A DNA stretch of 64,000 nucleotides from an uncultured Pseudohongiella sp. (GTDB lineage Bacteria; Pseudomonadota; Gammaproteobacteria; Pseudomonadales; Pseudohongiellaceae), in contig CACAEJ010000007.1 in the NCBI GenBank assembly GCA_902531515.1, positions 1 through 64,000 on the forward strand, written 5' to 3'. Below, piece after piece: positions 1 through 64,000 of this stretch. Numbering within the stretch: position 1 is the stretch's first letter; each line of letters opens with the position of its first letter. Under the pieces are notes generated by a model, which saw only the letters and a list, made by a program, of their open reading frames with translations, was not told where the DNA came from and did not search any database. The position numbers and the translations under genes were made by a program.

Positions 1-2
1 CA

Positions 3-482
3 AATCGGGGTCGAGGAACTGGAGGTCGCACCGAAATTGAGTATGCTAATGCGGCGCCCGAAGTCCGTTTGGTCGGAATTGAAGGTGAGCTGCGTACGAG
101 CGTTGGAAGGCCGACCAGTTTGAGAGTTTTTGCGTCTGATGATGGCGTGCCTGGTCCTTATGAGAGGAACAGGAGAGGTAAGATGGCTAGATTGCCTAAC
201 GACTTACCCGAGGTTGGTGGCGGGATCGGAAGAAATTCACCAAAAGAGCAGGGCATAGTTAATTACACCTCTGCAGATAAAACAGGTCTAGCGGTCACTT
301 GGGTGAAGTATAGAGGGCCGGGTGAGATCTATTTTGAAAATCAGGTTGTAGAGTTAGATCCAAGCGGCGAAGAGGTCATCGCATCCGCAACTTTTAGCGA
401 GACGGGTACCTATGTGCTTCGTGCGTATGCCGACGATTCAACTTATACCAGCTACTCGGAAGTAATTGTTGAAGTGCGATAG
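3..482 (+). CDS. Secreted beta-domain protein, C-terminal part (5' end outside window)
   Basis: The frame is open from the left edge of the window, so this is the 3' part of a longer gene; the first in-frame start-like codon (TTG at 69) is not a convincing start. The C-terminal ~60 residues (GLAVTWVKYRGPG, then an ETGTYVLRAYADD-type strand pattern) resemble an Ig/PKD-like beta sandwich. They align by eye with the C-terminus of the protein at 51864-52793, which has GLFLSWNVYRGKG and a SGSYLLWGRADDG segment. Both also carry a DDG[VL]P motif about 80-100 residues earlier. That paralogue has a signal peptide and follows a copper-monooxygenase-like gene, so a periplasmic role is inferred. The function is unknown. 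Confidence 0.75.
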   Translation, partial: NRGRGTGGRTEIEYANAAPEVRLVGIEGELRTSVGRPTSLRVFASDDGVPGPYERNRRGKMARLPNDLPEVGGGIGRNSPKEQGIVNYTSADKTGLAVTWVKYRGPGEIYFENQVVELDPSGEEVIASATFSETGTYVLRAYADDSTYTSYSEVIVEVR

Positions 483-612
483 CGTTTAACTTCATTATTA
501 GGTTGGAACCGCTACAAGCTTTTCGAACGTAAATTAATTCACAACTTTTTCCTTAAGTTTATGTGATTGGCGCCTCAAACTTGGCATTGAGGTTTTGAAA
601 ACCGAAAATTAG

Positions 613-632
613 TTATAACTGGGGGGTTATAA
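613..632 (+). promoter_or_regulatory. Hairpin presenting the ribosome binding site of the DUF305/LVIVD gene
   Basis: TTATAAC (613-619) and GTTATAA (626-632) form a 7-bp inverted repeat whose loop is mostly G. The G-run at 621-626 is the only plausible Shine-Dalgarno sequence for the ATG at 633, which directly abuts the repeat. The run of G lies in the loop and closing pair, so folding could modulate ribosome access. This is inferred from sequence alone. Confidence 0.35.
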
Positions 633-3140
633 ATGCAGTTTGTTATCTACAAGGTTTACTTTTACATATTTCTATTACTAACTCTGATTATGAGTTCGCA
701 GTTATTCTCTCAGGCACCGATTATTCAACCGGGCCCTCCTGGTGAGCCTGGTCGAGTCATATCAGCCCAGGAGGCGGCTGACCTCGCGGGCATTCAATAT
801 TCCGCGGGAGATGTGATGTTTCTTCAAGGTATGATTCCTCACCATGCTCAGGCAATGGAGATGTCTGGCTTGGTGGAAGCTCGAACAAACAGAGAGCCGG
901 TAAGGCTGCTAGCGCAGCGCATTTCTCTATCTCAGGAGGATGAAATATCAATGATGCAGGATTGGCTCGTTGAAAGGGGTTTAGAAGCACCGTCAATTGA
1001 CGAACATCACAGCGCTGATTTTGAACTGATGCCGGGAATGCTGTCGCCGCAAGATATTGAGCAATTAGAGCAGTCTGAAGGGGATGAATTCGATCGCTTA
1101 TTTCTAAGCTTTATGATTGAGCACCATGAAGGTGCTTTGGAGATGGTGGACAACTTGCTAGATCAGCAAGGAGCTGCCCAAGATCCTGTGTTGTACGCAT
1201 TCACATCAGATGTTACTTCAGATCAAGGAGCCGAGATAGATAGAATGGATGCAATGTTAGCCGGTTTTTCGCCTGATCCCCGGGTTAATTTAAGTCCCGG
1301 GTTTCGGGACGCTGGGGAAGCATCACTGAATGTCCAACTGGTTGTTTCTCTCCCAAAACCTGAGGGGTTTTATGATCCGGATAACCCTTCAGGGTTGCCA
1401 AATCGCCGGGAAGCAGATGAGACTCTTGAGCCTCAAGATGCTGCTGAGGGATCGGAGTCCGAAGAGGAAGAGGTCGTCAGTGAGGAGGTTGCGAGCGGTC
1501 TCGCCGAAACTCCCGCTGAAGAGGATGAGGAAGACGAAAACGCCGACCCTAGACCTTCCTTGCTTAGATTTTCAAATACTGACCTGCTCTTTAGTGGTAA
1601 TTATCTAGTTGCTGGCAACTATCACGGTTTTAATACCTACGACATCAGCAATCCTCGAGCTCCTATGCTCCTGAGTTCCGTTGTATGTCCAGGCGGACAA
1701 GGTGATGTCTCGCTGATCGGGAACCTACTGATAATGTCTGTTCAAGAGACAAGGGGGAGATTAGATTGTGGCTTGGCGGGTGTCCCGGATCCAGTAAGTG
1801 AAGAGAGGATTCAAGGGATACGTATTTTTGATGTCAGCGACTTTAGCATGCCGCTTCAGGTAGGCGCCGTTCAGACCTGCCGCGGATCGCATACGCACAC
1901 CGTAGTCGGGCCTCCGGATGCGAGTAACAATGCTTATGTCTACGTATCCGGAACATCAAGAGTGCGGGATGATGAAGAATTAGCCGGATGCTCTAATGAT
2001 TCTCCGTTTGAAAACCCAGAATCTGCCCTATTTCGTATCGAAGTCATAGAAATCCCGATGGATAGGCCGCAAGACTCAAAGATTGTTAATCGGCCGTTTA
2101 TCTTTTCTGATCCGGAGTCCGGAGTTTTAGCCGGCCTTTGGGAGGGAGGGGATCATGGTCCAGATACGCAAAGCACCAGAGAGACTAATCAGTGCCACGA
2201 TATAACGACTTTCCCCGAAATAGGACTGGCCGCCGGCGCATGTTCTGGGAACGGGATTCTAATAGATATTTCCGACCCTTCAAATCCACAGCGTGTCGAT
2301 CAGGTTGTAGACCCGGGTTTCGCGTACTGGCATTCAGCGACATTCAATACTCAGGGCACTAAGGTGATTTTCACAGACGAATGGGGCGGGGGTGGCAGGC
2401 CTCGTTGCAGGGCATTAGACCCTTTGACTTGGGGTGCTGATGCTTTCTATGACATCGTTGATAGTAAGTTAGTTTTCAGATCCCATTATAAGATGTCTGC
2501 GCCCCAGACAGACACTGAAAATTGTGTAGCTCACAATGGATCTTTGATTCCTGTTCCTGGCAGAGACATTTTCGCTCAAGCTTGGTATCAGGGAGGCCTA
2601 TCTATCGTGGATTTTACGGATTCGTCCAACCCAGTAGAGATCGCATTTTTTGATCGAGGGCCTCTCGATGAAGAAGAGCTGATAACGGCTGGATATTGGT
2701 CAACTTACTGGTACGGTGGTTATATCTATGCTACCGAAATCGCTCGTGGGTTGGATGTATTTACATTAGAGCCAAGTGACTATCTGAGTGAGAACGAGAT
2801 AGCGGCTGCATCACTGCAGGATGCAAATGTAACGGTTAATGCGCAAACGCAGGAGCGGGTCAGCTGGCCTGCAGTGCCCGTTGTTGCTCGGGCATACTTA
2901 GATCAGTTGCAGAGAAGCGATGCCATCGACGCTCAGCAACTGCAACCGCTTCTTCGTCTGTTAGAGCAGGCCGAAGACGCACTTGATAGTAGCTCAAGGA
3001 GTGATTCGGGAGTCTCAAATGAGTTAGGAAATTTTGCGAGCGCACTGGAGGATCAGAGTGGTGGTCGATCCGGACTGGTAAGTGACAGGTATATTTCTTT
3101 AGTATCAACCTTAAGAGGTATCGCAGATCAACTGCGTTAA
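633..3140 (+). CDS. Secreted DUF305 - acidic linker - LVIVD beta-propeller fusion protein
   Basis: This 835-residue protein starts with a signal peptide (hydrophobic to about residue 26). A DUF305 domain follows at roughly 45-215, with two His-His motifs (MIPHHAQAMEM near 70 and MIEHHEGALEMV near 164). DUF305 is a ferritin-like four-helix family often found with copper or other metal handling. Residues ~255-305 are a low-complexity Glu/Asp linker. Residues ~310-780 carry repeated segments of the type YLVAGNYHGFNTYDISNP and GLSIVDFTDSSNP, which are LVIVD repeats expected to form a beta-propeller. The last ~80 residues are helical. A periplasmic or surface metal-linked role is inferred; the substrate is unknown. 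The gene ends just before a strong hairpin terminator. Confidence 0.85.
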   Translation: MQFVIYKVYFYIFLLLTLIMSSQLFSQAPIIQPGPPGEPGRVISAQEAADLAGIQYSAGDVMFLQGMIPHHAQAMEMSGLVEARTNREPVRLLAQRISLSQEDEISMMQDWLVERGLEAPSIDEHHSADFELMPGMLSPQDIEQLEQSEGDEFDRLFLSFMIEHHEGALEMVDNLLDQQGAAQDPVLYAFTSDVTSDQGAEIDRMDAMLAGFSPDPRVNLSPGFRDAGEASLNVQLVVSLPKPEGFYDPDNPSGLPNRREADETLEPQDAAEGSESEEEEVVSEEVASGLAETPAEEDEEDENADPRPSLLRFSNTDLLFSGNYLVAGNYHGFNTYDISNPRAPMLLSSVVCPGGQGDVSLIGNLLIMSVQETRGRLDCGLAGVPDPVSEERIQGIRIFDVSDFSMPLQVGAVQTCRGSHTHTVVGPPDASNNAYVYVSGTSRVRDDEELAGCSNDSPFENPESALFRIEVIEIPMDRPQDSKIVNRPFIFSDPESGVLAGLWEGGDHGPDTQSTRETNQCHDITTFPEIGLAAGACSGNGILIDISDPSNPQRVDQVVDPGFAYWHSATFNTQGTKVIFTDEWGGGGRPRCRALDPLTWGADAFYDIVDSKLVFRSHYKMSAPQTDTENCVAHNGSLIPVPGRDIFAQAWYQGGLSIVDFTDSSNPVEIAFFDRGPLDEEELITAGYWSTYWYGGYIYATEIARGLDVFTLEPSDYLSENEIAAASLQDANVTVNAQTQERVSWPAVPVVARAYLDQLQRSDAIDAQQLQPLLRLLEQAEDALDSSSRSDSGVSNELGNFASALEDQSGGRSGLVSDRYISLVSTLRGIADQLR

Positions 3141-3165
3141 TCATTATATCCTCTAGCTGTCTCGT

Positions 3166-3199
3166 AAAAAAAAGGGTCGCTATTGCGACCCTTTTTTTT
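3166..3199. terminator. Bidirectional rho-independent terminator
   Basis: GGGTCGC (3174-3180) pairs with GCGACCC (3185-3191) around a TATT loop. It is flanked by an A-run on the left and a T-run on the right, so it can terminate both the rightward DUF305/LVIVD gene and the leftward gene ending at 3213. Confidence 0.9.
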
Positions 3200-3212
3200 A
3201 TTCTAAAGATTT

Positions 3213-4211
3213 CTAACGAGCGCTACTGTCGGCTGCCAATCTCTCCTCAGCTCGGTGCCCAGATAGAATATTTGTCATACCATAATTGCCTTCGTGACAG
3301 GCATACTCATAGATTTTGTCTGGAGTTCCATCGAAGATGATCTCGCGCGTATAAGGCGCAGAGTAGTTCCCTGGATCGGTGGAAGTATACTGATACTGCA
3401 AAGCATTTTCGCTAATGCGGGTCAGTCTCTCGACATTCACTTTCTCCACTGTGCGTGGGCTAGTGCTACTCGCCTCGGAATAGTTCGTAGTCTCAACAAC
3501 CAGTGTATCTCCTTCCCACCAACCTCTAGAGTCTCCGTGCCAAAGCTTCACGCTATCGTCCAAATGAGGCTTTGATACGATCGGGACGATTCGAACATCG
3601 TGCGCCATTTCTTGAATAATGGCGACAGTTTCCTTTGACTGAACAATTTGCCAGTAACTATTGTACCCAGAGCCTAATCTAGGTGCACCGAAGGAAAGAC
3701 AGCGCTCTCCTAGGGGCCGGTCTTCCCAAGTATCTGCTGGGTGGAGTCTTCTATGCTCCGCTAGATCTCTTGATGCAGCTATGGCTGCCTCTGTGCGAGG
3801 AGGAAATTTACCACTTGGGGGATCGATAATTTGCGAAGTTCGCCTGTGAATTGTCCGTGGCGCCATCCATTGAGAATCATAGTTTCCGGTCGTGGGATCG
3901 TATGACGTAATTTCACCGGCAAAAATCGCTTGCAAAACTCCCTCTCCAAACAAAGCGTCTTCTCCGGCAGATTCGATTTGGCCGAGTCTTGACGTTAGAA
4001 ATTCTACATCCTCATCGGTAAGGAACTCTTTGTCCCCGAATACGTCTGGCCTTTCTACAGGTGTGAGTGTGTTATTTTCCCAAACACCCTGCAGATTCGG
4101 ATGCCCGTCTATGGTTCGCGGGACTTCATAATCATTGACGTCTTGTGCACTGCCTTGAGACGCAAATACAATGAAAATCCCAGCGCTTAATATTCTGAGT
4201 AATTTATCCAT
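3213..4211 (-). CDS. Secreted protein of unnamed family (paralogue of 56610-57413)
   Basis: I chose the ATG at 4211 because it begins a clear signal peptide (MDKLLRILSAGIF, cleavage near SQGSAQ); the longer frame to 4256 adds 15 residues that do not fit an export signal. The mature protein opens with VPRTIDGHPNLQGVW, a motif I associate with a family of secreted proteins of unknown function. Shared with the window paralogue at 56610-57413 are the N-terminal P-R-x(2)-D-G-x-P-[ND]-x(2)-G-[VI]-W motif, a Cys followed by Q-x-[VI]-[VI]-Q-S, an E-G-[DN]-T-L-V-V segment, and a C-terminal Y-[AK]-C motif. About 332 residues. It is convergent with the DUF305 gene and divergent from the alpha/beta hydrolase. 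No enzymatic function can be assigned. Confidence 0.8.
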   Translation of the reverse strand: MDKLLRILSAGIFIVFASQGSAQDVNDYEVPRTIDGHPNLQGVWENNTLTPVERPDVFGDKEFLTDEDVEFLTSRLGQIESAGEDALFGEGVLQAIFAGEITSYDPTTGNYDSQWMAPRTIHRRTSQIIDPPSGKFPPRTEAAIAASRDLAEHRRLHPADTWEDRPLGERCLSFGAPRLGSGYNSYWQIVQSKETVAIIQEMAHDVRIVPIVSKPHLDDSVKLWHGDSRGWWEGDTLVVETTNYSEASSTSPRTVEKVNVERLTRISENALQYQYTSTDPGNYSAPYTREIIFDGTPDKIYEYACHEGNYGMTNILSGHRAEERLAADSSAR

Positions 4212-4393
4212 TGAATGGTACCTATTGAATTGCTCTATGCTTGTGTGAATCTCCACCTCTATTCTAGCAAGAAAAAAGGAGTTCTATTCACTGGTTTTAC
4301 ATTTATTTTTTCTGCTCCCATAATGTAATACACTGCCTATTATGTTAACCGCTTAAATTTAAAAATTTCATAAAAAACAGGAATATAGATTCG

Positions 4394-5416
4394 ATGAATG
4401 TAATTTTGAGATGTTCAATTTTAATACTTGGTTCATTAATTATCGCTTTTTCTTCATTTGCGGCCGATAGATGGCCCGCTGAACCTCCCGCGGAAGCGCC
4501 TGCCAATTGGGGCCCCGTCTCGGCAAATTTTGAGGAAATCGATTATCCTTATCCCGTTCATTTCTTGAAGCTGAGGCGTTTTGATCAAGATATGAACATG
4601 GCCTACATGGATATTGAGCCAACTGGCAGGGCTAACGGGCAGACGATCTTTTGGCAACACGGTATGAATTTTTATTCTGAGGCTTACACGCCGACTCTTA
4701 AAGCTCTTGCTGCCGAGGGCTTTCGGGTTTTAGCCGTGGATAGAATAGGCTACGGTAAGTCTTCAAAGCCAGTAATCCCATACAATTTCAACTTTGTTGC
4801 CTCTAACATGAAAGCCCTTTTAGAACAGTTGGATATCGAGAAGGTCGCGATCGTGGGACACTCTATGGGAGGTATGGTAGTTAGCAGATTTGCGATGCTC
4901 TACCCAGATATAACGACTCATGTTGCTATGGTTAACCAAATAGGCTTAACCGACCAGCGTCAGAGTAGACCCTGGAGCGACCCTTATGGAGCGGAACTTG
5001 TTCCCGCGACATATCGAGGCATTCTAGCTGGACATCGCCGCTACTTTCCAGAGGCATGGCCTCCAGCCCACTTGGAGTTTGTGCGAAGGCAGTATGGGCA
5101 AACACTAAGCGGTGAGTGGCCTCGACTGACAATGGTGAGACGTCTTCAAGGTGGCATGTTGTATAACGACCCTGTAGTTTATGACTGGCAACATATTTCT
5201 ACCAAAGCTTTGGTTATTGGTGGAGAAGAGGATGGGTTGGTCCCCGATTTTCCTCCTCTCGCTGAAAATGTGGCAAATCAATTACAAAACTCGGCTTTAC
5301 TACTATATCCGGGGATTGGTCATGCTCCTCAGATTGAAATTCCAGATCAATTTCACGCAGACATTGTTCGTTTTTTGAAGTCGGACCCAAACCAGCCGGC
5401 CAGTGATTGGCAATAA
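4394..5416 (+). CDS. Exported alpha/beta hydrolase
   Basis: This 340-residue protein has an N-terminal signal peptide (to about residue 24, SSFAA). The alpha/beta hydrolase core is complete: an oxyanion-type WQHGMN near 88, DRIGYGKS near 116, the nucleophile elbow GHSMG at 155-159 (Ser157), the acid in GEEDGLVPD (Asp280) and the catalytic His in GIGHAPQ (His310). It is likely a periplasmic esterase or related hydrolase; the substrate is unknown. The two quinoprotein genes follow on the same strand 45 bases downstream, which suggests an operon for sequential attack on one substrate, though this is inference. Confidence 0.88.
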   Translation: MNVILRCSILILGSLIIAFSSFAADRWPAEPPAEAPANWGPVSANFEEIDYPYPVHFLKLRRFDQDMNMAYMDIEPTGRANGQTIFWQHGMNFYSEAYTPTLKALAAEGFRVLAVDRIGYGKSSKPVIPYNFNFVASNMKALLEQLDIEKVAIVGHSMGGMVVSRFAMLYPDITTHVAMVNQIGLTDQRQSRPWSDPYGAELVPATYRGILAGHRRYFPEAWPPAHLEFVRRQYGQTLSGEWPRLTMVRRLQGGMLYNDPVVYDWQHISTKALVIGGEEDGLVPDFPPLAENVANQLQNSALLLYPGIGHAPQIEIPDQFHADIVRFLKSDPNQPASDWQ

Positions 5417-5461
5417 GAAAACCCATGAAAATAAGGCGAGTCTTAGTATAAGGAAACTTCC

Positions 5462-7597
5462 ATGAATGCATTCATAAAAGCTGCAGTTAGTCTCTTGAGT
5501 TCTATATTTTTTTTGTGGCCGACTTGGTCGATAGCGCAAGTAACTCTTGGCACGGAAAACGGTGAATGGCGGTACATCGGCGGAACGATAGGTCATACGA
5601 GGTACTCTCCTCTAGATCAAATTAACGCAACAAACTTCAGTGATTTGGAGCAAGCATGGATTTGGCGTACTGATAACTTTGGTCCCAACGTTGATTATTT
5701 TTCCCGTTCAACTCCTATCTATGTGGATGGAATTTTGTATACGGTCGCAACACCGAGGCGGCAAGTCATAGCTATGGATCCTGCGACAGGTGAAACTTTA
5801 TGGACATTCAGGGAGCCAGAGACTATTCGCCACCAGCGTTCTCCTCGGCAAGCTTATGGAAAGGGAGTTACTTATGGAGAGATTGATGGTCGTGGAGTGA
5901 TTTATATTACGACGCCTGGATTCTTTTTGTGGGCATTGGATGCAAAAACCGGTAGACCACTCGAAAATTGGGGCGGTGCATTCCCGGTAGGTGGATATCC
6001 GGAAACTGGCGTCATAGATCTCATTCCCTACCTTGTTGATGACTGGGGGCCATGGCAGGACTACTTGGTTGCGGGAGGTGAATATGATGCCGATTATGGT
6101 ATTCCCAGAGAATTGGGCATGGTGACAGCCTCAGCACCTCCAATCATTGTGAATGGGGTACTGGTTGCGCTTGTTGGACATCAGCCAAGTTACGGACAGA
6201 CCCGGATAGAGAATGTTCCCGGAGACATTATGGGGTTTGATATGGTTACTGGCGAGAGGCTTTGGAAATTCCACGTGATTCCTCGCCCTGGTGAAGTAGG
6301 TCATGAGACATGGCATAACGATGCTTGGCGTTTTTCGGGAGATATGTCGACTTGGGCTCCAGCTTCGGCTGACCCAGAACTAGGATTGGTTTATCTGGTG
6401 ACCAATGCATCTACTGTGCAGGCTTATGCTGGACATCGACCGGGTGATAATTTGTTTGGTGGTAGTTTACTGGCCATCGATGTTCAGACTGGTGAAAGAC
6501 GTTGGCATTTTCAGATTCATCGCAGTGATCAATGGAACTATGATATACCAACGCCTCCACTCCTTATGGACCTTACTGTTGATGGTCAACAGATCCCGGC
6601 AGCAATTCAGAATACTAAACAAGGTTTAGTATTTGCTTTTAATCGTGAAACGGGTGAGCCGATTTGGCCGATCGAAGATAGACCAGTTATTCAGACTGAG
6701 GTGCCAGGCAATTACACGGCAGCAACCCAGCCTTTTCCCACCTGGCCAGAACCAGTCGATCTGATTGCTCACAGCGGAATTACCGAAGAATTTGTGATTG
6801 ATTTTACACCAGAGCTCAGAGAGCAAGCGTTGACCATTCTTAATGGGTATCGTGTTGGTGGATTGTATGTTCCTTCGCTGCCAAATACTTATGAGGGTGA
6901 ATACATAAATAATGTCGGCTGCCTCGCAGGAGGGAACATCATAAACCATCCACCGGCAGCAGATCCAACGATCGGCATGATGTTTAATTCCCATAGGCGT
7001 AATTGTTTTGCGCCTGGGTTTATGCGTCCCACTAACGGTGTTGATCGTGATAACCCAAATTATCCTGAGCCAGGAGAGGGAGGCGCAACTCCGAATAGCA
7101 CTCCGACGACAGGGAACACGGTCGTTGCCTGGTTACCCGGCGGAGGCGGAGGTCTTCCAACTATAGATGGATTGCCAGTTTATAAGCGAATGAATAATCA
7201 GCTTACAGCCTACGAAATGAATTCTGGTGATAAGAGTTGGTCTCTGCCCGTAGGACAAACACCGGATGAGTATGAAAATCACCCGTTGTTGGAGGGAATT
7301 GATGTGCCAAATTCAGGAGGTACCGGCTGGTCAGTCCAGATGGTAGCTGGAGAACTATTAGTGCAAACGAGAGCTCTGAGTGAGGGTATGGCGCAAATTG
7401 AGCCAGATGCTCCCTTGACATTGAATGCGCGCGATAAGATGACCGGTGAAATAGTCGGCTCAGTGCCTTTGCCTGCACCCGGGCAGTACGGAATGATGAC
7501 GTACATGCACAGGGATAAGCAGTACATTGTAGTTCAGGTCGGTAGCTCGCGAACTGATTATCCGGGAGCCCTTGTTGCTTATCGGCTCCCAGACTGA
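5462..7597 (+). CDS. PQQ-type quinoprotein dehydrogenase-like protein, 711 residues
   Basis: This is a periplasmic eight-bladed propeller of the PQQ dehydrogenase superfamily (GDH/ADH-like). Seen are a signal peptide (to about residue 25, WSIAQ), the typical opening EWRYIGGTIGHTRYSPLDQI, and recurrent blade motifs such as MDPATGETLW, LDAKTGRPL, IDVQTGERRW and NRETGEPIW. There is no CxxCH motif, so electrons must leave through a separate acceptor. The start has a good ribosome site (AAGGAAA, 6 bases upstream). A Gly-rich stretch and an NCFAPGF segment at ~500-560 look family-specific. The substrate, an alcohol, polyol or aldose, cannot be told. It lies between the hydrolase and a second quinoprotein. 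Confidence 0.85.
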   Translation: MNAFIKAAVSLLSSIFFLWPTWSIAQVTLGTENGEWRYIGGTIGHTRYSPLDQINATNFSDLEQAWIWRTDNFGPNVDYFSRSTPIYVDGILYTVATPRRQVIAMDPATGETLWTFREPETIRHQRSPRQAYGKGVTYGEIDGRGVIYITTPGFFLWALDAKTGRPLENWGGAFPVGGYPETGVIDLIPYLVDDWGPWQDYLVAGGEYDADYGIPRELGMVTASAPPIIVNGVLVALVGHQPSYGQTRIENVPGDIMGFDMVTGERLWKFHVIPRPGEVGHETWHNDAWRFSGDMSTWAPASADPELGLVYLVTNASTVQAYAGHRPGDNLFGGSLLAIDVQTGERRWHFQIHRSDQWNYDIPTPPLLMDLTVDGQQIPAAIQNTKQGLVFAFNRETGEPIWPIEDRPVIQTEVPGNYTAATQPFPTWPEPVDLIAHSGITEEFVIDFTPELREQALTILNGYRVGGLYVPSLPNTYEGEYINNVGCLAGGNIINHPPAADPTIGMMFNSHRRNCFAPGFMRPTNGVDRDNPNYPEPGEGGATPNSTPTTGNTVVAWLPGGGGGLPTIDGLPVYKRMNNQLTAYEMNSGDKSWSLPVGQTPDEYENHPLLEGIDVPNSGGTGWSVQMVAGELLVQTRALSEGMAQIEPDAPLTLNARDKMTGEIVGSVPLPAPGQYGMMTYMHRDKQYIVVQVGSSRTDYPGALVAYRLPD

Positions 7598-7632
7598 TAG
7601 TCATTGCCAAAGGAAAAATAGGAAATCAGGTC

Positions 7633-9384
7633 ATGCTTAATAGTCGCACCGTAACCCGCATTTTTTTTTCGAGCGTTTTATATGGTATTTCCGCTTATGG
7701 ATTAGCGCAACAGGACAGTTCTTCTATACGATTTGATCCGATTAGCGATGCTGAGCTCGTTGAACCCAGTGATCAAGATTGGCTAATTTGGAGAAGGACC
7801 TATGACGCTCAAGGATACAGTCCGCTTGATCAGATTAACAAAAATAATGTTGGAGAGTTAGAAGAAGCTTGGAGAGTTAGCCTACTGGAAGGACCAAACA
7901 TGGCGACCCCACTTGTCCATGATGGTGTGATGTTCCTAGCTAGTGCTCAGGATACAGTTCTTGCTCTTGATGCGACAACTGGAAAACAGTTATGGAAATA
8001 TGAACATAGACCGACTGGTTTTCCAAGTCCAAGGATTGGCATTGCATTGCATGGCGATAAAGTTATTGTTCCAACACAGAATATGCAGGTTGTCGCACTC
8101 GAGGCGGCCACTGGAGAGGTGCTCTGGAAACATGAGATTGGCACACCACAGCATGAAGAGCCGTTAAGGTTGCCATATTCCCTCCGAGGCGCTCCTTTAG
8201 TTGCAAATGGAATGGTGCTCCAAGGTGTCACAGCAACAATGATTCCGGAAGGTGGATTCATAGTTGGTTTAGATCTTGAAACAGGACAAGAAGTTTGGCG
8301 TTTTCACAGTATTGCTCGCCCAAATGAACCTGGCGGTAACACATGGAATAATCTGGCTTTAAAGGATCGAAGCGGAGGGTCAGTATGGGTGCCTGCCAGT
8401 TACGATCCAGAACTCGATTTAGCCTATTATGGCACAGCGCCAACATACGATACCGCTCCGCTTCTCCACTCATTGAATGAAGAAGGTGTAAGTAATGAGG
8501 CTTTGTATACCAATGCGACAGTTGCCTTGCGGCCAAGAACAGGGGAGTTAGTATGGTTTTTTCAGCATATGCCAAACGACCAGTGGGATCTCGACTGGGT
8601 TTTTGAGAGGCAAATAGCTGAGTTGGAAGTCAATGGAGTTAGACGCAAGGTAGTCTTAACCGCGGGGAAAATGGCGCTCTATGACGTTCTCGATGCCGCC
8701 ACGGGAAAGTATCTTAACTCCTTTGATGTTGGTCTTCAAAATATAGTTACGGCTGTTGATCCCCGTACAGGAGACAAAATCATTAATCCAAGAGCAATTC
8801 CTAACGCTGAGGACGCTAATCTTCTGTGCCCTATGGCTAATGCGGGACGAAATTGGCCTTCCGCGTCAATTAATCCAATAACGAAGATGTTGTACTTGCC
8901 GCTAGCTGAAATATGCATGATGTTTGGCCCTACGAGTGATACCCGGACTCTTTTAACGACAGGGGTAGCTATTGTCCCTCAACCAATGGCGGGTAGCGAT
9001 GGGAAATTTGGACGTGTGCAGGCTATTAATCTCGAAACTGGCGAAATGGAATGGAATTTTAGAGAAGTAGTACCGCCAGTTTCGGCTACACTTTCAACTG
9101 CTGGCGGAGTGTTATTCGTCGGAACGTTAGATAACCGATTTCTCGCCTTGAACGATACTGACGGGGATATACTTTGGGAAGACGACCTTGGAGATATTCC
9201 AAACTCGTTTCCGATCAGTTATGGAGTAGCTGGTAAGCAATATGTTGCTATTGTTGTAGGTCAGCCAAGTGTTTACCATGCCACCGTATTAAAGTCTTAT
9301 GTTGATGGATTTCTTGGGGACGAAAGCCCACTCGTGAACTTGCCACGAGTTGGGCCTGCTTTAGTCGTTTATTCGCTAAACTAG
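7633..9384 (+). CDS. PQQ-type quinoprotein dehydrogenase-like protein, 583 residues
   Basis: This is a second quinoprotein, 35 bases after the first. It has a signal peptide (to about residue 25, YGLAQ). DWLIWRRTYDAQGYSPLDQI marks the first blade, and tryptophan-docking repeats include LDATTGKQLW, LEAATGEVLW, LDLETGQEVW, LRPRTGELVW and LETGEMEW. Its length and opening resemble soluble methanol/ethanol-dehydrogenase-type PQQ enzymes. No heme c motif is visible, and I do not see the adjacent-Cys disulfide typical of methanol dehydrogenase. It is probably cotranscribed with the preceding gene. It ends 13 bases before a convergent gene. Confidence 0.85.
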   Translation: MLNSRTVTRIFFSSVLYGISAYGLAQQDSSSIRFDPISDAELVEPSDQDWLIWRRTYDAQGYSPLDQINKNNVGELEEAWRVSLLEGPNMATPLVHDGVMFLASAQDTVLALDATTGKQLWKYEHRPTGFPSPRIGIALHGDKVIVPTQNMQVVALEAATGEVLWKHEIGTPQHEEPLRLPYSLRGAPLVANGMVLQGVTATMIPEGGFIVGLDLETGQEVWRFHSIARPNEPGGNTWNNLALKDRSGGSVWVPASYDPELDLAYYGTAPTYDTAPLLHSLNEEGVSNEALYTNATVALRPRTGELVWFFQHMPNDQWDLDWVFERQIAELEVNGVRRKVVLTAGKMALYDVLDAATGKYLNSFDVGLQNIVTAVDPRTGDKIINPRAIPNAEDANLLCPMANAGRNWPSASINPITKMLYLPLAEICMMFGPTSDTRTLLTTGVAIVPQPMAGSDGKFGRVQAINLETGEMEWNFREVVPPVSATLSTAGGVLFVGTLDNRFLALNDTDGDILWEDDLGDIPNSFPISYGVAGKQYVAIVVGQPSVYHATVLKSYVDGFLGDESPLVNLPRVGPALVVYSLN

Positions 9385-9397
9385 CTATAGGTTTAGT

Positions 9398-10525
9398 TTA
9401 TCTGGGAACAAATTGTCGTCGTACAATATGGTCTGGATCTGCATCCGATCTAGGTACTAATTTTTGGGGGCGTCCAGCTTGATTGTCTGTCCCATAAAGA
9501 TTCCCATCGTCATCGACACCTAGTGAATGCATCTCTATCCAAAAGTCTGGGCCTTCTACAGGTAGGGGCCAGGTATATTCTCGAGACCCATCAAGGTTGA
9601 ATTGTACAATCTTTGGTGGGTTCAAATCTGTTACCCATGCACTGTCGTCGCTCACCCACACGTCCAGCGGTAATCCTAAATCTTCCCATGTAGTAACATG
9701 GCTATATGTTGGATATTCCTCAGAATCTTCTCGCGCGGTTTGTTGGAATACTTTGACGTTCCGGGCATCGCGATCAAGTGCATAAAGATGTTCGTCAGGA
9801 CCCATTGCCAAGCTATGGATGGAAGTGAACTGATGCGGTTCGTCCCCAGGCTCACCAAACTCGGAGTGGTAAGAACCATCAGCGTTTCGCACGACTATAC
9901 GCCTATTATTTCCCAGGCCATCTGCAACCAAAAATTTGCCATTTGGGAGAAACGCTACATCTTGTGGCATGTGATAGTGAGTTTCATCATTTCCTGGCAC
10001 GTTTTTTTCACCAAGCGTCATGAGAAGCCGCTCTCCATCATTGGAAAAAATATAGATAATGTGTCCCGTTTCATCTATCACCCAAACTCGTTTTTCTGGG
10101 TCATAAGGGCTTTGTGTAAGTCTGTGTGGTCCAGGACCATCAGTTCCCATGAAAAGGTGGTCCCATTGATCCCAAACTTCCTGAACATTCCCATCACTGT
10201 CCACCACGTAAATGCAGTTTCTCCAGACTCGACCTCTGCCTCTTAAAACATTCCACCCTAGTGATCCAGCAAAGGTTGTGTACTCAGGTGGTAGCGGGTT
10301 CGGCAGTTCAGTTTCACCCCTTTGAAGGAAAAAGATCCGGTCCGTTGACTCAACAAAAACTGAAGAGTTGCCACCCCAGGTAAATCCGTCTCGAGCAAAG
10401 GGCTTCATCCATGTCTCAGTGGTAAAGTCATAGGGGCTCGGGCCAATTACTCCAGTGTCTTGAGCCAGCGCTGACAAAGCTAGGATAAAACTTAATATAA
10501 TCGCTGTAGTTTTAATTTTAAACAT
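9398..10525 (-). CDS. Exported NHL-repeat six-bladed propeller protein (PAL-like)
   Basis: I chose the ATG at 10525 because GGTGA lies 5 bases upstream and it opens a clean signal peptide (MFKIKTTAIILSF, cleavage near ALSALAQ); the upstream ATG at 10537 has no ribosome site. The ~375-residue protein carries NHL-type blades: VWVIDETGHIIYIFSNDG, MPQDVAFLPNGKFLVADG, IHSLAMGPDEHLYALDRDAR, LGVDDDGNLYGTD. The arrangement resembles peptidyl-alpha-hydroxyglycine amidating lyase and related bacterial propellers. Activity cannot be assigned. It is convergent with the quinoprotein operon, and a shared pathway is possible but unproven. Confidence 0.8.
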   Translation of the reverse strand: MFKIKTTAIILSFILALSALAQDTGVIGPSPYDFTTETWMKPFARDGFTWGGNSSVFVESTDRIFFLQRGETELPNPLPPEYTTFAGSLGWNVLRGRGRVWRNCIYVVDSDGNVQEVWDQWDHLFMGTDGPGPHRLTQSPYDPEKRVWVIDETGHIIYIFSNDGERLLMTLGEKNVPGNDETHYHMPQDVAFLPNGKFLVADGLGNNRRIVVRNADGSYHSEFGEPGDEPHQFTSIHSLAMGPDEHLYALDRDARNVKVFQQTAREDSEEYPTYSHVTTWEDLGLPLDVWVSDDSAWVTDLNPPKIVQFNLDGSREYTWPLPVEGPDFWIEMHSLGVDDDGNLYGTDNQAGRPQKLVPRSDADPDHIVRRQFVPR

Positions 10526-10705
10526 GAGAGTCACCATGTCGGTAAGTCAGGAATTATCGCTGAGAAGACCTCAGATTTGGCTCCAGTATAGGCTATGGAT
10601 CGCATAATTACCTAATTTTGTACAATTTATTGCAATTCCGCTTCCATACTACGTGGTTACTGGGCATGGTTTTTCATTTTTTCATATATCGACTATCATT
10701 CTATT

Positions 10706-11890
10706 ATGTATTTTATTCGTATAAGTTTCGTACTCTTTACTTTTGCACAAATTGCGCTTTCACAAGATCAGTCGTTCGAAAGTTGGGTTCAGGAGCTTCG
10801 GCAAGAAGCGAGCCTACTTGGCCTTTCCGAAGAAACTCTGCTCGTTCTGGATCAACTCGAGACCCCTTTGGAACGCGTTCTTGAATTGGATAATAGCCAA
10901 CCGGAATTTGTTCAAACTTTTTCCCGTTATCTGTCGCTTCGGGTGACACCAAATCAAATTAGGCAAGGAATTGATTTGATTCAGGAGCACAAGGTTCTCT
11001 TAAATGAGGTGAGACAAGTCTATGGAGTTCAACCGCATTACTTGATCGCTTTCTGGGCTGTCGAGAGTAATTATGGACGAAATACTGGAGGATTTTCGGT
11101 ATTACAGGCTCTAGCCACCCTTGCATTTGACCCAAGGAGAGCCGAATTCTTTCGAGAACAATTACTCATCGCTCTCCAAATTATTGATGCAGGACACATA
11201 GAAGTAGAGGATATGAGTGGCTCCTGGGCGGGCGCCATGGGACAACTCCAATTTATGCCAAACATATTTTCTCGTTACGGTATAGACGGTGACGGAGATG
11301 GTAGGGTGGATATATGGAACAGCTTGCCAGATATCTTTCACTCTGCCGCTAATTTCCTTTCTCAATCAGGTTGGCGCGGAGATGAGCGCTGGGGCAGAGA
11401 GGTAATATTGCCTGCCGATTTTGATTTCAGTCTAACGGGTACCCGAATGAGAAAACCGCTCGAGCAATGGCGCGCATTGGGAGTGGTTCAAGTTAATGGA
11501 GATCAAATTCCAGTTGCTCCTATGAACGGATCCGTAGTTTTGCCTTCTGGAGCTGGTGGTCCGGCATTTTTGGTTTACAATAATTTTAGGACTACAATGA
11601 CCTATAACCCTTCAACGTTCTACGCTTTGACGGTTGGTCATTTGGCTGATCGTTTTACGGGTGGTGGGCCGGTTCAGCGAATATCGGTTGACGAGCAGGC
11701 CATGAGTGTAGCTAATGTGCGAGAACTGCAGACGTTGCTGAACGATTTGGGCTTCAACTCCGGTGAGCCGGATGGGAGAGTCGGCAGTCGAACCAGATCT
11801 GCAATTCGCTCGTATCAGGAACAGAGGGATCTGCCGACGGACGGCCATCCCTCTAACCAGCTGCTAGAAAGTTTGCGGGAACAGCTCTAA
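10706..11890 (+). CDS. Lytic murein transglycosylase, MltB-like (GH103), with PG-binding domain
   Basis: It cleaves the MurNAc-GlcNAc bond of peptidoglycan in the periplasm. A signal peptide covers residues 1-19 with no lipobox Cys, unlike MltB itself. The SLT domain (about 20-310) has the MltB-type motif AFWAVESNYGR with the putative catalytic Glu at 120, GAMGQLQFMPNIFSRYGIDGDGDG near 190, and DIFHSAANFLSQSGW. A PG_binding_1 domain follows at about 330-394 (LQTLLNDLGFNSGEPDGRVG). Family and role are secure; the exact paralogue type is not. Confidence 0.9.
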   Translation: MYFIRISFVLFTFAQIALSQDQSFESWVQELRQEASLLGLSEETLLVLDQLETPLERVLELDNSQPEFVQTFSRYLSLRVTPNQIRQGIDLIQEHKVLLNEVRQVYGVQPHYLIAFWAVESNYGRNTGGFSVLQALATLAFDPRRAEFFREQLLIALQIIDAGHIEVEDMSGSWAGAMGQLQFMPNIFSRYGIDGDGDGRVDIWNSLPDIFHSAANFLSQSGWRGDERWGREVILPADFDFSLTGTRMRKPLEQWRALGVVQVNGDQIPVAPMNGSVVLPSGAGGPAFLVYNNFRTTMTYNPSTFYALTVGHLADRFTGGGPVQRISVDEQAMSVANVRELQTLLNDLGFNSGEPDGRVGSRTRSAIRSYQEQRDLPTDGHPSNQLLESLREQL

Positions 11891-11955
11891 GGCAAATTAA
11901 TGCCAGAGCTGAGTTACTGGCGGTAATCCCAACCTTTCAACTGAGCGGAATTTTG

Positions 11956-12981
11956 ATGAACTCCCATGGACCTAATTCAGTGCATAAAAAAGAAATAGAA
12001 AGTTTCCGGCGTCTTGCTTTCATTACTCTCGGTGCGGTTTACTTTCTTATTGCGGTGGGCGCAAGTGTAAGAGCTTCCGGGGCAGGTATGGGATGCCCTG
12101 ACTGGCCGACATGTTTTGGACAATGGGTACCGCCAACCAGCGAGGCGCAACTTCCCAGTGATTATCAAGAAATTTACGCAGACCTTGGTTATGCCGACAC
12201 TCGATTTAACGTCGTGAAAACATGGACAGAGTACTTAAATCGCCTAATTGGTGTAAGTATAGGATTGCTTATTTTTATGACGGCCGTTTTCTCTTGGCGT
12301 CTTAGGAGCTATGATTTTTCTATCTTTGTATCATCCCTCGCTGCCTTTTTCATGGTGGGATTTCAAGGATGGTTAGGATCAAAAGTGGTAAGTTCAAACT
12401 TGCAGCCAGGTATGATTACACTCCACATGCTGGTGGCATTAGCCATTGTTGGGACGTTACTTTTTGCCCTTGCGCAAGCCCGGCTGCAGATTATGCTGAG
12501 TCAGCCCGTTACAGCAATAGATCCTCGTGTAAAGCAATGGCTATTGGTGGTTGTTGGCATATCGATTTTGCAGATAGCTATGGGGACCCAAGTGAGAGAA
12601 ATGACTGACTTTTTAAAAGAAACGCAGGGTGAGGAGTTAAGGTCTTCATGGATTGAATTTATGCCTTGGTTTTTTTATGTTCACCGATCCTTTTCAGCTG
12701 TATTATTATTAGCCAATCTCTGGCTAGCAAAGCTATTGGTCGATTCACTCGGATGGAGCCACACTCTAACGCGACTTACTTTTCTTATGATCGGCGTAAT
12801 TTGCTTTTCAGTTGCATCTGGTGCGACTTTGGGACACCTAGGAATGCCGGCATTTATTCAACCAACACATTTGGTAGCTGCAGCACTTCTTTTTGGTGTT
12901 CAGTTTTTGATCTGGGTTAGTTTCCTGCAGGCGGCGAAGTGGTCTCCGGAAATTAGCACCAATCATATTAACGTTGTTTAG
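11956..12981 (+). CDS. ctaA: Heme A synthase (COX15/CtaA family)
   Basis: This enzyme oxidises the heme o methyl group to formyl, giving heme a for cytochrome oxidase. The ATG at 11956 is used, with GGAA 5 bases upstream. The ~341-residue protein has about eight membrane segments. The hallmark GASVRASGAGMGCPDWPTCFG occupies the first periplasmic loop. Heme-ligand His motifs appear as EYLNRLIG, ITLHMLVALAIVG, FYVHRSFSAV and PTHLVAAALLFG. No other oxidase-assembly gene is adjacent, although a SURF1 gene lies at 54451-55224. Confidence 0.92.
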   Translation: MNSHGPNSVHKKEIESFRRLAFITLGAVYFLIAVGASVRASGAGMGCPDWPTCFGQWVPPTSEAQLPSDYQEIYADLGYADTRFNVVKTWTEYLNRLIGVSIGLLIFMTAVFSWRLRSYDFSIFVSSLAAFFMVGFQGWLGSKVVSSNLQPGMITLHMLVALAIVGTLLFALAQARLQIMLSQPVTAIDPRVKQWLLVVVGISILQIAMGTQVREMTDFLKETQGEELRSSWIEFMPWFFYVHRSFSAVLLLANLWLAKLLVDSLGWSHTLTRLTFLMIGVICFSVASGATLGHLGMPAFIQPTHLVAAALLFGVQFLIWVSFLQAAKWSPEISTNHINVV

Positions 12982-13057
12982 AATTTATTCGTTAAACACC
13001 TTAGCATTTTGTTTGGTTAACCTTGATTTTTGGTGAGTAGATACCACAACTAAAAAA

Positions 13058-14296
13058 ATGACTGACAAAGAATTTGATGTTGTTATCTTCGGTGCTACTA
13101 GTTTTGTTGGGCAAATACTTTGCAGGTATTTAGCCGACGAGGGTAGCGAGCCAGATTTAAAATGGGCAATAGCTGGAAGATCGCAATTTAAATTAAGAGA
13201 GTTAAAAACAAGTTTGGGAAAGTCAGTCCAAGCTGTACCTATTTTTGTTGCTGATTCTTTTGATGAAGTTGCTCTAAATAACCTTTGCGCACGAACCTCT
13301 CTTGTTATTACCACGGTCGGCCCTTATGCGCTTTACGGAGAGACTCTCTTAAGAGTTTGTGCTCAATCGGGAACAGACTACTGTGACTTAACTGGCGAGC
13401 CTCAGTGGATAAAGCGAATGATTGCTTTGTACGAGGATGATGCAAAAGCATCCGGTGCCCGAATCGTAAATTGTTGCGGGTTCGATTCGGTTCCCTCAGA
13501 TATTGGTGTAAAGTTTCTGCAGCAAGAAGCACTTAAGAAATTTGGAACTATGTGCGATAAAGTTAGACTCCGTGTGAAAGCCATCCGAGGTGGTCCTTCA
13601 GGGGGAACTGTCGCTAGTGGAATAAATACTATCACGCAAGCAGGAAAAGACAGTGCTTTGAGGCGAGAGCTCAGGGACTTATATTCGCTTTGCCCGCCAG
13701 GACATCGAAACATGGTTCGACAAGATGAGATAAGAGTGATGTACGATAATGAATTTAAATCTTGGGTTGCTCCATTCATCATGGCGACAATAAACACGAG
13801 GGTTGTGCTCCGCTCCAATGCTCTCATGAACCCATCATATGCTGAGCAATTTAGATATGACGAAGGATTTCTTACTGGTGATGGCAGCAAAGGACAAAAA
13901 AGAGCTAAGCAATTAGAGCTTCTTCTAAAAATTTTGATCGGATTACTTTCCATACCGCCGTTGAGGTTTTTCCTTACTCGGTTCGTTTTCCCAAAACCAG
14001 GAGATGGGCCTTCATTGGATGAACAAATTTCTGGATTTTATGATTTTAGATTCTTAGGTCGGACTCAACATGGTGATGAGATAAAAGTAAAAGTAACCGG
14101 TAATCAGGATCCAGGCTACGGCTCTACTGCCAAAATGTTAGCCCAAGCTGGGGTAAGTCTTGCTAGAGATGTTGATAAGCAAAAGGTACCCGGCGGTTTT
14201 TGGACTCCAGCTACTGTTTTTGGTGATGATTATATTAATCGCTTGACAACGAATGCCGGTCTATCTTTTGAGGTGCTCTCAACCATCAGAGGATAG
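13058..14296 (+). CDS. Saccharopine-dehydrogenase-like / trans-acting enoyl reductase family protein
   Basis: This 412-residue protein begins with a Rossmann fold (VVIFGATSFVGQILCRYLA) followed by AIAGRSQFKLREL. Further family motifs are TTVGPYALYGE, YCDLTGEPQW and NCCGFDSVPSD. These match the saccharopine dehydrogenase-like oxidoreductases annotated as trans-acting enoyl reductases, which are lipid-related in actinobacteria. A hydrophobic segment near 285-305 may be a membrane contact. The ATG has no strong Shine-Dalgarno sequence. The substrate is unknown; it is probably NAD(P)-dependent. Confidence 0.85.
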   Translation: MTDKEFDVVIFGATSFVGQILCRYLADEGSEPDLKWAIAGRSQFKLRELKTSLGKSVQAVPIFVADSFDEVALNNLCARTSLVITTVGPYALYGETLLRVCAQSGTDYCDLTGEPQWIKRMIALYEDDAKASGARIVNCCGFDSVPSDIGVKFLQQEALKKFGTMCDKVRLRVKAIRGGPSGGTVASGINTITQAGKDSALRRELRDLYSLCPPGHRNMVRQDEIRVMYDNEFKSWVAPFIMATINTRVVLRSNALMNPSYAEQFRYDEGFLTGDGSKGQKRAKQLELLLKILIGLLSIPPLRFFLTRFVFPKPGDGPSLDEQISGFYDFRFLGRTQHGDEIKVKVTGNQDPGYGSTAKMLAQAGVSLARDVDKQKVPGGFWTPATVFGDDYINRLTTNAGLSFEVLSTIRG

Positions 14297-14344
14297 TTCT
14301 CGCGAGGTGGTTGAGGAGGATTAAGGTTTCGCGTTTGCATAGGC

Positions 14345-15697
14345 TCAAAGCCGAAGAATGGTCTGTAAGTAGAAGTAGTGACTATCACCTTTATTCACTG
14401 CGTCCATATAGGGCCCAGCATCGATCCAAACGTAACCGCTATCGATAGTAAGCCGGTTTGGCATGATGTGCCAACGAACTCGGGTTTCTAATTGATTCCC
14501 TAAATGATCCTCGCCCAGATTTCCTGGATGTCGATAGCGAGTCGTGCGCCATCCCTGCGCACTTTCGGCGAGAGACGGACGCTGCCATCTCACATAAGCA
14601 TCGATATTTGATTTAGGTTGAAGATTTAACATGACTCCGGGAGAACTTGTGTTGACTCGCTGGAATGCCCGAAAAAGTCCAGTGGGTCCGAAATCCGGTC
14701 GTGGGACGCCAAACATATGGTCGAGCTCATTAGATTCATTGTCTAGGGGGTCTTTGTCTCCACTCCCATAGTGATATAAAAAACTTAAACGTGGCTGCCA
14801 GCTGATACCCATGGTATATCCAAAAGATAAATGTAAGTATTTTGCTTTGTGATCAATTTGCTGTGACAGTGCATCTAACGCAGGGGCATCACCAAACTGA
14901 TATACGGATTCAAGATCGTAGTGCCAAGCTTCTGGCGCCGGGTTTCGAAATAGGCGAGCACCGGCTGTAAGCACCTCGAAACGCTGATTTGCCGGCCGAT
15001 CTCGCTTCTCGTCTGCTCCCAGCAAATATAACTGTGATGAGTCTTCTCCTTCGGTCAGTTGGGTTGTCAAATAAGCCCCCCAGAACAAATCTTCAGATTG
15101 TTTGTCAAGGCGAGGGTCGTTGTCGATCCAATCACCAGAGACACGCCGCTTCGTGGGTCGAGTGTAAAATAGTTCCAGCGATGATCTCTCACTCTCCAGT
15201 CTAGCCTGTATTCCGGCGAAAGAGTTAATAGTGTTACGAAAACGATTTCTCGCTACGAAGCGTCGGCTTCCTTGATCCATGGTGAAACGACCTATTCGGA
15301 CAAATCCGCGGCTCGCCTCTTTAAATATCCCAGAAAATGGTACTGTCAAATTAGCTTGAAGGATATCTAGCGGGTTGTTTATAAGGCTATCTAAGGGCGT
15401 GTCATCGTCCGCCAGATAGGTGCGCATATCAGCAAACTCTGTTGTGATTGAAAATTTCTCGTTAATTACTTCAGCTTTAAGTAAGTTGCGCCACTCAAAG
15501 CCCTGATCGCTGCCACTAACACCTGCGCGAAACTGCTCATCTAAGTGTTGCATCCTACTCTGTTGCTCAAAACTTAGTGATAACCAGTCGGGTAGACTGG
15601 AAGTGGGCTCGGCATCCGCAGATAGAGCCACCACAGTTAGCCAAAAGGTAAGTAACTCAGCAATGCGTTGTAACCGGTTTTTTCTTAATTTCCACAT
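14345..15697 (-). CDS. Outer-membrane alginate-export-type porin
   Basis: This 450-residue protein has a signal peptide (to about residue 30, VALSADAEP) and an alternating beta-strand pattern ending in an aromatic-rich strand (HYFYLQTILRL), as expected for an outer-membrane barrel. Motifs such as RIGRFTMDQGSRRFVARNRF, NSFAGIQARLE, AGARLF and GYTMGISWQPRLSFLYHYGSGD are typical of the alginate_export domain family. In this family AlgE-like members pass anionic polysaccharides, but many relatives are general solute channels. No alginate synthesis genes are nearby, so the substrate is open. Confidence 0.8.
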   Translation of the reverse strand: MWKLRKNRLQRIAELLTFWLTVVALSADAEPTSSLPDWLSLSFEQQSRMQHLDEQFRAGVSGSDQGFEWRNLLKAEVINEKFSITTEFADMRTYLADDDTPLDSLINNPLDILQANLTVPFSGIFKEASRGFVRIGRFTMDQGSRRFVARNRFRNTINSFAGIQARLESERSSLELFYTRPTKRRVSGDWIDNDPRLDKQSEDLFWGAYLTTQLTEGEDSSQLYLLGADEKRDRPANQRFEVLTAGARLFRNPAPEAWHYDLESVYQFGDAPALDALSQQIDHKAKYLHLSFGYTMGISWQPRLSFLYHYGSGDKDPLDNESNELDHMFGVPRPDFGPTGLFRAFQRVNTSSPGVMLNLQPKSNIDAYVRWQRPSLAESAQGWRTTRYRHPGNLGEDHLGNQLETRVRWHIMPNRLTIDSGYVWIDAGPYMDAVNKGDSHYFYLQTILRL

Positions 15698-16197
15698 GTT
15701 TAAACCAAGAATTAGTCCTCTGTTTAGTAGTCAACACCTAATAAGTTTCTTATCGTCCATGCTTATAAATAATTCTTAGCGCCATGTTGAACATTCTCTA
15801 TCATAATCTTGAATTGAAACCTAAAAATCATGGAATAAGAATAGTCTGTATCGATCACGATCAAATTAGATTAACTTAGCTGACATTAAAGTGTTGCGCA
15901 TGACTGCCTATCTTTTTCTTTAAGTGCTATTTATAACATTAATTATCGATATTCCCAAAGAACCCCTAGAATGCTTAAATTCTCAGAATAGCTGTCATTT
16001 AAGGATGGTATAGGAGTCTAGCTTATCTCGCCGTCGTCCTGCCGCTACAGAATGAATAATTTTTTGAAGAACAGGTATAATATATTCGGCGTTATATTGT
16101 GTAATATCCCTTTTTACCGTTTTATCCTTATTACGCAACTCGCAACATCTTAAAGCTTCGCTTTTGCGGGCTTTGCTTTAGAGGAAAGGTAACGAAG
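15698..16197. other. 500-base intergenic region between divergent porin and AraC-type regulator
   Basis: No ORF of convincing quality, tRNA or long repeat is visible. It is AT-rich and should hold the promoters of both divergent genes. The one notable element is an FNR/Anr-like dyad at 15851-15864, listed separately. Upstream of the regulator, GAGGAAAGG (16181-16189) is its ribosome site. Confidence 0.6.
15851..15864. promoter_or_regulatory. Candidate FNR/Anr/CRP-family binding site
   Basis: TCGATCACGATCAA differs at one base from the FNR consensus TTGAT-N4-ATCAA. It lies 154 bases upstream of the porin start codon and about 340 bases from the AraC-type gene. Position and match make a regulatory site plausible but not certain; a chance match is possible in AT-rich DNA. 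Confidence 0.3.
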
Positions 16198-17280
16198 GTG
16201 ATTAGTCCATTATTGCTTTTTGCGGCTCAGGTAGTCTCAATTTTTTCGGTATTGCTTCTTGCTACCGGTTATTTAAAGACAGATCCAAAATCGGCTAGCT
16301 CTAAAATTTTTGCATCTATTTCCGTTTTTGTTGTTTTTTATCTGCTCAGTGGTATGGGTGCTACCCACATCGATCCGCAATTCAGATTAGATTTATCATC
16401 TTGGCAGCCCGTTATTAATTTTGGGGTTAGCGCTATATCTGGACTATTTATGATTTACTGCTTTCTAATTTTTCAAGAAGGAGAAAGATTCCCTATACCT
16501 TTAGGTGTGGCCTTCTGTCTTCAGGTATTTTTTGACTTTATCGCGGACTCTATGCTTCGTATTGATGACCCGTTTACGGTGTCAAATTTATTCGATTGGT
16601 CCGTGGTTGCCATGGACGTCTTTCAGTTAGCTTTTGTTGCGTTTGCGATCTACTGGACTGTGAAAGGCTGGAGGGCAGACTTGGTGGCCGACCGAAGGAT
16701 TCTGCGGTGGTTTATCATTAGTCTTCAGGGTTCACTGATTTTTACTGTAGTATTTATAGAAAATTTCCTTCTAGTTGGTGGGTCTGAAAGCAACGCAACT
16801 GGACAAGCCGTGATCGTGTATTCCATAGCACTGTTTACATTGGGTATGCTTGTGGCTGCTCTTCGCTTTGATTTTGTGTCGCTTAGCAATGTTATTCGGA
16901 AGGTAACCGAACCTTCCGCTGAATTGGTGGGAGCTTCTCCTAACTTCGATAAAGCTAGCTTTGACAGCATTTTTAAGAAGGGACAACTGTATAGAGAAGC
17001 AGGTTTAACAATTTCGACCTTAGCGAAAACGCTTAATATACCCGAGTACCGATTACGGGCGTTTATCCACAGGCAACTTGGATTTCGAAATTTCAATGCA
17101 ATGTTGCACGATTACCGTGTCGAGGATGCCAGTAGTTTGCTTATTGATAGTGAGAATTCAGCTATACCGGTATTAACTATAGCACTCACTGTTGGCTATC
17201 AATCCATAACCCCATTCAATAATGCATTTCGGAAAATCAAAGGAGTCACTCCGTCCGAGTACAGGAAGCAACATCGGTAG
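16198..17280 (+). CDS. Membrane-anchored AraC-family transcriptional regulator
   Basis: It starts at GTG 16198 with a strong AGGAAAGG ribosome site. Residues 1-230 form about seven hydrophobic segments. The C-terminal ~90 residues are an AraC/XylS double helix-turn-helix: TISTLAKTLNIPEYRLRAFI, then PVLTIALTVGYQSITPFNNAF and the closing KGVTPSEYRKQ. Membrane-bound AraC regulators usually sense an envelope or small-molecule signal through the N-terminal part. It lies 169 bases upstream of, and in the same direction as, the small-membrane-protein pair, a likely target. Confidence 0.88.
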   Translation: MISPLLLFAAQVVSIFSVLLLATGYLKTDPKSASSKIFASISVFVVFYLLSGMGATHIDPQFRLDLSSWQPVINFGVSAISGLFMIYCFLIFQEGERFPIPLGVAFCLQVFFDFIADSMLRIDDPFTVSNLFDWSVVAMDVFQLAFVAFAIYWTVKGWRADLVADRRILRWFIISLQGSLIFTVVFIENFLLVGGSESNATGQAVIVYSIALFTLGMLVAALRFDFVSLSNVIRKVTEPSAELVGASPNFDKASFDSIFKKGQLYREAGLTISTLAKTLNIPEYRLRAFIHRQLGFRNFNAMLHDYRVEDASSLLIDSENSAIPVLTIALTVGYQSITPFNNAFRKIKGVTPSEYRKQHR

Positions 17281-17449
17281 GTAATGTGTCTTATAATAAC
17301 GTTACAAACAGCCACATTGGTTAGCTAGATTTTAGTATGTAGCTTGGTTATTCTTAGAACCCGCTACGGTATTTTTTTGTACTCAGTGCAGGCCTCTCTA
17401 TAAAAAACATTGAGGTTGACTGAGAGTTCTCTGATCGTTGGAGGTTTTA

Positions 17450-18019
17450 GTGAACGAACTTATCTATAACTTTGCAATATGGCTAGACGACACAACTTAT
17501 AGCGCTATGTTGCACGAATCTTACTACATGTATAACTGGGTTGAATCAACCCACGTTCTTACTCTAATGGTTAGTTTGGGTATGTTGTTTTTAATTGACC
17601 TAAGGATGCTTGGCTATGCCTTTCCTGACGTGCCAGCCTCTAAGATTGCAGAACGGCTAAATGTCCCTATGCTAATTGGTTTCACTGTAATGTTCGTTAC
17701 CGGCATCCTGTTGTTTTATGCCGTACCCGTTCGCAGCTCACAAAGTGTCTGGTTCCGTATCAAGATAGTTTTACTTGTTGCTTGCGCGATTAACGCTTAT
17801 CTTTTTCATAAAAAAATGAATGATTCCGTATCAACATGGAATGATGACGTTAGGGCGCCTGATCGGATAAGGCTTGGGGCATGGCTTTCACTTGTCTTTT
17901 GGTCGATTGTTGTCATATGTGGAAGGTTTATTGCGTATGATTGGTTAGATTGCATCAGAGATCAACCTGCTTTTATAGAATTTCTAGCAGGTTGTATTGA
18001 TGGACAAACTCGTTTTTGA
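17450..18019 (+). CDS. Small four-TM membrane protein, DUF6644-like (pair A, first member)
   Basis: I chose the GTG at 17450: GGAGG sits 5 bases upstream, whereas the TTG at 17438 has none. The ~189-residue protein has four to five membrane segments. Motifs shared with the three relatives in this window are a helix with His and [DE]-x-R-x-L-G (VESTHVLTLM..LIDLRMLG), a WFRIK (F-x-x-K) motif, and a final helix ending ICGRFIAYD. It resembles the DUF6644 family, whose function is unknown. Its end overlaps the next gene by 20 bases. A redox or quinone-linked role is only a guess from the conserved His/Arg residues in membrane helices. Confidence 0.75.
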   Translation: MNELIYNFAIWLDDTTYSAMLHESYYMYNWVESTHVLTLMVSLGMLFLIDLRMLGYAFPDVPASKIAERLNVPMLIGFTVMFVTGILLFYAVPVRSSQSVWFRIKIVLLVACAINAYLFHKKMNDSVSTWNDDVRAPDRIRLGAWLSLVFWSIVVICGRFIAYDWLDCIRDQPAFIEFLAGCIDGQTRF

Positions 18020-18635
18020 TTTTATCTTTTTTAAGCAAACAGGAATTTTTGCAATGCCCACATCAATGTTAGGTCCTCATACAAGAGCTATTCTAACCGC
18101 TGCGGTTGTTTGTATAACTCTGATTTTCTATTTTACGCTCATGCCTGATGTTTATGTTTGGTTATTTCCTTTCTTTGAATGGATGGAAACTACCTGGTTT
18201 GGAGTAATCGGGAAAACCTGGGGAGCAGCCTTCGCTTTCGTGCAAACCATACACTTATTGAGTCTCGCATTGTTGGGGGGAACAGTTCTCGCAGCAGAAG
18301 GTCGAGTGCTCGGGTTCCTGCTCACGGATGTATCGGCTAAGGTTGTTGTAGACCGCTGTCATACATTGTTGGTCTGGGCACTAGTTATTTTGATTTCGAC
18401 CGGAGTTTTCATGGCCTGTGGGGTAGCATTAAAAGTTTATTACTTGCCTGTCTTCTGGTACAAAATGCTGGCACTCGGGGTTGGTATTTTATTCCACTTT
18501 TATGTCAGGAAACCATTGTTCAGATTTGATTTAGAAAATATTAACCCGATGATAGTAAAAATGACGGCCCTATCTTCAATTCTAGTATGGTTTATGGTTG
18601 CTGCGACGGGACGTTGGATAGGGTTTAGCGGCTAG
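18000..18635 (+). CDS. Small membrane protein related to DUF6644 (pair A, second member)
   Basis: The ATG at 18000 overlaps the end of the preceding gene, suggesting translational coupling; a later ATG at 18054 is an alternative. There are about five membrane segments in ~211 residues. It carries the same motifs as its partner: TIHLLSLALL..AEGRVLG, LPVFWYKM (F-x-x-K) and a terminal ATGRWIGFSG. It is longer at the N-terminus, with an extra helix (ILTAAVVCITLIFYF) and a WMETTWFG segment. Function is unknown; the two proteins probably form a heteromeric membrane unit. Confidence 0.75.
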   Translation: MDKLVFDFIFFKQTGIFAMPTSMLGPHTRAILTAAVVCITLIFYFTLMPDVYVWLFPFFEWMETTWFGVIGKTWGAAFAFVQTIHLLSLALLGGTVLAAEGRVLGFLLTDVSAKVVVDRCHTLLVWALVILISTGVFMACGVALKVYYLPVFWYKMLALGVGILFHFYVRKPLFRFDLENINPMIVKMTALSSILVWFMVAATGRWIGFSG

Positions 18636-18668
18636 TGAAGAACCAAATGAGCATGGAGAGGAATTGAT

Positions 18669-18839
18669 ATGTCAGGAGATATAAAAACAGATTACAAAGA
18701 ACAGACTGAAAATGCAGAATTAAAAGATTCCCAAAATTCTGCGTTTTTGGCAGCCTCTACAATAATTATTTTCTCGGCAATTTATTGGGCTACTCAAATA
18801 GAATCAGTGAAAGAACTACTAATTCTCGCTTATGGATAG
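18669..18839 (+). CDS. 56-residue single-TM protein in the pair A operon
   Basis: ATG at 18669 is preceded by GAGAGG with 7-base spacing, and lies 33 bases after the second DUF6644-like gene. The product has a polar N-terminus (MSGDIKTDYKEQTENAELKD), one hydrophobic helix (FLAASTIIIFSAIYWA) and a short tail ending LLILAYG. The good ribosome site and its operon position support a real gene. It may be a small subunit of the membrane complex formed by its neighbours. I recognise no family. Confidence 0.6.
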   Translation: MSGDIKTDYKEQTENAELKDSQNSAFLAASTIIIFSAIYWATQIESVKELLILAYG

Positions 18840-18898
18840 TTGGATGTGTTCTCTATAACTGCCGGGGTTTATCTACCCAGCAGTTATAGCACTTAGTT

Positions 18899-19324
18899 TT
18901 ATTTCATTGGCGAATAGTCGGTTGGAATCATATATTTTCGCTCTACACCGCCTAAAATTTGACCATTCCTATTGGATTCCTCTGCAACTCGCTGCCATTC
19001 AGGATCTGAACCAAAGGCCTGCCATGAAGCGTCAGCCGCTTCTTGGCTGTCATGGGCAAGTAAGTATACTAAAAAGTCATCTTTCTCTTCCTCGCTGGTT
19101 GGGGACCAAAAACCAACAATTTCCATGCCGTGTTTTCGGAAAATCTTTATAGTGTGATCACGAAAACGGGCATGCAAGTTGCTAAGGTTGCCGGGCGTGG
19201 CCTGATAGGTTCGTAGCTCGAAAACTTTTTGATCTTGTGCAGAAGTTGAAAAAAAGATGCCGGCACCAAGGCCCACAATGAGTGAAATAATGGGGATTAG
19301 CAGTGATTTTAGAATGTTTTTCAC
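18899..19324 (-). CDS. Exported NIPSNAP-family protein
   Basis: This 141-residue protein has an N-terminal signal or anchor (residues 1-29, IPIISLIVGLGAGIFF) and a NIPSNAP/ferredoxin-like fold of ~100 residues. It opens with the diagnostic VFELRTYQATPGN, followed by the IVGFW segment and DSQEAADASWQAFGSDPEW. NIPSNAP proteins are dimeric alpha-beta barrels without a settled bacterial role. It is convergent with the pair A operon. Confidence 0.85.
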   Translation of the reverse strand: MKNILKSLLIPIISLIVGLGAGIFFSTSAQDQKVFELRTYQATPGNLSNLHARFRDHTIKIFRKHGMEIVGFWSPTSEEEKDDFLVYLLAHDSQEAADASWQAFGSDPEWQRVAEESNRNGQILGGVERKYMIPTDYSPMK

Positions 19325-19506
19325 ATTATACTCCTATAGATTAAGTTTATTTTACAAGTCTCAGGAGAGAGTATAATCAAGGTTTTAATGTATTTCACGG
19401 AAATAGAATATATGCCTCCGGCGCCATTGGGCCACAGGTATTTTTGCGGATCAGTCCTCGGAGCTGGTTAGTTCGACTTTTTTACAATCATGGGAAAATA
19501 GTCACT

Positions 19507-20877
19507 GTGAACGTTTGCAGAATTTTATTGAATTCGGTCGTTATACTGACAAGTTTGTCTGTTTTTGCGCAACCTACTCTTCTACAAAAATACGGTGATT
19601 TAGACACTGCTATATCCAGAGTAGAGGAACTAGAGCTAGAGTATGGGCAAAATAGCTTTGCTCTTGCAGAGCCTTTAGCTGAACTTGCTGGTCTTTATTC
19701 GGAGCATGGACGCTATGACGATGCTTATCGTGCGCTAGATAGAGCTACGCTCATAATTAGGCGAGATCGAGGTTTATACACTCGTGAGCAGATTCCCTTT
19801 TTAAGGCAAAAGATAGAAAATTTTGCAGCTTCCTTAGATTGGGAAAACGCCAGAGAGCAGATGGAGCACATCTACTGGTTCTATTTGCAGAAGAGTTCAA
19901 TTGTCGCGCCCAACTTAATTGAAGATCTACTGCACCTTTCTGACATGCACCTCAGAGGTGTTAATGAGGATTTCATAATTCATCAGAGCTACCATTTCCG
20001 TCGGGCTATGACCTTAAATTGGGCAGCTCTAGCAGTAGCTGAAAAAATTCATACCAGTAGCGACAAACGGCTTGTTCCAATCATTTATAATCTATTAAAA
20101 AAATACTATTTGCAGCTTGTTGCAGTAAACCATGGGGGTTCGCTGGGCTATCAATTGCGTGAGATCTACCCAGGATCAAATCTAGTTCGCTCTAGATCAG
20201 ACACTCGCAAATATTTCTACTATATGGGACGGAGGCTTTTGAACCAACTCGCTGCCATCTATGTAGACTCCGATAATTCAAATATTGAGGCTTTAGCAAT
20301 GGTTTCGTTGTATACCGCTGACTGGCAAGTCATGTTTGGGCTCCATGCTGAGGCACTAAAATCTTATAGAAACTCTTTTAAAAAATTAGAAGACATTTCG
20401 CCGAATCTGGTAAGAGCCGTATTTAGAAGTCCAAGGATAATTCCTGTAAGTGATTTCTATGATTCTATGTCAGGAGTAATTGAGGAAGATAATACGGATA
20501 GTGTCACTAGTAGAGAAGATAGTAAAAATTCCTATTATTCGTTGATCTTTCTGGAATCTGGAGCGGGGTTTCCAAGCTTAGGACAGCCAGCTGAGTTCGC
20601 AATGTCGGAAGATATTTTATCAAATCGAGCATTGTTTACATTTGAGCTGCCTGGTGTAAATTCTGAAGACGCTGATTCCCAAGATTTTGAAGTGAAGCCT
20701 TTTTCAAAAGCATTCGATGCTGAAATTCTCGAGATAGACAATCAGAGTTTGGCTCAGTTTGAAAAATTTAACAGTCGTATTCAGGACCTTTCATTTCGGC
20801 CGAAACTAATAGAGGGCGTACCTAAAGATTCTGAGGTCATGCTTGAATATAAAATGTTCTCGAGGTTGAAAGAATAG
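19507..20877 (+). CDS. Exported TPR-like protein of unknown function
   Basis: GTG at 19507 opens a signal peptide (hydrophobic to SVFAQ); an in-frame TTG at 19444 would add 21 basic and aromatic residues and is less likely. The ~456-residue protein is mostly helical. A TPR-like part covers residues 30-120 (ALAEPLAELAGLYSEHGRYDDAYRALDRA, a 34-residue-type repeat). The last ~130 residues are Ser/Asp/Glu-rich and end in a strand-rich segment (SFRPKLIEGVPKDSEVML). I recognise no family. It lies 99 bases upstream of oadG on the same strand. Confidence 0.7.
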   Translation: MNVCRILLNSVVILTSLSVFAQPTLLQKYGDLDTAISRVEELELEYGQNSFALAEPLAELAGLYSEHGRYDDAYRALDRATLIIRRDRGLYTREQIPFLRQKIENFAASLDWENAREQMEHIYWFYLQKSSIVAPNLIEDLLHLSDMHLRGVNEDFIIHQSYHFRRAMTLNWAALAVAEKIHTSSDKRLVPIIYNLLKKYYLQLVAVNHGGSLGYQLREIYPGSNLVRSRSDTRKYFYYMGRRLLNQLAAIYVDSDNSNIEALAMVSLYTADWQVMFGLHAEALKSYRNSFKKLEDISPNLVRAVFRSPRIIPVSDFYDSMSGVIEEDNTDSVTSREDSKNSYYSLIFLESGAGFPSLGQPAEFAMSEDILSNRALFTFELPGVNSEDADSQDFEVKPFSKAFDAEILEIDNQSLAQFEKFNSRIQDLSFRPKLIEGVPKDSEVMLEYKMFSRLKE

Positions 20878-20976
20878 TTCTTTGTTTAGCGACGTTAACT
20901 AGTTTTGCTTAATTTCGGTTTTAGTTGCAGACTAAAGCTATTGTTGATATGTAAAAATATAAGAAAGGACGATGTT

Positions 20977-21210
20977 TTGGAAAATTTGTTGAATCAAGGC
21001 GTAGGACTAGCTCTATTTGGAATGGTGACTGTGTTTTCATTCTTGACACTTTTGATTCTTGCGACTCGGCTAATGTCATTCTTAGTTTCTCGAATAGATT
21101 CGGGAAATGGCACATCTTTTGTAAATAGAGAACAACTATCGGATAATCGTCCACCAATTGCGGTTATCGCTGCAGCTATTGCGCATTACTTATCGAGAAA
21201 GCATTCTTAA
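20977..21210 (+). CDS. oadG: Oxaloacetate decarboxylase gamma subunit (OadG)
   Basis: This is the small membrane subunit of the Na+-pumping oxaloacetate decarboxylase, which anchors the alpha subunit. I chose TTG at 20977: AAAGGA lies 7 bases upstream, and the encoded ENLLNQGVGLALFGMVTVF is the usual OadG N-terminus. That gives 77 residues with one membrane helix. An out-of-frame ATG at 20972 would make only a six-residue peptide. It is followed by oadA after 45 bases. Confidence 0.88.
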   Translation: MENLLNQGVGLALFGMVTVFSFLTLLILATRLMSFLVSRIDSGNGTSFVNREQLSDNRPPIAVIAAAIAHYLSRKHS

Positions 21211-21255
21211 ATTAATGAGCCACTACCCAAAAACTAGTGGATTCACAGGCGAGAT

Positions 21256-23025
21256 ATGGGTACTAATAAAAATCCACTAGGTCTTACAGATGTCATTCTA
21301 AGGGATGCTCACCAATCGCTTTTGGCTACCCGTATGCGAACGGAAGACATGCTCCCAATAGCCGAAAAACTTGACGAGGTTGGCTTCTGGTCTATTGAAT
21401 CGTGGGGTGGTGCGACCTTTGATGCATGTATAAGATACCTCGGAGAAGATCCCTGGGAGCGCATTCGTAAGTTTAAAAAGGCCATGCCTAAAACCCCTCA
21501 ACAAATGCTTCTTCGGGGTCAAAACATTCTTGGTTACCGCCACTATGCAGATGACTTGGTTTTTAAATTTGTTGAAAGGGCTGCGGTGAGCGGAGTGGAT
21601 GTTTTTCGCGTTTTTGATGCCATGAATGATATGAGGAATATGGAAACAGCGATCAAAGCTGTTCAGCAATCTGGAAAACATGCTCAAGGAACCATGTCAT
21701 ACACGATTAGTCCTGTATATACGATAGATAGTTGGCTAGATATGGCAAAGGCAATAGAGGAAATGGGTGCTGATTCTCTATGCATAAAAGACATGGCTGG
21801 ATTGTTGAGGCCTTATGTAGCATTCGAATTAATTTCAAAACTAAAAGAAACAGTAGAGCTTCCTATTCACATGCAATGCCACGCAACAACAGGCCTTTCT
21901 ACTGCCACTTATTTAAAAGCGATTGAAGCTGGAATCGATAATTTAGACACGGCTATATCATCGATGAGTATGACCTATGGTCATTCAGCTACTGAGACCT
22001 TCGTTTCCATCCTTGATGATACTGATAGAAGTACAGGGCTGAATATTAAATTATTGGAAGAGATTGCAAGTTATTTTAGAGGAGTACGAGAGAAGTACTC
22101 AGAATTTGAAGGTAAACTTAAGGGCGTGGACTCGCGGATACTGGTTGCTCAGGTACCAGGCGGAATGTTGACTAATTTGGAGAACCAACTGCGAGAGCAA
22201 AATGCTAGCGAACGACTTGACGAAGTGTTGGAGGAAATACCAGAAGTTAGAAAAGACTTAGGGTTTATCCCTTTAGTTACCCCTACCTCTCAAATTGTTG
22301 GTACTCAAGCAGTGTTAAACATTCTATCTGGTGAAAGATATAAGAGCATAACCAGGGAGACAGAAGGTGTTCTAAAAGGAGAATACGGGGCAACTCCTGC
22401 GCCGGTGGACTCACAATTGCAGGAGAAAGTTCTCGCAGGTGCCGCGCCGATTGAGTGCCGACCAGCCGACCTTTTGCAACCAGAATTTGAGACTCAAAAA
22501 AACGAATTATTGACGATGGCTAAAAAAGAGGGCGTAACCCTTAAGAATGAAATTGAAGATACTTTGATTTACGCATTGTTTCCACAAGTTGGCTGGAAGT
22601 TCATAAAGAATAGGAATAACCCCTCCGCTTTTGAGCCCGCTCCCACCTTAAATAAGAATGCTCCGAAAACTGAAATTGCGCACTCCGATTCTGGAGTTTT
22701 CACGGTCGAGGTTGAGAATAAAACTTACGTAGTCAGAGTAAGTGAAGGTGGAGTAATTTCAGATACAAAAGCGTTAAATCAGACAACTGACGATGGAAAA
22801 CGAAAATCTCTTGCTGGGGAAGTAGTGGCCCCACTTGCAGGGAATGTATTTACTATAAATGCTACTGTTGGCCAATTAGTAAATGAAGGCGATACAGTGC
22901 TGGTTCTAGAGGCAATGAAAATGGAAACCGAGATCAGAGCTAGTGAGTCTGGAACAGTGTCCGAAATTAAGGTGGAATCTGGGGATGCGGTAAAAGTCGG
23001 GGATGTTCTGTTAACTTTAAACTAA
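21256..23025 (+). CDS. oadA: Oxaloacetate decarboxylase alpha subunit (OadA)
   Basis: This is the biotin-dependent carboxyltransferase subunit: oxaloacetate to pyruvate plus carboxybiotin. The 589 residues include the carboxyltransferase domain ([20 protein letters not shown] at the N-terminus, [25 protein letters not shown]), a middle conserved region ([14 protein letters not shown]), and a C-terminal biotinyl domain with LEAMKMET, biotinylated Lys at 555. A linker near 465-510 lacks a long Pro/Ala run. The gene order oadG-oadA-oadB matches the classical operon. Confidence 0.96.
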
Positions 23026-23037
23026 GCGGATAATTGA

Positions 23038-24171
23038 ATGAATCAGCTTTGGAACTTCTGGCAAAGTACTGGGATGTACCAGCTTAGTTTAGATCAGCTC
23101 ATAATGATCCTTATTGGATTACTTCTTCTCTACCTTGCGATCATCAAGCAATTTGAACCGTTACTTTTAATTCCAATTGGGTTTGGCGGGATCCTGTCAA
23201 ATATACCTGGAGTTGATATCGCAGTCGGTAATGGAGTGCTGGCGCAATTTTCATCGATGGGTCTAGATACAGGTATCTTTCCCTTGCTGGTTTTTATGGG
23301 GATTGGGGCAATGACGGATTTCGGTCCGTTATTGGCAAACCCGAAAACAATGCTGTTGGGTGCTGCAGCGCAGTTTGGTATTTTTTCGACGTTACTTGGT
23401 GCAATTGCTATGAATGAAATAGGTTTATTCGATTTTAGTCTAGCGCAAGCAGCTGCAATAGGAATTATTGGGGGTGCCGATGGTCCAACCGCGATATATG
23501 TTTCTAGCGTTTTGGCCCCGGAGTTACTCGGAGCGATAGCTGTCGCAGCTTACTCATACATGGCTCTTGTGCCGCTGATTCAGCCTCCGATTATGAGGGC
23601 TTTAACTTCGCGATACGAACGAAGAATTCGGATGCAAGTTTTGCGGGAGGTGCCTCAAACAGAGAAAGTTCTTTTTCCCCTTGTGTTGCTTTTGCTTGTT
23701 GCTTTGATAGTACCGGGTGCCGCGCCTTTACTTGGCATGTTTTGTTTTGGAAATTTGATGAAAGAATGCAGGGTCGTAGCGCGGTTGTCGGATACAGCGC
23801 AAAACGCCTTAATTAACATTGCTACCATTTTTCTTGGCTTATCAGTTGGATCAAAGTTGATTGCATCAGAATTTTTGGTTGGGGAGACGCTTGGTATTTT
23901 AGCTTTAGGAATCATAGCTTTTGGAATAGGAACGATGACTGGCGTGCTAATGGCAAAATTCATGAATCTATTTTCTAAAAATAAAATTAATCCATTGATT
24001 GGCGCAGCGGGTGTCTCAGCAGTGCCCATGGCAGCCAGGGTTGCAAATAAAGTTGGTATCGAGTCAGATCCGAATAACTTTCTAATAATGCATGCGATGG
24101 GGCCTAATGTTGCGGGTGTTATTGGATCAACAATAGCCGCGGGTGTATTGATACAATTTGCTGCAGGATAA
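23038..24171 (+). CDS. oadB: Oxaloacetate decarboxylase beta subunit, Na+ pump (OadB)
   Basis: This integral membrane subunit decarboxylates carboxybiotin and exports Na+. The 377 residues are mostly hydrophobic. Conserved motifs include [28 protein letters not shown] (containing the family Asp) and the C-terminal [13 protein letters not shown] and [11 protein letters not shown]. It starts 12 bases after oadA. The complex couples oxaloacetate decarboxylation to sodium export, consistent with a marine habitat. Confidence 0.96.
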
Positions 24172-24294
24172 CTGAATTATACAAGAAGAAAGCGTTGCTC
24201 TCGTTTACTCTTTCAGTAAGACTCTCAAGGTTGCTTTATTCTACCCGAGCAAAGTTGAGGAAAAACTTTCAGTGAAGCATGATAGTAATACTTT

Positions 24295-25077
24295 CTAGGT
24301 CTCGTCTTCAAAAACATTTTGCTGCATAGTTTCCGCTGGCGCATCGGATGTGGGCGTGCCAACATTTCTAGCAGGGACGCCTACAACAGTGGTATGTGAG
24401 GGAACATTATTCAAGACCACGCTACCAGCGCCAATTTTTGCACCTTCACCTATTTCTATGTTCCCAAGCACTTTGGCTCCAGCTGAAATCAGCACTCCCG
24501 AGCGAATTTTTGGGTGTCGATCACCCTGTTCATTGCCGGTACCGCCAAGGGTAACCTGTTGGAGGATAGAAACATTATCCTCTATTATTGTTGTCTCTCC
24601 TATGACAATTCCTGTGGCATGATCGAACATAATTCCACTTCCCATCTCACAGGCAGGGTGAATATCAACCGAAAATACTTCTGAATTTCGACTTTGGATA
24701 AACAAAGCTAATTCTTTACGATGATTGTGCCATAAAAAATTAGCTAGACGATGGACTTGGATAGCTTGGTATCCTTTTAAATACAAAATTACAGATAAAT
24801 AGGTACAGACTGCTGGATCTCTATCGTACGCGGCCTTTATGTCTTCGACTGCACTCCCAACAATAAGGGGTGATGAGCGAAAAACATCTAAAAATAGAGC
24901 TCTAAGTGCATCCGTAGACATGACATCATCAGAAACTTTATTTGCTAAAATGAAGCTGAGTGCAGACTCGAACGATTCATGCATTAAAACGCACTCAGAA
25001 AGGTAATCCTGAAGAAGTTTTTCTTCCCTAACAACCTCCTCTGCTTCTTTACTTAGTTTGTTCCAAATGTCGTTCAT
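24295..25077 (-). CDS. cysE: Serine O-acetyltransferase (CysE)
   Basis: It acetylates serine with acetyl-CoA, the first step of cysteine synthesis, in the cytoplasm. I chose ATG 25077 (MNDIWNKLSKEA), which matches the usual CysE N-terminus; the longer frame to 25218 adds 47 residues that look like non-coding translation. The ~260 residues include the helical domain (YDRDPAVCTYLSVILYLKGYQAIQVHRLA) and a left-handed beta-helix of hexapeptide repeats. The active-site stretch is IHPACEMGSGIMFDHATG, and the C-terminal part carries GGTGNEQGDRHPKI. Confidence 0.93.
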   Translation of the reverse strand: MNDIWNKLSKEAEEVVREEKLLQDYLSECVLMHESFESALSFILANKVSDDVMSTDALRALFLDVFRSSPLIVGSAVEDIKAAYDRDPAVCTYLSVILYLKGYQAIQVHRLANFLWHNHRKELALFIQSRNSEVFSVDIHPACEMGSGIMFDHATGIVIGETTIIEDNVSILQQVTLGGTGNEQGDRHPKIRSGVLISAGAKVLGNIEIGEGAKIGAGSVVLNNVPSHTTVVGVPARNVGTPTSDAPAETMQQNVFEDET

Positions 25078-25309
25078 CTTTATGCCGGATATATTTTCCA
25101 AAGGCCGATTATACGGGCTCGAATTTTGTATACAACAGGGATTTTTGCATTGTTTATGAGTACTCATCCATACCAAGTTACGCTTTGATATCCGTATTCT
25201 CATGTTAATATGCCCCATACGTTACAATCAAAGATCCAAAGTACCTATAGTTTTTGAGGTAGCTTCGACAAGCTATCTTTATGGTGATCTAACAATATAG
25301 GCATTCTTT

Positions 25310-26227
25310 ATGAGAAACATGATTAGGGTATCCGCATGTTTAACTTGGCTGATTGTGTTTAGCACAAACGCGCAAGAAAGATCTCAATACCAACACTGGC
25401 TGGAGCTAGCATCTGCTGATCAGACCTATGCTGATAGGTCTGGCGAAATTGGCCGCACTGAGGCCTTTAGGGAATTTTTGGGTCAAGACTCAATAGTGTT
25501 TCGCGACAGCAGAGGGCCAGTTGACGCCCTGGAAGAATACCTCTCAGCTAACTATAGGGCAGATGAATTGACCTGGGAGTCACACTATATTGATGTTTCT
25601 CGTGATGGAGATCTCGGACTGACAGCTGGGCCCTATGAGATAGTCGATAGAACCAGAGAGTCTGACCAATATTTTTTTGGGCACTTGGTTTCTATTTGGA
25701 AGAGGAGCGAAGGTGAATGGGAATTAATGGCGGACATTGCCGCAGGTATACCCGGCTTTCTCCGTCTTAATGTGGAACCCAATTTTGACGATACTCGACC
25801 TGTGCTTGATGAGACAGCGGAGCAAAACACGGATTCATTAGAGAATAATGACATGCAAAGTTTAGTTGACGCTGATAATTTGTTTGGCCTGTCGATTAAT
25901 TTCAGGGGAGGGCAGCGAGCACTTCTTCGCTATGGCTTGGAAAGTACTAGAGTTTATTTGCCTGGTATGGCTCCTGCTATAGGAACAGAAGCTAGCTCCG
26001 TATATGGCGCTTATTTAGATAATGAAATTAGTACTTCTAACCCTATAAATCTCACTCATATGGGAGGATTCCTGTCTAGTTCAAAAGAAATGGGTTACAC
26101 CTACGGTGTTATGCAGACGGATAACTCTCCAAATGAAGTTGGCTTCAGGGCGGGATATTTGCGTCAATGGCGCTTTAAAGACAATGATGAGTGGGGGATT
26201 GCAGTCGAAGTTCTAAGACCACTATAA
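25310..26227 (+). CDS. Exported tandem NTF2-like (DUF4440-type) protein
   Basis: This 305-residue protein has a signal peptide (to about residue 22, FSTNAQ). Residues ~25-150 form an SnoaL/DUF4440-like domain (ADQTYADRSGEIGRTEAFREF, GHLVSIWKRSEGEWELMADI). Residues ~180-305 repeat the same plan (SLVDADNLFGLS, LPGMAPAIG, SSSKEMGYTYGVM, YLRQWRFKDNDEWGIAVEVL). The two halves are joined by an acidic linker. NTF2-like folds hold small ligands; no catalytic role is evident. It ends one base before a convergent gene. Confidence 0.75.
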   Translation: MRNMIRVSACLTWLIVFSTNAQERSQYQHWLELASADQTYADRSGEIGRTEAFREFLGQDSIVFRDSRGPVDALEEYLSANYRADELTWESHYIDVSRDGDLGLTAGPYEIVDRTRESDQYFFGHLVSIWKRSEGEWELMADIAAGIPGFLRLNVEPNFDDTRPVLDETAEQNTDSLENNDMQSLVDADNLFGLSINFRGGQRALLRYGLESTRVYLPGMAPAIGTEASSVYGAYLDNEISTSNPINLTHMGGFLSSSKEMGYTYGVMQTDNSPNEVGFRAGYLRQWRFKDNDEWGIAVEVLRPL

Positions 26228-26228
26228 C

Positions 26229-28160
26229 TCAAGGATTATTAATCGTTATCGATCTTTTCCCGTACAGCGAAGTATTCCCTTGACCATTGATTAGTACAAG
26301 TTCCAGCCAATAATTTCCATTTTCAAGATCTGTAGTGTCTATTTCTGCTTTAAATCCAAGGTTCGGAATTTTTGGGTCATTTTGAACATTCATAATCGTG
26401 ACGACGTCGTTTCTTTCAATCCCATAAGTTGCTTCGGCTATAAACTGTTCATTGAGCATTACATGGACAGATTTAATGCCTAAGTCCTCGTTGTATGCCC
26501 AACCACCGATAGTAGATTTCCCTGATAACTTTGCTTCTGCTTTAGGTGAATCTATCCAAGCTCTCGGAGGGAAGGGGCAAGGCGAACTTTCTGTCCGTGT
26601 TGATTTTTCTGGGTTCAAAAGAGTGCTTGTAGAGTAGTAGCTATATGTTTTAGCTCTATTAAACAAATTGAGCTCATTTTCGAATGTCAATTCATCGCTG
26701 TACTGGCACATTTCTTGGACAATTTCATGTTTCTCCAGTGTGGTGAGAGTGCTGTCCTCTGTGATAAACAAAGTGGGTTTGTGAACATGTTGAATTAAGC
26801 CGTCTTCGTGCTTATTCCAAATACGGTACTGTCGTATACGACCGTCTCGCACGGCTTTGGATTTGTCTAGTGTATACACTTCGGCTTGCACTCCGGCAAA
26901 CTCGAGTTGTGCTCCTGTGTAGTAGTTGTCTGTGACTATTATGGGGCGAGCATCCAAACTTGTATCGCTAATTATCCGACGAGTGTGCTCAGTAAACTGC
27001 TTCCACCCCGCCATTTTTGTCGATAAGATTTCGCCGCCGAGTACCTTCTGAAGGGGAGTTTGGAAAGCTTGCGAACCAATACCTATTAGGGCAGCAAATG
27101 TTCCACAAAGACCTATAGCTGGGATTATGCTTACCAGAATTTTGGCGGCACTATTATTCGTTTTATTTTCGACCCAATTGTAAATAAACCGCAAACTTTC
27201 GGGCAGAAATACTAGCAAGGGTACGTAACCTGATAGTGGCCAATGTATGGTCGTACTGTTGGAATCCGACCATGGTGCTAAGACCGAATAGATAATGAGA
27301 TTGGTTAATGAAAAACTTAGTAATAGTGCTGCTGGAGAAAAAAGCGCTCTTGTTTTTTCTATCATTAAATATACGGTTGTCAGAAATAGCAAATACATGG
27401 GTGGCGTGCTTACCACCGCTTGTTCGAATACATGAAGCAATCCGGAGCTATCAAACTTCCAAGGATGGCGGTCTACGAAGTAAAACGCTGCACTTTCAAA
27501 ATCATTATAAAAGTTGAACCATAATATCGGTACTAGACCCACGCCAGCCGCTATCATACAAAGCCACAATCTCGGGTTTCTCCACTGTCTTTGAGCAGGT
27601 TTGAAAAAGGAGAGGAATAAAATTGCAGAAACTGGATATAAGAAAAATCTGTAGTGCGTACTTAGTCCTAGAGCAACAAAAATACTCGTGGCTAGCCAGA
27701 ATCTAATTAAATTTGTTCGAACTGCTCTCTCGAAAAAACCAATTGATAAAATTCCAAAAAATATCAAGGGAACATCCGGAACTGCGAGTAGACCAAGAAA
27801 ACCAAGCAAAGGTAAACAAAGTGAGAGAAAGGCAGACTCTATAGCTTGCTGTTTACTTGTAATTGGACTTGCTAACCAGTACACAAGAAGCGGGATGCTC
27901 GCACTCAGTAAAATAAATACTATCCTTACGAAAAGTGGCTCTCCTGGATTAAGTGAGGAGCCAATTCCTGCAAGAAGAGCAGTCATGAAAGGTAGATCGC
28001 TATATGCGATCGCTGGGAATAGTGACGCTTGCCAATAGAAGACTTCATCACTATATAAGTCTAATTGCAGAGAAAGAAATATTTTTACAATTGTTAGCGA
28101 GAGTATGGCGCAAAGAAGCAATTTGAAATTTTGATAAAGCTTTTCACTTTGTATTAACAA
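26229..28160 (-). CDS. GT39/PMT-type membrane glycosyltransferase with C-terminal beta domain
   Basis: This 643-residue protein has about 11 membrane helices in its first ~400 residues. The first periplasmic loop has LDLYSDEVFYWQAS and IAYSDLPFMTALL, the Asp-Glu and Tyr-Ser-Asp motifs of ArnT/PMT-type enzymes that use polyprenyl-phosphate sugars. Residues ~410-530 form a soluble loop domain. The last ~110 residues (PRAWIDSPKAEAKLSGKSTIGGW to the end) look like a bacterial Ig-like domain. The acceptor, lipid or protein, is unknown. It is a singleton between convergent and distant genes. Confidence 0.8.
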   Translation of the reverse strand: MLIQSEKLYQNFKLLLCAILSLTIVKIFLSLQLDLYSDEVFYWQASLFPAIAYSDLPFMTALLAGIGSSLNPGEPLFVRIVFILLSASIPLLVYWLASPITSKQQAIESAFLSLCLPLLGFLGLLAVPDVPLIFFGILSIGFFERAVRTNLIRFWLATSIFVALGLSTHYRFFLYPVSAILFLSFFKPAQRQWRNPRLWLCMIAAGVGLVPILWFNFYNDFESAAFYFVDRHPWKFDSSGLLHVFEQAVVSTPPMYLLFLTTVYLMIEKTRALFSPAALLLSFSLTNLIIYSVLAPWSDSNSTTIHWPLSGYVPLLVFLPESLRFIYNWVENKTNNSAAKILVSIIPAIGLCGTFAALIGIGSQAFQTPLQKVLGGEILSTKMAGWKQFTEHTRRIISDTSLDARPIIVTDNYYTGAQLEFAGVQAEVYTLDKSKAVRDGRIRQYRIWNKHEDGLIQHVHKPTLFITEDSTLTTLEKHEIVQEMCQYSDELTFENELNLFNRAKTYSYYSTSTLLNPEKSTRTESSPCPFPPRAWIDSPKAEAKLSGKSTIGGWAYNEDLGIKSVHVMLNEQFIAEATYGIERNDVVTIMNVQNDPKIPNLGFKAEIDTTDLENGNYWLELVLINGQGNTSLYGKRSITINNP

Positions 28161-28269
28161 TTAATTCAGCCCTGTTATGGATGCCGTACCTGATAATTTC
28201 TTAAAGTTTACATCTCTTATAAGTTGTTTTTTATGGAGCACTAGCTTTATATTGGTTAACTGAATCCCT

Positions 28270-29277
28270 TTAGGATGAAAAAATTGTGTAGCTTCTTGTC
28301 TCATCCAAACTTATTTTTACTGCATCACCCGACGATAAGTTGCAACTACTTTGAATTCTAATGAGTACTCTATTCCCTGAACTTAATAAAATACTAGCGG
28401 CTTTACTAGCGCCTTCATAACGAATCCATTCTACTATCGCGTTGTTATCGCTTGCGACTTCAAGATTGCAGTCCCAGGGTCGGATAAGAATGCTATTTTT
28501 CTCTCTATTATGTTCTATGGGTTTTGCGTCGACATTACCTATTTCAGTTTTGGCGATCATGCCATCTATTTCCGTAGGTAGAAAACTCGCTTCGCCAATA
28601 AAGCTAGCTACAAATCTATCAATAGGATAGAGGTAGCAAGCTTCCGGATTATCAAGTTGAACTAATTTCCCATAATTAAGAATACCAATTCTATCCCCTA
28701 CTGACATAGCCTCTTGTTGGTCGTGTGTTACCCAGACAGCTGAAACTTGATTTGCTTTTAATGCCTCCCTGATTTCCCATCGCAAGCTATCCTTTAATGA
28801 GGCGTCAAGGTTTGAAAGGGGTTCGTCTAGAAGAACGTAAATTGGTTCATGAGCTAAAGTTCGAGCAAGAGCTACGCGTTGCTTCTGACCTCCAGACAAC
28901 TCTGCAGGTTTCTTGTTCCTGACATCATTAAGTTTAAGCAATGCTAGCCAATAGTCGATTTTTTCATTACCTTTGATTTTAAAACCAATATTTTGCTCTA
29001 CGGTCAAATGTGGAAAAAGAGCAAAATCTTGGAAAACCATTCCAATGTTGCGTTTGTCTGTTGGGACATGATTATCGCCATCAGAACTCCAATTAGGGGT
29101 AGCTATTTTTCCATTTGATATCGATAAAAGACCGGCTAAAGCGGAAAGAATAGTTGTTTTGCCAGATCCGGTAGGTCCAACCAATGTGATAATCTCATCG
29201 CTCTTGAGAGTAAAGCTCAAATCGCTGACTACCCTCTTATCGCCATAATTTACGCTAAGATTTGAAACTTCTAACAT
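28270..29277 (-). CDS. fbpC: Ferric iron ABC transporter ATP-binding protein (FbpC-like)
   Basis: This is the cytoplasmic ATPase of the iron importer. In 335 residues it shows Walker A (GPTGSGKTT near 35), the Q-loop FQDFALFPHLT, the signature LSGGQKQRVALARTL, Walker B (YVLLDEPLSNLD) and the H-switch (VWVTHDQQEA). The C-terminal ~100 residues are TOBE-like. It is the third gene of the transporter set, 15 bases after the permease. The iron substrate is inferred from the operon. Confidence 0.9.
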   Translation of the reverse strand: MLEVSNLSVNYGDKRVVSDLSFTLKSDEIITLVGPTGSGKTTILSALAGLLSISNGKIATPNWSSDGDNHVPTDKRNIGMVFQDFALFPHLTVEQNIGFKIKGNEKIDYWLALLKLNDVRNKKPAELSGGQKQRVALARTLAHEPIYVLLDEPLSNLDASLKDSLRWEIREALKANQVSAVWVTHDQQEAMSVGDRIGILNYGKLVQLDNPEACYLYPIDRFVASFIGEASFLPTEIDGMIAKTEIGNVDAKPIEHNREKNSILIRPWDCNLEVASDNNAIVEWIRYEGASKAASILLSSGNRVLIRIQSSCNLSSGDAVKISLDETRSYTIFSS

Positions 29278-29292
29278 AACTATTTATTCCTG

Positions 29293-30795
29293 TTAGTTGT
29301 TATCTTCAACTATGTCTTCCGTGGACAGCATTATAAGAAGAACAATTATAGAGGCTAAGATCAGAAGGAGGCCAGGAATAGCGGCCCTCCCAAAATAGCC
29401 GGCTTCGTAAACACGCCAGAGGTAGGTGGCGAGAGTATCAAAGCCGGTTGGACCCAGGAGTAGAGTGGCTGGTAATTCTCTCATCGTTTCGAGAAAGACT
29501 AATGCAGCTCCTGCAGTGATACCTTTAGATACTTGCGGAAGGGTAACACGTCTGAAAACTTCCGTTGAGCCAGCTCCCAGAGTTCTTGCTGCGCTAGCCA
29601 GGCTGTTATCCATGCTTTCCAAAGAATTTCTAACAGAAGTTATACCCAGAGGAATAAACCTTAGTACATACGCAAAAATCAGCAATGTAAATGTTTGATA
29701 AAAAACAGGCAATTGCAGACCTACGTAAACAAGGGCTGTGCCCATTACTATACCGGGTATACCAAAACCCAAATATGTGACTCTCTCCATGAATTTCCCC
29801 GCCTTCCCGCTTAAAGCAGAAAACGCGATCGGTAGAGCTAATAAAACAGAAATTATTGCAGCTACGAATGAGACAGAAACAGCATTTATAACGTTGAAAA
29901 ATTCAAAGCCTGCTATACCTTCCCTCATCAACCACAATGAAAAAATAAAAATGGGCAGTATTATGGACAGTAAAATAACTGGAAGTGTTAATGAAAGAAA
30001 GCCAATTTTCTGCATAGTCGAGGGTTTGATCAAAATCATCTTGCCGGGAGGGGTTCGAGGGACTTTAGCTTGAGCTTCAAAGAGAAGCAATATTCCTACT
30101 AGCACTATTAATTGAAGGGAAAGCCCAGCTGCTTGAGAAAGTCCGAAAGAGTTATATTCTACATAAATTGCACGGGTATACGTGTTCACGCCGAGGATAG
30201 CTGGAGTTCCAAAATCTGAAATCGCGTAAAGTCCAGCCAGTAATGCTCCTCCTGCGATACCGTTCTTGATGCGAGGGATAACGACTTTCCATAAGCTAAT
30301 TATTAGGCCATGCCCTAATGTTCGAGAGGCATGCAGCTGGTTTTGGTCTATTCTTATAAGAGAAGCTCTTGTTGTAAGGACTACAAAGGGATAAGTGTAG
30401 AGTGATAGTACTAAAACCGTACCCGCCATGCCTTCGATGGAAGGTGGCGTAAAAGGAAGATAGGAATCTAACTCTCCTCCAGTCCCGAAGGCTGCGTATA
30501 AGGCAAAAGAACCGATATAACTTGGGATTGCTAGTGGCGTTAGAAGTATTACTAACCATAACTTTCGGAAAGGAATTTCGATGAACGTCATAACGAGTGC
30601 GATCGGAACGCCAATGCAAACAGAAATAAACGCCGTGAAGATAGCGACCAGAAAGGTATTAAGAAATATAGTATAGTGCCCGGTGTAAACTATTTGCTCA
30701 GCTTCTAAGGCTATATTAACGAGAACCGCTAGGGGCAATATGGCTAAAGCAGTTATTACTAAGCTTACAGAGTCATGCCTTTCCCAGGCTATCAC
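29293..30795 (-). CDS. fbpB: Ferric iron ABC transporter permease (FbpB-like, fused two-half type)
   Basis: The 500-residue integral membrane protein is made of two homologous permease halves of about six helices each. Each half has an EAA-type cytoplasmic loop: ASRTLGHGLIISLWKVVIPRI near 160 and AARTLGAGSTEVFRRVTLPQV near 405. This fused architecture is typical of FbpB/SfuB. Its start overlaps the end of the binding-protein gene by four bases. Confidence 0.9.
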   Translation of the reverse strand: MIAWERHDSVSLVITALAILPLAVLVNIALEAEQIVYTGHYTIFLNTFLVAIFTAFISVCIGVPIALVMTFIEIPFRKLWLVILLTPLAIPSYIGSFALYAAFGTGGELDSYLPFTPPSIEGMAGTVLVLSLYTYPFVVLTTRASLIRIDQNQLHASRTLGHGLIISLWKVVIPRIKNGIAGGALLAGLYAISDFGTPAILGVNTYTRAIYVEYNSFGLSQAAGLSLQLIVLVGILLLFEAQAKVPRTPPGKMILIKPSTMQKIGFLSLTLPVILLSIILPIFIFSLWLMREGIAGFEFFNVINAVSVSFVAAIISVLLALPIAFSALSGKAGKFMERVTYLGFGIPGIVMGTALVYVGLQLPVFYQTFTLLIFAYVLRFIPLGITSVRNSLESMDNSLASAARTLGAGSTEVFRRVTLPQVSKGITAGAALVFLETMRELPATLLLGPTGFDTLATYLWRVYEAGYFGRAAIPGLLLILASIIVLLIMLSTEDIVEDNN

Positions 30796-31817
30796 AAAAT
30801 TCTCAGCTCACGCATTAGGTCAAGTGTCGGCCTCAAGTCCGCTAATTGAGTTAAATCTATCTCTGGAGGAGATAGATTTTCGATAGGTTGAAGGCCTTCT
30901 GGGGATGCAATTCCTCCTACTAACGGTATTTCAAAGGCTTCGGTCGATAGATAAGACTGAACTTCTTTTGTAAGAAGATAACGCATAAAGTTTATCGTTG
31001 TTTCATCTTCTTTCATGGTCAATATGCCTGAGGCATTAATTAGACAGCCCGCATCTCCTTTCGTAAATGCTAAATCGACTCTTGCTTCTGGTTTTCCTGA
31101 TTTCAATCTAAGAGTATAGTAATGGTTTGCAAATCCAAGATCTACTTCACCTCGTTCAACACCCATCACAACACCCAATTCTCCCGCATAATTCTTTGAA
31201 TTATGATTGAGCTTCGTGAGCCACTCTTTTGTGGCCGCAGTTCCCTCCATAATTCTCATCGCTGTTATGAAGGATTGAAAAGAAGCATACTCTGGGGCCC
31301 AGCCTATTTGGAAATTTGAATCTGGTAATTTCATAATATCGGTGGGAATCTGGTCACCCGAAATTCTCTGCCTATTGAAAGGTATCGTTCTTACCCTCCC
31401 AGAGATTGGAAGCCAATTGTCGTAGCGGAATTCCGGCATTAATTGATTGGTAAGATTAGTCGGCAAGTTAAGCGCGAGACCTTGCGCTGCAATTAATCCA
31501 ATTGCACCGGTGTCAACAGCCCAAAACAAATCCGCTCGGTTTATGCCTGCTTTTGATTCAGCAATAATGGCATTTGCTAATGCTGCCGTTGGTCCGCGAC
31601 GAACATTCAAATCAAATTCTGGATTACGGTCAGTAATTGCTTGTAAAACATTTTCATATAAACCTCCCTCCCCGCGACCAAGGTAGAGTGTCAATTCTCC
31701 CTCTAACGGAGGCAGATCGTTTACGGAAACAGAAGTTTGAGTCTGCCCGGCTAGGTATGTTGGCCAGGGCGCAATAGCGCTGGCAAGGAGCAGTTGACTC
31801 AAACTTCTTCTTTGCAT
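30792..31817 (-). CDS. fbpA: Ferric iron-binding periplasmic protein (FbpA-like)
   Basis: I chose ATG 31817, one base after the stop of the upstream gene; it opens an export signal with twin arginines (MQRRSLSQLLLASA), so Tat export is possible. The ~341-residue mature fold has LTLYLGRGEGGLYENVLQA at the start. It contains the conserved iron-ligand Tyr pair motif (FANHYYTLRL) and TKGDAGCLINASGI, both FbpA-like. It delivers Fe3+ to FbpBC. Confidence 0.88.
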   Translation of the reverse strand: MQRRSLSQLLLASAIAPWPTYLAGQTQTSVSVNDLPPLEGELTLYLGRGEGGLYENVLQAITDRNPEFDLNVRRGPTAALANAIIAESKAGINRADLFWAVDTGAIGLIAAQGLALNLPTNLTNQLMPEFRYDNWLPISGRVRTIPFNRQRISGDQIPTDIMKLPDSNFQIGWAPEYASFQSFITAMRIMEGTAATKEWLTKLNHNSKNYAGELGVVMGVERGEVDLGFANHYYTLRLKSGKPEARVDLAFTKGDAGCLINASGILTMKEDETTINFMRYLLTKEVQSYLSTEAFEIPLVGGIASPEGLQPIENLSPPEIDLTQLADLRPTLDLMRELRIL

Positions 31818-31818
31818 T

Positions 31819-32631
31819 CTAAAAAACGTCCCTGCGAGCACTGTCAATTTCACTAAGGAGGACCTTAGAGCGATCCAGCTTACCTTTCATTGATTCAACT
31901 ACAGTTTGAACTTCGCTTAAGGTAGAGCTTGAGTTTAACGCTTGGGGTAGAGTCACGTTAAAGTCTTTTTCTAAATCTTCAACCAAAGTAGCATCCTTTG
32001 TAATCAGGTCTCCTTCAAGTCCCTCAAAAAGTTCAAGATAAGCATTAAGGACTATATCAGTGGCTTCTTCCGGCAATCTTTCTGCAAACTTAGCAACTGA
32101 GCGATCGAGTGATGATTTGATTTCCTCAAGAGTTTCTGAAGAAGTTAGGGCAGTATAATCCGTCGTTGGTTGACCCCCCAATAGACCTTCTTGCTGGTAT
32201 TTGGCGGCAAGCTTCACTGCTCCCAACGCTTGCCACATTGCTCTTTCAAGATTTGATTGCTCTTGTTCAACAATCGCAATTTCTTTTCCTTCATCAATAC
32301 TCGACTTGACACCATAGATGCCTTGCCAGATCGACGCATAAATCTGAATGTAATTTGTTTCTATCGCCGCATGAAAATCAACAGACTCCCAATTATCAAT
32401 TAGAACATCCGTAACAGCAGCTTCAGTGCCTTTATTTTGATAGTGATTGGTAAGTTTAGTAACTTCCTTGAGGAGCCATACGACTTCTTCCTCATATTGA
32501 TTTAGATGTCCTTGCAGATCATTTACATGATCTCCTATCTCTCCATTGGCTAATGCGAAAAAACTCACAAGACTGCAGAAGATTAGCAAAATTACTTTGC
32601 TCGTTGCGTCTTTAATTATCAATATCGACAT
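31819..32631 (-). CDS. Exported helical protein heading the iron operon, function unknown
   Basis: ATG 32631 is used, with AAGGA-type ribosome site (AAAGGAAAG) just upstream; the frame to 32670 adds 13 residues. The ~270-residue protein has a signal peptide (to about residue 29, ALANG). It is otherwise nearly all helix, with an HAAIE motif near residue 83 and several Glu-rich faces (EYEEEVVWLLKEV-like, SNLERAMWQALGAVKLA). The layout recalls imelysin/EfeO-type or FTR1-extracellular helical bundles, but I cannot confirm that. It ends one base before fbpA, so it is the first gene of the transporter operon and is likely iron-regulated. Confidence 0.7.
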   Translation of the reverse strand: MSILIIKDATSKVILLIFCSLVSFFALANGEIGDHVNDLQGHLNQYEEEVVWLLKEVTKLTNHYQNKGTEAAVTDVLIDNWESVDFHAAIETNYIQIYASIWQGIYGVKSSIDEGKEIAIVEQEQSNLERAMWQALGAVKLAAKYQQEGLLGGQPTTDYTALTSSETLEEIKSSLDRSVAKFAERLPEEATDIVLNAYLELFEGLEGDLITKDATLVEDLEKDFNVTLPQALNSSSTLSEVQTVVESMKGKLDRSKVLLSEIDSARRDVF

Positions 32632-32801
32632 TTTCTTTCCTTTTTGCTTGAGAATTAACTTTGCAGGCACCTATGTTCTCAAAATTCGTGATTTTTAACA
32701 AAAGATGCAGCTATAAAAATTGGGGTTGTGCATCTGCATGACTTAATTTCAAGAAGAATAAGGCCTTGATAATCCGACAGATATACCAGATCTTAATCTA
32801 G

Positions 32802-32829
32802 TTGACAATCATTCGCATTTGCATTTAAT
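32802..32829 (+). promoter_or_regulatory. Sigma70-type promoter of bfd with overlapping Fur-like box
   Basis: TTGACA at 32802-32807 and TTTAAT at 32824-32829, spaced 16 bases, form a good -35/-10 pair 27 bases before the bfd start. A 19-base window at 32804-32822 matches the Fur consensus at about 12 of 19 positions by hand count, including AATCATT. Fur-Fe would therefore block this promoter. The site may also serve the divergent iron-uptake operon. Confidence 0.5.
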
Positions 32830-32855
32830 CTTATCAACCCACAGTTGAGGTGTTT

Positions 32856-33044
32856 ATGTACGTTTGTATTTGCAAACAAGTCACAGATAGCGAAATTCGC
32901 GATATTTGCAGAGAAGGGTGTGTCGGCTTTGATGAAATTCAAAAAAAGACCGGTGTTTCCAGTCAATGCGGTAAGTGCTGTGAACTCGCAAAAAGCATAG
33001 TAGAAGAATTTACCCACACCACCAGCTTCTCTAGCGCTGCCTAA
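32856..33044 (+). CDS. bfd: Bacterioferritin-associated ferredoxin (Bfd)
   Basis: This small [2Fe-2S] protein reduces bacterioferritin to release stored iron. ATG 32856 has TTGAGG 5 bases upstream; a GTG at 32850 is out of place. The 62 residues hold four cluster-ligand Cys: CIC at 4 and 6, and CGKC at 38 and 41, with a BFD-like helix pair between (SEIRDICREGCVGFDEI). It lies upstream of bfr, in the same direction. Confidence 0.93.
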   Translation: MYVCICKQVTDSEIRDICREGCVGFDEIQKKTGVSSQCGKCCELAKSIVEEFTHTTSFSSAA

Positions 33045-33124
33045 ATATTTTATTTAACATTTTTTAGCTAATCGTCACTCTGTTACTAAGGGGGCATATT
33101 GCGTGTCTAATCCTGAATCTAAAT

Positions 33125-33143
33125 AAGATTGCTTATCATTATT
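33125..33143. promoter_or_regulatory. Candidate Fur box upstream of bfr
   Basis: The 19-base segment containing TATCATTATT matches the Fur consensus at about 13 of 19 positions by hand count, with the right half nearly complete. It is 94 bases before the bfr start codon. A TTGACA at 33181-33186 could be a bfr -35 element, though no good -10 follows it. Confidence 0.4.
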
Positions 33144-33236
33144 AATGCTATATAAATCAATAGTTTAAGATATTTTTTTATTGACAAAATGCGTCTAAAA
33201 AGGACAATATTGATCTTCGAAATATTGGAGGTCTTT

Positions 33237-33701
33237 ATGAAAGGCGATTCAAAGGTCATTCAGCATTTGAACAAGGCGTTAGCTAACGAACTGGTGGCAA
33301 TTAATCAATACTTTCTTCATTCTCGCATGCTCGGGGACTGGGGTTTGTTAAAGCTTGCAGAAAAGGAGTATGAGGAATCGATTGATGAGATGAAGCATGC
33401 TGATCAGCTTACTCAGCGTATATTGTTTCTTGAGGGACTACCGAATATGCAAGACCTTGGTAAATTATCAATTGGGGAAAATACTAAGGAAATTTTAGAA
33501 TGCGATTTAGGGCTTGAGCACATCGCTTGCCCGAATCTCAAAGAGGGCATCGCTTACTGTGAATCCGTAGAAGATTTTGTCAGCAGAAATCTTCTGTCTT
33601 CAATTCTAGACAGTGAAGAAGACCACGTTGATTGGTTAGAAACTCAGCTGTCCTTAATAAACAAGGTAGGCCTGGAAAATTACCAGCAATCAATGATCTA
33701 A
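33237..33701 (+). CDS. bfr: Bacterioferritin (Bfr)
   Basis: This is a heme-containing 24-mer iron store. ATG 33237 with GGAG(G) just upstream gives a 154-residue product numbering like E. coli Bfr. The ferroxidase ligands are all present: Glu18, Glu51, His54, Glu94, Glu127, His130. The heme-ligand Met52 is in IDEMKHAD. The frame to 33189 adds 16 residues without support. Together with bfd and the Fbp genes it forms an iron uptake-storage-release module. Confidence 0.96.
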
Positions 33702-33818
33702 GTGCCCTGTCTCAAGCTTTAATATTGTTGACTAAATTATACTGGATTGTCTAATGAGCAATTAAAAACAGCCGCTATCTTTATTCAATAGGAACGTTAC
33801 GCGGCGCGGTAAAATTGA

Positions 33819-34781
33819 ATGCATGCGTGCATTGACTTAGGTTCTAACAGCTTTCATCTTCTTATCGGTGAGTGGAGAAAGGGCCGCATCGCTATAGTTG
33901 AACGGCTTAGTGAGAAAGTTCAGCTAGGAGAAAACGTCGGTAGTACTGGTAATATTTCTCAGCAAGCCTATCAAAGAGGCATGGCATGCTTGCATCGCTT
34001 CAAGTTGCTGATGAGGCAGTACCCAATAAAAAATTATTGGGCTCTTGGTACAAATACTTTTCGTAACGCTCAAAATTCTTCTGAGTTCATTAAAGCAGCA
34101 CAGAAAATAGGTATTGAGATTGCCATTATTACAGGTGTTCAGGAAGCAATACTTGTTTATGCAGGTGTGATCTCTGCTTTGCCTATAAGTGAGTCACGTC
34201 GCTTAATCCTTGATGTAGGAGGAGGAAGTACTGAAGTGATCGCAGGGAAAGGTCATGAGAGACTGATCACAGAAAGTTTACCGGTCGGAAGCGTAGCCTG
34301 GAGAGATAGATTCTTTCAGGTACCTAGTTTCAGCCGCGCGCATTTGCTATCACAAATGGATAAGGGAGCTGAGGAAGCGTGTAGATTATTTGAAAACGTG
34401 GCTTCTGCTGTAAGACGGGCAGATTGGAATGAGGCTTATGCATCGTCCGGTACGATGAAAATGTTGGCCAGTATTTGTGAGGAGCACGGCTTTGGGCAGA
34501 AGCAGATTAGCTTAGAGGCGCTAAAACAACTAAAAGATAAAATGGCGGATTTCGTTACCACTGGTGAAGAGCTTCCTGGCCTTAAGGAGCGTAGGAGAGA
34601 CCTCTTGTTACCTGGCTGGTGTATTGTGACAGGCTTAATGCACGCCTACGATATATCATTGTTGAATTTCAGTGGGACTGCTCTAAGAGAGGGCATGCTC
34701 GACTTTCTTGTGAAGAATAAGAAAACAATAGAAACTCTTCAGTCCGGTAATTTACCAGAGGTAAGTTTCGCTAAACATTAA
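33819..34781 (+). CDS. ppx: Short Ppx/GppA-family exopolyphosphatase
   Basis: This family hydrolyses terminal phosphates of polyphosphate or pppGpp. The 320 residues cover only the two actin-like domains; motifs are IDLGSNSFHLL at the N-terminus, TNTFRNAQN, LILDVGGGSTEV and ASSGTMK. Classical enzymes are ~500 residues with an extra C-terminal HD-like domain that is absent here, so this is a short form. The ATG has no strong ribosome site. It is convergent with ppk1, two bases apart. Confidence 0.88.
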   Translation: MHACIDLGSNSFHLLIGEWRKGRIAIVERLSEKVQLGENVGSTGNISQQAYQRGMACLHRFKLLMRQYPIKNYWALGTNTFRNAQNSSEFIKAAQKIGIEIAIITGVQEAILVYAGVISALPISESRRLILDVGGGSTEVIAGKGHERLITESLPVGSVAWRDRFFQVPSFSRAHLLSQMDKGAEEACRLFENVASAVRRADWNEAYASSGTMKMLASICEEHGFGQKQISLEALKQLKDKMADFVTTGEELPGLKERRRDLLLPGWCIVTGLMHAYDISLLNFSGTALREGMLDFLVKNKKTIETLQSGNLPEVSFAKH

Positions 34782-34783
34782 TA

Positions 34784-36964
34784 TTACAGACGACCTAACG
34801 ATTTTTGAAGAATAGCTTGCACACCAAGAGACTCCTGTTCATCAGACACTCTTTCTTCATAAACGCCTTCTTTTGTTAAAGCCCAAGATTGAACGTGGTC
34901 TGACAAGTAGACTTCCATTTCTTCAATTATGCGATTTGCCCATTTCTTCTTAATTATAGGGAAGCAGACTTCAATTCGATTGGATAGATTACGCTCCATC
35001 CAATCAGCACTTGAGCAGAATACTTGGCTTGGGTTGTTCTCAAAGAAGTAAACTCGAGAATGTTCCAAAAATCTCCCCACGACTGAAATAACGCGGATGT
35101 TTTCACTTACACCTTCGATACCCGGTTTTAGGCAACAAGTGCCTCGTATAATCAAATCTACTTTAACCCCAGCACATGAGGCTTCATATAGAGCGTTGAT
35201 TACGGATGGATCTGTTAGAGCGTTCATCTTTGCAAATATTCGAGCCGCTTTACCCTCTTCAGCAGCTTTCTTCTCAGCTTGAATCATCTTTATTATCGAT
35301 TTTCGTAAGTTAAACGGTGCGTGGATAAGCGCTTTGGGATGAATTTTTTTGCCCATCCCGGTTATTTGTTGAAAGACCTTATGCACATCGGCACAAACTG
35401 TTTTATCAGCCGTAAGCAAACTGTAATCCGTGTACAGTAATGAGTTCTTGCGATGGTAATTCCCGGTGCCTAAATGGGCGTACCGTTTCAGCTTGTTGCC
35501 GACACGGCGAACAAACAAAAGCATTTTTGCATGTGTTTTGTAACCCATCACACCATACACAACTACAGCTCCAGCTTCCTGTAATGCGCTAGCAAAATTT
35601 ATATTCTCTTCTTCATCAAACCTAGCTCTTAACTCGATGACGACTGTAACTTCTTTCCCATTACGTGCCGCTTCCGCAAGCGCTTCGACTAATTCAGACG
35701 ACTCATTGGTTCGATACAACGTCTGTTTTATCGATAAGACAGTTGGGTCTTTCGCGGCTTGTCTAACCCAGTCAATTATTGGTAGGAAGGATTCAAAGGG
35801 ATGAAGCAGAAGCTGATCTTCTTTCTCGACTGAGGAAAAAATATCTTCTCCTTCTTCTAAAAGCTCTGGGAGACCAGGAGTAAATTTTGGGAACCTCAAG
35901 TCTGGCCTTTCTACCATATCGAATACGGCCGTAAGTCTCTGCAGGTTGACAGGCCCATCTAAGGTGAATAATTCATCATCAGAAAGATTGAATCGATCAA
36001 GCAAGAATTTCGTGAGCGTCTCAGGACAATCTTTGTCAACCTCAAGTTTTGCTGCTGCTCCAAATCTTCGACTGAGAAGTTCTCCCTGAAGGGCGCTAGC
36101 GACATCTTCTACCTCAACATTCGACATCTCTAAGTCGGAATTCCTTGTGACTCGAAATTGGTGACATCCTTTAACCGTCATGCCTGGGAAAAATTCTTCA
36201 ACATACTCATGGATAATGGAAGATAGGAATATAAAGTTGTCGCCATCAGACATTATATCTTTGGGTACTTTTATCAATCGTGGAAGTGCTCTTGGAGCCG
36301 GGACTATGGCTAGACCGCTTTCTCTGCCGAAGGCATCTTTACCCTCGAGGGTTAAGATGAAATTTAAACTTTTGTTCACTAAGCGAGGAAACGGATGAGC
36401 TGGGTCTAGTCCCAAAGGGCTAATGACAGGCAACACTTCATCCGTAAAATAAATCTTCGTCCACTGCTTTAGGTTTTCCGACCATTCATGCCTCTGCAAA
36501 AAATGAAGGCTCTCTCTCGCCAATTCAGGCAGTAAGTCATCGTTAAGGATACGGTACTGTTCATCCAAACCCTCTCGAACTTGCTCATGAATTATTTTAA
36601 GTACTTGATCCGGAAACTTCCCATCGGGTCCAGGTCTTTGTCTGCCGGTCTCTAATTGTTTCTTCAAGCCAGATATTCTTATTTCAAAGAACTCGTCTAA
36701 GTTAGAGCTAAATATTAACAAAAACCTTAGCCTTTCTAATAAGGGATGGCTGAGATTCTTTGCCTGACTTAAAACTCTGAGATTAAACTTAAAATGAGAT
36801 AACTCCCTATTCTCGTAATACTGAGGGTCTCCAAGATCGATATCTTTTGCTTTTGAGAGACTTTGTGATTTTTGATATGGGTGATCAGAAGTTGCATTCT
36901 GATCTTTCACTAACTTTAGCTTTGGCGAAAGAGTTTTATTTAAGTTGTTGGGTTCAGAGTCCAT
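34784..36964 (-). CDS. ppk1: Polyphosphate kinase 1 (Ppk1)
   Basis: It polymerises ATP gamma-phosphate into polyphosphate. ATG 36964 is preferred over TTG 37021, which adds 19 residues. The ~726 residues start with a variable ~50 residue tail, then the N domain (YYENRELSHFKFNLRVLSQA). The catalytic domains contain YAHLGTGNYHRKNS with the phosphorylated His, and SSADWMERNLSNRIEV. It is downstream of phoR on the same strand with a 291-base gap. Confidence 0.95.
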   Translation of the reverse strand: MDSEPNNLNKTLSPKLKLVKDQNATSDHPYQKSQSLSKAKDIDLGDPQYYENRELSHFKFNLRVLSQAKNLSHPLLERLRFLLIFSSNLDEFFEIRISGLKKQLETGRQRPGPDGKFPDQVLKIIHEQVREGLDEQYRILNDDLLPELARESLHFLQRHEWSENLKQWTKIYFTDEVLPVISPLGLDPAHPFPRLVNKSLNFILTLEGKDAFGRESGLAIVPAPRALPRLIKVPKDIMSDGDNFIFLSSIIHEYVEEFFPGMTVKGCHQFRVTRNSDLEMSNVEVEDVASALQGELLSRRFGAAAKLEVDKDCPETLTKFLLDRFNLSDDELFTLDGPVNLQRLTAVFDMVERPDLRFPKFTPGLPELLEEGEDIFSSVEKEDQLLLHPFESFLPIIDWVRQAAKDPTVLSIKQTLYRTNESSELVEALAEAARNGKEVTVVIELRARFDEEENINFASALQEAGAVVVYGVMGYKTHAKMLLFVRRVGNKLKRYAHLGTGNYHRKNSLLYTDYSLLTADKTVCADVHKVFQQITGMGKKIHPKALIHAPFNLRKSIIKMIQAEKKAAEEGKAARIFAKMNALTDPSVINALYEASCAGVKVDLIIRGTCCLKPGIEGVSENIRVISVVGRFLEHSRVYFFENNPSQVFCSSADWMERNLSNRIEVCFPIIKKKWANRIIEEMEVYLSDHVQSWALTKEGVYEERVSDEQESLGVQAILQKSLGRL

Positions 36965-37255
36965 CGTATTCTGCTCAAAGTGTTTATTGATACTGGCTAA
37001 TTTGCGGCCTTGAGACTGCAAACCATAAATTATGGTTCAGGCGATAGGTGTCGGGTAGTTATTTGTGTAATCAGACTGAACGTTCTGGATAATACCAATT
37101 TTTGACATGTCTTCAAAATGTCATATTTCTGTAATAATTTTAATGAGACCTAAGATTCCAAGAATTAGTCTAACTTCTGATTTCTGTAGAAATCTTTTGG
37201 GCTAAGAGAATTTGCCTGGGGACTGGTAAACTGAAAAGACTCCCTCGTTACTAAC
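36965..37255. other. Intergenic region between phoR and ppk1
   Basis: No convincing coding capacity is seen. It should contain the ppk1 promoter on the minus strand. A set of 11-base-phased Pho-box-like repeats lies at 37107-37139 but is oriented rightward (separate entry). Confidence 0.5.
37107..37156 (+). promoter_or_regulatory. Candidate Pho box (three 11-base repeats) with -10-like element
   Basis: ATGTC at 37107, ATGTC at 37118 and CTGTA at 37129 begin three direct repeats at exact 11-base spacing with AT-rich tails. The centre reads TGTCATATTTCTGTAAT, close to the PhoB consensus CTGTCATA-N4-CTGTCA. A TAAGAT at 37151-37156, 11 bases after the third repeat, suits a PhoB-dependent -10. 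The orientation is rightward, against phoR and ppk1, which is odd. Confidence 0.35.
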
Positions 37256-38641
37256 CTATAGAGAAGCGCGGCTCTGAGCCGAACTTGCATCAGTAAGAGA
37301 CTCTTGAAAATCTTGCCCACTCGAGCTTTTAAACTTGGTAACCCGTGAGAGAGGTAATCTACAAACGAAACGAGACCCAGCGCCGATAACGCTATGAATT
37401 TCGAGCTCTCCATCATGGCGTGCTAATATATGCTTAACAATCGCTAAGCCTAAGCCAGTGCCGCCAGTATCGGTTGTCCGGCTCTCACTGACTCGGTAGA
37501 AGCGCTCGGTAAGACGAGGAATATGTTTACTGTCAATGCCAATCCCATTATCGCTTATCTCGACATCAAGGTAATTTTCAGAGGCAAGAGCGTCAATCTG
37601 AATGCTTCCTGCCTTCTGCGTGTATTTAGCAGCATTCGACAACAGATTGGAAAGAGCGCTATATAATTCGCCTCTATCACCAGTTACAAAAATGTCCGGT
37701 TCGCACTCTACCTTGTATTGGTGTTTCTTCTTTGAAAAAACCTGCTGTGTATCTCCGGTAATTTCCGATAAAAGAGATGCAAGATTGACGTTGTCTCTCT
37801 GTCCTGTCGGTGTCTCTGTTTCCAACGAAGATAACAACAATAGATCCTTAATTAGGTTTTTCATCCGAATCGCAGACTGGTGCATTTGCTTAAGCGGTTT
37901 TTTCCACTTTTTATCGACGTCACCAACATTATCAAGCATGGCTTCTGAGTAGCCTTGAATTACGGTGATTGGAGTGCGGAGTTCGTGAGATAAATTCCCG
38001 ACAAAATCTTTGCGCATCGATTCAAGTCGGTCTAACTGAGTAATATCTCGTATAATGACTAGTCGTTCTGCTTCCCCAAAAACTATGACTTGATACTCAA
38101 AGACTCTCTTATCATCATTGGGTGCTTTACTCCGCAATGGCCGATAGTAATTTTTACTTTGCAGATATTCAGAGAATTGGTCGTCTTTGATTATGCCATT
38201 TATGTTTTTACTGCTTATTTCGGCGTACGAAAACTCTAGAAGCACCTCAATTGCCTCATTACACCACACCACATCGTTATGCTCATTTATCACGAGTGTT
38301 CCTATTTCGGCTTGCCCAGAGATTTTCTTTTTTACGATCAAAGGATTTCGGGTCTCTTCCCTTAAACTTACGGGCGAGGTAAGAGATTTTTTATCTTCTT
38401 GCAAAATAGGTTCTATCAATGAGCTCCAAAACTTCCCTAATCCTTCAATTGGCAGGGATTTTTCAGTCTTATGTTTTGTCAACCACGCTTCAAGGCGATT
38501 AATTTGATATAGGTGCATAGCAATGTTGACGACGAGTGCCAGTGTCAAGAAAAACAAGACCTCTCCAAAAAAGAAACCAGCAGCTAGAGCTGCACCCAAT
38601 AAGAGGAAGAGCTTTACTAGTTCTAGACGCCAATAGTTCAA
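37256..38641 (-). CDS. phoR: Phosphate-regulon sensor histidine kinase (PhoR)
   Basis: This 461-residue protein has an N-terminal double membrane anchor (residues ~8-45), a PAS-like domain around 110-210, then the kinase. The H-box is FVGNLSHELRTPITVIQGYSEA, the N-box LSNLLSNAAKYT, and the ATP lid has DNGIGID and GTGLGLAIVKHI. N-terminal layout and motifs fit PhoR. A phoB gene is not adjacent: the upstream neighbour at 38828 runs the other way. The C-terminal tail past the kinase is short and Ser-rich. Confidence 0.85.
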   Translation of the reverse strand: MNYWRLELVKLFLLLGAALAAGFFFGEVLFFLTLALVVNIAMHLYQINRLEAWLTKHKTEKSLPIEGLGKFWSSLIEPILQEDKKSLTSPVSLREETRNPLIVKKKISGQAEIGTLVINEHNDVVWCNEAIEVLLEFSYAEISSKNINGIIKDDQFSEYLQSKNYYRPLRSKAPNDDKRVFEYQVIVFGEAERLVIIRDITQLDRLESMRKDFVGNLSHELRTPITVIQGYSEAMLDNVGDVDKKWKKPLKQMHQSAIRMKNLIKDLLLLSSLETETPTGQRDNVNLASLLSEITGDTQQVFSKKKHQYKVECEPDIFVTGDRGELYSALSNLLSNAAKYTQKAGSIQIDALASENYLDVEISDNGIGIDSKHIPRLTERFYRVSESRTTDTGGTGLGLAIVKHILARHDGELEIHSVIGAGSRFVCRLPLSRVTKFKSSSGQDFQESLTDASSAQSRASL

Positions 38642-38827
38642 TTCGAATGTCCTTTAATTAGTTTTGCTTTGATCTTTCTGATCTGTGAAGTAAATGAGAG
38701 TTTTAATATGCCATAAAATACCAATGTTCGCCCAACTTTTATGATCCGCCGTTTAATTGAGTATGTTGGTTGCACTGGCGGTAATGCGCTAACATATTGG
38801 CCTAGTAAAACTTGTCAGGGGATAATT

Positions 38828-39844
38828 TTGAAGAATCAACGGATAGTATTTGCAAAGCGGCCCATTGGTGAGCCCGATGATGAATGTTTTTGTATGGAAG
38901 AGACTGATATACCTGAACTAACCGAAAGCCAATTACTTATTAAGGTGGGGTGGTTGTCACTCGATCCGTATATGCGAGGTCGCATGAATGATGTCAAATC
39001 TTATGCGGATCCGATGCAAATTGGGGACGTGATGACAGGTGAATCTGTCGGCATTGTAATAAAGTCTTCGTCTCGACATTTCACGCCTGGGGACTACGTG
39101 GCGGTCCATAAAGGATGGCAGTCCTACATTGTTTGCGATGACAACGATCCGCGCTTGATGAAGATAGATCTATCGAATGGCACACTATCTGCCCATCTTG
39201 GTGTTGTTGGAATGCCAGGCAGAACAGCCTATTTTGGTTTAAAAGAGGTTGGAAAACCTCAGAAAGGCGAGACCTTGGTGGTAGCGGCCGCCTCCGGAGC
39301 TGTTGGTTCAGCTGTTGGACAAATAGCCAAAATAAATGGGCTCCGTGCGGTAGGTATAGCTGGCGGAGACAAAAAGTGCGGTTATGTCAGAGATGAGTTA
39401 GGTTTTGATGATTGCATTGACTATAAAGCCACCGGGTTTGCTGAAAGACTTAAGGATTCATGCCCTAGCGGAATCGATATTTATTTTGAGAATGTGGGAG
39501 GTGCAGTGACTAAAGCGGTTGCACCTTTACTTAATGCTGGCGCTAGAGTACCCATTTGCGGTTACATTTCTAACTATAATGACGAAGACATCACAAAAGC
39601 AGAGACGCCGTTTCATATTTTAAAATCTTTGGACAATGTTCCTGAGCATCGCTTTTTCGTTGTCTATGAATGGCAGGATAGATATGAAGAGGCGACGAGG
39701 CAGTTGGGTGAATGGGTCAAACAAGGGGTTGTTAAGTATAAAGAGTGCGTAGGGGAAGGTATATCACAAGCACCATCTCTGTTTAGGGGAATGCTGAAGG
39801 GTAAAAACTTTGGAAAACAACTAGTGAAAATCGCCGAATTATAA
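38828..39844 (+). CDS. NADP-dependent medium-chain oxidoreductase (CurA-like)
   Basis: I chose TTG 38828: AGGGG lies 6 bases upstream, and the product (338 residues, starting LKNQRIVFAKRPIGEP) has the normal length and N-terminus of the family. The frame from ATG 38741 adds 29 unlike residues. Motifs are SLDPYMRGRM, GVVGMPGRTAYFGL, the Rossmann AAASGAVGSAVGQIAK and IDIYFENVGG. These mark zinc-free MDR enzymes such as CurA and leukotriene-B4 dehydrogenase, which reduce C=C bonds. First gene of an operon with two SDRs and an acyl-CoA dehydrogenase. Confidence 0.88.
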   Translation: MKNQRIVFAKRPIGEPDDECFCMEETDIPELTESQLLIKVGWLSLDPYMRGRMNDVKSYADPMQIGDVMTGESVGIVIKSSSRHFTPGDYVAVHKGWQSYIVCDDNDPRLMKIDLSNGTLSAHLGVVGMPGRTAYFGLKEVGKPQKGETLVVAAASGAVGSAVGQIAKINGLRAVGIAGGDKKCGYVRDELGFDDCIDYKATGFAERLKDSCPSGIDIYFENVGGAVTKAVAPLLNAGARVPICGYISNYNDEDITKAETPFHILKSLDNVPEHRFFVVYEWQDRYEEATRQLGEWVKQGVVKYKECVGEGISQAPSLFRGMLKGKNFGKQLVKIAEL

Positions 39845-39856
39845 GAGGACCAAATA

Positions 39857-40675
39857 TTGTCAGAAAATTTAGGGGTAGAGAATCTCTTCTCGATAAAAGG
39901 AAAAACTGCCTTGGTTACAGGGGGCTCCAGCGGTCTTGGCTTAATGATGGCTAAAGGATTACTTCAAAATGGAGCGAAAGTTGTTATAGCATCGCGAAAC
40001 CAACAAAAGATAGATACAGCTATCAGAGAATTAGAAACATACGGAAAAGTTTTTGCGTTTACTTGTGACGTGACGGATGCGATACAGCGCAAGAATCTGT
40101 TGAGTTTTGTTTCAAGCTGTTTAGGAAGTCTGGACATTTTGGTAAATAACGCTGGCTCAAACTGGGGCGCACCACTGGAGGATTATCCCGATGAGGGCTT
40201 CGAAAAAGTCATTGGCATCAACCTAAATGCTGTTTTTTCTCTCACACGGGATGCTATGTCCGTTCTTAAGATGAGAGGAGATGAGAAGGATCCAGCGAGA
40301 ATAATTAACATTGGTTCGATGGACGGGATTCACGTTCCTATTGTGCAAAGGGTCCCTACATTTGCGTATTCGGCGAGTAAGGCTGCGCTGCATCATTTGA
40401 CAAAGGCTATGGCGATTGAGCTTGCCTCTAGAAAAGTTACTGTAAATGCAATAGCGCCGGGGTTTTTTGAATCAAAAATGACAGATTATGTTCTCAAGCA
40501 CTATCGATCTGATATCGAAAATGACTGTCCCTTAGGTCGAATTGGGCAAGAACCGGAGATGGTAGGCATACTGCTATATCTTGTATCTCGCGCGGGCTCA
40601 TACACAAACGGAGTTGTGATTCCTATTGACGGCGGTACCAGTATCTCAAAAGGCAGTCGAGAATGGATGACCTAA
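39857..40675 (+). CDS. SDR-family oxidoreductase
   Basis: This starts at TTG 39857 with AGAGGA upstream, 12 bases after the MDR gene. The 272-residue classical SDR has the cofactor motif TGGSSGLGLMMA, a NNAGS motif, catalytic Ser in NIGSMDG, and YSASK. It ends in VIPIDGGTS. It is probably a 3-hydroxyacyl or alcohol dehydrogenase acting with the adjacent MDR and acyl-CoA dehydrogenase; the substrate is unknown. Confidence 0.88.
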   Translation: MSENLGVENLFSIKGKTALVTGGSSGLGLMMAKGLLQNGAKVVIASRNQQKIDTAIRELETYGKVFAFTCDVTDAIQRKNLLSFVSSCLGSLDILVNNAGSNWGAPLEDYPDEGFEKVIGINLNAVFSLTRDAMSVLKMRGDEKDPARIINIGSMDGIHVPIVQRVPTFAYSASKAALHHLTKAMAIELASRKVTVNAIAPGFFESKMTDYVLKHYRSDIENDCPLGRIGQEPEMVGILLYLVSRAGSYTNGVVIPIDGGTSISKGSREWMT

Positions 40676-40779
40676 GTGAAGTTAAACATCGATCTGCATT
40701 TCACTTTGAATGGCATAGAGCGAAATCTGGTTAAGAAAGATTTTCTTTTAATTAAAAAATTACGACGACTGGGGTGGAT

Positions 40780-41544
40780 ATGAGTTTATTTGATCTGACG
40801 GGAAAGGTTGCTTTGGTAACTGGTTCCACGAAGGGTATAGGTAAGGCTATTGCTAAACGCATGGCAGAGCATGGGGCGAAAGTTGTAGTTTCGAGTCGTA
40901 ATCAAGAGCTTTGCAACGAGGTCGCAACCGAAATCAACGATTCAGGCGGGCTGGCTACAGGAATTAGTTGCAATATCAACTATAGGGAGCAACTTGAGGG
41001 CTTGGTTAATAAAACAGAGGAGCAATTAGGTAAAATTAGTATCCTTGTTTGTAATGCGGCCATAAACCCCTACTTTGGACCGTCCCAAGATATTCCGGAT
41101 AGCGCATTTGACAAGGTAATGCATGCTAATATTGGGAGTGTTCATAGGTTATGCAAATTGGTCATCCCGTCAATGGCCGAAAATGATGGAGGTTCCGTTA
41201 TAATCGTTTCTTCGATAGGGGGGCTAAAGGGGTCAGACGCGCTGGGGGCCTACGCGATTTCCAAGGCGGCGGATATGCAAATCGCTCGAAATTTGGCGGT
41301 AGAGTGGGGGCCAAAAAATGTTCGCGTGAATTGTATTGCGCCCGGGCTGGTGCGCACAGACTTTGCGAGAGCGCTTTGGGAGAATCCAGAGATATACGCT
41401 GCAACGGTTTCGAAATACCCTTTAAGGAGGATAGGTGAGCCAGATGAGATTGCTGGTACTGCTGTTTTATTGGCGTCAGATGCAGGAAGCTTTACTACGG
41501 GACAAACCATTGTAATTGATGGTGGTGGTACAATAGCTGGATGA
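40780..41544 (+). CDS. SDR-family oxidoreductase (second)
   Basis: ATG 40780 is preferred over GTG 40774, which abuts the G-rich ribosome site. The 254-residue SDR has TGSTKGIGKAIA, a CNAAINPY segment in place of the usual NNAG, VSSIGG with the catalytic Ser region, and YAISK. The ending TTGQTIVIDGGGTIAG is standard. It is separated from the first SDR by 104 bases and precedes the acyl-CoA dehydrogenase. Confidence 0.87.
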   Translation: MSLFDLTGKVALVTGSTKGIGKAIAKRMAEHGAKVVVSSRNQELCNEVATEINDSGGLATGISCNINYREQLEGLVNKTEEQLGKISILVCNAAINPYFGPSQDIPDSAFDKVMHANIGSVHRLCKLVIPSMAENDGGSVIIVSSIGGLKGSDALGAYAISKAADMQIARNLAVEWGPKNVRVNCIAPGLVRTDFARALWENPEIYAATVSKYPLRRIGEPDEIAGTAVLLASDAGSFTTGQTIVIDGGGTIAG

Positions 41545-41575
41545 AAACATTTGGCTTTAATTAACAGAGGTAGTT

Positions 41576-42790
41576 ATGGATCTTGGATTGTCAGAAAAGT
41601 TATTGGAAGTACGCGACAAGATTGAAGACTTCGTCTTCAAAAAGGTTGAACCTGTAGAGTCGGAATACCAGGCGGAAGTGAGCGTTGGTGATAGGTGGTC
41701 TCATACCGAACGACAAGAAGAGATTTTAGGAAGCTTAAAGGAAGAGGCACGCAAACAAGGGCTGTGGAATTTTTTCCTTCCTGAAAGTCAAGGAGGAGCT
41801 GGTATCTCAAATCTAGAGTATGCTCACCTGGCTGAGATCATGGGTCGCAGTCGATTAGCTTCTGAGTCTTTTAATTGTAGCGCGCCAGATACAGGCAACA
41901 TGGAAGTGTTAGAGAGATATGGTTCGGAAGAGCACAAGAAGCTATGGCTTGAGCCATTACTGGCGGGGGAAATCAGATCAGCGTTTGCAATGACTGAACC
42001 CTCGGTAGCATCGTCTGATGCCACGAACATCTCGACAAGAGCCATGCTAGACGGAGATGAATGGGTTATTAGTGGAGAGAAATTTTATATCTCAGGTGCA
42101 GGAGACGCCCGTTGCAAGATAATGATTGTAATGGTTGTAACTGATCCGGATGCCCCTAAGCATACCAGACAATCACAAATACTTGTGCCTATGGAGACAG
42201 AAGGTGTTGAAGTTGTTCGACCAATGACCGTATTTGGCAAGGATGATGCCCCTCACGGACACATGCATATCAAATTTCATAATGTGCGAGTGCCAGAGAG
42301 TAATATCATTCTTGGTCGTGGGAGAGGATTTGAAATTTCGCAAGGACGGTTAGGGCCAGGACGAATCCATCACTGTATGCGTTCGATTGGAGCGGCAGAA
42401 AAGGCGTTAGATCTAATGTGTCAAAGAGCCGTAAGTCGAGAAGCTTTTGGCAAGCCTTTGGCAGAGCTTGGTGGTAACTATGATGTAATCGCAGATAGTC
42501 GTATAGAAATAGAAATGTGCCGTTTGTTAACTTTAAAGGCGGCGTGGCTGATGGATAGAATAGGAAACAAAGCGGCTAGGGACGCTATATCTCAAATTAA
42601 AGTAGCGGTACCCAATATGGCACTTAAAGTAATTGACAGAGCAATTCAGATGCACGGCGCGGCTGGCGTATCACAAGATTTTCCGCTTGCAGCTCTTTGG
42701 ACAAGTCAAAGGACATTAAGATTGGCTGATGGACCAGACGAGGTTCATCGAAGGGTCATAGCAAGGAAAGAGCTTGCTAAATATAAGTAA
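41576..42790 (+). CDS. Acyl-CoA dehydrogenase (ACAD10/11-like)
   Basis: This 404-residue FAD enzyme oxidises acyl-CoA to enoyl-CoA. Motifs are [20 protein letters not shown], the FAD-binding segment [31 protein letters not shown] and the C-terminal [15 protein letters not shown] followed by [19 protein letters not shown]. The GPDEVH ending is seen in the ACAD10/11-type branch. It closes the four-gene operon and is followed by a hairpin terminator. Confidence 0.92.
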
Positions 42791-42808
42791 GTTTAACGTT
42801 CTTCTTTC

Positions 42809-42835
42809 AATGGGAACACATGTTCCCATTTTTTT
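42809..42835 (+). terminator. Rho-independent terminator of the acyl-CoA dehydrogenase operon
   Basis: AATGGGAAC (42809-42817) pairs with GTTCCCATT (42822-42830), followed by a T-run. It lies 18 bases after the acyl-CoA dehydrogenase stop and covers the ATG at 42820 that could otherwise be taken as the next gene's start. Confidence 0.88.
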
Positions 42836-42867
42836 ATCCGTCAATATTGACCTTGAAGAGGTTGTTT

Positions 42868-43710
42868 TTGCAACCAACCATCGCTGCAGTCATTCCAACC
42901 TTCAATAGGGGCTCGGTCGTTAGCCGAGCGATTGATTCTGTATTGCGCCAAACGCTTTTGCCCTCTGAAATTATTGTGGTTGACGATGGTTCAACTGACA
43001 ATACTGCAAACTTAATCGCTGCGAAGTATTCCACTATTTCCTATCTAAAAACCAAAAATAAGGGTGTTAGTGCTGCTAGGAATCTTGGAATAAAAAAAAC
43101 AAAAAGCGAATGGATTGCCTTTCTAGACTCAGATGATGAGTGGTTTCCTCAAAAGTTAGAGAAACAAATTGCTTATCTCTCAAGTGAACAGAATTATAAA
43201 TTAGCTCATTGTGATGAGATTTGGATTCGCAACGGTAGAAGAGTCAACCCGAAATTTAAGCATAAAAAATATGGCGGATATATTTTTGAAAAATGCCTGC
43301 CACTTTGCGTTATTTCTCCATCGGCCGTTATTATCCACAGAGAGCTGTTCGATGAATTAGGTTGTTTTGATGAAACTCTCCCAGCTTGCGAGGACTATGA
43401 TCTCTGGCTGAGGATTTGTGCTAAATACCCGGTGCTTTTTGTTGGTGAGCCCCTGCTTAATAAGTTTGGAGGTCACGAAGACCAATTATCTCAGAAGTTT
43501 TGGGGAATGGACCGATTTCGAGTTGAAGCCTTGCATAAAATCATAAAATTAGGGAATTTAAGTGAGTCTCAAAAATTAAGAGCTGCTGATGTGTTGATAG
43601 ATAAGTGCTCTGTATTAATTAGTGGTTCGGAAAAGCGTGGGAATCCTCAGTTAGCAAAGAAATATATAGATTTAGTCCGTATGTATCAGAGAGAGTCAGA
43701 TGGAGTCTAA
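42868..43710 (+). CDS. Glycosyltransferase family 2 protein
   Basis: I chose TTG 42868: AGAGG sits 6 bases upstream, the product begins LQPTIAAVIPTFNRGS as usual for GT2, and the ATG at 42820 lies inside a terminator. The ~280 residues are a GT-A fold with IIVVDDGSTDNT, an acceptor/donor metal motif LDSDDEW, and CEDYDLWLRI near 190. It likely transfers a sugar from a nucleotide sugar. Its end overlaps the next gene by 11 bases. Confidence 0.88.
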   Translation: MQPTIAAVIPTFNRGSVVSRAIDSVLRQTLLPSEIIVVDDGSTDNTANLIAAKYSTISYLKTKNKGVSAARNLGIKKTKSEWIAFLDSDDEWFPQKLEKQIAYLSSEQNYKLAHCDEIWIRNGRRVNPKFKHKKYGGYIFEKCLPLCVISPSAVIIHRELFDELGCFDETLPACEDYDLWLRICAKYPVLFVGEPLLNKFGGHEDQLSQKFWGMDRFRVEALHKIIKLGNLSESQKLRAADVLIDKCSVLISGSEKRGNPQLAKKYIDLVRMYQRESDGV

Positions 43711-44530
43711 TATTCATTTTAGTATCAATTTTGTGGTAGCGCATAAATTGGAGGCCAAACCTTTAATAAGACATTTCAATTTGAAAGCATATACCGAGAA
43801 GCCTTATGTAATTTTCAAAAATGAAAATGGAATTCGACTAATTATCTCTGGAATGGGCGCCTCAAATGCTAGCAACGCTGTAAGGTATATTTCTGAATTA
43901 AGGGGTAATAGGTTTGGCTATAGCGAAGGCTGGATTAACGTTGGAATTGCGGGTCATCGGGATCTTGAGTTAGGTACCTGCTTTTTAGTGAATAAAATAT
44001 CGAGTAAGAAAACAAAAGAAGTGTATTATCCTTCGCTAAGTATAGAAGCGAAAAATACTGAGGGACTAATAACTGTCGACAGACCGGAAAAACTGTATGC
44101 GGATGATGAGGCTTATGATATGGAAGCCGCGGGGTTCTTTAAAGCTGCGTCAATGTGCTCCGAACTAGAGCTCATAAATACCATAAAAGTGATCTCGGAT
44201 AACGAAACTAGCTCGATAGATAATATAACAGAAAAGCTTATTGAAGATTTGATGCTCAGGACACTGTCTGTCATTGATCCAGTTGTTTCCGAATTAGAAA
44301 AGAAGCTAGCGATCTTAAATCGGGTATTAGTGTTAGAGAACAATTTTCTAGAATTGGTTAAGTCAATTCACTTCACTGTTTCTCAACGTAATCAGTTGAA
44401 AAGACTCTTTCAGCGATTCGATGCTATGGGGAGAAAAAACGAACTGAGCCGTATTCTAAATTGTAATCTAGTATCGGCAGATCAACTTCTGCTAAAGTTA
44501 TCGGATGAGTTGAAAAGACAGGTTCAGTAA
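43700..44530 (+). CDS. Nucleoside-phosphorylase/MTA-SAH-nucleosidase-like protein with helical C-terminus
   Basis: In 276 residues, positions 1-~170 match the PNP/UDP phosphorylase fold: a Glu at 18 (HKLEAKPL) in the place of the MTA/SAH nucleosidase catalytic Glu12, GMGASNA (51-57), INVGIAGH (79-86), YDMEAAGFF (139-147) and VISDNET with Asp167, the usual purine-base ligand. The core is shorter than usual. The last ~105 residues form a helical region not typical of the family. It is coupled to the radical-SAM gene that starts directly after its stop codon. The substrate is unknown. Confidence 0.78.
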   Translation: MESNIHFSINFVVAHKLEAKPLIRHFNLKAYTEKPYVIFKNENGIRLIISGMGASNASNAVRYISELRGNRFGYSEGWINVGIAGHRDLELGTCFLVNKISSKKTKEVYYPSLSIEAKNTEGLITVDRPEKLYADDEAYDMEAAGFFKAASMCSELELINTIKVISDNETSSIDNITEKLIEDLMLRTLSVIDPVVSELEKKLAILNRVLVLENNFLELVKSIHFTVSQRNQLKRLFQRFDAMGRKNELSRILNCNLVSADQLLLKLSDELKRQVQ

Positions 44531-45514
44531 TTGTTTTCCGCCATATACATTGAAGAAGAAATTAAAGATTGGGATCGAGTCAAGGAAATCGTTGAACCCT
44601 TTTCCAACGTGCCTCAGATAATATGCGGACGCTATGGTGAGGTTTTTAATAGGACTAATCAAAATTTTAGAATACAAAAGCAAACTCCCGCATTGATACT
44701 CGCAAAAAAATATGGAAATCTGGTCCTTCAGGCACCTTCTGGTTATGGCTTTGAAGGAGGTCAAAGCTTTTATTTTTCTCACATGCTTAACTGCATATAT
44801 GATTGCCGGTACTGCTTTCTGCAAGGAATGTATCGTTCAGCCAACTACGTACTTTTCGTCAACTACGATGATTTTAAATCGCAAATTGAAAAAAGCATTC
44901 GCTCATGTGATGGGAATTCAATCTACTACAGTGGTTACGATTGCGATAGTTTGGCGCTTGAACCAGTAAGTTACTTTTGTGATTACTTTTTAAGAGTGTT
45001 TGAGGAGAACCCCAGCGGTATATTAGAAATCAGGACTAAAAGCACTCAGGTTCGTGCGCTATTGGAGCGGCCTCCCATTCCAAATTGCATAATTGCAATG
45101 AGCTTTTCGCCGCAAAAATCAGCATTACTATTTGAGCATAAGGTGCCTTCAATACAAAAGCGTATTCAGGCGTTAGAAAAACTTCAGGCAAAAGGTTGGA
45201 AAATAGCGATTCGCTTTGAACCTGTAATCTTTGAAAATAGACTTGTAGAAAATTATAAGGTTTTATTTGAACAAATTTTTGATTCTCTAGATGTTCACCA
45301 GTTGCATTCTGTAAGTCTCGGAGAGTTCAGGATGCCTAAAGCTTATTATAAGAGCGTAGTGAAGCTTTATCCTGATGAGGAGCTATTTGCTCGCGAAACT
45401 AAAGTGGAGGGAGGTATGATTTCGCTTAAAGACACAGGCACTGATTCGCTCCGAAATCTTGAAGATATGTTGCAAACATACGTTAGTCATGAAAAATATT
45501 ATTTCTGTGGATGA
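44531..45514 (+). CDS. Spore-photoproduct-lyase-like radical SAM protein
   Basis: TTG 44531 follows the previous TAA immediately; ACAGG is 8 bases upstream. The 327-residue protein has SHMLNCIYDCRYCFLQGMY, giving a CxxxCxxC radical SAM motif at Cys88, Cys92, Cys95. The spacing and neighbouring residues match the SPL family, which repairs thymine dimers. The C-terminus ends in YYFCG. The organism is not a spore former by gene content, so the role is likely different; it may act on a nucleoside or nucleic acid with the neighbouring nucleosidase-like protein. Confidence 0.82.
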   Translation: MFSAIYIEEEIKDWDRVKEIVEPFSNVPQIICGRYGEVFNRTNQNFRIQKQTPALILAKKYGNLVLQAPSGYGFEGGQSFYFSHMLNCIYDCRYCFLQGMYRSANYVLFVNYDDFKSQIEKSIRSCDGNSIYYSGYDCDSLALEPVSYFCDYFLRVFEENPSGILEIRTKSTQVRALLERPPIPNCIIAMSFSPQKSALLFEHKVPSIQKRIQALEKLQAKGWKIAIRFEPVIFENRLVENYKVLFEQIFDSLDVHQLHSVSLGEFRMPKAYYKSVVKLYPDEELFARETKVEGGMISLKDTGTDSLRNLEDMLQTYVSHEKYYFCG

Positions 45515-45539
45515 GTAATAAATGTTAGAGGTCTAGGTG

Positions 45540-46265
45540 ATGAATACTAGTGTAAATGGAATGGTAGTGCTTACTGGAGCTTCCTCGGGGATTGGGTTGG
45601 CAATGACTAAAGCACTGCTTAAGAATGGGTATTTCGTTATTGGAATATCGAAAACTTCTGGAATTGAGACTATAAAGTCAGAGAATTTTAAGCTGGAAAA
45701 ATTGGATCTCTCAAAGTTGGATGCATTACCTGATAAACTTGAAAAAATTATCGCTGAGATTGATGTGCCGATAAGAGCATTAGTGCATAGTGCAGGTATA
45801 GGTAAATTTGGTTCCGTTGAACAACTGGCAGTCTCAGACATGAAGTTAGTTATGGAAACTAACTTTTTAAGCCATGCTATTGTAACTAAAGTTTTTCTTC
45901 CAATCTTAAAACGGCAACAAAAGCTAGCTGATATAATCTTTATCGGGTCAGAATCATCGATTTCGGGTGGGCGCTATGGGAGCATTTATTGTGCTAGTAA
46001 ATTTGCAGTTCGCGGTTTTGCTCAGTCACTAAGAGAGGAATGCGCTAAAACTTCAGTTAGAGTTTCCATCTTGAATCCGGGGGCGGTGAGAACCAATTTT
46101 TTTGATGGTTTAAATTTTGAGCCGGGATCTTCGCCAGACAATGCAATTAATCCTGAAGATGTTGCAAAAGTTTTATTGACAATTATAGAGGCTCGCCCTG
46201 GAACAGTAATTGATGAGGTGAATCTCTCGCCTCAGACAAAGGTTTGGAATCGAAAATCTAGCTAG
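45540..46265 (+). CDS. SDR-family oxidoreductase (third)
   Basis: ATG 45540 is used, with AGAGG 8 bases upstream, 25 bases after the radical SAM gene. The 241-residue SDR has VLTGASSGIGLAMTKALL, HSAGIGKFG, a Ser in GSESSISGG and YCASK. This order places it as the last gene of the GT2/nucleosidase/radical SAM cluster; its role is probably reduction or oxidation of a cluster product. Confidence 0.87.
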   Translation: MNTSVNGMVVLTGASSGIGLAMTKALLKNGYFVIGISKTSGIETIKSENFKLEKLDLSKLDALPDKLEKIIAEIDVPIRALVHSAGIGKFGSVEQLAVSDMKLVMETNFLSHAIVTKVFLPILKRQQKLADIIFIGSESSISGGRYGSIYCASKFAVRGFAQSLREECAKTSVRVSILNPGAVRTNFFDGLNFEPGSSPDNAINPEDVAKVLLTIIEARPGTVIDEVNLSPQTKVWNRKSS

Positions 46266-46349
46266 TGCGACCGATTGTCGCAGCTGTAGAACGAATACCG
46301 AGAAAGCTGAGATAATGAAACCAATGGTTCTTCTGACTGAGGCATACAT

Positions 46350-46721
46350 ATGAATTTACTAAGGATTATGATCAAGACGTTTCTCTGCATGTTGCTGGCG
46401 TTACCTGCATTGGTTCAAGCGCATACCGCACTGAAGGAATCTACTCCGGGGGATGGTGTAACTATCTCGACTATACCTTCTAATTTAGATTTAGTTTTCA
46501 ATGCAGACGTTCGGCTTATTAAGCTGGAATTAATGGGCGTCGGACATGAAATGGCTACGAATTTTGAGCCATCTAGTGAAGTGACAAGCATCTATAAAAT
46601 TCAAACTCCGGGGATGCATCCAGGAGAGTTTACTGTCAACTGGGCTGCAATTGGTTCTGATGGGCATACTGTTACAAATTCTTTTAGTTTTGTGGTAGAT
46701 CCGACCGCAGCGGCTGATTGA
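46350..46721 (+). CDS. copC: Periplasmic copper-binding protein CopC
   Basis: This 123-residue protein has a signal peptide cleaved before His25 (VQA-HTALKESTPGDG). In CopC proteins the mature N-terminal His and the Asp/His of GSDGHTV (here Asp104 and His106) bind Cu2+; all are present. The remainder is the CopC beta fold (LVFNADVRLIKLEL). It is 60 bases upstream of copD, in the same direction. Confidence 0.92.
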   Translation: MNLLRIMIKTFLCMLLALPALVQAHTALKESTPGDGVTISTIPSNLDLVFNADVRLIKLELMGVGHEMATNFEPSSEVTSIYKIQTPGMHPGEFTVNWAAIGSDGHTVTNSFSFVVDPTAAAD

Positions 46722-46781
46722 AAGATTGGTACTGAAAGCTTCAGCATCAATAGCTCTGCGTAGGTTGTTATCAGGATGTTG

Positions 46782-47693
46782 ATGATCCCATCGGGCTGGG
46801 AGCTGTTGGACCTGGTCTGTAAGCTTCTCACTTATCTTGGGGCGGCTAGTTTATCTGGATCCATCTTTTGTTTGTGGCTCTTTAAAAATGAATCTAGACA
46901 GATGAGCCATGAGATTCTAACTTATTTGGCAGCCGGAGTATTTCTGGGTTTTCAAGGCGCATTACTGCGCTTCTTTGTCCAAGTTGGGATGGTTGTGGAC
47001 AATGGTTTGGTTGGTATGTTCGACTGGGGGATGGCCAAAATCTATTTTGATTCCCCGATAGGAGATACCACTTTTTTTCAATTATGTGGTTTTGTTTTGG
47101 CTTTTTTCTTCGGGACAGTGGCTCGCAAGAAAATCGGAACGGGTACTAGTCACTCTACTCAAAATTCTTTGCAATTTTTCAACTTTGGAAGTCTCATCGC
47201 TTTTCTTCTGTTAGTCTTTAGCTTTCGATTTTCCGGACATATATCCGTCCTAAGTACAATCTCAAAACTTGCTATCGTACTTCATTACTCTGCATTTTCG
47301 GCATGGATTGGCTCTCTTTATCCGCTTTGCCTTTTATCTTTTTCAAAGGACATTCGTTTTATTCGAAGCCGCGTAAAGGCTTTTGGAGATTGGGCTGTAT
47401 TTATGGTGTCCGTACTAATTATTGCTGGCGGATTTATGTTATTGGATTTATTTGGCTCCATTGACGAAATATTTTCTACTGATTACGGCATGGTAGTTTT
47501 AGTTAAATTATCTTTGGTAATCGCCATTATCGGCATTGCTGTCATTAATCGAGTTAGATTGACACCCAACATTGTGACTCACAAGGGAGTCAGGCAGTTT
47601 CGTAATTCGGTAACAATAGAAATTTTTGTAGCATTACTGATTCTTATTGTAACTACATACTTGTCTACAGTTGTGGGACCACCGGAGCATTAG
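46782..47693 (+). CDS. copD: Copper import membrane protein CopD
   Basis: ATG 46782 is preferred over ATG 46776, since CAGG lies 6 bases upstream of it. The ~303-residue protein has about eight membrane helices. CopD-family features include KLAIVLHYSAFSAWIGSLYPL (His in a membrane helix) and VVLVKLSLVIAIIGIAVINRVRL. With CopC it likely moves copper across the inner membrane for cuproenzyme assembly. Confidence 0.88.
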   Translation: MIPSGWELLDLVCKLLTYLGAASLSGSIFCLWLFKNESRQMSHEILTYLAAGVFLGFQGALLRFFVQVGMVVDNGLVGMFDWGMAKIYFDSPIGDTTFFQLCGFVLAFFFGTVARKKIGTGTSHSTQNSLQFFNFGSLIAFLLLVFSFRFSGHISVLSTISKLAIVLHYSAFSAWIGSLYPLCLLSFSKDIRFIRSRVKAFGDWAVFMVSVLIIAGGFMLLDLFGSIDEIFSTDYGMVVLVKLSLVIAIIGIAVINRVRLTPNIVTHKGVRQFRNSVTIEIFVALLILIVTTYLSTVVGPPEH

Positions 47694-47869
47694 TAATTTG
47701 TTAGTTGTATTACTTGTTTCAGTTGGTTGATACACTAAAAAGACTTCATTTTCGGCCGAAATAGTTGATGGCGCACAAAGAAATTGTTGAAAATATTCGA
47801 ATGTTTGAAGTTCGAATAAAAAGTCTTTAGCTTCAACTCAGTGGTTGCCGAATCTGCAGTCTGACGGGT
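47694..47869. other. Intergenic region with two palindromes before the serine hydrolase gene
   Basis: TTTCGGCCGAAA at 47750-47761 is a perfect 12-base palindrome. TATTCGAA (47794-47801) and TTCGAATA (47811-47818) form an 8-bp stem around a 9-base loop; it is not followed by a T-run on the plus strand. Both lie upstream of the next gene and could be operators. This is inferred from symmetry alone. Confidence 0.35.
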
Positions 47870-49072
47870 ATGAGAAAATCAAGAATAATAGATATGAGCG
47901 ACAATAAAACCGAATATCGAGACTCCTTGCAATGTTTTAGTTGCCGAAAGTTCTTCTTTGCTCTATTAATTTTTAGTCTAACAGTCCAGCCCTCACTGAG
48001 TGACGATAACTCCCTGTCATCAGTGCTGGAGCCTGATTACGGTGAATTCGTCTACTGGTTGAAGAGGGCTGCTGACGACAAAAAGATCCCTGGTGCTGCC
48101 TTGGCCATCGTCTCGAAAGAAGAAATCATTTACCTCCAAACCTGGGGCTTGCGAGATAATAAAAAATCCGAACTCGTAGGTCCGGAATCAGTCTTCAGGA
48201 TTGCGTCCATGTCTAAGACGTTTGCCGGAACATCAGCTGCCATCATTGTAGATCGTGATTTGATCTCTTGGAATGCAAAGTTAATCGATATTTTTCCTTC
48301 CTTGAATCTAGGCAACAGCGCTTCGTCGAGGAGCATAACGTTTAGACACATAGTAAGCCAATCTACAGGCCTTATGCCTCACTCTTATTCTAATATGCTT
48401 GATGATGGCGTTGTTTATGAAAAAATAAAACAGAAATTTCATGAAATTCCTACGGTTTGCGCGCCAGGTAAGTGTTATGGTTATCAGAATGTCGTTTTTT
48501 CTTTAATCGGAGATATTGTTGAGGAAAGCACAGGAGGAACTTATGAGAAGTTTCTTGAGGAAGAAATATTTAAACCGCTGGGAATGACGACAGCCTCTGT
48601 AGGATTAGATGCTTTTGATAGTGATTCTAATGTTACGGCTCCGCATCGCTTGGTGAGGGGTAGTTGGAGATCTACCACAACTAATCCCGCATACTATTCC
48701 GTAGCACCGGCTTCCGGCATCAACGCCAGTATACTAGACATGGCTATTTGGGTCAGGGCTAACTTAGGGGCTTTTCCTGAAATCATGCCTCCTGAGTTCT
48801 TAGCATCAGTTCATGAGCCAGTCATACCGACACCTCATGGTAATTATTTTAATCGCTGGCCGAATTTAGACAATGCGCATTATGGGTTAGGTTGGCGTGT
48901 TCTTGATTATAACGACTTGCGTGTTGTGCATCATGGTGGTGGTGTCAGAGGGTTCAGAAGCGAGATGGTTTTTGTACCTGAGCGTAATATCGGTATGGTG
49001 CTTCTATTTAATGCAGCATCTAATCTGGCCAATGATGTTGTACCGCATTTTTTAGATAGTCTCGGCAAATGA
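47870..49072 (+). CDS. Exported class C beta-lactamase-fold serine hydrolase
   Basis: This 400-residue protein has a delayed signal peptide (hydrophobic 28-41, cleavage near PSLSD). Active-site motifs of the beta-lactamase/transpeptidase-like family are SMSK at 113-116 (Ser113, Lys116), YGYQN near 203 (Tyr-x-Asn type) and HHGGGVRG near 347. Such proteins may be esterases, peptidases or beta-lactamases; the substrate cannot be told. It sits between copCD and a nitroreductase gene. Confidence 0.88.
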   Translation: MRKSRIIDMSDNKTEYRDSLQCFSCRKFFFALLIFSLTVQPSLSDDNSLSSVLEPDYGEFVYWLKRAADDKKIPGAALAIVSKEEIIYLQTWGLRDNKKSELVGPESVFRIASMSKTFAGTSAAIIVDRDLISWNAKLIDIFPSLNLGNSASSRSITFRHIVSQSTGLMPHSYSNMLDDGVVYEKIKQKFHEIPTVCAPGKCYGYQNVVFSLIGDIVEESTGGTYEKFLEEEIFKPLGMTTASVGLDAFDSDSNVTAPHRLVRGSWRSTTTNPAYYSVAPASGINASILDMAIWVRANLGAFPEIMPPEFLASVHEPVIPTPHGNYFNRWPNLDNAHYGLGWRVLDYNDLRVVHHGGGVRGFRSEMVFVPERNIGMVLLFNAASNLANDVVPHFLDSLGK

Positions 49073-49094
49073 TATTAACCTAAGGTAAATGAAT

Positions 49095-49832
49095 ATGAGC
49101 TCAGTAATAGACTTGCTGAAATCCCATCGTAGCATTCGAAAATTCAAGGACAAGCCGATTGATTCCGAAGTTCTAAATGAAATATTTTTGGCAGGACAAG
49201 CGGCGGCTACTTCTAGTTTTTTGCAGGGTTCGACGATAATTCGAGTGACAAATAAAGACACTAGGAAATCTTTAGCTAAATTGGCCGGAAATCAGCCCTA
49301 CGTTGAAAAGGCTGCTGAATTTATGATTTTTTGTGCTGATCTAAAAAGAGCCGGCAATTACTGCCGAGAATATGATAAACCTTTTGAAGGAGACTATACT
49401 GAGCATTTTATAATTGCGACAGTAGATGTTGCTCTTATGGCGCAAAGTTTAGTGACAGCAGCCGAATCTGTTGGTTTAGGAATTTGCTACATCGGTGGTA
49501 TTCGAAATAACCCGATAGATGTCTCTAAATTACTTAAGCTTCCAGCAGGGGTCTATCCGGTTTTCGGTTTGTGTTTAGGATATGCAGATCAGGATCCTGA
49601 AATAAAGCCCAGATTGCCACTTTCTGTCATCTTAAAACATGAAGTTTACAACGAGGAAAGCGACCAAGAAAAAATTCAAGAGTACGATGAAAAAATTCGA
49701 GACTATTATCGAACCCGAATCGGTGGTGGTCACGGAGTTAGCTGGACTGAACAGGTTTCAACATTACTATCAGAAAAATCGAGACCGCACATGAAGGCGT
49801 TTTTAGAAGGTCAAGGTTTTAAGTTTAAATAA
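49095..49832 (+). CDS. NfsA-like NADPH nitroreductase / flavin reductase
   Basis: ATG 49095 is chosen (AAGG 9 bases upstream); ATG 49089 is two codons earlier and only 3 bases from it. The ~245-residue FMN protein shows SHRSIRKFKDKPID, AATSSFLQGSTIIRV, the central AESVGLGICYIGGIRNN, and the C-terminal SDQEKIQEYDEKIRDYYRTR followed by SWTEQV, as in NfsA/FRP. It reduces nitro compounds or quinones with NADPH. Confidence 0.87.
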   Translation: MSSVIDLLKSHRSIRKFKDKPIDSEVLNEIFLAGQAAATSSFLQGSTIIRVTNKDTRKSLAKLAGNQPYVEKAAEFMIFCADLKRAGNYCREYDKPFEGDYTEHFIIATVDVALMAQSLVTAAESVGLGICYIGGIRNNPIDVSKLLKLPAGVYPVFGLCLGYADQDPEIKPRLPLSVILKHEVYNEESDQEKIQEYDEKIRDYYRTRIGGGHGVSWTEQVSTLLSEKSRPHMKAFLEGQGFKFK

Positions 49833-49849
49833 AATTATTCGCTATTAGA

Positions 49850-50323
49850 TTATTGTATAGTCTCTCTTCTATAGGCGCCCGTTGAAGGTAAAATCTCTTC
49901 TCTGTCAGAAATCTGCGTAGCGATGGTTTCAGACGGAGGAATGGCATCATCTCCAAAAGCAAATCTGAATTCTCCATTCACTAAGCCTCGTATGTCGTCC
50001 GTAACTGACCATCTGGCTATATAATATTCAGATGGAGGTAGTTGTACCGGGATTGGTAGCACAAAATTATTATTCCTGCGATTGGGGTCATATTTAAAAG
50101 CAATATCTATCCATCTTTCATCGGCCGTATAGAGAGCAAGTTTTAACAGTCTCACATCAACACGAAAGCTCATGGTTATCATTTTTGGAGGATCAATTAG
50201 TACGGAATCGTCTTTAGGAAAGGTTACGCCTGGAGTTAACACGCCATGGGAATGTTGCGCGAATATGTTGTTTGATACAAAAAAAATACCAAGCAGAAAG
50301 ATTAGGAAACGATGTTTACTCAT
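49850..50323 (-). CDS. Exported CopC-like domain protein (second CopC-type copy)
   Basis: ATG 50323 opens a signal peptide (MSKHRFLIFLLGIFF, cleavage near NIFAQ). The mature ~135 residues have a CopC-like pattern: LTPGVTFPKDDSVLIDPPK, then MSFRVDVRLLKLALYT, which aligns with copC FNADVRLIKLELMG. His residues at the mature N-terminus (QHSH) may bind copper, but the GSDGH site of CopC is replaced by VTDDIRG. It is on the opposite strand from copC. Confidence 0.72.
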   Translation of the reverse strand: MSKHRFLIFLLGIFFVSNNIFAQHSHGVLTPGVTFPKDDSVLIDPPKMITMSFRVDVRLLKLALYTADERWIDIAFKYDPNRRNNNFVLPIPVQLPPSEYYIARWSVTDDIRGLVNGEFRFAFGDDAIPPSETIATQISDREEILPSTGAYRRETIQ

Positions 50324-50375
50324 ATTAATGAACATTAGTTTAATTAATCAAATTCTAGCAAATATTATTACAAGT

Positions 50376-51173
50376 TTATGAAAAATAGACCATGCACTGT
50401 CTCGATAAAGCACATAATCGACCTTCTTCATCATAAATATTTCCAGACTGCTGAGTGTAACCGTTTGCCGCGGCATCGACAAAAAACTCTAAAAAGAACC
50501 AATCTGAAAGAATCTCATCAGGAGGTATTACGAATTCCAGGGACCAGGTAAGTGAGCTTGATGGTACAGGAGGCTTCTTAAAATGAGATAAAATCACCGG
50601 TGGGGGAATATCGCAAATAGTAATTAATTTTTCTTCTGCGAATTGACTCAGGTCTATATTATGGCGTACCCACATTTCCAAATTGCGACTTAACTGTCCG
50701 GCAAAAGGCAGGCCATCATTTACCCATTCCCCTTCAAAGAACCGAAGAAATCTCGGCGTTTGTTTTGCGTGGTCTTCGAATTTTACCCCTGAACCACGTA
50801 GCTTAGGTTTAAAGTTCTTATCTGATTTAACATTATATGTATTTCGGGAATTACCAAATGCCGCCATCGCACGGAGGCAAATGCTATCGTTGCATACCAC
50901 GCTAGCCTCTATTTGAGTTACATTTTTTCCTTTTCTAATAATTGTAGTTATAACCGAAACAAGCCCAGGGGGTACCGGAGCAATAAACGATACCGATAGC
51001 GATCGCAGAGGGGTGCCAACTGGTACTAGTTTTTTCATGGCAGTCATTGCAAAGGCCGCAGATATACCACCGAATGCAGAGCGTCCTTGGGACCATTGCT
51101 CATCCAATATCGTCGTATTATTTTTATCTTCCTGCAATGACTTAAGTATCAAATCTAAGTTAGAACGCGGCAT
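50376..51173 (-). CDS. Acyl-CoA thioesterase (double hotdog, TesB-like)
   Basis: This 265-residue protein has two hotdog halves. The N-half has QWSQGRSAFGGISAAFAMTAM, then RSLSVSFIAPVPPG and ICLRAMAAFG. The C-half has SSLTWSLEFVIPPD and GYTQQSGNIYDEEGRLCALSRQ. This matches 4HBT_3/TesB-like thioesterases that cleave acyl-CoA. It is a singleton here, located between the two CopC-like genes. Confidence 0.85.
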   Translation of the reverse strand: MPRSNLDLILKSLQEDKNNTTILDEQWSQGRSAFGGISAAFAMTAMKKLVPVGTPLRSLSVSFIAPVPPGLVSVITTIIRKGKNVTQIEASVVCNDSICLRAMAAFGNSRNTYNVKSDKNFKPKLRGSGVKFEDHAKQTPRFLRFFEGEWVNDGLPFAGQLSRNLEMWVRHNIDLSQFAEEKLITICDIPPPVILSHFKKPPVPSSSLTWSLEFVIPPDEILSDWFFLEFFVDAAANGYTQQSGNIYDEEGRLCALSRQCMVYFS

Positions 51174-51267
51174 ATTTTCGATTTCAAAACGTTTGTTTGG
51201 TCAATTAAATAGGTCTATGTGTTATTATCAGAAGTGGTTTTATATAGAAATCCATCTCGGATTCGCA

Positions 51268-51861
51268 ATGAAATATTATTCTAGGTATACCAATTTTCCA
51301 ACGATTTTGTTTTGTGTGCTACTCGGCTGCACTACAAGGGTTGTTGGTCAACCGTTATCTTTACCAAGTTTTTTGCAATCCGCGGATACTACAGGAATTG
51401 CCGCTAAAACAAAAACATCTCCTTCAGATGATTCGGTTTTGATTGTGGCTCCAAAAAAAATGAATATAGAGTTTCCGAGTCCAGTAAGATTGGTAAAACT
51501 GACACTCCGTAATGAGCAGAGAGACTGGGTTGATATAAGCTTTCGTTATTCGCCCTCTGATAGGAAAAACTATGGGTGGGAACTGCCGATCTTGCCACCT
51601 GCCGTATATTACACTGCAGACTGGGCAATTCTTTCTGAGAACGACAGATTGATTCGTGGGAGTTTTAGCTTTTCTTTCGGGTCAGAAGCGCAGCGTCCTT
51701 CTGTGGTCAAGTCAGCTGAAGCAGCATTACTTTTGCAGAGGTATGGAGACCCAACTATTCGTTATGTTCCGCCGCCTAGAACGCAAATTATTATTAATCA
51801 GGATCCGCCGCAATTTGATCCCCCATTTACTATTGAGTTGAGGGATGAAGTTGATAATTGA
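51268..51861 (+). CDS. Putative lipoprotein with CopC-like domain (third CopC-type copy)
   Basis: ATG 51268 is selected since it opens a signal with a lipobox (VLLGC), giving Cys as the mature N-terminus. The frame to 51013 adds 85 residues antisense to the thioesterase gene. Residues ~50-135 are CopC-like: SDDSVLIVAPKKMNIEFPSP, VRLVKLTLRNEQRDWVDISF, ending FSFSFGSE. They match the protein at 49850-50323 (DDSVLI, VRLLKLAL, WIDIAFKY). The C-terminal ~50 residues are Pro-rich. Copper binding is not assured. Confidence 0.7.
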   Translation: MKYYSRYTNFPTILFCVLLGCTTRVVGQPLSLPSFLQSADTTGIAAKTKTSPSDDSVLIVAPKKMNIEFPSPVRLVKLTLRNEQRDWVDISFRYSPSDRKNYGWELPILPPAVYYTADWAILSENDRLIRGSFSFSFGSEAQRPSVVKSAEAALLLQRYGDPTIRYVPPPRTQIIINQDPPQFDPPFTIELRDEVDN

Positions 51862-51863
51862 GA

Positions 51864-52793
51864 CTATTCTTCCACATGCACTGTGATATAAGCGTCATGA
51901 TAGAGTCCACCGTCGTCAGCTCGTCCCCATAAGAGGTAGCTACCCGAGGATTCAAAAGTTACGGTCACATCGTATATTCCATCTTCAGGAACTGAAGGCG
52001 GCAACCATAATTCACCCCATGGTGAATTTGCAGACGTTCTTGTATCTTCCCAGGGTTTGGGAAGTGGCGGATCGAAAGTTACTTTACCTTTACCTCTATA
52101 GACGTTCCAAGACAGAAACAATCCATTTATTTTACCCACAGTGACCTGTGATGGTCTTCTCATCATGCGGCGGTCTAACTCATCAGTAGTGTTGGTTGAC
52201 TCCCGTCTTGGTTTGGGCAAACCGTCGTCCCATACATGCGTTGTTAGATCGACAGGTTCACCTACTCGTGCAACCCTGACATTATCGCCCTGCACGGTCA
52301 CCACGGGCGGAATATTTGCCCGAGATTCAGGGCTGCTTGTTCCCGCGCCAAGAGAGCCTGTCTCTGAAGCAATTACCATGTTATCAACGAGGTAGTCTTG
52401 TCTGAGAGTGGCGAAGGCTTTTCGCTCAACGCCATTCACTTTGAGCGTCCATACTAGCTCCCTGTCACCCCAATCCGAAGGCACAGTCACTTCGAATGTG
52501 AACCGATTACGCCGAGGCAAGAAATGAGTAGGCTGGCCACGGTCTGCCTCGCCGGGAGAGAAAAAGTTATTCTCTCCAATCTCTGCATCTGGCTCCTCTT
52601 CCCAGTTCTCGTTCATGTAACCGAACATCATGCTAAACGACCCGTCAGGATTGGGTCTCCAACCTTCAAAGGCTGGCTCTACATATTGACCAGAACGGTA
52701 AGTTTGAGCATAAGCTGTAGTGAATAATAGAAAGGTCAGTAGCAGCAGAATAAAAATTCTGCGGCTGCTACTGAGTGAAAACGAGCCTGTCAT
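51864..52793 (-). CDS. Exported beta-domain protein (paralogue of the left-edge gene)
   Basis: This 309-residue protein has a signal peptide (to about residue 29, TTAYAQ). The N-half has GWRPNPDGSFSMMFGYMNEN and a FFSPGEADRGQPTHFLPRR segment. The C-half has the GLFLSWNVYRGKGKV and YLLWGRADDGG segments shared with the gene ending at 482. ATG 52793 has AGAGG upstream. It lies 9 bases downstream of the cytochrome/copper-monooxygenase-like gene, so the two are probably cotranscribed. Function unknown. Confidence 0.78.
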   Translation of the reverse strand: MTGSFSLSSSRRIFILLLLTFLLFTTAYAQTYRSGQYVEPAFEGWRPNPDGSFSMMFGYMNENWEEEPDAEIGENNFFSPGEADRGQPTHFLPRRNRFTFEVTVPSDWGDRELVWTLKVNGVERKAFATLRQDYLVDNMVIASETGSLGAGTSSPESRANIPPVVTVQGDNVRVARVGEPVDLTTHVWDDGLPKPRRESTNTTDELDRRMMRRPSQVTVGKINGLFLSWNVYRGKGKVTFDPPLPKPWEDTRTSANSPWGELWLPPSVPEDGIYDVTVTFESSGSYLLWGRADDGGLYHDAYITVHVEE

Positions 52794-52802
52794 GATCGAC
52801 CT

Positions 52803-54242
52803 CTAGTCGTTAGCAGCAACCTCATTGCTGTCTTCATCATCATCGAGGACTGGTGCAACTAGTGGCGCTCCGCAAAGCGGGCATCCGATGACGTGATCAT
52901 TGGGTCCCAAATCGAGGGCTTCGCGGCGCTCTGCCATAGCTTCATGAAACTGCTCATCTGTCATAGTGACTCTGATACCAAGGTCGATAAACATATTGGT
53001 CACAGAGCGATTGCCTGAACCCTGCCAGTTGCGCGGGTCAGGAACGTTGGGGTTTGTTTCAGAATTGTTCATGTACCCAACTATGTGGAGAATAGTTCCC
53101 TTAGGTAAAAGAGGGGCAGCATCTTCTGCATAGGGATAGCCTCTGACCCAATTATGGTCATAACCCACACAAGATAGAGTCTCTACTGTATACCCCCAAA
53201 TGGCCTCTAAGCACATTCTTTCGCCAGGAGCATGAAGGTGTGGTTCAAATGTTATTACCTTAGTATGCTGATTGAGTACGGTGTAAGCATGGAGTTCTTG
53301 ATTACTTTCATTCCCCGCTATACTTATGTCAACGCCGTTTCCAAGTGCTATGAATGATGCCTGATATTTAGGTTGATACTCTTTTTCGTGGAACCGGAAT
53401 CCTATTTCCAAATGACCAGTTGTATCTTTTCCGTTAGAGTGCAGGTGAACCGAATCTGAAACTATCCAGCTGTTTGCCTTGAGCAATCTTCCGGCATCTT
53501 CATCGAAAATATCTGCATTTCTGCCGACTTCATGGACAGGCCAGGGGATAGAGAGACCTGGCACGCGTTCATTATTTTCATCGACTTGTGCAGTCGCCCA
53601 AATCATGTGATGGAAAATATATCTGCCGCCTACTGTATCTCGACCAGTACCGGTTTGATTGTCTACATCATTTACTTCTACGACTTCGACCGATTTAACA
53701 TACCGGTCTTCGGTCAGCCCAGTTGGAACAGAGTCAATCTCACCCCACCAATCAGCCGTTCCGGCGAGTTTAGTTACATCATTCAGCTTAACTATAAGGT
53801 CAGGTTCACCGGCTCCCCATTTCAAACTATCGTCGAACACTAGTGCTTCAGGTGCGTCTGCCTCATTGCCCTTAGGCGTTCCATTTCGAGCCCAATTCGA
53901 TATCGCACCTATTTCCTTATCAGAAAGGGAAGGATCATCTTTATAATCTTGTATTCCTATATTCTTTTCCATATACCAGGGTGGCATAGCCCCAGCTTTG
54001 TCGCGCAATCCGGTTTTATACTCAATTAATCCAGCGAAAGGCGCGACTTGCTCATAAGTGACCAGTGGCATAGGACCAGCTCCACCTTCGCGATGACAAC
54101 TTTGACAACTTCGCTGAAGAATAGGTTCTATATCTTTGTGAAACGTTACTTGTTCTGTCTGAGATACTGCTGAATTGACTGGTGACAGAGTGATGAATAG
54201 TGCTGCTCCACTAAGAATTGATTTGGCGGAAGGCATATGCAT
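52803..54242 (-). CDS. Cytochrome c - PHM-like copper type II monooxygenase fusion
   Basis: This 479-residue exported protein starts with a signal peptide (to about residue 27, AVSQ). A c-type heme motif CQSCH is at 46-50, with MPPWYM near 86 as a possible axial Met region. Residues ~145-440 resemble the ascorbate-dependent copper type II monooxygenase fold: HHM at 211-213, HLH at 266-268, HLH at 335-337 with Met343, and YMNNSETNPN near 390. The C-terminus has a CPLC motif. It may hydroxylate a substrate using the built-in heme as electron donor; this is inference. The ribosome site GGAGA supports the start. Confidence 0.78.
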   Translation of the reverse strand: MHMPSAKSILSGAALFITLSPVNSAVSQTEQVTFHKDIEPILQRSCQSCHREGGAGPMPLVTYEQVAPFAGLIEYKTGLRDKAGAMPPWYMEKNIGIQDYKDDPSLSDKEIGAISNWARNGTPKGNEADAPEALVFDDSLKWGAGEPDLIVKLNDVTKLAGTADWWGEIDSVPTGLTEDRYVKSVEVVEVNDVDNQTGTGRDTVGGRYIFHHMIWATAQVDENNERVPGLSIPWPVHEVGRNADIFDEDAGRLLKANSWIVSDSVHLHSNGKDTTGHLEIGFRFHEKEYQPKYQASFIALGNGVDISIAGNESNQELHAYTVLNQHTKVITFEPHLHAPGERMCLEAIWGYTVETLSCVGYDHNWVRGYPYAEDAAPLLPKGTILHIVGYMNNSETNPNVPDPRNWQGSGNRSVTNMFIDLGIRVTMTDEQFHEAMAERREALDLGPNDHVIGCPLCGAPLVAPVLDDDEDSNEVAAND

Positions 54243-54450
54243 AGTTAACTTCTCCTTATGACCCCTGAATATTGTCTACTCAATATGTGGGTTCAAATAT
54301 ACCATTAATGAACCAAACTTTGAACGATTGTTCGATGTATTTTTTTCTGAAAATCAAAGCGTTGAAGAATAAAAGGCTCCAGGCTGAGCATTAACTATCT
54401 CTCATCTGTTGGTGAAAGCATTTTCTGTTATTTCAAGTACTTTAAGCGTT

Positions 54451-55224
54451 TTAGGTGCGGTCACTACCGCGCATCAGTGACCAGAGATTACTGCTGGCAA
54501 GAATAGCTGAGAATATGACAATTAAACCAAAGGTAAACCATTGAATTGCATAGGATAAATTTTGATTAACGTCAGCATAAACAGCAGGCCAATGCCTAAC
54601 GAGCACTCCGGGTTGTTCAGCGGTCAGACGGACTTCGAAGGGGAAGAGCTCTTCGGCTAGTATTTCGCTAATGACATCGATTTCTAATGATCGCATTCGT
54701 ATGGGCCACTCGGTGATATCCACCTCACTCGGTATTATTCGAGCGTTGGACGGGGGCACGTGGACCTGAGCCCTTATTTCAACCGGACCATCCACAGGTC
54801 TAGTTGCTGGGTCGGTGTTTGCGGGTAGAATACCTGAAGTCCATCCCCTATGGACGAGAACTAGCCCATTAGTCTTTGCTAATCGAAAGGGTGTAACTAC
54901 CCCATACCCTATTTGACCGTCGAAGAATTCCGCCAGAATTAAGAAGGTTCTCTCATTTATGTATTCACCTTGAAGTAAAACATGCCTATTTTGCATCTCT
55001 GGATTTGCTCGGTGGAGGTGACCTCTCGGAATAGCCTCGATCGGCCCAGCATTTTGCCGAAGTTCTAGCTCAAGCGCTTCTTGCGCTTCCACTTTTTCTG
55101 CCGCTCGACCTAGCTGCCAGATTCCTAAATTCAAGAATGTTAACGCAGTCACCAAAACAGCTGCGGCTATCAACCAATTCACTCGGATGTAGAATACGCC
55201 GATCTGGAATTTGCGTTGCATCAT
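54451..55224 (-). CDS. SURF1-family cytochrome oxidase assembly protein
   Basis: This 257-residue protein has two membrane helices, one near the N-terminus (LIAAAVLVTALTFLNLGIWQLGRA) and one near the C-terminus (QWFTFGLIVIFSAI), with a periplasmic domain between. SURF1 motifs are RHVLLQGEYINERTFLI, VVTPFRL, VLVHRGWTSG and the final NLSYAIQWFTFG. SURF1 aids heme a insertion into cytochrome oxidase, consistent with ctaA at 11956. The start codon has no strong ribosome site. Confidence 0.9.
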   Translation of the reverse strand: MMQRKFQIGVFYIRVNWLIAAAVLVTALTFLNLGIWQLGRAAEKVEAQEALELELRQNAGPIEAIPRGHLHRANPEMQNRHVLLQGEYINERTFLILAEFFDGQIGYGVVTPFRLAKTNGLVLVHRGWTSGILPANTDPATRPVDGPVEIRAQVHVPPSNARIIPSEVDITEWPIRMRSLEIDVISEILAEELFPFEVRLTAEQPGVLVRHWPAVYADVNQNLSYAIQWFTFGLIVIFSAILASSNLWSLMRGSDRT

Positions 55225-55353
55225 AAAAATAGTCTCAAATTTAGTCTAAAAGATTTAAGTTAATCCGGTACTTTTTCAAACGAATCCCATCTCAAATCAG
55301 TTCAAGTTAGGATAAGTTGTTGCTCCAAAACTGTTCACTGCACCTGTTTACCA

Positions 55354-55860
55354 TTAGCAAAACCAACACCAGTGGTAAGGAGGTCGAAAATAGGTGATCA
55401 GCCGACCGCAGATTATAACTGCCATCCAACACAACAATGAAAGCATCGCAATTATCTTCGCTGGTTCAACAACACTTGTTGCAGCCTCTGTTGCTTTAAC
55501 CTGATCCGAGTAGGATGCATAGAACCAGAACATGTTTAAGCCAGCGACTAGCATGAAGAGGAGTTTGGTCTGAAAAGCAGGGTTAAATAGATACTGATCG
55601 GGAGCGGTCGTAAGAAACATAATGCCAGTTGTTAAATTAAGGCAATAGCCAAAAACTCCAATCTTGACAAGTTTATGCATTTGTAAGTATCCAATACCTC
55701 GACCGACTCCGAGCATCCTCAAATCAAATACCCCCACACAACCTATTAACAAACAAAGGCCTAAGAAGTGAATGGACTCTGCTGTGGGCCACCCCCAAGG
55801 GCTATTCATGAAAGTATAAATACCAGTGAATTTTGAAAAGCTAGACAACAGTTCAATCAT
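55354..55860 (-). CDS. Small membrane protein, DUF6644-like (pair B, second member)
   Basis: The 168-residue protein has four membrane helices. Family motifs as in pair A: AESIHFLGLCLLIGCVGVFDLRMLG, NPAFQTKLLF (F-x-x-K) and AVIICGRLITYF. ATG 55860 has AAGGTG 6 bases upstream. It closely matches the pair A gene at 17450-18019 in the conserved segments. It follows its partner by 9 bases. Function unknown. Confidence 0.75.
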   Translation of the reverse strand: MIELLSSFSKFTGIYTFMNSPWGWPTAESIHFLGLCLLIGCVGVFDLRMLGVGRGIGYLQMHKLVKIGVFGYCLNLTTGIMFLTTAPDQYLFNPAFQTKLLFMLVAGLNMFWFYASYSDQVKATEAATSVVEPAKIIAMLSLLCWMAVIICGRLITYFRPPYHWCWFC

Positions 55861-55869
55861 AGGTACACC

Positions 55870-56373
55870 TTAAAAAAAACGCGAGGCTAGTAAAACGCTG
55901 TTGGTATAGGCTAGGAAGCGACCAGTAGTTATGGTGCCTACCCATACGATTATCGAAGCAAGAGCTATCAACTTGACAGTTTTTGAGTTCAACTCATTTT
56001 CCGGTCGAGTACGAATCAGATTTTGTAATTTACTAGCAATCATCAAACCTGCTGAGAGCATAGCAAACTTCGCGTAAAAAACGGGGTTAGTCAGAGCCTT
56101 TGCTGGGTAAGCAAGTAATAGAGCAAGACCAGATAAAAAAATCAAAATCACTGCTATCCAATGCATTTGATAGAAACGGATTAACGGCTTTAAAGCAAAG
56201 GAGGGGACAATTCCTAGTAGGCGAAACGCTATGGCTAAATTAATACCCACTACAAGTGCCATTGCCAGTGAGTGTAAGGTTAGTGATCCGAAAAATGCTA
56301 ACCCAGATTCACGGAACCAGACACTCAGGGCGGTAATTTCTATACGAGCAAGTGTTTCCAATTGGAATTCCAC
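55870..56373 (-). CDS. Small membrane protein related to DUF6644 (pair B, first member)
   Basis: The 167-residue protein has four membrane helices: FFGSLTLHSLAMALVV followed by AIAFRLLG, NPVFYAKFAML (F-x-x-K), and the closing IVWVGTITTGRFLAYT. Together with the 55354 gene it duplicates the pair at 17450-18635. No AraC regulator or 56-residue protein is next to this pair. Confidence 0.75.
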   Translation of the reverse strand: MEFQLETLARIEITALSVWFRESGLAFFGSLTLHSLAMALVVGINLAIAFRLLGIVPSFALKPLIRFYQMHWIAVILIFLSGLALLLAYPAKALTNPVFYAKFAMLSAGLMIASKLQNLIRTRPENELNSKTVKLIALASIIVWVGTITTGRFLAYTNSVLLASRFF

Positions 56374-56609
56374 GATAATTTCAACTTAGCAAAAATTATA
56401 ACGCTTTCTTGGTACTCAAAGTGCTTGCTATTTATGTCTATTACAGGCTAATTAATGTCTGAAAGCCGATAGTTTAATGTTGTAGAATTGATGATATATC
56501 TGTCAATATAAAAATCTGGTGACTAGACAGCATTTTGCTGTGCTAGAATCAAACCACTTTTAAAGCAACAATTTGCTCACAGCTTATAAAAAAGAGAACG
56601 GAGTAGGAT

Positions 56610-57413
56610 ATGTTATTCATAAAACATAGATTTACTAGCCTTTGGGCGGTTTTTTTGACGTTAATATTCACTATGACCACCCAGGCTCAGAGTGATGATA
56701 TCCCTCGGGCTGCGGACGGTAGCCCGGATTTCAGTGGTATTTGGCAAGCTATTGGTAGCTCACACTACAATATTGAACCACATTCTGCCGATTTTGGTCC
56801 TATGTTTGAGCTGGGAGCAATCGGGGCAATTCCGGGAGGGCTTGGTATAGTGGACGGAGGTGAGATCCCTTATACTGTTGCTGCAAGACAGCAGCAAATT
56901 GAAAATAAAGCTAATTGGTTGGAATTGGACCCAGTTGTTAAGTGCTACATGCCCGGAATTCCGCGGGCGAATTATTTGCCCTTTCCTTTTCAGATAATTC
57001 AATCCCCTGAACATATTGTTTTTGCATATGAATTTGCGAGTGCAAGCCGGATTGTGTATGTAGATCAACCAGATTTTGAGTTTCCTATATACTCATGGAT
57101 GGGTCATAGCCTAGCTCATTTTGAGGGGAACACCTTGGTGGTTGACGTAACTGGCCAGATCGCAGATACCTGGTTTGACCATGCAGGGAATCACCATACT
57201 GAAGATTTGAGAGTCACCGAGCGATATACACATATGGGTGAAAACGTTGTCATGTATGAAGCAATTCTTGAGGACCCCAATGTATATACTGAACCATGGA
57301 AAGTTTCTTTTCCGCTATATCGTCGATTAGAGGAAAATATGCAGTTGCTTGAGTATAAGTGTGTTGAATTTACAGAAGAATTAATCTACGGACACTTACG
57401 AAAGCAAGACTAG
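56610..57413 (+). CDS. Secreted protein of unnamed family (paralogue of 3213-4211)
   Basis: This 267-residue protein has a signal peptide (to about residue 27, TTQAQ) and starts IPRAADGSPDFSGIWQAI. Shared with the 3213-4211 gene are a Cys-x(3-4)-G motif followed by FQIIQSPEHIVF, the W-x-G-x-S-x(4)-EGNTLVV segment and the C-terminal LEYKC. GGAGTAGGAT provides the ribosome site. Function is unknown; the duplication in one window hints at roles on related substrates. Confidence 0.78.
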   Translation: MLFIKHRFTSLWAVFLTLIFTMTTQAQSDDIPRAADGSPDFSGIWQAIGSSHYNIEPHSADFGPMFELGAIGAIPGGLGIVDGGEIPYTVAARQQQIENKANWLELDPVVKCYMPGIPRANYLPFPFQIIQSPEHIVFAYEFASASRIVYVDQPDFEFPIYSWMGHSLAHFEGNTLVVDVTGQIADTWFDHAGNHHTEDLRVTERYTHMGENVVMYEAILEDPNVYTEPWKVSFPLYRRLEENMQLLEYKCVEFTEELIYGHLRKQD

Positions 57414-57424
57414 AACCGAGATTA

Positions 57425-57453
57425 TAGTGCCATAAAAGGTAAATATGGCACTA
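57425..57453. terminator. Hairpin between convergent genes
   Basis: TAGTGCCATA (57425-57434) and TATGGCACTA (57444-57453) form a perfect 10-bp stem with a 9-base loop, between convergent genes ending at 57413 and 57470. There is no classic T-run directly after the stem on either strand, so it may end transcripts with help or protect 3' ends. Confidence 0.5.
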
Positions 57454-57469
57454 ATTAACTATAAAAAAA

Positions 57470-58807
57470 TCAATTTTCTAAATTTCTTAAAAGGGGCGGT
57501 GAAACATTTTTAATTCCAGCCATGGAGAGTGTAATCAATAGAGCCGCCTGAGGACCGAGATGAGAGTTTATTGGAATAAACCACTCCCCGGGTGAATGAG
57601 CACCACCCCCTTGGCCTCCTCCTGCAATAGTTATTGCAGGAATATTAAGCGACATAGGTAGGTTAGAATCCGTGCTTGAAGTCCCTAGCTCCTGAAGCTC
57701 TATACCAAGTGCATCAAATGTAAGTGCGGCTACTTGAACAATGTGCGATTCTGGCGGCGTTTTTCCGACAGGTCTGTCACCTATCAGGTTAAAATCGACA
57801 AAAATTTTACCATTATTCCAACGAGCATTTTCTTCTGCTACTGCTTCTAACGCTACATCTTTAACGCGAGATTCGAGTTTCGCGAGCTCGCTTGGATCGT
57901 CTGAACGCATATCGATGGCGAACGCGGCATCAGCGGCTATTGAGTTTACCGATGTTCCTCCTCTGACGGTTCCTATGGTGAATGTAGTCTTTGGCAGGCT
58001 TGGTGTTTCTATATCAGAAATTTTAGCTATGGCTCTTCCCATTGCGTGGATTGCGCTAGCTCTTCCAAATGCTCCGAACGAATGTCCCCCGGGGCCCTGG
58101 AAAACAAACTCAAACCGCCTGCTTCCGGTGCCACCATTAGTAATGCGTCGCAAAAGAGTCCCGTCAATAGAGACATAACCGTCAATCGAAGGATTATCTC
58201 GAAAAATTGCTTTGACGCCTCTTAGATCGCCAGTACCTTCTTCGCCTACATTACCGGCAAAGATAACGTCACCGATGGTTTCGATTCCGCTAACATTTAA
58301 AGTATCGATAACGCTCAGTAGGGCTGCAAGGCCTCTTGTATCATCGCCAATCCCCGGCGCATAGTACCGGCCACCACGCAATTCAACCGTGGTATCGGTC
58401 CCCTCGGGAAATACAGTATCGAGGTGAGCTGATATTAAGAAAGTTGGGCCTACTCCCGTTCCTTTTCGTATTCCGATTACATTACCTTCGTCATCTAAAT
58501 AAGCATCTTGCAAGCCTCTTGCGCGCATCTGTTCTAGAAAGTATGCGGCCCGTTTCTGTTCTTTATATGGAGGCGCGGGTATTTCGGTGATATGGAATTG
58601 CTCTCGAATGGTATCGGGCTCTGTCTCCATAATCCTTTGCAGTGAAGATTGGACTCTCCCATAAGCGGTAACTCTGTTAAAAGCATCTAAAGTTTCCGCA
58701 GTAATAGGTACTAAATTTTGCTGTCCCCAACTTGGACAACAAAACAAAAGTAATGCACTAGCACTAATTTTAAAAATCATAGAGATAACAGAATTTACTT
58801 GAGTCAT
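57470..58807 (-). CDS. Exported M20-family metallopeptidase
   Basis: This 445-residue protein has a signal peptide (to about residue 29, CCPSWGQQ). Metal-binding motifs of the M20 family are ISAHLDTVFPEGTD near 127, GIGDDTRGLAALL near 153, VGEEGTGDLRG near 191 with Glu as general base and ligand, and HSPGEWF at the C-terminus. The dimerisation domain lies at ~235-350. Family members are aminopeptidases, carboxypeptidases or amidohydrolases. AGGAAA 6 bases upstream supports the ATG. Confidence 0.88.
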   Translation of the reverse strand: MTQVNSVISMIFKISASALLLFCCPSWGQQNLVPITAETLDAFNRVTAYGRVQSSLQRIMETEPDTIREQFHITEIPAPPYKEQKRAAYFLEQMRARGLQDAYLDDEGNVIGIRKGTGVGPTFLISAHLDTVFPEGTDTTVELRGGRYYAPGIGDDTRGLAALLSVIDTLNVSGIETIGDVIFAGNVGEEGTGDLRGVKAIFRDNPSIDGYVSIDGTLLRRITNGGTGSRRFEFVFQGPGGHSFGAFGRASAIHAMGRAIAKISDIETPSLPKTTFTIGTVRGGTSVNSIAADAAFAIDMRSDDPSELAKLESRVKDVALEAVAEENARWNNGKIFVDFNLIGDRPVGKTPPESHIVQVAALTFDALGIELQELGTSSTDSNLPMSLNIPAITIAGGGQGGGAHSPGEWFIPINSHLGPQAALLITLSMAGIKNVSPPLLRNLEN

Positions 58808-58887
58808 GAATTTTTCCTAAAATCTTACGACGAGGTCGATTCCTATTAACTATACCTAAAAACATGCCTTCAGTTTAATGGAATTAA

Positions 58888-59463
58888 CTAATTTTGCGTT
58901 GCTATAACCAGCAAGCTATCAAACAATCTGGTTTTATCCTGCGCACTGATATTCTTTATTCTTATGGTGTCATGAAACAAAATTCTATGTTCGTCGCTTA
59001 TCTGCCCGCCATCAAGATAAAAAGTTGCCAGTTCTTTAACGATAGATTCTCCTAGTTCGGATAGTTTTGGGCGGATGACTTGCTGGAGATCGAGAGGTAC
59101 GAATGTAGGAGGTGTGCTTAGCCAATCTGCACGATAGCGATACTGAACAGCTTTAGCGACGCTGATTTGAACTCTAAAAAAAGATTCAACAGATGGGCCA
59201 AATAGACCAAGCTCGTTCGCGCTTTCAACGGCGTTGTCGATGACGACGGCCTCTCTTTGTATATCTTCGATCGGTGTTTTGGTGTTTTCTTTATAGAGAG
59301 CAACATGCTCCATGTAACTCAGTCGCTCATTTATTAGTTGAAAGAGTGTCTCAATATCAGAATTTTGAGCGCTGGTGCTTTCGTTTGAAAGAACTATAGT
59401 CAATAAGGCGATAACACAAAAAATAGTGTTTGAGCATATGACTTTCTCTACTTTTGAAACCAT
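58888..59463 (-). CDS. Periplasmic chorismate mutase (AroQ gamma type)
   Basis: This 191-residue protein has a signal peptide (residues ~12-33, CVIALLTIVLSNESTSAQ) and an all-helical body. Hallmarks are LFQLINERLSYMEHVALYKENTKTP, then IEDIQREAVVI and FFRVQISVAKAVQYRY, the motifs of exported monofunctional AroQ chorismate mutases. These convert chorismate to prephenate outside the cytoplasm for unclear reasons. It is divergent from the sulfatase with only 44 bases between starts. Confidence 0.85.
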   Translation of the reverse strand: MVSKVEKVICSNTIFCVIALLTIVLSNESTSAQNSDIETLFQLINERLSYMEHVALYKENTKTPIEDIQREAVVIDNAVESANELGLFGPSVESFFRVQISVAKAVQYRYRADWLSTPPTFVPLDLQQVIRPKLSELGESIVKELATFYLDGGQISDEHRILFHDTIRIKNISAQDKTRLFDSLLVIATQN

Positions 59464-59507
59464 GTAATAGTATAATTTCTGTTAGTCAGTAATAGTTGTA
59501 TAGAACA

Positions 59508-61157
59508 ATGAAAAAGCTACTCAGATTGTCATTATTTTCTACGTTACTAGTTGCGCTGTTTGGTTGCAAGCATCTTGAAAAATTAGATTCGTCTCAGTCC
59601 AGACTTCCTGAACGACCTAATATCTTATGGATCGTTGCGGAAGACTTAAGTCCAATCATTCCACCTTATGGTGATCATACTGTTGAAACTCCATACCTCT
59701 CGCGTTTAGCCGAGGAGGCTGTTAGATATACAAATGTGTTTTCAACATCCGGCGTTTGTGCTCCAAGTAGAGCAGCGATTGCTACAGGAATGTATCAGAA
59801 TCGTATTGGTGCACAGCACATGAGAACTACAAGCGTGATTGATGAAGGTCCCAAAGGTTTGGTTCCTTATGAAGCGGTCCCTCCGCCCCACATGAAGATG
59901 CAAAGTCAGTATTTTCGAGAGGCTGGTTATTACACAACAAATAATGCAAAAGAGGATTACCAATTTCGTAAGCCGGCCACTGCTTGGGATGACAGTAGCC
60001 CGAAAGCGCATTGGCGAAATAGGGATCATGGCCAACCCTTTTTCGCAGTTTTTAATCTTGGGATTACACATGAATCCCAAGTCTGGAGACAGGCAGACAA
60101 CCCCTCTCTTGTTTCAAAGGATCTAGATGTTCCAGTACCTCCTTATCTGCCAAGTACAGACATCGCTTTAGATGATATCCGACAAGTTTATAGCAACATC
60201 GTCTCTATGGATAAACAAGTTGGAACGATTCTCAACCAATTGGAAGAGGATGGTTTAGTCGAAGACACGATCATCTTCTTTTATAGCGATCACGGAGGCC
60301 CGTTACCCCGTCAGAAAAGGTTGCTTTATGATTCCGGAATCCAGGTTCCCCTAATTATACGATTTCCAAACAAATGGCGAGCAGGTGAAGCTGATGATCA
60401 GTTAATTAGTTTCGTAGATTTTAAGTCGACGACGTTATCGCTTGCAGGTATTCGACCACCGTCATACAGTGATGGTCGTGCATTTCTTGGGAAATTCGTC
60501 GAGACGCCTCCAAGAAATTATATCCATGCTGCGGCAGACCGGTTTGATAACGAGTATGACACTATTCGTGCGGTTAGAGATTCTCGCTTCAAGTATTTGC
60601 GAAACTATAACCTCGATAAAGCCTATTATTTACCGCTTCCCTACAGAGAACAAATGCCAATAATGCAAGAACTACTAAGATTGAATGAACAAGGAAAGTT
60701 AAACCCAATTCAAGAACAATGGTTTAGACAGCAGAAGCCCCTTGAAGAACTTTTTGACGTCGAAAATGATCCACACGAACTTCAGAATCTTGCCGAAGAT
60801 CCAGCGTATTCTGATAAATTGAATGAATTGCGCACGGAGCTGGATAGCTGGCTCTCCGGGTTTGAAGATCTTGGATTTAAGCCGGAGGAAGAGTTAATCA
60901 AAAAACTTTGGCCTGAGGGAATTCAACCGATAACAAAAGCGCCAAGTATGTTCCTAAAAAATGGTGAGGTTCAAATCAGCTCTGACACGCCTGGAGCTAA
61001 CATTGCCTTTCAGGTTATCCCTCTCGGGGGCGCTCTTGAAGATAACTGGCGAGTATATACGGGCCCTTTTAAATTAAGACCTGCTAATCGTCTGATTGCA
61101 GTGGCTCACAGGATAGGCTATTTGCCGAGTGATCAGGTTGAATTTGTTAAGGATTGA
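59508..61157 (+). CDS. Lipoprotein sulfatase
   Basis: ATG 59508 opens a lipoprotein signal with lipobox LFGC; TTG 59496 is four codons earlier and less likely. The ~549-residue sulfatase has RPNILWIVAEDLSP at the domain start, the formylglycine motif CAPSRAA, and FFYSDHGGPL with DPHELQNLAED near the end of the domain. It removes sulfate from organic esters, perhaps algal polysaccharides; the substrate is unknown. The C-terminal ~80 residues are a separate beta-rich extension. Confidence 0.9.
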   Translation: MKKLLRLSLFSTLLVALFGCKHLEKLDSSQSRLPERPNILWIVAEDLSPIIPPYGDHTVETPYLSRLAEEAVRYTNVFSTSGVCAPSRAAIATGMYQNRIGAQHMRTTSVIDEGPKGLVPYEAVPPPHMKMQSQYFREAGYYTTNNAKEDYQFRKPATAWDDSSPKAHWRNRDHGQPFFAVFNLGITHESQVWRQADNPSLVSKDLDVPVPPYLPSTDIALDDIRQVYSNIVSMDKQVGTILNQLEEDGLVEDTIIFFYSDHGGPLPRQKRLLYDSGIQVPLIIRFPNKWRAGEADDQLISFVDFKSTTLSLAGIRPPSYSDGRAFLGKFVETPPRNYIHAAADRFDNEYDTIRAVRDSRFKYLRNYNLDKAYYLPLPYREQMPIMQELLRLNEQGKLNPIQEQWFRQQKPLEELFDVENDPHELQNLAEDPAYSDKLNELRTELDSWLSGFEDLGFKPEEELIKKLWPEGIQPITKAPSMFLKNGEVQISSDTPGANIAFQVIPLGGALEDNWRVYTGPFKLRPANRLIAVAHRIGYLPSDQVEFVKD

Positions 61158-61166
61158 AGTTTTTGC

Positions 61167-61703
61167 TCAATCAGATTTACGTAAGGGAGCTAAACCTCGA
61201 TCAATAATCGATAGCAGTGTGCTTGCCGACAAGGCCCATGCAAAAATAGAACCCATCAGTTCCATTAACTCTTTAAAATCTTCACCGAGCCCTAGTCTGG
61301 AGACTGCCAAGAAAATTAGTGGTCCAAAATACAATATGCCGTTCCATTTTCCAAGAAAGCTCATCCTCAGTTCTTTCTGCTTGTATAAATAGTATGAGTC
61401 TATAACATATTGACTAAAAGCAATCAGGATGAGGGCTGGCAAATAAGGATTGATTAGACCAGATAAGGCACACCCTGTTAAACCTAGAGTCACAAAGATA
61501 AAGTCGGTAGTATGATCAAATAACTGACCTTTCGCTGAAGCTGTATTTTTTGCTCTGGCCAGTTTGCCATCAAAAAAATCTGTCACGCATGCAAGCATAA
61601 TCAAGAATAACAGTACCCATCCCGACAAGAGCCCGTTATATGCAAACCCTAGTGTGACAGGTACGGCGAGAGCGAGACGAACTGCGGTTAGCAGGTTCGC
61701 CAT
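61167..61703 (-). CDS. CDP-alcohol phosphatidyltransferase family protein
   Basis: This 178-residue membrane enzyme has the hallmark DGKLARAKNTASAKGQLFDH followed by TTD, the DGxxAR...G...D...D motif of CDP-alcohol phosphotransferases. It has about five membrane helices. It makes a phospholipid or related lipid from CDP-activated alcohol. It starts 2 bases after the preceding gene and is probably coupled to it. Confidence 0.88.
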   Translation of the reverse strand: MANLLTAVRLALAVPVTLGFAYNGLLSGWVLLFLIMLACVTDFFDGKLARAKNTASAKGQLFDHTTDFIFVTLGLTGCALSGLINPYLPALILIAFSQYVIDSYYLYKQKELRMSFLGKWNGILYFGPLIFLAVSRLGLGEDFKELMELMGSIFAWALSASTLLSIIDRGLAPLRKSD

Positions 61704-61705
61704 GA

Positions 61706-62713
61706 TTAGTTAAAAAGTTCTCTCTGAGCTCTTCGCCAAAAGACCAGACCTATAACAGCGTTAAATAGGATAAAGAAATTATGTTGCACAAAACCGAAAG
61801 CCGCCATTTGTCCCTCGTTCTCTGGAAACAATATTACCCAGAATGTTATTGCGGCGGCCCGCATGGGAGTTGGAACTGCTGCCGCAAAAAATATAACTGG
61901 CAAGTAGGGGAGAAGCTCCATGAATGAAGCTTCGACTCCGAAAAGGTTTAGTGCGAAGGAATAAACAATAACGGCCGCCAGTAGCGCTGGTGATCTCAAC
62001 ACCAAAAACATTAAATAATGTTTTAACTCGGCTTGTGTGAAGGCGTCGAGTATTCGCTTTTTGCGAAACTCATTATTCGGTAATAAGATTCCGCGGAAAT
62101 ATAGTAGCCAAACTACAAAGAATATCGCTGAACCCGCTGTTATCGCGGGCATCAGGCTGAATGCCTCCGGTAATCCTTCGCCTCCAGCTAAATAACCAAT
62201 TGAGGCCCAAACTAGTAAATAGAAAACCTCACAAAACATAATAAACAGCATGACTGAGCCAACTTCCCATCCCGGTATTTGGTCCCGTTTATTTAGGTAG
62301 TAGGCCATGGCGCCTTTACCGATCTGTTCGTTAAAAATAGATATGATGTACGCGCTCGCGCGAATGGGTAGAATATCTCTATATTTGATATCTGCTAAAA
62401 ACCAGTTCAGTGCGCGAGTGACTACTAACGTATCCACCAAGAAATAGAATAGGGAATAGGCGATCATCAAGCCTAACCAAGGCACCCAAGCTACGTTAGA
62501 AAAGACTTCAGTCATGTAAGCGGTTAACGAGAGACCTTCCCTACTCGCAGCCCCGTTTAACCGATAGTAAAGGTAAACGAAGCACATGGCTGTTACAATA
62601 AGAAATAAAATCCTTCCTGCTGGACTGGTCTTTTTTTGAGGCATTGCACTTTTCGATTGTGCCTCGCCTGATTCTCTTAATTCTTCTACTTGATTGTTAT
62701 CTGTCATATCCAT
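61706..62713 (-). CDS. Multi-pass membrane protein, possibly LPG-synthase-TM/UPF0104-like
   Basis: The ~335-residue protein has an N-terminal polar tail (to ~40) and about eight membrane segments (MCFVYLYYRLNG, LGLMIAYSLFYFL, VMLFIMFCEVFYLLVW, FFAAAVPTPMRAAAI). It contains IISIFNEQIGKGAMAYYL and ends QRELFN. The plan resembles UPF0104/flippase-like membrane proteins but I see no decisive motif. ATG 62713 or 62707 could be the start, since the gene overlaps the next-upstream one. It lies between an oxidoreductase and a lipid-synthesis gene. Confidence 0.6.
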   Translation of the reverse strand: MDMTDNNQVEELRESGEAQSKSAMPQKKTSPAGRILFLIVTAMCFVYLYYRLNGAASREGLSLTAYMTEVFSNVAWVPWLGLMIAYSLFYFLVDTLVVTRALNWFLADIKYRDILPIRASAYIISIFNEQIGKGAMAYYLNKRDQIPGWEVGSVMLFIMFCEVFYLLVWASIGYLAGGEGLPEAFSLMPAITAGSAIFFVVWLLYFRGILLPNNEFRKKRILDAFTQAELKHYLMFLVLRSPALLAAVIVYSFALNLFGVEASFMELLPYLPVIFFAAAVPTPMRAAAITFWVILFPENEGQMAAFGFVQHNFFILFNAVIGLVFWRRAQRELFN

Positions 62714-63602
62714 CGCCAAGGTTGGTCATGTTTTTTAAGGTTTGCTCCAGAGGGGTAAGTGTAATACCTATTTCACTATCAGCGTTAGTTTTAACTACCT
62801 CATCTTGAGTTATCACATCAATAACGGTAGGCGTAATACCCCCACCTTTCAAAATGCTAGTAATTGCGGCGCCGAATTTTGCTAGGAAGATAGGTATGGT
62901 TCCAAATGAAACTTCCTTCCCCATGATTTTAGCCGTCATTTCGATTATGTCTCGATACGAAGCGCTTCCAGGTCCAACAAGTTCGTAAGTGACCTGATCC
63001 TTCACTGTTGTTGAGCAGAGTATCGTTAAGGCTTCAGAGAGATCGTCGATATCTAAAGGCCGCATTTGATAATGCCCACCGCCTAGTAGCTTTGCTTGTC
63101 CAGATGAAACCATTCCAACGATGGCTTGTGAGCCTGCAGCTTGTCGACCAAAGAGGATTGGTGTGCGCAATATCCTTGCTCCTAGACCGGATTCAAGTAT
63201 TAACTCCTCCGCCACTCCCTTTGAGCGAAAATAAGCATTTCTTGATTTCGGGCTTGCTCCTACAACGCTTATAAAAATAAGATTTTTTACATCGCTTTTT
63301 TTTGCCGCGTCAACTATCGCAGCCGTTGCTGCGACATTTGCACTTGCATAATTAGAGTGCTTGCTCTCAATCAAGATTCCTGCCAAGTGTATTACAACAT
63401 CACTTCCATCAAGCGCTTTTTGGAGTGAGTTAGTATCATCGTAATTAATTATTACTGGATTGATTAATGAACTTTCAGGTAAATCTGGTATAGCTTTTTC
63501 ACTTCGTACCCCAGCGATTACGGTTACGCCTTGCTCTTTACATAAACGTGCCAGCAAATTTTTGCCTACACTACTATTGGCTCCAGTTACTGCTACTTTC
63601 AT
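62697..63602 (-). CDS. NAD(P)-binding atypical SDR (NDUFA9-like)
   Basis: The 301-residue protein opens with MKVAVTGANSSVGKNLLARL, then DVVIHLAGILIESK, VKNLIFISVVGASP and AYFRSKGVAEELILESG. These resemble the complex I NDUFA9-like and NmrA-type atypical SDRs that lack catalytic function or act on lipids/quinones. It overlaps the downstream membrane-protein gene by up to 17 bases. AAGGA lies 11 bases before the ATG. Confidence 0.82.
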   Translation of the reverse strand: MKVAVTGANSSVGKNLLARLCKEQGVTVIAGVRSEKAIPDLPESSLINPVIINYDDTNSLQKALDGSDVVIHLAGILIESKHSNYASANVAATAAIVDAAKKSDVKNLIFISVVGASPKSRNAYFRSKGVAEELILESGLGARILRTPILFGRQAAGSQAIVGMVSSGQAKLLGGGHYQMRPLDIDDLSEALTILCSTTVKDQVTYELVGPGSASYRDIIEMTAKIMGKEVSFGTIPIFLAKFGAAITSILKGGGITPTVIDVITQDEVVKTNADSEIGITLTPLEQTLKNMTNLGDGYDR

Positions 63603-63681
63603 TGGTTAATAATTCCTTGTTTTGAGTGACGCGGTAAATGGCTGTTGAACAGCGATAACGACTAAATTTTGGATCTCAGAT

Positions 63682-64000
63682 CTATAATACTTGACTGATG
63701 TTATCTAACTTTTTACTACGTTGAAGTTTTTGCGCTGCCGTGTTTTCTATCTGTTCCAAAGTGGACGCCTTGAAGGCCAACTTCTTCATTTTTTGAGGAG
63801 CTGTCTCATAGTTCGTTGTCCTCATTTTCGGAGCTCTACCCATCTCTGAAATGGTTTCCTCCATGTCTGAAGGATGCCATTCTTGCCCATGGTCTGCCCC
63901 GGCAGCTCTTGTAATGCTTTCGTTCATTAAGGTACCACCAATATCGTTCGCTCCGGCGTTTAGGCAAGCTCGAACGCCATCTTGACCCATTTTCACCCAT
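63682..64000 (-). CDS. cofH: FO synthase subunit 2 (CofH), C-terminal part (5' end outside window)
   Basis: CofH is a radical SAM enzyme that, with CofG, makes FO, the deazaflavin of coenzyme F420. The frame is open to the right edge, so only the last ~106 residues are seen. Diagnostic are WVKMGQDGVRACL, then GANDIGGTLMNESITRAAGA, DHGQEWHPSDMEETI and RTTNYETAP, as at the C-terminus of CofH and FbiC. The ending QVL follows a short helical tail. It heads a leftward gene set ending with the lipid-synthesis genes. Confidence 0.88.
   Translation of the reverse strand, partial: WVKMGQDGVRACLNAGANDIGGTLMNESITRAAGADHGQEWHPSDMEETISEMGRAPKMRTTNYETAPQKMKKLAFKASTLEQIENTAAQKLQRSKKLDNISQVL

Follow-up and report, generated by a model that had tools for sequence, protein, structure and literature searches.

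A conserved gene cluster pairing a spore photoproduct lyase-like radical SAM protein with a nucleosidase-like protein in an uncultured Pseudohongiella sp.

What process could be served by a glycosyltransferase, a nucleosidase-like protein, a radical SAM protein of the spore photoproduct lyase (SPL) family and an oxidoreductase that are encoded side by side? We addressed this question for an uncultured Pseudohongiella sp. (GTDB lineage Bacteria; Pseudomonadota; Gammaproteobacteria; Pseudomonadales; Pseudohongiellaceae), in a window of 64,000 nt comprising positions 1-64,000 of the forward strand of contig CACAEJ010000007.1 (assembly GCA_902531515.1, a genome that is 67% complete). The four genes all lie on the plus strand. 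The GT2 glycosyltransferase gene (P0001; 42868-43710; PF00535, 116 bits) has a TTG start, and an alternative in-frame ATG at 42820 falls within a terminator-like hairpin (42809-42830, nine pairs; 42809-42835 with its T run, plus strand) that divides the cluster from an acyl-CoA dehydrogenase gene upstream. Terminator-like hairpins, identified by consensus match only, numbered five in the region against 3.5 expected in shuffles. The nucleosidase-like gene (P0002; 43700-44530) overlaps the GT2 gene by 11 bases, its TAA is abutted by the TTG start of the radical SAM gene (P0003; 44531-45514), and the SDR oxidoreductase gene (P0004; 45540-46265; PF00106, 126 bits), for which a GTG at 45537 is a possible other start, follows after a gap of 25 bases. 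This coupling is confirmed as described in the first-pass annotation, which had proposed a nucleoside or nucleic-acid-derived product or a repair path and did not recognise the combination as characterised; we likewise found no description of the four-gene cluster in the literature searched.

The cluster is real and conserved, and its recurrence is far above chance. Among 80 loci collected via the radical SAM gene, a nucleosidase-like gene lies at most 300 bases upstream of the SPL gene in 74, with a median gap of 1.5 bases. A GT2 orthologue precedes the nucleosidase gene in 48 of the 80 and an SDR orthologue comes next after the SPL gene in 51, both far short of universal; an aldo/keto reductase occupies the SDR position in two loci (L013 and L050). 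The same association was seen across 323 genomes of the window's class: SPL-family proteins over the Pfam cut-off were present in 52 of the 53 genomes with the nucleosidase-like gene and in 5 of the 270 without it (counts uncorrected for kinship). The nucleosidase occurred in 39 of the 245 genera sampled in this class, nearly always with an SPL, and in one family of five genomes both proteins were present in four and neither in the fifth. Two further genomes (G275 and G217) have retained the cluster genes at separate positions. The homologues that the earlier annotation had singled out thus do co-occur, and the interpretation of the four genes as one functional cluster is supported. Conserved positions were also counted for the outer two proteins: D40-G41-S42, D87, D89-D90 and E175-D176 are invariant in 36 GT2 sequences, and Y150 and K154 in 35 SDR sequences.

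Exceptions and boundaries of the association were also recorded. One locus has an SPL and an SDR gene with no adjoining nucleosidase gene (L031), another has the SPL gene alone (L034), and 10 of the 11 genomes that have a short nucleosidase encode the SPL on a different contig. Distance correlations across 35 loci were 0.93 for nucleosidase-SPL, 0.92 for SPL-SDR and 0.83-0.89 for other pairs, so that the first value is hardly above the rest. In a phylum-wide sample of 299 genomes, the window's own genome was the only one with a nucleosidase at the threshold of E 1e-15, and SPL proteins over the cut-off were found in six: the same genome and five of one other genus, those five having no nucleosidase. 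The pairing is thus not general to the phylum.

P0002 scores below the PF01048 cut-off (14.1 versus 25.1 bits). A profile of 58 orthologues nevertheless matches solved MTA/SAH nucleosidases (MTANs; best E 3.1e-9), and the predicted model of P0002 matches MTAN folds, which together support a relationship with the MTAN/PNP_UDP_1 superfamily. The MTAN catalytic Glu, Met-Glu and Ser-Asp set is present in the profile alignment: E18 (43751-43753), E142 and the S166-D167 pair (44195-44200) are invariant in the 58 sequences, and M141, in the MEAA motif (44120-44131), is conserved in at least 90%. The retention of the family Glu, MEAA and Asp residues had been noted earlier; from the profile alignment and the MTAN numbering, these residues presumably correspond to the MTAN catalytic ones. 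From these residues and the fold we judged the predicted active site usable. The MTAN/futalosine-hydrolase-like core (residues 1-192; 43700-44275) is shorter than that of MTAN and is followed by a C-terminal helical domain that MTAN does not have (residues 193-276; 44276-44527). This extension had been recognised before, with a length of about 105 residues; it measures about 85, from about residue 193. It was present in all 41 genomes with the nucleosidase and a window-type SPL and absent in all 11 with another SPL type instead; the nucleosidases of the former reach profile position 261 or beyond, and those of the latter end at 187-223. Two genomes (G104 and G315) have retained the extension beside the SPL (E 2.7e-13 and 1.7e-8) although no nucleosidase core is recognisable. 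The core also resembles, weakly (E 0.044), Chlamydia CT263, a compact nucleosidase and candidate futalosine-pathway enzyme. The one short-form nucleosidase scanned (L171) had futalosine hydrolase as its best NCBIfam match (29.5 bits, below the cut-off).

P0003 matches PF20903 with 48 bits against a cut-off of 27, and its predicted model (pLDDT 89.6) matches SPL structure 4fhg (Foldseek E 1.3e-18, TMq 0.81), which bears out the resemblance to SPL (4fhc-4fhg, 4k9r) proposed at first. It shares the CxxxCxxC motif (C88-C92-C95, with F96 next; 44792-44818), of which all three Cys are present in 81 of 81 window-type sequences, as well as the Tyr94 and Asp139 columns and the SAM motif. Unlike SPL, it falls far short of the curated equivalogs (TIGR04070, 66 versus 400 bits; TIGR03886, 49 versus 438 bits), is partnered with a nucleosidase, and has lost two relay residues. 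The column of the hydrogen-donor Cys (Bs C141/Gt C140), an assignment on which three separate comparisons agree, holds Tyr136 in 81 of 81 sequences (Y136-D-C-D-S140; 44936-44950). In this column, Gln was found in 10 of 10 whole long-type SPLs, Glu in both aligned members of family f88, Cys in three and Glu in two of the five SPL-family proteins of one other genus in the phylum, and Cys in the PDB SPL. At the relay Tyr (Bs Y99/Gt Y98), Phe96 is present in 80 of 81 and Tyr in one; the PDB row in this alignment is the Y98F mutant, so that the wild-type Tyr was taken from the entry title and 4fhg. C138, present in 80 of 81 sequences, lies two residues off the donor column. As a Cys at another place is used by Clostridium SPL, according to an excerpt of PMC5368176, another Cys may serve as hydrogen donor here. 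P0003 resembles the spore DNA-repair enzyme but probably is not one, and such genes are likely annotated as spore photoproduct lyase in non-sporulating bacteria.

The pairing has also been found in a fused form. In Fusobacterium vincentii, nucleosidase and SPL are encoded in one ORF of 623 residues, with an SDR gene 212 bases further on; the relay position in the fusion is Tyr. We do not claim that the Fusobacterium linker is the extension, the profile of which scores just 0.8 bits there. Likewise, we do not claim a domain swap that would make the N-terminal helices of long-type SPLs homologous to the extension, as HMMER found no such relation and hhalign aligned the two profiles just weakly (E 0.071, probability 0.8%).

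By analogy with HpnH/HpnG and MqnE/MqnB, we propose, with a probability of roughly 40%, that the cluster is a biosynthetic module for adenosylation, adenine release, carbonyl reduction and glycosylation. The SPL-fold enzyme would generate a 5'-deoxyadenosyl radical, which would most likely be added to an unsaturated acceptor, or an adenosyl-linked intermediate would otherwise be formed. The nucleosidase would release adenine while docked through the helical domain or, in Fusobacterium, as part of one chain with the SPL; the SDR, or the aldo/keto reductase in the two similar loci, would reduce the exposed sugar carbonyl, and the GT2 would attach a sugar. The product is probably nucleoside-derived, in support of one of the two options in the first proposal. 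Observed are the linkage, the nearly complete co-occurrence within the window's class, the tracking of the extension, the fusion, the invariant nucleosidase set and the loss of SPL relay residues; from these we infer docking, adenosylation chemistry, step order, acceptor and product. Menaquinone synthesis via futalosine uses a radical SAM enzyme and a compact nucleosidase in the same logic (MqnE/MqnB), and the weak similarities to CT263 and futalosine hydrolase are in line with this, whereas P0003 matches the MqnE fold only distantly (6xig, TMq 0.40). The excerpted account of the hopanoid side chain in PMC12583986 gives a comparable order, with radical SAM enzyme HpnH, nucleosidase or phosphorylase HpnG, reduction and glycosylation by HpnI, although the radical SAM protein of the cluster is from a different family. 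A hopanoid link was rejected, as HpnH was over the cut-off in merely 7 of 55 cluster genomes (and not in the window's genome, 67% complete). Counted against the pathway were the two genomes without a recognisable nucleosidase core (G104 and G315), where the depurination step must be dispensable or supplied elsewhere, L031 and L034, C138, the separate contigs, the non-universal GT2 and SDR, the flat distance correlations, and the window's own genome, in which no PF01048 match was found at 67% completeness. If the chemistry holds, the cluster would add one more pathway in which depurination goes hand in hand with radical adenosylation, here with a small helical domain that marks the partnership. 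More tentatively, and doubtful at present, the SPL clade might contain an unrecognised radical adenosyltransferase class, docked or fused to a dedicated nucleosidase via a helical domain and producing glycosylated metabolites or lipids of a new C-ribosyl or ribityl class in many uncultured bacteria and Fusobacterium.

Alternatively, but rather unlikely, the nucleosidase could be dedicated to the disposal of 5'-deoxyadenosine as a by-product of the SPL-like enzyme, with that enzyme abstracting hydrogen from an unrelated substrate and the SDR and GT2 finishing the product. 5'-Deoxyadenosine inhibits radical SAM enzymes, as stated in the abstract of PMC8102628, and the invariant MTAN-like active-site residues would suit the task. 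In G104 and G315, moreover, the core is no longer recognisable although SPL and extension persist, as though another nucleosidase had been substituted. Against disposal, 23 of the 27 SPL-like-gene genomes among 58 near relatives already have another PF01048 protein, MTAN or otherwise, over the cut-off, and there is no evident reason for a single radical SAM family to have a nucleosidase to itself, whether tracked or fused. The same count argues that P0002 is hardly the general nucleosidase of the cell, and we rejected its replacement of that enzyme.

Improbable, in turn, is a nucleic-acid repair or modification system, repair having been the other part of the first proposal. Here the SPL-like enzyme would either undo or introduce a lesion or modification of a pyrimidine, with the removal of a base left to the nucleosidase. 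The SPL fold, the retained Asp139 and Tyr94 columns and SAM motif, and the tRNA-modification genes adjoining a few loci (L178 and L172) would agree with it. The replacement of both donor Cys and relay Tyr makes DNA photoproduct repair unlikely, however, and MTAN-like folds act on free nucleosides. Repair also leaves the GT2 and SDR without explanation, and the fused form occurs in Fusobacterium, an anaerobe. The evidence thus favours a distinct radical SAM/nucleosidase pathway.

That four unrelated genes were kept together by common descent is very improbable: GT2 and SDR are missing at many loci and fixed-place downstream families recur in 14 of 80, but the 39 genera, the genes retained although apart in G275 and G217, the extension/SPL tracking and the fusion in another phylum argue against it, and the co-occurrence counts contradict it.

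Genes outside the four gave no indication of function, and an assignment from them was rejected: the next same-strand family, ORFs antisense to the core genes left out, recurs in only 14 of 80 loci, among neighbours of nine long-type SPLs only two pairs were alike, and nine neighbours scanned with Pfam showed no common theme. A mobile or defence role was rejected as well. A PADLOC scan of six proteins gave zero matches, no SPL relatives were found in viral contigs, and in PHROGs the nucleosidase, the fusion protein and the long-type SPL had no match, P0003 had one weak match of unknown function, and the GT2 and SDR had generic ones. In plasmid records, the nucleosidase search returned the Fusobacterium record only, and the long-type SPL search returned the same record and a Bacillus splB.

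The four genes lie in one row on the + strand: a GT2 glycosyltransferase gene (42868-43710), a nucleosidase-like gene (43700-44530), a gene for a radical SAM protein resembling spore photoproduct lyase (SPL; 44531-45514) and an SDR gene (45540-46265). Neighbours overlap, abut or are spaced by 25 bases, and both the positions and the tight coupling were found as the first-pass annotation had claimed. The GT2, SPL-like and SDR assignments are supported by Pfam. The nucleosidase-like protein falls below the PF01048 cut-off, but profile and model support a relation to MTA/SAH nucleosidases (MTANs): a profile built from its orthologues matched MTANs, and its predicted structure (pLDDT 93.4) matched MTAN folds. 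Between the cluster and the upstream acyl-CoA dehydrogenase gene, a terminator-like hairpin (42809-42830) was recognised by consensus match only. Copper genes encoding CopC and CopD follow the SDR gene (46350-47693); these families occupy similar places in 14 of 80 loci, where their identity is taken from position alone.

The nucleosidase-like and SPL-like genes co-occur across genomes, a point on which the first-pass annotation had proposed a search. In a class sample of 323 genomes (completeness of at least 90% requested, the window's own genome added), the nucleosidase was detected at E 1e-20 in 53, SPL-family proteins above the Pfam cut-off in 57, and window-type SPLs, the relatives of the protein encoded here, in 43; two more matches were weak and came from another SPL family. 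An SPL was present in 52 of the 53 nucleosidase genomes versus 5 of the 270 others (Fisher p = 4.5e-53, uncorrected for relatedness). The partner is window-type in 41 genomes and a different, long-type SPL in 11 (ten complete copies of 411-476 residues, and one in genome G374 truncated at the edge of its contig), while genome G296 has no SPL and a nucleosidase that carries the helical extension and ends at the contig edge. The five SPL genomes without a nucleosidase match are G104, G315 and three of one other family (G122, G237 and G326). In a phylum-wide sample of 299 genomes, the nucleosidase was seen only in the window's genome, and SPL-family proteins occurred without it in five genomes of one other genus, so the pairing concerns particular SPL types.

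Gene order was compared in the best 80 of 102 relatives, obtained by scanning genome contigs with the SPL-like protein and selected by similarity to it. The nucleosidase gene ends at most 300 bases from the SPL start in 74 of the 80 loci, or 74 of the 76 having at least 900 bases upstream, the exceptions being L031 and L034. GT2 precedes the nucleosidase in 48/80 loci, SDR follows the SPL in 51/80, and the complete four-gene row is found in 29 of 68 loci with enough flank. By record title, the loci are mostly gammaproteobacterial, on which ground Gammaproteobacteria is taken as the window's class; single loci come from Thermoanaerobaculia, Omnitrophota, Planctomycetota, Neomarinimicrobiota and further groups. 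Every one of the 80 records is titled MAG, so mis-binning is possible. The SPL-like gene occurs in 27 of 58 near relatives (the window's genome counted), all of them within the window's genus (27/37), and in none of 21 near-relative genomes from other families of the order. In two genomes of this genus, the SPL-like match is split in two pieces within a single open frame (L106/L108 on G033:C119 and L107/L109 on G030:C32). The pieces are separated by some 55 and 68 residues around residue 125, immediately ahead of the SGYDCDSLA motif, which looks like an in-frame insertion.

The C-terminal helical extension of the nucleosidase appears with window-type SPL. All 41 nucleosidases alongside window-type SPL gave profile matches reaching position 261 or beyond; in the 11 alongside other SPLs the match ends at 187-223, though the search reads through stop codons, and the best extension hit in these was no better than E 0.17. 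The short forms have a GT2 neighbour in 10/11 cases and an SDR in 8/11, and hence GT2, nucleosidase and SDR also occur without an SPL in between. In G104 and G315, the extension is kept between GT2 and SPL (E 2.7e-13 and 1.7e-8), but the nucleosidase core can no longer be recognised (2.0 and 2.7 bits). This dissociation suggests that the nucleosidase faces the SPL with its extension.

The SPL-like protein shares the fold of spore photoproduct lyase (model pLDDT 89.6; Foldseek E 1.3e-18) but differs at catalytic positions. According to PMC5368176, SPL repairs its lesion by means of a Cys that donates hydrogen, C141 in the B. subtilis enzyme, and the relay tyrosines Y99 and Y97, with a different Cys used in Clostridium. 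All 81 window-type sequences carry Tyr in both the donor and the Y97 columns, and 80 of them have Phe in place of Y99. Ten whole long-type SPLs have Gln in the donor column, Ser/Thr in that of Y99 and Tyr in that of Y97, the eleventh, cut by a contig end, being left out of the alignment. In the donor column, five SPL-family proteins of one other genus in the phylum have Cys (three) or Glu (two), and two aligned proteins of family f88 have Glu. Near this column, C138 is present in 80/81 window-type SPLs and replaced by Thr in a Fusobacterium fusion, which keeps Tyr in the Y99 column, and by Ser in the long type. The replaced donor and relay residues make it improbable that the window protein acts as a spore photoproduct lyase, with the Clostridium Cys, the nearby C138 and the Tyr of the fusion as reservations. 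A C-terminal Cys (residue 326) is kept in 76/81 window-type and 10/10 whole long-type SPLs.

In Fusobacterium vincentii, a single 623-residue ORF joins a nucleosidase core (126 bits) to an SPL domain (PF20903, 61 bits). An SDR gene follows after 212 bases, its product scoring 169 bits with the cluster SDR profile versus 87 and 77 for two other window SDRs; no GT2 was seen by eye in the ORF list of the locus. The 2.1 Mb record (L200, NZ_CP084075.1), filed as a plasmid in PLSDB with one annotated feature, looks like a chromosome by size.

Radical SAM and base-releasing enzymes are paired in MqnE/MqnB and in the HpnH/HpnG route. In the latter, according to PMC12583986, an adenosyl radical is added to diploptene, adenine is removed, and reduction of the ribosyl product may be followed by glycosylation by a glycosyltransferase. 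The gene set here fits, by analogy, this order of adenosylation, adenine removal, reduction and glycosylation. Only 7 of the 55 genomes with the cluster have an HpnH scoring above cut-off, which means that in most of them the acceptor would not be a hopanoid. Core loss in G104 and G315 indicates that the nucleosidase activity is dispensable in some genomes and so speaks against depurination as an obligatory step. Disposal of 5'-deoxyadenosine by the nucleosidase, the main rival, is somewhat less likely than such a route. A further PF01048 protein is encoded by 23 of the 27 near relatives bearing the SPL-like gene, although the window's own genome, which is incomplete, showed none. For the nucleosidase/SPL-like pairing itself, we found no description in titles and abstract starts of the open literature among the matches listed for the terms used.

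Several loci have other neighbours. An aldo/keto reductase takes the SDR position in two similar loci. A tRNA-dihydrouridine synthase gene directly follows L178:4241-5206 (by Pfam) and L072:4908-5870 (by eye), and a TrmO gene lies downstream of the SDR in L172. A small DSP/PTP-like phosphatase gene immediately precedes the nucleosidase gene in two loci (L022:4726-5184 and L023:4710-5186), in L022 between it and GT2. In one genome, a PemK/MazF-like gene (L192:5812-6399) adjoins the long-type SPL.
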